From IMG/VR virus record IMGVR_UViG_3300031746_002179, positions 1-22,839 of that record: a stretch of 22,839 nt of DNA. One strand, 5' to 3'. The translations under genes and the position numbers were made by a program. Shown here piece after piece: positions 1 to 22,839 of the stretch. This stretch comes from a virus. Positions within the stretch are counted from its first letter, which is position 1; every line of letters begins with the position of its first letter. Under the pieces are notes generated by a model, which did no database searches, was not told the origin of the DNA, and was given only the letters and a program-made list of their open reading frames with translations.

Positions 1-232
1 CTGCAAGTTCATCCAATGATTTTGGAGTATGATAACTAATCCCCTCATGTTTGACCTCACCGATAAAATCGCAATTGGTAGTGTTATTATTCGCAGCGAC
101 AATGATATTTTTTCCTGTAAACGAAACTTCGGTATGTGGCCTTTGCTGTGAGAAATTACAGGAATCAAACATATCTCCATCTTCACTTTCGATTTTCGTT
201 TGAAATGAAAAGTTTTCAAGAATATGAATCAT
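1..232 (-). CDS. Small phage protein downstream of fibre genes, 3' end cut by window edge
   Basis: This frame is open from an ATG at 232 to the left edge, with 77 codons visible and no stop, so the C-terminus is missing. An AAAGGAG ribosome binding site lies about 6 bases before the ATG and almost touches the stop of the upstream gene at 243, so the start is secure. The visible protein has the stretches CNFSQQRPHT (residues 25-34) and NNNTTNCDF (48-56). Short proteins with this kind of Cys/Asn pattern are, as I recall, common next to phage tail-fibre genes and may form a small beta structure. That is family memory, not proof. No catalytic motif, signal peptide or membrane segment is visible. 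Its position at the end of the tail operon suggests a virion or fibre accessory protein, but no function can be assigned. Confidence 0.75.
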   Translation of the reverse strand, partial: MIHILENFSFQTKIESEDGDMFDSCNFSQQRPHTEVSFTGKNIIVAANNNTTNCDFIGEVKHEGISYHTPKSLDELA

Positions 233-242
233 GTTATCTCCT

Positions 243-1433
243 TTAAGGTATCGGTATAAATAATCTCCAACCTCCTAAATTTGAATTATAAGAATATCCC
301 TCCCCTTCATTCTGACAATTTATTCCTATGATTTGAGTTACCCAACCATCAGAAGGCGTTAAAAATTCCCAATTCCCATCACCTTCATAAATACCTATGT
401 TATTTTCTTTTCCTACAAAAGAACCTATTGCGCCAGCACTAACAACAATTACTCTATCACCAGCAGTAAGAATACCTATATCTACCCAATTACTTCCGTT
501 ATATTCATATATGCGGCCATCTGTATACCCACCACCCCAGTTGTTCGCTACATACGAATCTCCTTGATAAACCGATTCCGGGGTATTTCCACCCATATCA
601 GAATCACCAATCATATTTAAAACCAATACAGGATTTTTCCAAACAGAATCCCCAATTAAAGAATATTCGGCTATTCTATCATCCACATATTTTTTAGGCG
701 ATAACTGTCTATTATCAGTAGGCTCAACGTATGAATCTAATTGAGGATAGCCATTTATACTATCAAATGTAAAAATTCCATCAATCGTACAATCATCTTC
801 AAATACTACATTACCTTTAAATGTACCATCTTCCAAAACAAAATTTCCCTCTGTATTTATATAATGTTCTTTATCTACTCCAAAATAAAAATAATTAATA
901 TTATCATCATAATCTTCTTTTAATCCTAAATCATAATCATCATTACCATTATAAGGTCTAGGATTAAGCCATAACACATTATCCGCAATAGAACCATCTA
1001 TTTTTAATCTTCGGTTATCGTTACCTATTTTAAAATCAATAAAAGTATTTTCTGTTTTTACAAAACCATTTGTTCTTATATTCACATCATCAGCAATTAT
1101 AGATTTATGTGTGCCTATGCTTTCTGCTTCGGCATTACCATAATGTTCTATTTTAAATGTAGAATCATTGCCAAGAACAAAAGAAGTAGATATATTTCCA
1201 GAAGAAATTAATGAACCTATATAATTTGGCCCATTAATCCCACCTTCTTCTGAATTAACATAAATATTATATTTTGTGCCACTAGACGAAACAGACATTT
1301 CATAATAACCTCTATTATCGCTAGTTGTGTTTGCAGTATCCCCGGCGGGATTAGAAGAAATTCTTGAGATTATAGTTACATTTGGTAATACATTTCCGCG
1401 TTTATCTGTTAAATATCCTATTAGTGAAGCCAT
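243..1433 (-). CDS. Tail-tip/fibre protein with transthyretin-like N-terminus and DUF2793-like C-terminus
   Basis: The product is 396 residues and probably an exposed tail protein. Residues 1-60 read like a carboxypeptidase-regulatory/transthyretin-like beta domain: a GYLTDKRGNVLPNVTI start, then TSDNRGYYEMSV, the usual 'G.V.D..G.PL.gv.V...TD..G.f' layout. The middle (about 100-255) is Asp/Asn-rich and beta-prone, with LSPKKYVDDRI near its end, a motif often seen just before the distal part of phage fibres. The C-terminal part (about 258-396) resembles the DUF2793 phage domain: a W-[VD]IG segment, GDRVIVVSAGAIGSFVGKE, then GIYEGDGNWEFLTPSDGW. The ATG at 1433 follows AAGGAAAT. The stop of the upstream gene is 10 bases away, so the two are in one operon. 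The likely role is host-surface binding or a tail-tip accessory, inferred from domains and position. Confidence 0.8.
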   Translation of the reverse strand: MASLIGYLTDKRGNVLPNVTIISRISSNPAGDTANTTSDNRGYYEMSVSSSGTKYNIYVNSEEGGINGPNYIGSLISSGNISTSFVLGNDSTFKIEHYGNAEAESIGTHKSIIADDVNIRTNGFVKTENTFIDFKIGNDNRRLKIDGSIADNVLWLNPRPYNGNDDYDLGLKEDYDDNINYFYFGVDKEHYINTEGNFVLEDGTFKGNVVFEDDCTIDGIFTFDSINGYPQLDSYVEPTDNRQLSPKKYVDDRIAEYSLIGDSVWKNPVLVLNMIGDSDMGGNTPESVYQGDSYVANNWGGGYTDGRIYEYNGSNWVDIGILTAGDRVIVVSAGAIGSFVGKENNIGIYEGDGNWEFLTPSDGWVTQIIGINCQNEGEGYSYNSNLGGWRLFIPIP

Positions 1434-1443
1434 AATATTTCCT

Positions 1444-2709
1444 TTATTGATTTTCGGTGAAATTTATTACAACATTGCTTTGTCTATAATCATAACTAAT
1501 ATTTGAACTTTCAACTCTTAAATTTCCTTTTAATACAGGCGGTAAACTAGGATGTTTAGGTCTAATCACAACATCATATCCCATAATATTTAATTGTTGT
1601 AATGCTATTAATTGTCTATAATAAACAGAATCAAGAATAGAATATTCAAGTTTTATATTGAATAATGAACGCCCTATATGAGAATAAAAAAGTTTTGAAG
1701 AATCAAAAGCTACGGGAGTTCCTATTTCTGTATTTTCTAATTTTGAAAAATAAATCTCTTCAAAAGAATAATCAGAGGGAGCATCGGGAATAAATATATG
1801 TGTAGGAGTTACAGATGCCGTATAATTAAATGAATTTTCTATAACCGGATATATTAATTCAAATTTTGAAATTTCATCTATAGTATTCATTTTTAACATA
1901 ATTTTCATTCGTTTTGCATTTGTAGGTATGTTTGTACCATATTTAGGTATGGCTATTTGAAAAAAACGAAAATCAGAATCTTCATTATCATCTGCATAAA
2001 TATTTTCTTGAGGATATTCCATATTATTAATATATGATCCTTGATTCGTATAAAAAAATATTATTGGTGTAATCGTAAGAGTCGTTGATTTTGTACGATA
2101 ATAAAAACTGAATCTATAGATTGTATTAAAATCAATCGTATCTTTATCTGTTATAGGCAATGCAATATAAAATTCTTCATCAATATTATAAATTAAACTA
2201 TTCGTATGTTTACCAATATTAGCCATTTTAGGCGTTTTAATTGTGCATTTAGTTGTTATCTGGTCATAACCTTCAACAATCTGTAAATCATACCAATTGA
2301 TAGGTTGTCTTGCAATTATAATACCATCATTTATATTCATACTCATATTTAAAGATGATGGTATTGAAAAATATTTAGAAATTATGTTCCCTACTTTAAT
2401 AGGTCTTAATTGAACTATATTTTTACTAGCAATAAAAGTGCTTGGACCTATAACTGCATTTTTTACATTATTTCCATCAAGATCGGAAATATAATCGTCA
2501 TTATATTCTATTCCTATATTTTCATTAATAGGAATAGAAGTATCACTAGGACCACAATAAGCAGATAGCGTAAAATTATTATAAGTGGTTAAAAATTTAT
2601 AATCTTTTATTGGCATAGAAACACCAAATTCAATAGGTACTAAAAAACCGCTTATATCTCTTTTATAAAGATTACCTACTTTTTTACCAGCGATAATTTC
2701 AGTGATCAT
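1444..2709 (-). CDS. Tail-tip structural protein, paralogue of the preceding gene
   Basis: This is a 421-residue soluble protein with no signal peptide or membrane segment, rich in Ile, Asn, Asp and aromatic residues. I do not recognise a named family. Its last 45 residues (GYDVVIRPKHPSLPPVL at 377-393, then SSNISY and VVINFTE) match in layout the end of the upstream protein (GYPIVLRTKMPAKFPYVL, then TNISY and IEVEFEE). Both also carry an IGPST segment in the N-terminal quarter (AVIGPST here, IFIGPST there). The start codon overlaps the stop of the upstream gene by 4 bases (ATGA), which suggests translational coupling and matched amounts. The genes lie downstream of the fibres, and the C-terminal beta strands recall distal-tail or hub proteins. 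A baseplate/tail-tip role is therefore plausible but unproven. Confidence 0.75.
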   Translation of the reverse strand: MITEIIAGKKVGNLYKRDISGFLVPIEFGVSMPIKDYKFLTTYNNFTLSAYCGPSDTSIPINENIGIEYNDDYISDLDGNNVKNAVIGPSTFIASKNIVQLRPIKVGNIISKYFSIPSSLNMSMNINDGIIIARQPINWYDLQIVEGYDQITTKCTIKTPKMANIGKHTNSLIYNIDEEFYIALPITDKDTIDFNTIYRFSFYYRTKSTTLTITPIIFFYTNQGSYINNMEYPQENIYADDNEDSDFRFFQIAIPKYGTNIPTNAKRMKIMLKMNTIDEISKFELIYPVIENSFNYTASVTPTHIFIPDAPSDYSFEEIYFSKLENTEIGTPVAFDSSKLFYSHIGRSLFNIKLEYSILDSVYYRQLIALQQLNIMGYDVVIRPKHPSLPPVLKGNLRVESSNISYDYRQSNVVINFTENQ

Positions 2710-4121
2710 ACAGCAACCTCTTCAAATTCTACCTCTATATCTGCTAATCTCGTACCAGCACTACCTTTTAAATAACTAATATTCGTAATTTTAAAATTAC
2801 AAAAAAGCACATACGGAAATTTTGCTGGCATTTTTGTGCGTAAAACAATTGGATAACCTTCCATATTCCATTTCTCGAATATTTTCATATCTTCTATGAA
2901 ATATTCGCTTACTGCGCCCCATCTTGCATGAATTATACTTCTGCTATTAGGGTCTCCTGTTTTAGTATTATGTTGTATACCTAATAAATCAGATTCATAA
3001 CCAATCGTGGTTTTATTACTGTCATTTAATCCAAAATCAGGGTTGCTATCAACTTCATAATAGCCTTCATTTTCTTTTGAAGTGCCTACACAGTGTTCTA
3101 AAACAATATTATCCATGTAAATAGTTTCAACATTTATACAGATATTTTGGTAAAACCTAGCATACGCAGCTATTTTTGCACTTAAAGAATTTTCTGGTAT
3201 TGTTATAACGCTTTCTATAAATAAATTAATCGTATTGTCCGTTATTTCGCCTGTAGACACATAATAATCATTTAATAAATTATTAAATGACGGCCCACTA
3301 TAAAAAGCGATTCTTAAAAATGGTGTTATATAATTAGACATATTAACATAAGATTCATCAATAATATCATAAGGTTCATGTATCCCTATACCCTCGTCAA
3401 TACCATCTAACTCTTCCCCTGCGATAATTTCATCTATCGTATTGGCTTGAATAATACTTTTTGTATTTAATTCTACTCTTAACCATTCCGATATTCTGAC
3501 TTTACAATTTTCAATACGATTTAATAATGACCTATTTTTATTATCTATATATTGAACAATCCCTACATCTGAATCATTTAAAATATCACCATTATTAATT
3601 ATACATTGAGAAAATCCTTTATATTTATCTATCGTATCTTCTCTTTTATATAAAAAATTATGTCTATCCCCTGTTTCAATATCTGAAAAATCTGAATTAT
3701 TCATTAATTTCCAATTTTTCGCTATACCTTTTATAGTAATGGAGTCGCCTTTTAAATATGAATTTTCAAGACAAATAGAAGAATTAATATTTATAGGAGA
3801 TAACGTTATTTTTTTTTCATAATTTGAAATAATTTCTATTGCATTTATATAAAAAATTTCGGAATTATCATAATACAATAAATTATTTGAAACATCTCTT
3901 AATTGGTTTGTACTGGGGCCAATAAAAATAAATGTATTAACTTCGATATTTTTTATTTCTCTGTTATTTTCTATATAAATTTCGTTATTATCTTTTTCAA
4001 TATCACGAGATAAAAATGTAGTTAATTCAAATCTTTCCATATTGGCATTTTCTATTGGAAAAAAAACACCAAGTTCCCATAATCCACTTTCATTTTGTTC
4101 TAATAAAGATTCATCAATCAT
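2706..4121 (-). CDS. Tail-tip structural protein, first of a paralogous pair
   Basis: The product is 471 residues, acidic, and rich in Asn and Ile. It has no signal peptide, no membrane segment and no catalytic motif that I can see. The N-terminus (SGLWELGVFFPIENANMERF, about 12-31) looks like a beta-structured interface segment. The C-terminal 50 residues (GYPIVLRTKMP at 422-432, TNISYLKGSAG, DIEVEFEE) are shared in pattern with the downstream protein. The ATG at 4121 has only a weak upstream site (GGTGAT about 14 bases away), just after the stop of the 79-codon gene, so translation may depend partly on coupling. The stop overlaps the next start in ATGA. Two such adjacent proteins may form a hetero-oligomeric ring or arm at the tail tip. 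This is inferred from context, and a classical DIT or Tal protein was not recognised anywhere in the window. Confidence 0.75.
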   Translation of the reverse strand: MIDESLLEQNESGLWELGVFFPIENANMERFELTTFLSRDIEKDNNEIYIENNREIKNIEVNTFIFIGPSTNQLRDVSNNLLYYDNSEIFYINAIEIISNYEKKITLSPININSSICLENSYLKGDSITIKGIAKNWKLMNNSDFSDIETGDRHNFLYKREDTIDKYKGFSQCIINNGDILNDSDVGIVQYIDNKNRSLLNRIENCKVRISEWLRVELNTKSIIQANTIDEIIAGEELDGIDEGIGIHEPYDIIDESYVNMSNYITPFLRIAFYSGPSFNNLLNDYYVSTGEITDNTINLFIESVITIPENSLSAKIAAYARFYQNICINVETIYMDNIVLEHCVGTSKENEGYYEVDSNPDFGLNDSNKTTIGYESDLLGIQHNTKTGDPNSRSIIHARWGAVSEYFIEDMKIFEKWNMEGYPIVLRTKMPAKFPYVLFCNFKITNISYLKGSAGTRLADIEVEFEEVAV

Positions 4122-4127
4122 ATATAT

Positions 4128-4367
4128 TTATTTTATCACCACGTTTTTAATGTCCATTTGTGTGGCCAGAATATCATTAATAATTTTTTGGAATATCTCA
4201 AGCTGCTCTTTTGTAGCTTTTATCATTGACTGTCCAAAATTAACAGACGGCGGATGACATACTATATGAATCATTTCGTCTTCTGTATGAAAGGCTATCA
4301 TAGCAAGTTTCCCATCAATTTCTTTTGATGGTATCGAAGGAACAATTTTTGTTAATGTGCAATTCAT
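4128..4367 (-). CDS. Small hypothetical protein (79 aa)
   Basis: This is a 79-residue protein of unknown function. It begins with a beta-prone half (MNCTLTKIVPSIPSKEIDGK, then MIAFHTEDEMIHIVCHPPSV) and ends with a predicted amphipathic helix (KATKEQLEIFQKIINDILAT, about 51-70). No membrane segment or signal peptide is present. A GGAG site lies 8 bases before the ATG, and the start overlaps the stop of the small membrane-protein gene by 4 bases (ATGA). That ties it to the membrane protein in expression. The pair could be a lysis or tail-accessory module, but no homology supports this, so the call stays hypothetical. Confidence 0.75.
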   Translation of the reverse strand: MNCTLTKIVPSIPSKEIDGKLAMIAFHTEDEMIHIVCHPPSVNFGQSMIKATKEQLEIFQKIINDILATQMDIKNVVIK

Positions 4368-4540
4368 ACTTTTTTCTCCACTTTTGAAATTGCGTCCCGT
4401 CCGGTTATCATAGCAAAACCGGCAAGAATACTGCCAATGCCTTTTTCCATTTCACTATTTGCGATCAATGCAATTCCACCTACTACCGTGGCAATCCCTA
4501 CCCAAAAAGTTTTGGATTTGAGCGTTGACTTCTGAAACAT
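4364..4540 (-). CDS. Small membrane protein, holin-like candidate (58 aa)
   Basis: This 59-codon reading frame, including the stop, starts at ATG 4540 right after a strong AAGGAGGTTTT site and ends in TGA overlapping the next ATG. The protein begins MFQKSTLKSKTFWVGIATVV, followed by a glycine-rich hydrophobic segment (about residues 13-27). It then has the polar NSEMEKG turn and a second short hydrophobic stretch (GSILAGFAMI, about 37-46), and ends with a charged tail, GRDAISKVEKKV. Phage proteins of this 'KSKTFW.G....GG...' pattern are small membrane proteins sometimes annotated as holins. One or two short membrane passes plus a cationic C-terminus fit a small holin or membrane accessory. 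No endolysin is adjacent within the window, so the lysis role is inference only. Confidence 0.7.
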   Translation of the reverse strand: MFQKSTLKSKTFWVGIATVVGGIALIANSEMEKGIGSILAGFAMITGRDAISKVEKKV

Positions 4541-4557
4541 AAAACCTCCTTATAATT

Positions 4558-4725
4558 TTATTTTTCCATTTTTCCAATATTTATTTTCCCACTTTTTGAT
4601 TGAATGTTTAAAACTCCATCAGCATCAACAAAAATACAGGCAACGATTTCACCCTTATCCATTAAGGATAAACACGAAGCCACATTTTGAATTTCCTGAT
4701 CCCCTATCGAAATTTTGTCTGACAT
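4558..4725 (-). CDS. Small hypothetical protein (55 aa)
   Basis: The frame runs from ATG 4725 to TAA at 4558 and encodes 55 residues. Its ribosome binding site is AAAAGGAGGTTTT, and the 15-base stretch spanning the start codon and this site (4723-4737) is identical to the one at the membrane-protein start (4538-4552). The protein begins MSDKISIGDQEIQNVASCLS and continues with a predicted beta segment (GEIVACIFVDADGVLNIQSK) before a lysine-rich end. No membrane segment, signal peptide or known family is seen. The strong ribosome binding site, the tight spacing to the next gene and lack of internal stops support a real gene. The function is unknown. Confidence 0.65.
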   Translation of the reverse strand: MSDKISIGDQEIQNVASCLSLMDKGEIVACIFVDADGVLNIQSKSGKINIGKMEK

Positions 4726-4745
4726 AAAACCTCCTTTTAAAAAAA

Positions 4746-7256
4746 TTATACGGCGACTCCATTTGCAACTAGAGCCGCTCGTAATTGATTACACAAAGCA
4801 ACCACCGTGGGCAAATCAGTACAAGCGGCATTTACAGTATATGCGGCTTGTGCGGTTTTACCATTGCAACCAAAGGCCGTTGCTACGGTAAATGTCCCGG
4901 TGGTATCTATCGCACCGGCAGCTGCAATTGTCATACGGATAACATTACCCGTCCCAAAATGTAAATTCCTTGCAGAATAACAATTGATGATGCCAGAGTA
5001 TGCGGCGGCTGATGCAAGTAACGCACCTCCTGCGCTACTCTCGATGCCCATCCGCAATGTATTTCCACCATTTACTATTTGGTGCGTCGCATATTGAGTT
5101 GCTGTTGTAGGCGTTAATTGGACAACGGGGGATACTCCGTACATATCCAGAACCGTACCGGCTACTGGTGTGCCACCAATTCCAACACTACCACCATTAA
5201 AAACAAAATGACCCGTACCTATTAATTGACTGTAAAACTGGAAATGTGTTCCATCATATCCAATTCCTGCATCAAGTCCTGTACCAAATTTCAGCAATCC
5301 TATTGTTGTTCCGTTGGAATCGTTACCTATAATTAAATCTCCGTCTTCAATCATTACGTATGATTTGCCATAAAGATGACCCGGATTTAAAATAATCCCT
5401 GTGGCAAAAGACATTTTAAGCTGGACATAAGGCGCGCTCCATGCTCCGGCTGTACGATATATCCCCCAGGCATCCGTTGTTGTTCCATGCCAATAGATTC
5501 CGCGTTCGTTTGAACTTGTAGTTACATTTGTATCTATTTGCACATGATCGGAAAAAAATGTTCCTGTTGCGAGATTTATTTTTTGGGTACTGCCCGTTAC
5601 ATAAGAAATATCAAAACATGTATTTCCGCCCGGTGCAAAATAAATCGGAGGATGAGTAACCGAACCTGTCGTAATAAAAAACCCACCGCTGAGCGCAGCC
5701 ACAAATAATGTCGCGCCTGCTACGCCTGCGTAGGAATTATTTTGCGAGTATTGATACATTCCTGCGTACTGCGATCCACATTGTAGTTTTATATATGCCC
5801 GTGCTGTTGCGTCGGTGGAATTATTTTGTGCCAAAAACCCATCATCACCAGCATAAGTACGATAAATTGCAAATGCCTCAGAAGTTGGACAATTACCTAT
5901 GCACAATTGAGCACCAACGTCGGTTGTTTTAAACATATAATCCGTATTACCATGCACTGCGGAATTGGGAGACAGTATCAGCGGTTTTCCTGTTGCGTCG
6001 GAATCAATGCCGAACGTCCAATATTTTGCCGTTGCGACGGAATGATAAAATGAAAGTGCCACATCGGCGGAGGCGGTTGCACTGCGGATTAAAACGCCTG
6101 GCACGGTTGCGTGAGTGGAAGTAATATCAAGAATTGTGTTTGCTGTAAGTGTCGATCCGAGACAAAGCGTCGTTGAATATAAAGGTATTGCTCCCACTCC
6201 ACCGGAAATCAAAACAGAACCTACGGCAACATCTGCGAGTTTTGTCCACACAGGACCAGTATTCCCCATCAATAAATCTCCAATAACCGGAGAATCTACT
6301 GTTGTGTCGTTATGAGTTGCGCTCAATAACGCATGAGGAGTAACGGTTTGAAGAAATGAAGACGCATGATAACCATCCAGCATATCTGAATTAAGATTTG
6401 TATTTACTGTATTACTTGTTACCGCAAAAGGAGAAGTCCCTATCGCAAGGGTACTAGTAATCTGGTATGCGGTTGAAAATCCATTAATTGTAAATGACCC
6501 TACATTAGTACCTGTTGTAGTAATATTATTTGCAGCAGTATAAAAAATTATACTTGTCGCAGCATTACCTAACGCAGAACCACCTCCAATATATAACGTA
6601 TTTAAAGAACTAGTAGATGAAATAAAAAAAGAATAAAAAGGTTCTTCTGTAGTGTTTATATAATGCCTGACACCCCATAGCCCAAATTTCGCTATTGAGT
6701 TTGTAATACTATTTTGACATAAAAAAAGACCATTCGTACCTACCGCATCTATTACAGAAAGCGCAGTTGTAACTCCTATACTAAGTGAATTTCCGGCCTC
6801 TATTCTTACATTACCGCAAATATCCATAGCAGTAGCAAATGTAGACATAGATGAAGTAATATCAAGTCTTTTTGTTCCTAAAATAGAAAGACCTATATTA
6901 CCAGCCCCAATTCTATATAAACCACTGCTTGTTTCATTGTTAAACGTATAAGATGGTAAAGAAACAATACCATCGCTAAGTTTTAACACGTATCCGCTAT
7001 TTATTACAGTATCACTATTTAATATTATATTGCCTTTTGTAGAATTATATGTGCTTTCAAGAGTTAAATTTTCACTAGAATCCGTGCCCCCATATAAATG
7101 TTGTCCTCCATCTCTTCCATTTAATAAAGCATATTGTGTTAAATCATCAGACGTGCTATAGTCTTGTAAATCAGATAAACGCAAAATACCTATATCGTTT
7201 TCATCTCTTAAATTTGATTTAACTATATATCGTTTTGTATCTGCGCTATAATTCAT
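4746..7256 (-). CDS. Large tail fibre / receptor-binding protein (836 aa)
   Basis: This is a beta-rich protein with fibre-type motifs. Near the N-terminus is GRDGGQHLYGGTDSSENLTL (about 46-65), a common phage fibre segment. It is followed by SGLYRIGAGNIGL, then NLNSDMLDGYHASSFL (a motif shared by many long tail fibres) and HALLSATHNDT plus GDLLMGNTGPVW. Several VGIG-type repeats occur later (for example SVGIGGTPVAGTVLDM). The end, GKTAQAAYTVNAACTDLPTV...LCNQLRAALVANGVAV, matches a C-terminal module I recall from many phage fibres. No intramolecular chaperone domain was recognised. The N-terminal third is AT-rich like its neighbours, but most of the rest is clearly richer in GC, which suggests domain exchange. 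The ribosome binding site is weak (AAAAGAAAT). The likely role is a trimeric fibre that binds the host surface. Confidence 0.85.
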   Translation of the reverse strand: MNYSADTKRYIVKSNLRDENDIGILRLSDLQDYSTSDDLTQYALLNGRDGGQHLYGGTDSSENLTLESTYNSTKGNIILNSDTVINSGYVLKLSDGIVSLPSYTFNNETSSGLYRIGAGNIGLSILGTKRLDITSSMSTFATAMDICGNVRIEAGNSLSIGVTTALSVIDAVGTNGLFLCQNSITNSIAKFGLWGVRHYINTTEEPFYSFFISSTSSLNTLYIGGGSALGNAATSIIFYTAANNITTTGTNVGSFTINGFSTAYQITSTLAIGTSPFAVTSNTVNTNLNSDMLDGYHASSFLQTVTPHALLSATHNDTTVDSPVIGDLLMGNTGPVWTKLADVAVGSVLISGGVGAIPLYSTTLCLGSTLTANTILDITSTHATVPGVLIRSATASADVALSFYHSVATAKYWTFGIDSDATGKPLILSPNSAVHGNTDYMFKTTDVGAQLCIGNCPTSEAFAIYRTYAGDDGFLAQNNSTDATARAYIKLQCGSQYAGMYQYSQNNSYAGVAGATLFVAALSGGFFITTGSVTHPPIYFAPGGNTCFDISYVTGSTQKINLATGTFFSDHVQIDTNVTTSSNERGIYWHGTTTDAWGIYRTAGAWSAPYVQLKMSFATGIILNPGHLYGKSYVMIEDGDLIIGNDSNGTTIGLLKFGTGLDAGIGYDGTHFQFYSQLIGTGHFVFNGGSVGIGGTPVAGTVLDMYGVSPVVQLTPTTATQYATHQIVNGGNTLRMGIESSAGGALLASAAAYSGIINCYSARNLHFGTGNVIRMTIAAAGAIDTTGTFTVATAFGCNGKTAQAAYTVNAACTDLPTVVALCNQLRAALVANGVAV

Positions 7257-7258
7257 AT

Positions 7259-7699
7259 TTATATTTCTTTTAATGGTTCAAGATCAACCGTATATACGTC
7301 AACATTATTTTCTCTTAACATATCAAAATATTGGCACAATGAACATTTTGTTTTGTCTAAAACATCAAATGGATATTTTTCTATAATGCTTTTTTTAATC
7401 CCAAAAAAATTGTGTTTCTCCGGCCAGATAACTACATCGTGATGTTTTATCATTTCAAAAAGAATAGATACGACACCAAACCGAAGAATAACATCACTAT
7501 CCATACCAAGAAAAATATCATGCAAGCATCGGTCAAAAGCTTCTTTACGATTTTCATAAATATTTTGTTCATCATATTTTTGGTCTTCATTATTTGATTT
7601 TGAAGATATAACCATAAGTTCGCAATTATTAATTACAACTCCATTCAAAACTTCTTTACGTAACAATTGGCCATACTTTTGCCAAGTATAAATTATCAC
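7259..7699 (-). CDS. Small DXD protein, possible reduced GT-A glycosyltransferase
   Basis: This 146-residue protein starts at a GTG codon (7699) that overlaps the TGA of the upstream fibre gene (GTGA). An AAGGTG site about 10 bases upstream supports this start. Residues 28-35 (LMVISSKS) could be a first beta strand. NRKEAFDRCLHDIFLGMDSDVIL (50-72) follows the pattern of nucleotide-sugar glycosyltransferases, with a helix, a hydrophobic strand and a D-S-D motif (67-69). Next comes a helix, then HHDVVIWP, where GT-A proteins often have a strand. A CSLC pair lies at 119-122. At 146 residues it is too short for a typical GT2 enzyme, so it may be a minimal, degenerate or non-enzymatic relative. 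It lies between two fibre genes and could modify or assemble a fibre. The fold is inferred; the DXD motif and context are seen. Confidence 0.75.
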   Translation of the reverse strand: MIIYTWQKYGQLLRKEVLNGVVINNCELMVISSKSNNEDQKYDEQNIYENRKEAFDRCLHDIFLGMDSDVILRFGVVSILFEMIKHHDVVIWPEKHNFFGIKKSIIEKYPFDVLDKTKCSLCQYFDMLRENNVDVYTVDLEPLKEI

Positions 7700-9024
7700 G
7701 TTAATTGCACCTTTTTAACGCTGCCACTAGAATTATATACTAAATAAATTTTATTGTCATCATCTGTGTCTTTCCATAAAACCAATTCATTTGAGGCAGG
7801 AGTAGGTTCGGCTGCCTGTGAAATTATATTTGGTATAAAAACAGCATTATACGTCAATAAATTTATATCTCCTTTTAAAAGAGTAGAAGCGGCATCTAGT
7901 GTAATATTTCTATCAATAGCCCCACAACAGTTTATCCCCCGTGGATTAATTGTTAATGAACCACTATTATCTATTGTGAAACTTGCATAACAATCCGCAT
8001 CATAAGATAATCTGAATTGTTCTGTAGTGCCATATACTTCCAACCATGCACTTGCAGCAGTTGTACTTTTGAAAAGAGATAAACCAACAGAAGAAAGATG
8101 AAAAATTGTAGTGCTATAAATATTCATTTCAAAATTCGCAGTTGCCGCGTGATGATTGAAAAATAACGCGCCCTGTTGATTTGATGCGGGACAGCCAAAA
8201 AGAATTCCACCTATAGCTGAATCCGGCGTTAATATTGATAAATAAGCATGATTACTATTTTCTAATGCTAAAATCGTATTAGATAAAGCGGAAACCGTAC
8301 CTGCGCCGTCTAAATGAAGATGAAATAAACAATCAGGGTTACTTATTCCTAATGCTATTTTCCCATCACCTTTCATAACAAAATCAGTAGACCCTCCAAT
8401 ATTACCTGTACCCATGTGAAAACGCAGACTATCATCTGTCGCATCTACGCCAATTCCACACACAACTAAAGGAGAATTTCCTGTTTTAAATTGTATTTGA
8501 GGATCATAAGTAGCGTCAAAGGCGGCAGTAATAGTAAGAACAGGATTTGCGTCTGTATCTTTTAATTCAAGAAGCGATACTGGAGTAAGAGTTCCTACGC
8601 CTATTCGATAATCACTTATTAACGATAAATTTGTTCTTAACGCTTTAGTAAAAATAAAACTGGTTTCACTATAATCCCACCATAATTTAGGCCAATTGAC
8701 GCGAGTGCCTTCGTCATTATCTACTAATAACAAATCTACATCAGAAGTTATAGGAGAAAGGCTAGAATGACGAAAGAAAATACCGTCTTCACCTATAGCG
8801 TGCATAGGGTTTAAATCATTATCTAGAGTAAGAAAAAAATGTCGGCTTACAGAAGGATTTGGTGCGCCATCATTATAATTATTATCATAATAACCATAAA
8901 TTCCCGTGTCATCTATCCCGCCTCTTCCATCAGAAGCATAAAATCTTTTTCTTTGAAACGCAGTGGCCTCGCATTGTACTAATGTTCCTTCATAAGCCTG
9001 AATATCTCTATATTCCTTTGCCAT
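7696..9024 (-). CDS. Tail fibre-like protein (442 aa)
   Basis: The gene follows the tape measure gene by one base and has a good AGGAGAAACT site. After a folded N-terminal part (about 1-130, possibly the tail-attachment domain) come fibre-type repeats: RIGVGTLTPVSLLELKDTD (about 140-158) and KIALGISNPDCLFHLHLDG (about 222-240). These match the 'IGIGT..P...L' modules of phage and bacterial adhesins. The end has an EPTPASNELVLWKDTDDDNK segment and a YNSSGSVKKVQL tail, common at fibre C-termini. No transmembrane segment, signal peptide or enzymatic motif is seen. The next gene overlaps its stop in GTGA. It is probably a second fibre or side-spike component, or a connector for the larger fibre downstream. 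Confidence 0.8.
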   Translation of the reverse strand: MAKEYRDIQAYEGTLVQCEATAFQRKRFYASDGRGGIDDTGIYGYYDNNYNDGAPNPSVSRHFFLTLDNDLNPMHAIGEDGIFFRHSSLSPITSDVDLLLVDNDEGTRVNWPKLWWDYSETSFIFTKALRTNLSLISDYRIGVGTLTPVSLLELKDTDANPVLTITAAFDATYDPQIQFKTGNSPLVVCGIGVDATDDSLRFHMGTGNIGGSTDFVMKGDGKIALGISNPDCLFHLHLDGAGTVSALSNTILALENSNHAYLSILTPDSAIGGILFGCPASNQQGALFFNHHAATANFEMNIYSTTIFHLSSVGLSLFKSTTAASAWLEVYGTTEQFRLSYDADCYASFTIDNSGSLTINPRGINCCGAIDRNITLDAASTLLKGDINLLTYNAVFIPNIISQAAEPTPASNELVLWKDTDDDNKIYLVYNSSGSVKKVQLT

Positions 9025-9025
9025 A

Positions 9026-12000
9026 CTAGTTTCTCCTAAAATTTATAGATTGATTATTTATATCATTTTGTATTTTAGTCTTTATAAAATTATTATAAAA
9101 TTCTGAAACTTCGGCTTCGCTTTCACCACTGATTAAATTAACACCGCTAAAATTTGTATTTACATTAACTAATATACTGCTACCACCGCTTACATTGCCC
9201 CCACTGGCGTATCCCATAGAACCACCCTGTTTATCTGCGTTTATTTGCTCTAGGCGACTCCTTAAACGGTTAGAAACAGGAGGATATACGATATATTCAC
9301 CAGAAGTTAAGGCCACAGGTAATCTATTCGATGTTTGAGCACTGCCAGAAGCTGTCATGCGTTGTAATTCTGCCAAATGTCTTGTTGTAGCCTCTCTATT
9401 AATCACAAAAGAATTTCTAGGTAAAGAGGTATGAATATCATCAATGCCTCCATTACCACCACTAATTACACCTCCTGTAGCTCTTCTAATATATCCTCCT
9501 TGATTTAAAGCCAATCCAGCAGGCCCTATAATAGCCGATGCCGCCGCTTTCATTAAGGCTTCACCAGCTATAGATAAAATCCCCGTTGTTAAATCAGCCC
9601 ACCGCTGTTTTTCTTTATCATCCATATCTTTGAATAATTCAGCCAATGCCTTATTACGAGCGTCTAAAGCGTCTTGTAACGCCTGATCTCTTTCCTGCGT
9701 TATTTGGCCTATTTCACCGGCATAACGTATATTTTCTCTGCCCATTTCAATTGTTCGTTGTTGTTCTATATCGGCCACGGCAAGACGTTGTTTATCTTGA
9801 TAAAATGAATCCGTAACATTTCTTAATTGTTGCATTCTTTGTATACTTGAATTTTCAATCTCACTCCTTGACATACCTAAAGTATTTTCAAGATCATTTA
9901 ATGACTTTATCTGTTCTTCTAATTGAGCCAATTTAACCTGTCGGGCCTCAATAGACCCTATTTGAGCACTTGCCATGCCTTGGTCTATTTGCTGTATTAA
10001 AGCCGCACGTTCTTGTTCACTATTTAACCCTTTATTTCTTAATTGTTCTTCAAGGGCAGCTAATTCCATTAATTTATTTACACGTTCATTATATATTTCA
10101 CTTTCTTTTTCTCTACGCATATCATCGAATCTTACTCTAATCTCTTCCATTTTTTCCAAATGGTCTTGTTCGGCTTTACTCATCTTATCTCTAAACTCTT
10201 TTTCTATCTTTGCCACTTCCTCATTATATTTATCATAAATTTCTCTCATTTTTTTATCTTGTTCTGATTCGATACCAAATAAACTATTGACCCAATTCTG
10301 TAATTTTTCTTTTGCCATTGTTTTAACTAAATCAGTTACTTGATCTGCAACGTCTTTAATGGCATCAACAGCAATAGTAGAGGCATCTTCAAAAGCAATC
10401 ATATCAGCTATTGCATCTTTAAATTGTAAATGAAATTTTTCACCAAAAGTGCCATGAGCCATAATTTCTTTTTTATCAATTTGTTCTTGAATTGCCCTAT
10501 TTAATTCTTCTGCTTCATCGGTAGTTAAATGTAAATTTTTTCTATAATCAGAATTTGGGTCTTCTAAATCATGTTGTTTTTTTCTTAGTTCTATTAATTT
10601 TAGCTCTATCTCTAATGGTTTTTTCCGTATAGCCGCCGCTTGTTCACCAAAACCAACATCAGCCATATCTAATGCGTTAATTTGTTCTTGCAAAATTGTT
10701 TTTTCTTTTAATTGTTCTAATTCATCTTTATTTAATTTTTCTGTTATACTCTTATACTTTATTATATTTATTTGTTGAATTGATAATTTTAGATAAGCCG
10801 GTGATAATTTATTAGTAGAAGCTAATTCTTCTGCGTTTAAATCAAGGGCTTCATTTAAAGTAGTTATTCTCTCTTCATAAGCTTTATTTATATTATAAAC
10901 ATTTATATATTCATCAGAATGTGTTAATTTCATCTGTCTTTGTATTTGTTCATCAGAAATAGTAACTAAATCATTATTAATATCTTGGATCATTTGCATT
11001 TGTTCTGTTTCTTTATTTAATAAATCTGATCTTAATTTCTGTATAGGAGTTCTTAATTTTTCCACCGAAGCCATATCTTCTAATAATGCTTTACCTTTCT
11101 CTGATTTATCTAATTCTTTTTGTTGAATATCTCCATATTCAATAGCTTCTTTTCCTCTAACCCCTATAATACTATTATATTTTCGAACAATGTCGGCTTC
11201 TTTTGCTTTAATTTTTACACTACTTTCAGCAATTGAAATCTGTTGTTGTAAAACTTTCTTCTCGTCTATAAGCATTTTATATTTTGTGGCTTTTTGTGCA
11301 TACTCAGTATGAAGTTTTATATATCTTTCTTCACCAACCATATATTTATCAAGAAGGTCTTGTTGCCCCTGCATTTCATGTGTTATTTGTTGTCTAACTA
11401 ATTGTTCAAGAACTATTTCTTTTCTCGCTTTTTCTTGTTTTAATTTAGCTAATTCCGTATCTACTACTATTATACTCATTTCATCTTTAATTTTTTCTAA
11501 AGCATCTCTGCTTTTATCTAATTTTTTAAATAATTCATCCATCGCTTTTACTTGTAAAGTAATAATATTTTCACCTGCTACCGTTCCTTTACCTTCTTTA
11601 GTGGCTCTTTGAGCATTTTTCAATTCTTCATTCAATCTTTTTTGAGCGTCAATAGTATTAGTATTTATAATCTCATAATCTTCTGCTAATTGATTAATTT
11701 CTTTTCGTTTTGTAATTAATTCATCAACAGATTTTACCCCTCCTTGTTTCCATTCTTTAAACCTTTCTATTATATCTACTGTTTGTTTTTCTACTATACC
11801 ACCAAAATTTAATAAAAACTGATAATCAGTTCTAACAGGATCAATAGCCGTATTAAGCATTGATGTTTGCATTTTTGACAAATTAATAATATCATTAATT
11901 AAAAGTTTAATATTATACCCGCCTTTTTCTCGTATCATAACATCAGAAGCAAGACCTACTTTTTTTAATTCTTCTATAAGTGCTTTTAAATTTTTCTCTC

Positions 12001-14380
12001 CTTCCGGCGTATAAAACTTATTAAAATCATCTTTTCCATGTCTTGTTGCTATAAGTTCTAGTTGTTTTTGTATATCAGAAAGATTTCCTCCTACTGCTGC
12101 GTTTATTTCGCTAGTTGTACTTTCAAGATAATTTTTATATTCTTCCATATTCTTTTCTAATTCAGGGGTCGAACCTAATCCTTTAAATAAGTTATCCAAA
12201 GGATTAGGAACTTTATCTATATACGCTGACATTAATGTATGTGTCGCATCTATTATACTTTCTAAAGATGGCGCAATTTCTTTAATATTTTGTTCAATTT
12301 TAGATATAGAAGGAAATTCTATTTTTATAGCATAGGCTTCAGGTATAGTTCCCATTAATATCTTACCTTGTTCTAATAAATCATTTAACTCTTTTAAATT
12401 ATCTATTTGATAACCTGTTTGTTCTGTTACTTTTTTTAATTGTTCTGAAGTAAAACCCGCTTGTTCTCCTAATTGACCCAAAGAATCGGAATTATCATCT
12501 ATAATTTCTTTAGATTTCATAAATAAATCAGAAATTTTACCAATAACATATTGTAAAGCAACCAATCCTACAGTAACGACAATTAAACCAGTAGCGACTT
12601 GGAATGCTCTTGCTGCTAAAGTAGCGATTTGAAAAGACCTGCCCATAAAAGTAACACTTGCTGTAGTTATTTTAGATGTAACCGCAAGGATTTTTAAATT
12701 AAGATTCGTAGATAATATAGAACGACCAAAATTTCCAAATAAATTAATTGTTGTCGAAACCACATTATTAAAAAGAAACATTTTTGCCACAAAATATACG
12801 CCCATTAATTCAACTATTGTTTTTATAATAGGAGATAAAATACCTAGACTTTGCGCAAAACTTACAATTTGTATAATCGTACCACCTATTACGCTGGCGG
12901 TTTTAAGAATTATCGTAGATACATCAAAAAATAATGGCACTAATTCTTTTATTGTTTGTCCGAAATCTTTTCCCGTGCTCTTTTTAAGTTCTTCGTTGAA
13001 ACTTTTAACACCGTCTCTAATTCTTGTAAACCCTTCGGACATCGCGGGTTTTAACATTTCAAATAAAGTCATGCCAAAATCATTTAATTCAGCTCTCGTA
13101 AGCATAGATTCAGATTTCATACTTCTAAACATTTTAGTATAAATTTGGTCTATTATATTTACATCTTTCGCATCTGCTAATTTTTTAGCAAAATCACCTA
13201 CGGTTTCACCACCGTCTCTAATTCTTTGAATCAACACATACATAGCTGCGCCAGCGCGATCACCAAATAATTCAATGGCATCTGCGCTTGTTAAAGCGGT
13301 TTTAGCCATGACTCTGACAATTTGATCGAAACTATTAAATGCAGGATTCACTTCTTCATATCGCACATTTAATTTTTGCAACACTTTTTCTTGTTTTGCT
13401 CCGGCATTGGCTAATTCATATAAAGCCCGCCTGAACGTAGTTCCTGCTGTCGAAGCCTGTAATCCCATATCAATAAATTTAGATACTGCGGCAACTGTCA
13501 TTTCTAGAGTCTGATTAAAAGCCGCTCCTGCGGGACCTGCATAGTTAAATGCAATACCTAATTTTTGTATATCTGCTTTGCTTTCAATAGTGGCCGCGCT
13601 TAAAATATTCGCCACATCTGCTGTTTTTTCAAAACCCAAATTAAATGTTATTAACGCCGAAGTTACTAATTGCGTAACTTCTTGTAAATTACCCATTGTA
13701 GATGCCGTTAATTTTAATATAGGCTCTGTGGCAATTAATATATCTTTTACGCTTAAACCCATCTGCGCCAATGTTTCTGCAACACCTGCGACTTCCGTAG
13801 AGCTAAATATAGTTTCTCTTGCTATTCTACGCATTCCCGAAACCAAAGCCGTAAATTCGGTTCCACTTGCTTTAGCTATGGCTCCTACATGAATCATTGT
13901 ATTTTCAAATTCCATGCTCTGTTGAATTAAATTTTTAAAATAAAACAGTCCCCCTAATGTAATCATCGTTGTCATAATTCTACGCATTGTAAAAAAAGTG
14001 GATTGAAAAGCACCACTAGATGTATCGGCAAATAATTTCATAGATTGTCGTGCCGCTACAGTCGTAGAAGTTATTTTATTAAAACCCATTTCTATCTGCG
14101 CCATTTTATTTTTTAACATATTTATTTGAGTAGCGGATTTATTTATAGTGGTATTTAATCTTTCCATTGCATTAATTTCTGCTTGAGTTTGTTTTGTCAA
14201 TGTTATTTCATTATTAATTAATTTTGTATTTTTTACTTGTAATAATGTTTTAGCGTTTTCTAATCCAGTTATCGTCTTTTTTAGTTGCATTGCCATTTTA
14301 TCATATTGCCCCCATACTTTTGCCGTGCCTCTATCTATAATGCCTAACTCAACGTATAATTTCAGTATATTTTTATCCAT
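9026..14380 (-). CDS. Tail tape measure protein (TP901-type, 1784 aa)
   Basis: This is the longest gene in the window, as expected for the protein that sets tail length and helps DNA entry. After an N-terminal coiled coil, residues of roughly 150-420 match the TP901/PhageMin_Tail core: SMEFENTMIHVGAIAKASGTE, TEVAGVAETLAQMG, AGPAGAAFNQTLEMTVAAVS and STAGTTFRRALYELANAG. Hydrophobic segments at about 490-620 (for example VATGLIVVTVGLVALQYVIG) may enter the host membrane. Two long Glu/Lys/Gln-rich coiled-coil regions follow, to about residue 1600. Near the end are two Gly-rich motifs, GGVISGGNGGIDDI...FVINREA and RLPVALTSGEYIV. At the usual 0.15 nm per residue, the tail would be about 270 nm. The start has a weak GAGAT site. 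No sheath gene is present, which favours a siphovirus-type tail. Confidence 0.95.
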   Translation of the reverse strand: MDKNILKLYVELGIIDRGTAKVWGQYDKMAMQLKKTITGLENAKTLLQVKNTKLINNEITLTKQTQAEINAMERLNTTINKSATQINMLKNKMAQIEMGFNKITSTTVAARQSMKLFADTSSGAFQSTFFTMRRIMTTMITLGGLFYFKNLIQQSMEFENTMIHVGAIAKASGTEFTALVSGMRRIARETIFSSTEVAGVAETLAQMGLSVKDILIATEPILKLTASTMGNLQEVTQLVTSALITFNLGFEKTADVANILSAATIESKADIQKLGIAFNYAGPAGAAFNQTLEMTVAAVSKFIDMGLQASTAGTTFRRALYELANAGAKQEKVLQKLNVRYEEVNPAFNSFDQIVRVMAKTALTSADAIELFGDRAGAAMYVLIQRIRDGGETVGDFAKKLADAKDVNIIDQIYTKMFRSMKSESMLTRAELNDFGMTLFEMLKPAMSEGFTRIRDGVKSFNEELKKSTGKDFGQTIKELVPLFFDVSTIILKTASVIGGTIIQIVSFAQSLGILSPIIKTIVELMGVYFVAKMFLFNNVVSTTINLFGNFGRSILSTNLNLKILAVTSKITTASVTFMGRSFQIATLAARAFQVATGLIVVTVGLVALQYVIGKISDLFMKSKEIIDDNSDSLGQLGEQAGFTSEQLKKVTEQTGYQIDNLKELNDLLEQGKILMGTIPEAYAIKIEFPSISKIEQNIKEIAPSLESIIDATHTLMSAYIDKVPNPLDNLFKGLGSTPELEKNMEEYKNYLESTTSEINAAVGGNLSDIQKQLELIATRHGKDDFNKFYTPEGEKNLKALIEELKKVGLASDVMIREKGGYNIKLLINDIINLSKMQTSMLNTAIDPVRTDYQFLLNFGGIVEKQTVDIIERFKEWKQGGVKSVDELITKRKEINQLAEDYEIINTNTIDAQKRLNEELKNAQRATKEGKGTVAGENIITLQVKAMDELFKKLDKSRDALEKIKDEMSIIVVDTELAKLKQEKARKEIVLEQLVRQQITHEMQGQQDLLDKYMVGEERYIKLHTEYAQKATKYKMLIDEKKVLQQQISIAESSVKIKAKEADIVRKYNSIIGVRGKEAIEYGDIQQKELDKSEKGKALLEDMASVEKLRTPIQKLRSDLLNKETEQMQMIQDINNDLVTISDEQIQRQMKLTHSDEYINVYNINKAYEERITTLNEALDLNAEELASTNKLSPAYLKLSIQQINIIKYKSITEKLNKDELEQLKEKTILQEQINALDMADVGFGEQAAAIRKKPLEIELKLIELRKKQHDLEDPNSDYRKNLHLTTDEAEELNRAIQEQIDKKEIMAHGTFGEKFHLQFKDAIADMIAFEDASTIAVDAIKDVADQVTDLVKTMAKEKLQNWVNSLFGIESEQDKKMREIYDKYNEEVAKIEKEFRDKMSKAEQDHLEKMEEIRVRFDDMRREKESEIYNERVNKLMELAALEEQLRNKGLNSEQERAALIQQIDQGMASAQIGSIEARQVKLAQLEEQIKSLNDLENTLGMSRSEIENSSIQRMQQLRNVTDSFYQDKQRLAVADIEQQRTIEMGRENIRYAGEIGQITQERDQALQDALDARNKALAELFKDMDDKEKQRWADLTTGILSIAGEALMKAAASAIIGPAGLALNQGGYIRRATGGVISGGNGGIDDIHTSLPRNSFVINREATTRHLAELQRMTASGSAQTSNRLPVALTSGEYIVYPPVSNRLRSRLEQINADKQGGSMGYASGGNVSGGSSILVNVNTNFSGVNLISGESEAEVSEFYNNFIKTKIQNDINNQSINFRRN

Positions 14381-14385
14381 AATAT

Positions 14386-14820
14386 TTATCTCAGTTTTCT
14401 ATTACTACGCCCTCTTGATTGCCCTTGTGTCTTTGTTTTCGATCTATTTTCTACTTCTATCATCTGTTGTATTTCCTTCCTACAATCATTACGTTCTGAA
14501 TTAATTATACGCCTAAATACAAAAGTTTGTGGAGATTGTTCTAACAAACAATGCCCCACAATAGGGGTACCTGTATCCTCCCATGTTGCTATTAATTCTA
14601 TAACGTCCCATGCTTCTTTCTTTGGCACTGATAAAGGGCATTGGTCATATTCCATCGCTCCTATGCGGACATGGAATTTAGGATTCGTTTTTTCACCACT
14701 GCAATTAAAATTATCTTGTTTATCTGCTTCTATACATTCGGTGCAGTTCACAGGAATAGTTTTAGGCAAGCGGTCAGCACTTTTATATTCTGAATATCTG
14801 ACCGCCGCCCTTAACTGCAT
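14386..14820 (-). CDS. Tail assembly chaperone, T-like part (likely made by -1 frameshift)
   Basis: This frame precedes the tape measure gene, where lambda-like phages encode the T part of gpGT. It lies in the -1 frame relative to the upstream gene and is open from 14856, so it overlaps that gene's last codons. From ATG 14820 it would give 144 residues. The bases before that ATG have no clear Shine-Dalgarno site, unlike most genes here, which argues for expression as a fusion. A slip at the G run at 14846-14850 would give a protein of about 285 residues. The sequence has a C-x2-C-x10-C-x20-C pattern (26, 29, 40, 61), with FHVRIGAMEYDQCPLS and LLEQSPQTFVFRRI. The cysteines could bind a metal, though this is not typical of known T domains. 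The C-terminus is basic (SRGRSNRKLR). Independent translation remains possible. Confidence 0.75.
   Translation of the reverse strand: MQLRAAVRYSEYKSADRLPKTIPVNCTECIEADKQDNFNCSGEKTNPKFHVRIGAMEYDQCPLSVPKKEAWDVIELIATWEDTGTPIVGHCLLEQSPQTFVFRRIINSERNDCRKEIQQMIEVENRSKTKTQGQSRGRSNRKLR
14770..14805 (-). other. Inverted repeat (8-bp stem) inside the T-like frame
   Basis: GCGGTCAG (coding strand, 14805-14798) pairs perfectly with CTGACCGC (14777-14770) around a 20-base loop that itself contains the near-palindrome ATATTCAGAATAT. It lies about 40 bases downstream of the G run, farther than the usual 5-9 base spacer of stimulatory structures. It could act as a frameshift or translation control element, or be chance within coding sequence. 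Confidence 0.35.
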
Positions 14821-14828
14821 TTCAAAAC

Positions 14829-15242
14829 TTACACCGTTTGTGCTTCCCCCAAGTCTTCACCTTCTTCCGCATCACGATCCCTACCTGTAATAAAATTAAC
14901 GTACTCTCTACGAATCTCTGGCGGAAGTAAAGTGATATTTTCAAGACTAAAAGGAACGTCCTTACCACTCAATTCAGGATGTTCAATAGGATATTTAAAA
15001 TTCTTCCAATCCTTAATCGTAGCTTCTATTCTCTTAATATCCATTTGAGAAATCAAATATTTATATTCTGTTGTCTTTTTTTTCTGAATATTTTTTATTT
15101 GGTCATCATCAAATAAAGCACTTTCTTTCATATCTAATTGCTTATACATGATGGTAAGTTGTTGATTTTTTGGCAATTTATTATCAACTTTAGGAACCCA
15201 AGGCATGATAACTGTAGGGTCCATCGCAAGAACATTAGACAT
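14829..15242 (-). CDS. Tail assembly chaperone, G-like (137 aa)
   Basis: The 137-residue acidic/charged protein sits between the tail tube and tape measure genes, the standard place of the G-type chaperone that keeps the tape measure soluble and recruits tube subunits. It starts MSNVLAMDPTVIMPWVPKVD with a strong AGGAGGTTCT site just after the tube-gene terminator. Much of it is predicted helical (QQLTIMYKQLDMKESALFDD, about 27-46; KRIEATIKDWKNFK). The C-terminus, EEGEDLGEAQTV, is read from the region holding the G5 run. No sequence family is recognised, so the call rests on position, size (lambda gpG is 140 residues) and the frame relation to the next gene. Both the zero-frame product and a fusion with the following frame are expected. 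Confidence 0.75.
   Translation of the reverse strand: MSNVLAMDPTVIMPWVPKVDNKLPKNQQLTIMYKQLDMKESALFDDDQIKNIQKKKTTEYKYLISQMDIKRIEATIKDWKNFKYPIEHPELSGKDVPFSLENITLLPPEIRREYVNFITGRDRDAEEGEDLGEAQTV
14844..14850 (-). promoter_or_regulatory. Candidate -1 ribosomal frameshift site
   Basis: On the coding strand the zero-frame codons are TTG GGG GAA GCA, giving G-GGG-GAA at this site. After a -1 slip the P-site GGG codon would again pair with GGG, but the A-site GAA would face GGA. It is therefore not a perfect X-XXY-YYZ heptamer. It is the only plausible slip site in the 28 bases where both frames are open (between TGA at 14857-14859 in the -1 frame and TAA at 14829-14831 in the zero frame). Candidate status rests on frame relation and genomic position. 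Confidence 0.5.
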
Positions 15243-15284
15243 AGAACCTCCTAAAAAAAAATTAAAATTACCCCAATATTTTAA

Positions 15285-15322
15285 AAGGGTGATGTTATTT
15301 TGGGGCCAATAACATCACCCTT
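15285..15322 (-). terminator. Intrinsic terminator after the tail tube gene
   Basis: There is a perfect 15-bp inverted repeat, 15285-15299 with 15308-15322, and an 8-base loop. On the transcribed strand the stem ends in CCCTT and is followed by TTAAAATATT, so the U tract is short but present. It starts 10 bases past the tube gene stop and ends about 40 bases before the G-like gene. It probably lowers read-through so that tube protein is made in excess over chaperone and tape measure. Confidence 0.8.
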
Positions 15323-15332
15323 ATAATTTCAA

Positions 15333-16538
15333 TTAAACCAATGCGCCAGTAGTTACAATTTCAATAGCTATATCAAAACCATTAGGCGTAACAGTACTAG
15401 CTCCTTTAACTAATAAACTATCCGCAGGGCTTTCTTCCCACATACCTACATACGGAAGAGGTTGTGTAAGAGCTTCGTTTCCACCGGCAGTAGGAGTTGT
15501 TCCATTAAACTCAATTCTAGGTAATATAATTTTCATGGTTTCAGTACCATCTCCAAGAAGATCAAATTCAATGGTAAAAATAGCCGATGTACCATGCAAA
15601 AATTTATTATAAAAAATTAAGTCCGTTAATTCCATAGAGATATTTCCAGTAATTTCTCTACGGCCCTCTGGTAAACTATTACGGTATCTATCACCCATAC
15701 AAAATTTATCACCATTTAAGTTATTTGTAAGAGACATATCGAAATTAAGAATACATTGGGTTTCACCGTCAATTGTAACTCCCCCATTAAAACCACTAAA
15801 AGGATCGTTTACTTCAGGGCGTTCAGCATATTGAGGAACGGCCATATCCACAATTTCTTCTTCTCTACCCATAATCGCAAATGTGCTCGTGATAATCCCC
15901 GTAGGCGTAGCAGCAATAGACCATGTATTTACACGGCAACCAGTATAACGAAACCATCCATGATTCACAAAATCATTTCCATTAATATCTTTAATCGTTC
16001 CACCATCACGGCTTATAAGAGACGTAAAGCCTGGTTCCATATTATAGCCATCGACCTCGTAATAACCAGTACGATAACCAGTGCAATCACTACATCCGTC
16101 ATCATAAATAACTTCATAGGGTTCATAATTAGCCGAATCTTGCTGATAACCGGCAGTTCCATCCCAATCAACACCATTCACATCAACAGGTAGAATAGTA
16201 TAAGGATCGGCAGTAATACCAGAACCTATTAATTTACCTATGGCCTGCACAATAAGCCATGCGTAACCATTATTCGTAAGTTCTACATTTACATCTCCGC
16301 CAATAGAACTTGCGCCTTGCATACGTCGTCTTAAAGCGCGTTCTGGGTTTAATGATTCCGAATTAAATGTGCCGATTTCATTCACAATAGATTCGGAATT
16401 CAATTCTATCCGTTTATACGTTCCTAATACAGTTCCTCCTGCATCTTCATTAACATTTCCAAAACACCGTTCTTCCATCCACAAAAACGTGGTTCTTGCA
16501 CCAGTGGCAAATGTTTTTTTACAACCTTCACAAGACAT
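15333..16538 (-). CDS. Major tail tube protein
   Basis: This 401-residue protein has the pattern of phage tail tube proteins: SESLNPERALRRRMQGASS (about 59-77), GDVNVELTNNGYAWLI, PGFTSLISRDGGTI, then FRYTGCRVNTWSIAATPTGI and TFAIMGREEE. It builds the stacked rings through which DNA passes. It is preceded by a strong GGAGG site inside the end of the lysine-rich small gene, and followed closely by a strong terminator, as expected for an abundant product. Unusual cysteines are present: CEGC at residues 3-6, C25, CSDC at 149-152, and C201. They could form disulfides or bind metal. No sheath protein accompanies it, so the tail is probably non-contractile. Confidence 0.88.
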   Translation of the reverse strand: MSCEGCKKTFATGARTTFLWMEERCFGNVNEDAGGTVLGTYKRIELNSESIVNEIGTFNSESLNPERALRRRMQGASSIGGDVNVELTNNGYAWLIVQAIGKLIGSGITADPYTILPVDVNGVDWDGTAGYQQDSANYEPYEVIYDDGCSDCTGYRTGYYEVDGYNMEPGFTSLISRDGGTIKDINGNDFVNHGWFRYTGCRVNTWSIAATPTGIITSTFAIMGREEEIVDMAVPQYAERPEVNDPFSGFNGGVTIDGETQCILNFDMSLTNNLNGDKFCMGDRYRNSLPEGRREITGNISMELTDLIFYNKFLHGTSAIFTIEFDLLGDGTETMKIILPRIEFNGTTPTAGGNEALTQPLPYVGMWEESPADSLLVKGASTVTPNGFDIAIEIVTTGALV

Positions 16539-16539
16539 C

Positions 16540-16680
16540 TTATGCCTCCTTTATTTTTTGATGATTAAACTTTTTCTTACTTTTTAATTTAATCGAATCT
16601 TTATTATCGCTTTCTTCGTTTAAATTCTTAAAATTCTTATCTTTTGATTCAGAAAAATACTCACACATTTTCTTTTCCAT
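16540..16680 (-). CDS. Small lysine-rich protein (46 aa)
   Basis: A 46-codon frame starts at ATG 16680, whose last base pair is shared with the stop of the upstream gene (TAATG), and ends one base before the tube protein ATG. It begins MEKKMCEYFSESKDKNFKNL and is highly charged, rich in Lys, Asn, Asp and Glu, with a KLKSKKK patch (about 32-38). No membrane segment or known family is seen. A TGAGG site lies about 5 bases before the ATG. The tube gene's ribosome binding site is inside this frame, so its translation could control entry to the tube gene. It is probably real, with no assigned function; it might act only as a leader. Confidence 0.6.
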   Translation of the reverse strand: MEKKMCEYFSESKDKNFKNLNEESDNKDSIKLKSKKKFNHQKIKEA

Positions 16681-17165
16681 TAAAACCTCACAGGAACGGT
16701 TAAATCCATTTGCCCCGTTAAATAAACATTTGTCGCTAGTCTACGCCCTACAAGAGTTACATTAGTTACGAGCATAGGTTGTGTGCAAAGACCATATAAC
16801 CCCGCGTTTTTATACGCTATTTTTGCCATATTATTTAATGCGCCCAAATGAACAAAAGTATCCCGCCCAATATTTAACGACTCCAAATATAAAAACAAAG
16901 TTATATTTATAAAAAATACACTGCATCCACATCTACTTCCCCCTCCTAACGCCGCTGATTCAGGTATTGCCCATCCTAATGTCATCGGTGTCATTGTTCC
17001 ATTATTAAATACAATTGCTAATGCAGGTTCTTGTGATGGTCTCATTTCATCATAATTATAAATATTTTTTAAATTCAGTTCTTCTCTGTGTTCTTCATAT
17101 AATTTTTCTAAATTTGCAATCACTGTTGTTATCTCTGCCCCTGTAGTAATATATTTATTTGCCAT
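16680..17165 (-). CDS. Tail terminator / tail completion protein candidate
   Basis: This is a 161-residue protein in the usual slot of the tail terminator, directly before the tail tube. It starts with a helical segment (TTVIANLEKLYEEHREELNL, about 14-33), then EPALAIVFNNGTMTP, and later FINITLFLYLESLNIG and LVTNVTLVGRRLATN, which look like beta strands. This alpha/beta layout resembles lambda gpU-like ring proteins that cap the finished tail and join it to the head. Sequence identity to a named family was not recognised. The start is 2 bases after the upstream stop, with a weak GCGG site, so coupling is likely. A GGGSRCGC segment (about 74-81) is notable. Confidence 0.6.
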   Translation of the reverse strand: MANKYITTGAEITTVIANLEKLYEEHREELNLKNIYNYDEMRPSQEPALAIVFNNGTMTPMTLGWAIPESAALGGGSRCGCSVFFINITLFLYLESLNIGRDTFVHLGALNNMAKIAYKNAGLYGLCTQPMLVTNVTLVGRRLATNVYLTGQMDLTVPVRF

Positions 17166-17167
17166 TA

Positions 17168-17815
17168 TTAAACCGCAGTATTTAAAACCCCTGTACTATT
17201 AAAAACTTCTTCAAAAGCCTGACTTACTGCTTTCGTAGTTATGTCTTCGATATTAGTTCGTTGCCCCTGTGTAAGTCTTACGAGAACATCATTATCTCCT
17301 ATTCTTTCAAGAAACATTAATAATGAATTTTTATTTGTTCTCTGTTCTTTTCCTACTTCTTTTCTACCGCCTTCCCATTGATCTGAATCTACACCATATT
17401 CCATTTTTACACTAGATTTTATAGAAGACTCACTACTCATCATTGATACTCTATTATAAACACTACCCTTCCCGCCGCCAAGAGCGTTAAAAACCGTATC
17501 TGTTAATCTTCCAAACACATCGAAACTATGGGCAATAGGAAATGTTCCTAATCTACCAATCTGAAATGTTGTACCTTCGGTCATCCATTTCTCTTTCCTC
17601 ATTTCATAAGCACTACTCGTATAAAATGGGCGTTCCCACCCTACCATATTTATATAATTATCTTTGAAATACTTATATACATTTCTTTTAATAGTTTGAA
17701 AATAAGATTCAGGAAGTTCATGGATAATATCAACCGCCATATTAGAAAATTTTCGTTTTAATTCAATTAAAGCCGCATCCCCTGTTTTACCATTAAAAGA
17801 TATATAAATAGACAT
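17168..17815 (-). CDS. Neck / head-tail joining protein candidate
   Basis: The 215-residue protein lies between the DUF1320-like connector and the tail-terminator candidate, the usual place for a neck or tail-completion protein (HK97 gp10-like or Mu gp37 position). The N-terminal half has helical, basic segments (ALIELKRKFSNMAVDIIHEL; SYFQTIKRNVYKYFKDNYI) and the motif MVGWERPFY. The second half contains SMMSSESSIKSSVKMEYG and VGKEQRTNKNSLLMFLERIG. No membrane segment or catalytic motif is visible. The start follows the previous stop by 2 bases and has only a weak site (GGTTAA), suggesting coupled translation. I do not recognise the family by sequence. Confidence 0.55.
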   Translation of the reverse strand: MSIYISFNGKTGDAALIELKRKFSNMAVDIIHELPESYFQTIKRNVYKYFKDNYINMVGWERPFYTSSAYEMRKEKWMTEGTTFQIGRLGTFPIAHSFDVFGRLTDTVFNALGGGKGSVYNRVSMMSSESSIKSSVKMEYGVDSDQWEGGRKEVGKEQRTNKNSLLMFLERIGDNDVLVRLTQGQRTNIEDITTKAVSQAFEEVFNSTGVLNTAV

Positions 17816-17817
17816 AT

Positions 17818-18357
17818 TTAACCATTTGAAAACGGTGTAATATTATTAGAAACTGCTGGTTTGCTATTTGTTACATTAGCAACCATATCATTCACTTCCT
17901 CAACACCTATTTCATTCTGAAAAAATGTAGAGGCGGTTTCCCAGCTAGGCCCCGTTGTAGCAGGTGATAAAAGAGAATATACACCGCTATTTACATTATC
18001 AATAAAAACCATTATAAAATCTTTGGCTTCCTGCAACCACCCCTGCGGTCCCGCAGGTAAAGCTTCATCATTAAAAGCCCTGAACATATCTCTATAAATT
18101 AAAAATGCCGTTATTCTAGGAGCAGCATACATAATTTCTGGATATTCTGTATAACTGATTAAAGGTATTTGAGCATTCTTAACAATTTTACGCAGCATAC
18201 TATCAATCATTTTACTTGCATCTAGTATGTATTCATCAACATCGCCAGTGGTCATATCATCTTGTTCTGTATCGCCTATTTTTATTTTTGCTTTAGCGAC
18301 CCGCAGTATGCGTTCAACCGTCTCTTGATTTGTATATGGAATTGCAATATAAGCCAT
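17818..18357 (-). CDS. Head-tail connector (DUF1320 / Mu gp36-like)
   Basis: This 179-residue protein probably sits under the portal and links head to tail. Its core matches the DUF1320/gp6-like adaptor layout: a short N-terminal part, DVDEYILDASKMIDSMLRKI (about 39-58, the 'v..ai.dAs..iD.yl' motif), PLISYTEYPEIMYAAPRITA, and LIYRDMFRAF. The C-terminal 50 residues are extended and polar. It lies 8 bases past the stop of the hypothetical gene, and its stop is 2 bases before the next start. The upstream site (TAGAAAAT) is weak, again pointing to coupled translation. The family call is inferred from the motif pattern and the Mu-like order of genes. Confidence 0.7.
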   Translation of the reverse strand: MAYIAIPYTNQETVERILRVAKAKIKIGDTEQDDMTTGDVDEYILDASKMIDSMLRKIVKNAQIPLISYTEYPEIMYAAPRITAFLIYRDMFRAFNDEALPAGPQGWLQEAKDFIMVFIDNVNSGVYSLLSPATTGPSWETASTFFQNEIGVEEVNDMVANVTNSKPAVSNNITPFSNG

Positions 18358-18365
18358 TTTATTTT

Positions 18366-18989
18366 CTATTTAGACGCAACCATTGCGCCAAGAGTTCGGA
18401 ATACATCTAATTTTGTATTCCCTTTTTCATCAACCATATTTATTAATTCAACAGGAGTCTTATCAAGAATATCTTCTCCTGTTCCTTCATTTATTTTTTC
18501 CAAATGCAATGTATTTTTAAATTCAATATTATTTCCATTAGCAATAGCAAATTTAGGCAATTTTGATTTTATTGAATCTATTTTTACACTATGTTCGCCA
18601 TCATTAATATTCCCAGAAATAATAGATTTTATCCTATTATTTTTTATATTCAATGCTTCTTGTGTATATAAAAATTCATCTACACATTCATCTTCATCTA
18701 CTTCGAATTCATTATTCGTTGGTTTGGTCAGATTATTTAATATTTGTGTTGCAGCCTCAATAGATTTTTTTAAACTTTCCACTACTGATTTTATTTCTTC
18801 ATTATTATTTGTATCTTGTTTATTAGTAATAAGTTGTGGTATAATTGGTTTATATAAATTCATTGCTATGTCTTTATTATTTATCTCTTCTATTTCGACA
18901 ATTTCTTTTGGCATACAAGTCTTTTCAAACTTTTCTCCATTAATTAAAATGACCAGATTCACTGGTCTTAAAATTTTTACCTTTGGCAT
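18366..18989 (-). CDS. Hypothetical head-region protein (207 aa)
   Basis: The protein is acidic and Asn/Lys/Ile-rich. It begins MPKVKILRPVNLVILINGEK with CMPKEIVEIEE after it. This resembles the short beta module ('vkvlrpv...Ge..eV...') found in phage proteins encoded just after the capsid gene, such as Mu gp35-type proteins. Residues of about 62-90 (EEIKSVVESLKKSIEAATQI) could form a coiled coil. The rest (TPVELINMVDEKGNTKLDVF) is predicted helical. The AGAGGAG site supports ATG 18989, placed after the terminator that follows the capsid gene, so expression depends on read-through or on an unseen promoter. A head-completion or capsid-vertex role is possible. No firm family is recognised. Confidence 0.65.
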   Translation of the reverse strand: MPKVKILRPVNLVILINGEKFEKTCMPKEIVEIEEINNKDIAMNLYKPIIPQLITNKQDTNNNEEIKSVVESLKKSIEAATQILNNLTKPTNNEFEVDEDECVDEFLYTQEALNIKNNRIKSIISGNINDGEHSVKIDSIKSKLPKFAIANGNNIEFKNTLHLEKINEGTGEDILDKTPVELINMVDEKGNTKLDVFRTLGAMVASK

Positions 18990-19014
18990 TTTATTCTCCT
19001 CTGGTATTTTTATT

Positions 19015-19051
19015 CAAAAAAGGGGAGGAAGCCTTGTAAGCAACCTCCCCT
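19015..19051 (-). terminator. Intrinsic terminator after the major capsid gene
   Basis: AGGGGAGG (19021-19028) pairs with CCTCCCCT (19044-19051), an 8-bp GC-rich stem. On the transcribed strand it is followed by a run of T (TTTTTTGAAT, 19020 downward). The hairpin begins about 28 bases past the capsid stop. It should reduce transcription into the downstream connector genes and so set a high capsid-to-connector ratio. Confidence 0.85.
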
Positions 19052-19078
19052 CTAGTATGACGCAAAATTTAAAATAAA

Positions 19079-20080
19079 TTATACGCCAAGAACATTCGCA
19101 ATTACATAACCAGCATTCACGTTAGTTACTTTCGGAGCCAGCTTTTTCCATACTGCAACTAAACTACATTGTCTACGGTCGCCTTCTAATCCACGCCCGC
19201 GATAAACCGTAAACGGTTTCGGTACAAAATTACGCCCAAGAGTCAGTTTATCATTTGGCTGCACATAAGCCATAATAACCTGCTGCATGAAAGGAAGAAC
19301 CGCATCCACATCATACATAATATTCGTGAACGCTTCAACGTCCCATGTCCCCGTATTAACTACGGCATCGGACATAAGAATACGAAGACCACGAAGACTC
19401 GGTATAGGCATACCATCTGTAACTACACCCTGTGATGTACGTTTCAGAATATCTATTACTGTTGAATTATTAAGAACAACTTCGTAAGTATCAGTATTCA
19501 TTACAAGCACATTTGGTCTACGCCCAATATTTCTTGCAATGGTACGAATACCAGTGGACAAATTACCAAGAATATTGGCATTTGCACCGGTAGCCCAATT
19601 TGTAAGAGCAGCTAATAGTGTATAATAATTTGCACCAGCCGATTTAATCGCAGTTGTGATCTCATTAGAGATCAATATTTCCTGCGTTAAACGCACTTTT
19701 TGTGACAAATATTCAGCTTCATCCGCAAATGGATCAATATCACGAGCCGCATTACGCACTGAATCATCTGATACCCAACCCTCAAGAGCATACTCTTCCG
19801 CGCTATATGTATCTTCGTCGTATTGAAGAGCAGATTGTTCTGGAAGGGCTGTTTCTCCACGCGGAGGAGCACCCTTAAAATATCCTTTACGTGAATACAC
19901 TCTATATTTTGCTGAATCTTTCCTTACTGCTAATTCAGGAAGTAATTCATCTAATACGAGCACATTATCACGGAAACCTACGACGAACTGTTCTAACCAT
20001 TCGTCTCTTTGAAGATGCGGCGTATTGGAATCTACCTGTGTGGGTTCGCCAAACCGTTTAGTCATATATTTATCTGGCAT
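19079..20080 (-). CDS. Major capsid protein (HK97 fold)
   Basis: This 333-residue protein has the expected features of HK97-fold coat proteins. It has an N-terminal arm (to about residue 40), an E-loop region with KYRVYSRKGYFKGAPPRGE, then QYDEDTYSAEEYALEGWVSD (about 87-106). The spine helix (SQKVRLTQEILISNEITTAI) follows, and the later RPNVLVMNTDTYEVVLN and ILMSDAVVNTG segments are typical of the P and A domains. The end contains RQCSLVAVWKKLAP. The site GGAGG precedes ATG 20080. The gene lies after protease, scaffold and decoration genes, and a strong terminator follows. Composition is more GC-rich than the tail-tip genes, as often seen for highly expressed coat genes. The family assignment is confident, the subfamily is not. 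Confidence 0.9.
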   Translation of the reverse strand: MPDKYMTKRFGEPTQVDSNTPHLQRDEWLEQFVVGFRDNVLVLDELLPELAVRKDSAKYRVYSRKGYFKGAPPRGETALPEQSALQYDEDTYSAEEYALEGWVSDDSVRNAARDIDPFADEAEYLSQKVRLTQEILISNEITTAIKSAGANYYTLLAALTNWATGANANILGNLSTGIRTIARNIGRRPNVLVMNTDTYEVVLNNSTVIDILKRTSQGVVTDGMPIPSLRGLRILMSDAVVNTGTWDVEAFTNIMYDVDAVLPFMQQVIMAYVQPNDKLTLGRNFVPKPFTVYRGRGLEGDRRQCSLVAVWKKLAPKVTNVNAGYVIANVLGV

Positions 20081-20120
20081 AATTAATTAAACCTCCAAGT
20101 AATCAATAATTAATATTAAA

Positions 20121-20540
20121 TTACGCTGTCGCGGCATGAGCAGTGGCACAACAATCGCGGTACCACAGAACATAACCATCGGCAGTAGCGTCATCCATAG
20201 CATAACCAGTCGCCGTGTCAACTCTTGGTGTTGCTCTTTTGACTTGTCCATTATCAGCGTAACAAATAGCATCACCATAAAGAATAGCATCACTATCACT
20301 ATCTACTTTAGACTTCCACATAGGAGCAAACAAATGAATAGAAGCATATTCGCCCTCTACCATTTTACCCTGACTCCAACCCATACCATATTCAGCATAA
20401 TCACACAAACGGCAAGAACTTTCGGCAGTACCAAAAGTAACAACCGATCCTTCATCTCCATCTTCTTGCGCCAATAACGTTACAATCACGGTCCCAGGAA
20501 CAGGACCTCGATCTTTCATTGAACTTGGAACGCTACACAT
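20121..20540 (-). CDS. Capsid decoration protein candidate (cysteine-rich)
   Basis: The 139-residue protein precedes the capsid gene, where Mu- and lambda-like phages often encode decoration proteins. It has the DUF2190/gpD-like layout of an extended N-terminus (DRGPVPGTVIV), a beta core with GEYASIHLFAPMW, and ILYGDAICYADNGQVKRATP followed by TGYAMDDATADGYVLWY. Six cysteines in 139 residues (2, 43, 46, 93, 130, 131), including CRLC and CC, are unusual for such a protein and could cross-link capsomers or bind metal. An AAGGAAGG site supports ATG 20540. Its role would be to stabilise the expanded capsid. The family call is from pattern and position; the cysteines are seen directly. Confidence 0.65.
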   Translation of the reverse strand: MCSVPSSMKDRGPVPGTVIVTLLAQEDGDEGSVVTFGTAESSCRLCDYAEYGMGWSQGKMVEGEYASIHLFAPMWKSKVDSDSDAILYGDAICYADNGQVKRATPRVDTATGYAMDDATADGYVLWYRDCCATAHAATA

Positions 20541-20580
20541 AGTTTATCCTTCCTTTTGCAGGTTAATATTATTACTATAA

Positions 20581-21225
20581 TTATTCTTTAGATACTTTCG
20601 TATTATAAGCTTTTATTTTCCCATCTTTCAACATACGGTTATACGCATCACGGAAAGAAAGTTTATTGGTTTCTGCAAATGTTTTTACCATATCCACATC
20701 TTTCTGATGATCGCTGGTTGTTGCTGTTTGCATAGGTTCTTCAGTTGTAATTGTATCGCCAAGTTGAATAGTAGGAACTGATTCAGCCAAAGTAATCAAA
20801 CAATCTGCAACTGTATTTAATTTTTCAGAAACCTTACCGTCTTTGTCTTTTTCACTAAATTTAAATGTTGACGCGCCAAAATTAACACTCAATAGTTCGG
20901 ATAACTTTGTAACCACTACAGACGGTGTTCCACTGTCCTGTAGTCTATTACAAACTTCTCGAACATCGGAAAGACGATTTTTTTCCGTAAGTTCTTTAAT
21001 TGTGTTTTCCTGTTCTTTCAGTTTTTTTGCAATCTCTTCATTCATGGTTTTATCACCGCCCTCTGTTTTTGGTTTAAGAGGGTCTGAAAGTGTAACAGTT
21101 GGCTCGATAGCCGGAATAACCGGTTTCGCTACTTTCAACGCATCATTTTCCTCACCAAGAGTTTTCAGAGCCTCAATCAACTCATCCGAAGTTTTGTCTT
21201 TATATTGCTCAACACTAAAAGGCAT
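20581..21225 (-). CDS. Scaffolding protein candidate
   Basis: The 214-residue protein lies between the protease and decoration genes. It begins with a short helical part (DELIEALKTLGEENDALKVA, about 14-33), then a Pro/Thr-rich linker. From Met61 there is a heptad-like charged helix (NEEIAKKLKEQENTIKELTE), the usual makeup of a scaffold. The region NRLQDSGTPSVVVTKLSELL and the C-terminus (FAETNKLSFRDAYNRMLKDG) resemble the C-terminal portion of Mu I/Z-type proteins, which also serve as scaffold. It is acidic and highly soluble, with no membrane segment. An AAGGAGGG site precedes ATG 21225. It is probably digested by the upstream protease during head maturation. The function is inferred from order and coiled coil. 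Confidence 0.7.
   Translation of the reverse strand: MPFSVEQYKDKTSDELIEALKTLGEENDALKVAKPVIPAIEPTVTLSDPLKPKTEGGDKTMNEEIAKKLKEQENTIKELTEKNRLSDVREVCNRLQDSGTPSVVVTKLSELLSVNFGASTFKFSEKDKDGKVSEKLNTVADCLITLAESVPTIQLGDTITTEEPMQTATTSDHQKDVDMVKTFAETNKLSFRDAYNRMLKDGKIKAYNTKVSKE
21043..21062 (-). promoter_or_regulatory. Possible internal start of a shorter scaffold form
   Basis: Codon 61 of the scaffold frame is ATG (21045), preceded by GAGGGCGGTGATAAAACC. The G-rich part is about 10-14 bases away, which is a workable ribosome binding site. The coiled coil begins exactly at this Met. A nested short scaffold is known in lambda (Nu3) and Mu (Z). Here it is inference from position only. Confidence 0.3.
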
Positions 21226-21235
21226 AAGCCCTCCT

Positions 21236-22839
21236 TTATTGGTTATTTTTGGTTACAAACCACACTTTTTCTTTTATTTCTGAAAGCGTTATAGGAGCTA
21301 GTCCAGGTATCCACGGGCGATTCGTAAGCCCACCCCCTTTTAACGTGGGGCCAAAAGTTTTACCTGTTTCTCTATCAATAAAATTATCAGTATATTCAGA
21401 AGAGAAATATTTGAATTCTTTATTCTTTAAAGATTCTATTCCTCTTACTGTGGGTTCTACAAGTCCAATTAAAACCGTTTTCATACCGTTAATATCTCTT
21501 TTTGTCTTTCCTAAATTTTTTACCCATGCCGCCGCCGGTAATTCAGGTAGATGACTATAATCAAATGATATTTCTCTTTGAACCACATTATCTTTAAAAT
21601 TTTTAATAATACTATCTATTGTGTCTTCCGTTACTGAAAAATCACCATAGATTTCGTGATGATAATTACCTTCTCTTAACATTTCTATTTTTAATTGCCC
21701 ATTACTCATACTGGAAAGATCATATTCTGTATTATCGCTGAATAAATGATTTCCAACTTCATAAAAAAGCATACTACCAATTTCTTCAAATTTGGATTCT
21801 CCATCTTCTTTAGAAATAAACTTTACCACGTCTACATTTATATTCCCTGAACTATTAAAATAAATCAACGCATCTCTTTTTGCGGCTTCATAATTCAATG
21901 TTTCCAAAAATTTAAAAAATACATTAGTTCCATCTTTAAATCTTAACGCTATAAATTCAGTAAGTTTTTCTATTTTCATATTAGGATATTTTTTATGCAC
22001 GGCTCTGCGAATTTTTTGTTGTAATGCGGCTAACGTACCTTTATACCACGAAGGAGAGGATTTATAAGCTGAACAACGAGAAAGCGCATCCTGGGCTTGA
22101 TTTCTGGAATTTATAGGAAAATGATCCTTTTTATCTTTTACATCAGAACTCTCCGCAGGAAATACAACATCACCACGATTCCTTAATTTAGCTTTAGGGT
22201 CTAATTTACGCGCAGCTAAATTAATAATCATTTCTGCAACCGAATTATCGTTTTCATATACTTTTAAAGCAGGATATTTACTTTTGATTTCATTAAATCT
22301 CTGTTCTTGTTTATCTATATCTTCAATATTTGTAAGACCAATAACCATTATTTCTGCTTGCCGTTCATTCTTTATTTCAATTTGTTTTTCAGTATAATAT
22401 TTATTATTTGTCGAAATTACAGGAATATCTTTCGTAATATCCGCAATAGAAGAATCAAATGTATGATTGTGCATATTATCTATCATACCCGTATCTGCAT
22501 TTTTTATTCCACCGAGATTTGTATAAGCACTTAACGATAATACTTTAGAATCCAAAGTAAGATGTATAGCATGAATATGATTATCTACGTTTCCATTTAT
22601 ACCAGTGGTCATTCCAATAAGTTCAGACCCCCAATTTAACGCCATAACTATATAATCATGTGAATGTTTATTATCCTTTGAAGTCGTACCAAGATAACTA
22701 TATTTACTATCGGCGAATCTTTTAATCAAACCATCAACTTCAACTAATGTCTTTAAATCAGAAAGAAAATCACGGCTAATTTCAATAAAAGTAAGGTCTG
22801 GTTTATTTAATTTATTTTTTAAACAATTAGAAAGTTCTA
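21236..22839 (-). CDS. Mu I-like prohead protease with extra N-terminal domains, 5' end beyond window
   Basis: The frame is open from the stop at 21236 to the right edge (533 residues visible). The first in-frame candidate start is only a TTG at 22729 with no ribosome binding site, so the true start lies outside the window. Residue numbers here count from that TTG. H-x-H motifs occur at 22-24, 51-53 and 87-89 in a beta-like repeat. Then KDHFPINSRNQAQDALSRCS and SPSWYKGTLAALQQKI (about 200-240) resemble DUF6582. The C-terminal part from about 386 is the Mu I-type protease: FDYSH (389-393), PAAAWVKNL, VEPTVRG, KYFSSEY (440-446) and GGGLTNRPWIPG. His393 and Ser443/444 could be the catalytic pair. 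It would process scaffold and itself. It is followed by the scaffold gene after 10 bases. Confidence 0.85.
   Translation of the reverse strand, partial: ELSNCLKNKLNKPDLTFIEISRDFLSDLKTLVEVDGLIKRFADSKYSYLGTTSKDNKHSHDYIVMALNWGSELIGMTTGINGNVDNHIHAIHLTLDSKVLSLSAYTNLGGIKNADTGMIDNMHNHTFDSSIADITKDIPVISTNNKYYTEKQIEIKNERQAEIMVIGLTNIEDIDKQEQRFNEIKSKYPALKVYENDNSVAEMIINLAARKLDPKAKLRNRGDVVFPAESSDVKDKKDHFPINSRNQAQDALSRCSAYKSSPSWYKGTLAALQQKIRRAVHKKYPNMKIEKLTEFIALRFKDGTNVFFKFLETLNYEAAKRDALIYFNSSGNINVDVVKFISKEDGESKFEEIGSMLFYEVGNHLFSDNTEYDLSSMSNGQLKIEMLREGNYHHEIYGDFSVTEDTIDSIIKNFKDNVVQREISFDYSHLPELPAAAWVKNLGKTKRDINGMKTVLIGLVEPTVRGIESLKNKEFKYFSSEYTDNFIDRETGKTFGPTLKGGGLTNRPWIPGLAPITLSEIKEKVWFVTKNNQ

Follow-up and report, generated by a model that had tools for sequence, protein, structure and literature searches.

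A probable lambda-type -1 frameshift at G GGG GAA between two tail assembly chaperone frames of an AT-rich virus

Ahead of its tape measure gene, a virus record that is 22,839 bases long and has a GC content of 33.5% (the window) carries two overlapping frames. We consider it very likely that both belong to tail assembly chaperones and that they are connected by programmed -1 ribosomal frameshifting of the lambda type. The frames and their overlap, the slip site, the gene order, a pattern that extends over the family, and the accompanying sequence signals are all directly observed. The mechanism is a known one and the slip site is known even if it is non-canonical, while the example itself is new; this assessment is well supported.

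Gene order, overlap and slip site

Nearly all genes of the window are carried by the minus strand, in head-to-tail order, and all features of the window given below are on this strand. The major head protein gene (20080-19079) is followed by several small genes, the tail tube protein gene (15333-16538; Phage_tube_2, PF18906, E 2.6e-36; phrog_290), a 137-codon gene (14829-15242), a T-like frame (14386-14856), and the gene for the tape measure protein, TMP (9026-14380; matching phrog_1533 and others annotated as tail length tape measure, E 4e-42). The 137-codon ORF was assigned as G-like tail assembly chaperone gene from its position between tube and TMP and from its match to a G protein of the metagenomic contig L045, which is described below. 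The T-like frame corresponds to the C-terminal part of GT. As for G and GT of lambda, the two overlapping frames are located between the tail tube and the tape measure genes, and the second frame is -1 relative to the first and open throughout the overlap. The order tube, G, T, TMP is the same in related phages. In lambda, gpG has 140 residues and gpGT about 280, compared to 137 and 285 in the window, and the lambda slip site is the canonical G GGA AAG.

Just behind the tail tube gene (15329-15285) and the major head protein gene (19064-19025) there are very stable hairpins, each with a T-rich stretch after it. They resemble the terminators or attenuators that follow genes of high expression.

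The T frame is open from 14856 and its stop ends at 14386, with an overlap of 28 nt between G and T. The G gene ends, in 0-frame codons, with GAA GAC TTG GGG GAA GCA CAA ACG GTG TAA. Its stop codon is at 14831-14829, and the first ATG of the T frame (14820) is located 8 nt downstream. A slip at G GGG GAA would result in a fusion of 285 residues (132 + 1 + 152). An earlier note on this DNA, made from the sequence alone, had described a -1 frame open from 14856 with a 28-base overlap and had predicted proteins of 137 and about 285 residues; the ORF analysis bears out both the geometry and the sizes.

The only in-frame slip candidate within the overlap is G GGG GAA (14850-14844, in the 0-frame TTG GGG GAA GCA), the same site that had been singled out before. 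Canonical heptamers of the type X XXY YYZ, which are usual but not required, are absent from the overlap, as are other slip sites with a triplet X besides GGG. Two copies of GGGGGAA are present in the window when both strands are counted, against 1.96 expected, so that its presence alone means little. In the right codon phase, it was encountered at none of 6,315 codon positions in 15 other genes. When 34-nt in-frame windows of these 15 genes were analyzed, 8.8% contained any canonical heptamer or GGGGGAA.

The same sequence is known from other tail chaperone pairs. In gp24/gp25 of mycobacteriophage D29 (AF022214), GGGGGAA is found in the same codon phase near the end of gene 24, and its context is near-identical (CAA CTG GGG GAA GCC in D29, TTG GGG GAA GCA in the window). 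The D29 G gene, like that of the window, is located just before the tape measure gene, and D29 GT is annotated as a joined CDS. The sizes are 134 and 137 aa for G and about 274 and 285 aa for GT, in D29 and in the window, respectively. However, no similarity of the G or T protein to those of the window was shown for D29, and its host is an actinobacterium, whereas the window is AT-rich. In gp14/gp14A of corynephage phi16, GGGGGAA again occurs in the same phase as in the window, with GTG GGG GAA GAC TAA as the end of G, and a frameshift at this site with an internal Shine-Dalgarno (SD) sequence and a downstream pseudoknot has been proposed by its authors (PMC5506516). Phage phi16 differs in that its slip site is only one codon before the stop and in the pseudoknot that is proposed there. 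According to the PRFect study, each of the SEA-PHAGES (actinobacteriophage) frameshifts with the "fivetwo" motif, about a thousand in number, has the sequence GGGGGAA, and re-pairing of tRNA-Glu on GGA is considered possible if G-U pairing is allowed (PMC10885494).

Thus, G GGG GAA is established as an annotated or predicted tail-chaperone slip site, though a non-canonical one. The support from D29, phi16 and PRFect consists of annotations and predictions, and a direct experimental test of the exact GGGGGAA site was not found. The site had originally been called an imperfect heptamer, and hence either an unusual slip site or a sign of independent translation; it is indeed not a strict X XXY YYZ, but these cases mostly remove its unusualness.

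Signals upstream and downstream of the slip site

The slip site is flanked by two signals that were absent from the earlier note. An internal SD-like AAGGTGA (14857-14863) is located 6 nt upstream. Its duplex with the 3' end of the 16S rRNA (anti-SD) has a calculated energy of -10.7 kcal/mol, compared to a control mean of -2.1, and it exceeds every control position of the same gene. Its 16S complementarity is within the top 1.6% of the coding strand.

On the downstream side, a compound RNA stem is predicted at 14739-14836. The outer stem begins 7 nt downstream of the slip site, at 14836, which is the usual spacing. It encloses an inner hairpin (14764-14810; -22.2 kcal/mol, z -4.65), which lies just inside the T frame, past the ATG. 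According to predicted folding, the 111 nt past the slip site are among the most stable 0.09% of coding-strand windows, and the 111-nt fold from 14850 has a z of -2.9 against shuffles. The inner hairpin was rejected as a stimulator by itself, because it starts 33 nt past the slip site and is too far away to stimulate alone. Scanning of the window for Rfam families and for tRNAs gave no match.

The 69 candidate sites of relatives (see below) also exceed controls with respect to upstream 16S complementarity (p 6e-8) and downstream folding (p 3e-6), but these p values are optimistic because the sites are related and there are several candidates per locus. Judging from sequence and predicted folding, the SD-like AAGGTGA and the RNA structure probably raise the slip rate.

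Relatives of the chaperone proteins and of the tape measure region

Searches of the PHROG and Pfam libraries gave no direct match for the G or T protein, including none to G or T of lambda, and tblastn searches of phages with G and T were equally negative. Single-protein searches with G, T, MCP, tube protein and full TMP detected no close relative among viral contigs, and neither did a search of viral and genome contigs with a G alignment. Because direct library and phage matches for G and T were lacking, relatives were sought via the conserved core of TMP. A three-sequence TMP alignment worked for the search, whereas a nine-sequence alignment was too diverse for a pattern search. To collect the G/T pairs of the relatives, the region directly preceding the tape measure gene was scanned mechanically for two ORFs that overlap in the -1 frame, and some of these picks may be wrong.

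The -1 arrangement of G and T turned out to be the rule among the relatives linked by TMP. A slip heptamer, in phase and inside the overlap, occurs in 50 of 58 distinct G/T pairs, while 4.3 are expected from same-length windows of tape measure genes. Many relatives have the slip heptamer although T lacks an early ATG, and in several of them (L026, L035, L052) the T frame is entirely free of ATG codons. A T frame without any ATG can hardly be made except by frameshifting.

Three further cases deserve separate mention. L024 and L042 each have, in the overlap before TMP, an in-phase GGGGGAA plus A AAA AAA. L082 (4345-4791) codes for a T-like domain with the motif CP...GGI-DQP and has a long -1 overlap without a canonical heptamer; here, TCG GGG ACT is a possible site for slippage of a single tRNA.

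At the protein level, tentative links to known tail chaperones were obtained for both partners. The window G protein is about 30% identical to that of L045 (tblastn E 0.002 in a small set), with a common W-NF...VPF-LEN core. The G protein of L045 is a match (9.4e-10) for the "Tail assembly chaperone" family phrog_313, and its T protein (3.4e-13) for the "tail chaperonin" family phrog_3817. L045 differs from the window in its slip site, which is A AAA AAG at the stop, and in its T protein, which is devoid of the four-Cys pattern described next.

The T domain of the window (14386-14820) has four invariant cysteines plus CP, G and Q residues in common with the T domains of Agrobacterium phage JP1 and of Rhizobium and Rhodobacter phages (L006, L094-L098), in which the order CP...G...Q is found and which also have a -1 overlap just before TMP. 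Some of these relatives, from Rhodobacter phages, are annotated as tail assembly chaperone. Profile comparison (hhalign) of T with the JP1-type family resulted in an E of 1e-4 and a probability of 58%, while the link for G is weak (hhalign E 0.018). The JP1-type phages differ from the window in having canonical slip heptamers, and their T identity to the window is 17-23%. Such heptamers (GGGAAAC, AAAAAAG, AAAAAAC) occur in the G/T overlap of all six T-domain phage relatives examined.

The pattern CxxC...C...CP is invariant across eight phages and suggests a metal-binding T domain, for which comparison to Pfam, PHROG and solved structures gave no match of note. In Agrobacterium JP1 (L006, 3489-3842) and in the Rhizobium phages L338C (L094, 1498-1887), RHph_I4 (L095, 1498-1887) and RHph_TM16 (L098, 1504-1905), G/T pairs with canonical heptamers are present but the frameshift is unannotated. 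They are annotated as separate hypothetical proteins, with T from an internal start.

Proposed mechanism, alternatives and significance

Position, phase, overlap, slip site, SD-like element, RNA structure and relatives all fit the lambda-type G/GT reading that had been put forward for this pair. Slippage itself, its rate, and the functions of the proteins are inferred. Most ribosomes would read 15242-14829 and produce the 137-residue G protein. A minority would slip back by one base at G GGG GAA (14850-14844) and would continue in the T frame, which would lead to the 285-residue GT. Upon slippage, the tRNA-Gly in the P site would re-pair perfectly, GGG to GGG, while re-pairing of tRNA-Glu on GGA would require G-U pairing at the middle base. 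The junction peptide would be GEDLGESTNG after tandem slippage and GEDLGGSTNG after P-site slippage; the GEDLG/GSTNG junction of the earlier note is thus correct for a P-site slip, but tandem slippage would give GEDLGE-STNG instead. By analogy to lambda (PMC5009743), the tape measure protein would be coated by G, whereas tail tube subunits would be recruited by the T part.

Some free T might be produced by reinitiation in addition to GT made by frameshifting. The two routes are not mutually exclusive and an ATG exists, but free T is outside the lambda scheme and nothing found here requires it, and we consider this combination rather unlikely.

More improbable still is that T is made only independently, by termination at the G stop and restart at ATG 14820, which would result in a separate 144-residue T and no fusion. 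The ATG is close behind the stop of G and several genes of the window are SD-poor, which makes reinitiation possible. Tightly packed genes of the window often start without a good SD (TMP and the genes at 16680, 17168 and 17818), and the four-Cys T domain lies entirely downstream of ATG 14820. However, many relatives have a slip heptamer and lack a suitable ATG, as described above, and a hairpin of -22 kcal/mol starts about 8 nt behind ATG 14820. In addition, reinitiation leaves the phased SD, the slip site and the structure unexplained.

The start itself has weak 16S complementarity (-5.6 kcal/mol) and no well-placed SD. This agrees with the statement in the earlier note that a clear SD is missing, but its addition that most genes here have one is only partly right: complementarity is weaker than that of T at TMP, 16680, 17168, 17818 and 4746. 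The missing SD was therefore rejected as a stand-alone argument. It is poor in either direction, because TMP and several other genes are equally SD-poor. It is the pattern in the relatives, together with the phased signals, that makes frameshifting much likelier than reinitiation.

It is highly improbable that the true gene is one fused ORF which was disrupted in the G run by a recent mutation or by an error of assembly. The site is a homopolymer in which one extra G would fuse the frames, but the -1 arrangement is the rule in the relatives, the G5-AA context occurs also in D29 and phi16, and the SD and the structure on either side are in phase with the slip site.

With frameshifting as the preferred reading, we tentatively suggest, as an idea that may well prove wrong, that the D29-type G GGG GAA has been adopted here by an AT-rich phage without recognisable relationship to actinobacteriophages. 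Slippage would then be driven mainly by the P-site tRNA-Gly, with the internal SD and the structure helping, and the site would arise repeatedly and would work outside GC-rich actinobacteria.

The analysis makes a correct annotation of the tail chaperones possible in a divergent phage in which they are not recognised by protein libraries. It also provides a clean AT-rich example of G GGG GAA with both classic stimulators. As this slip site is common but little-tested, the example from the window would help to decide between tandem and single-tRNA slippage.
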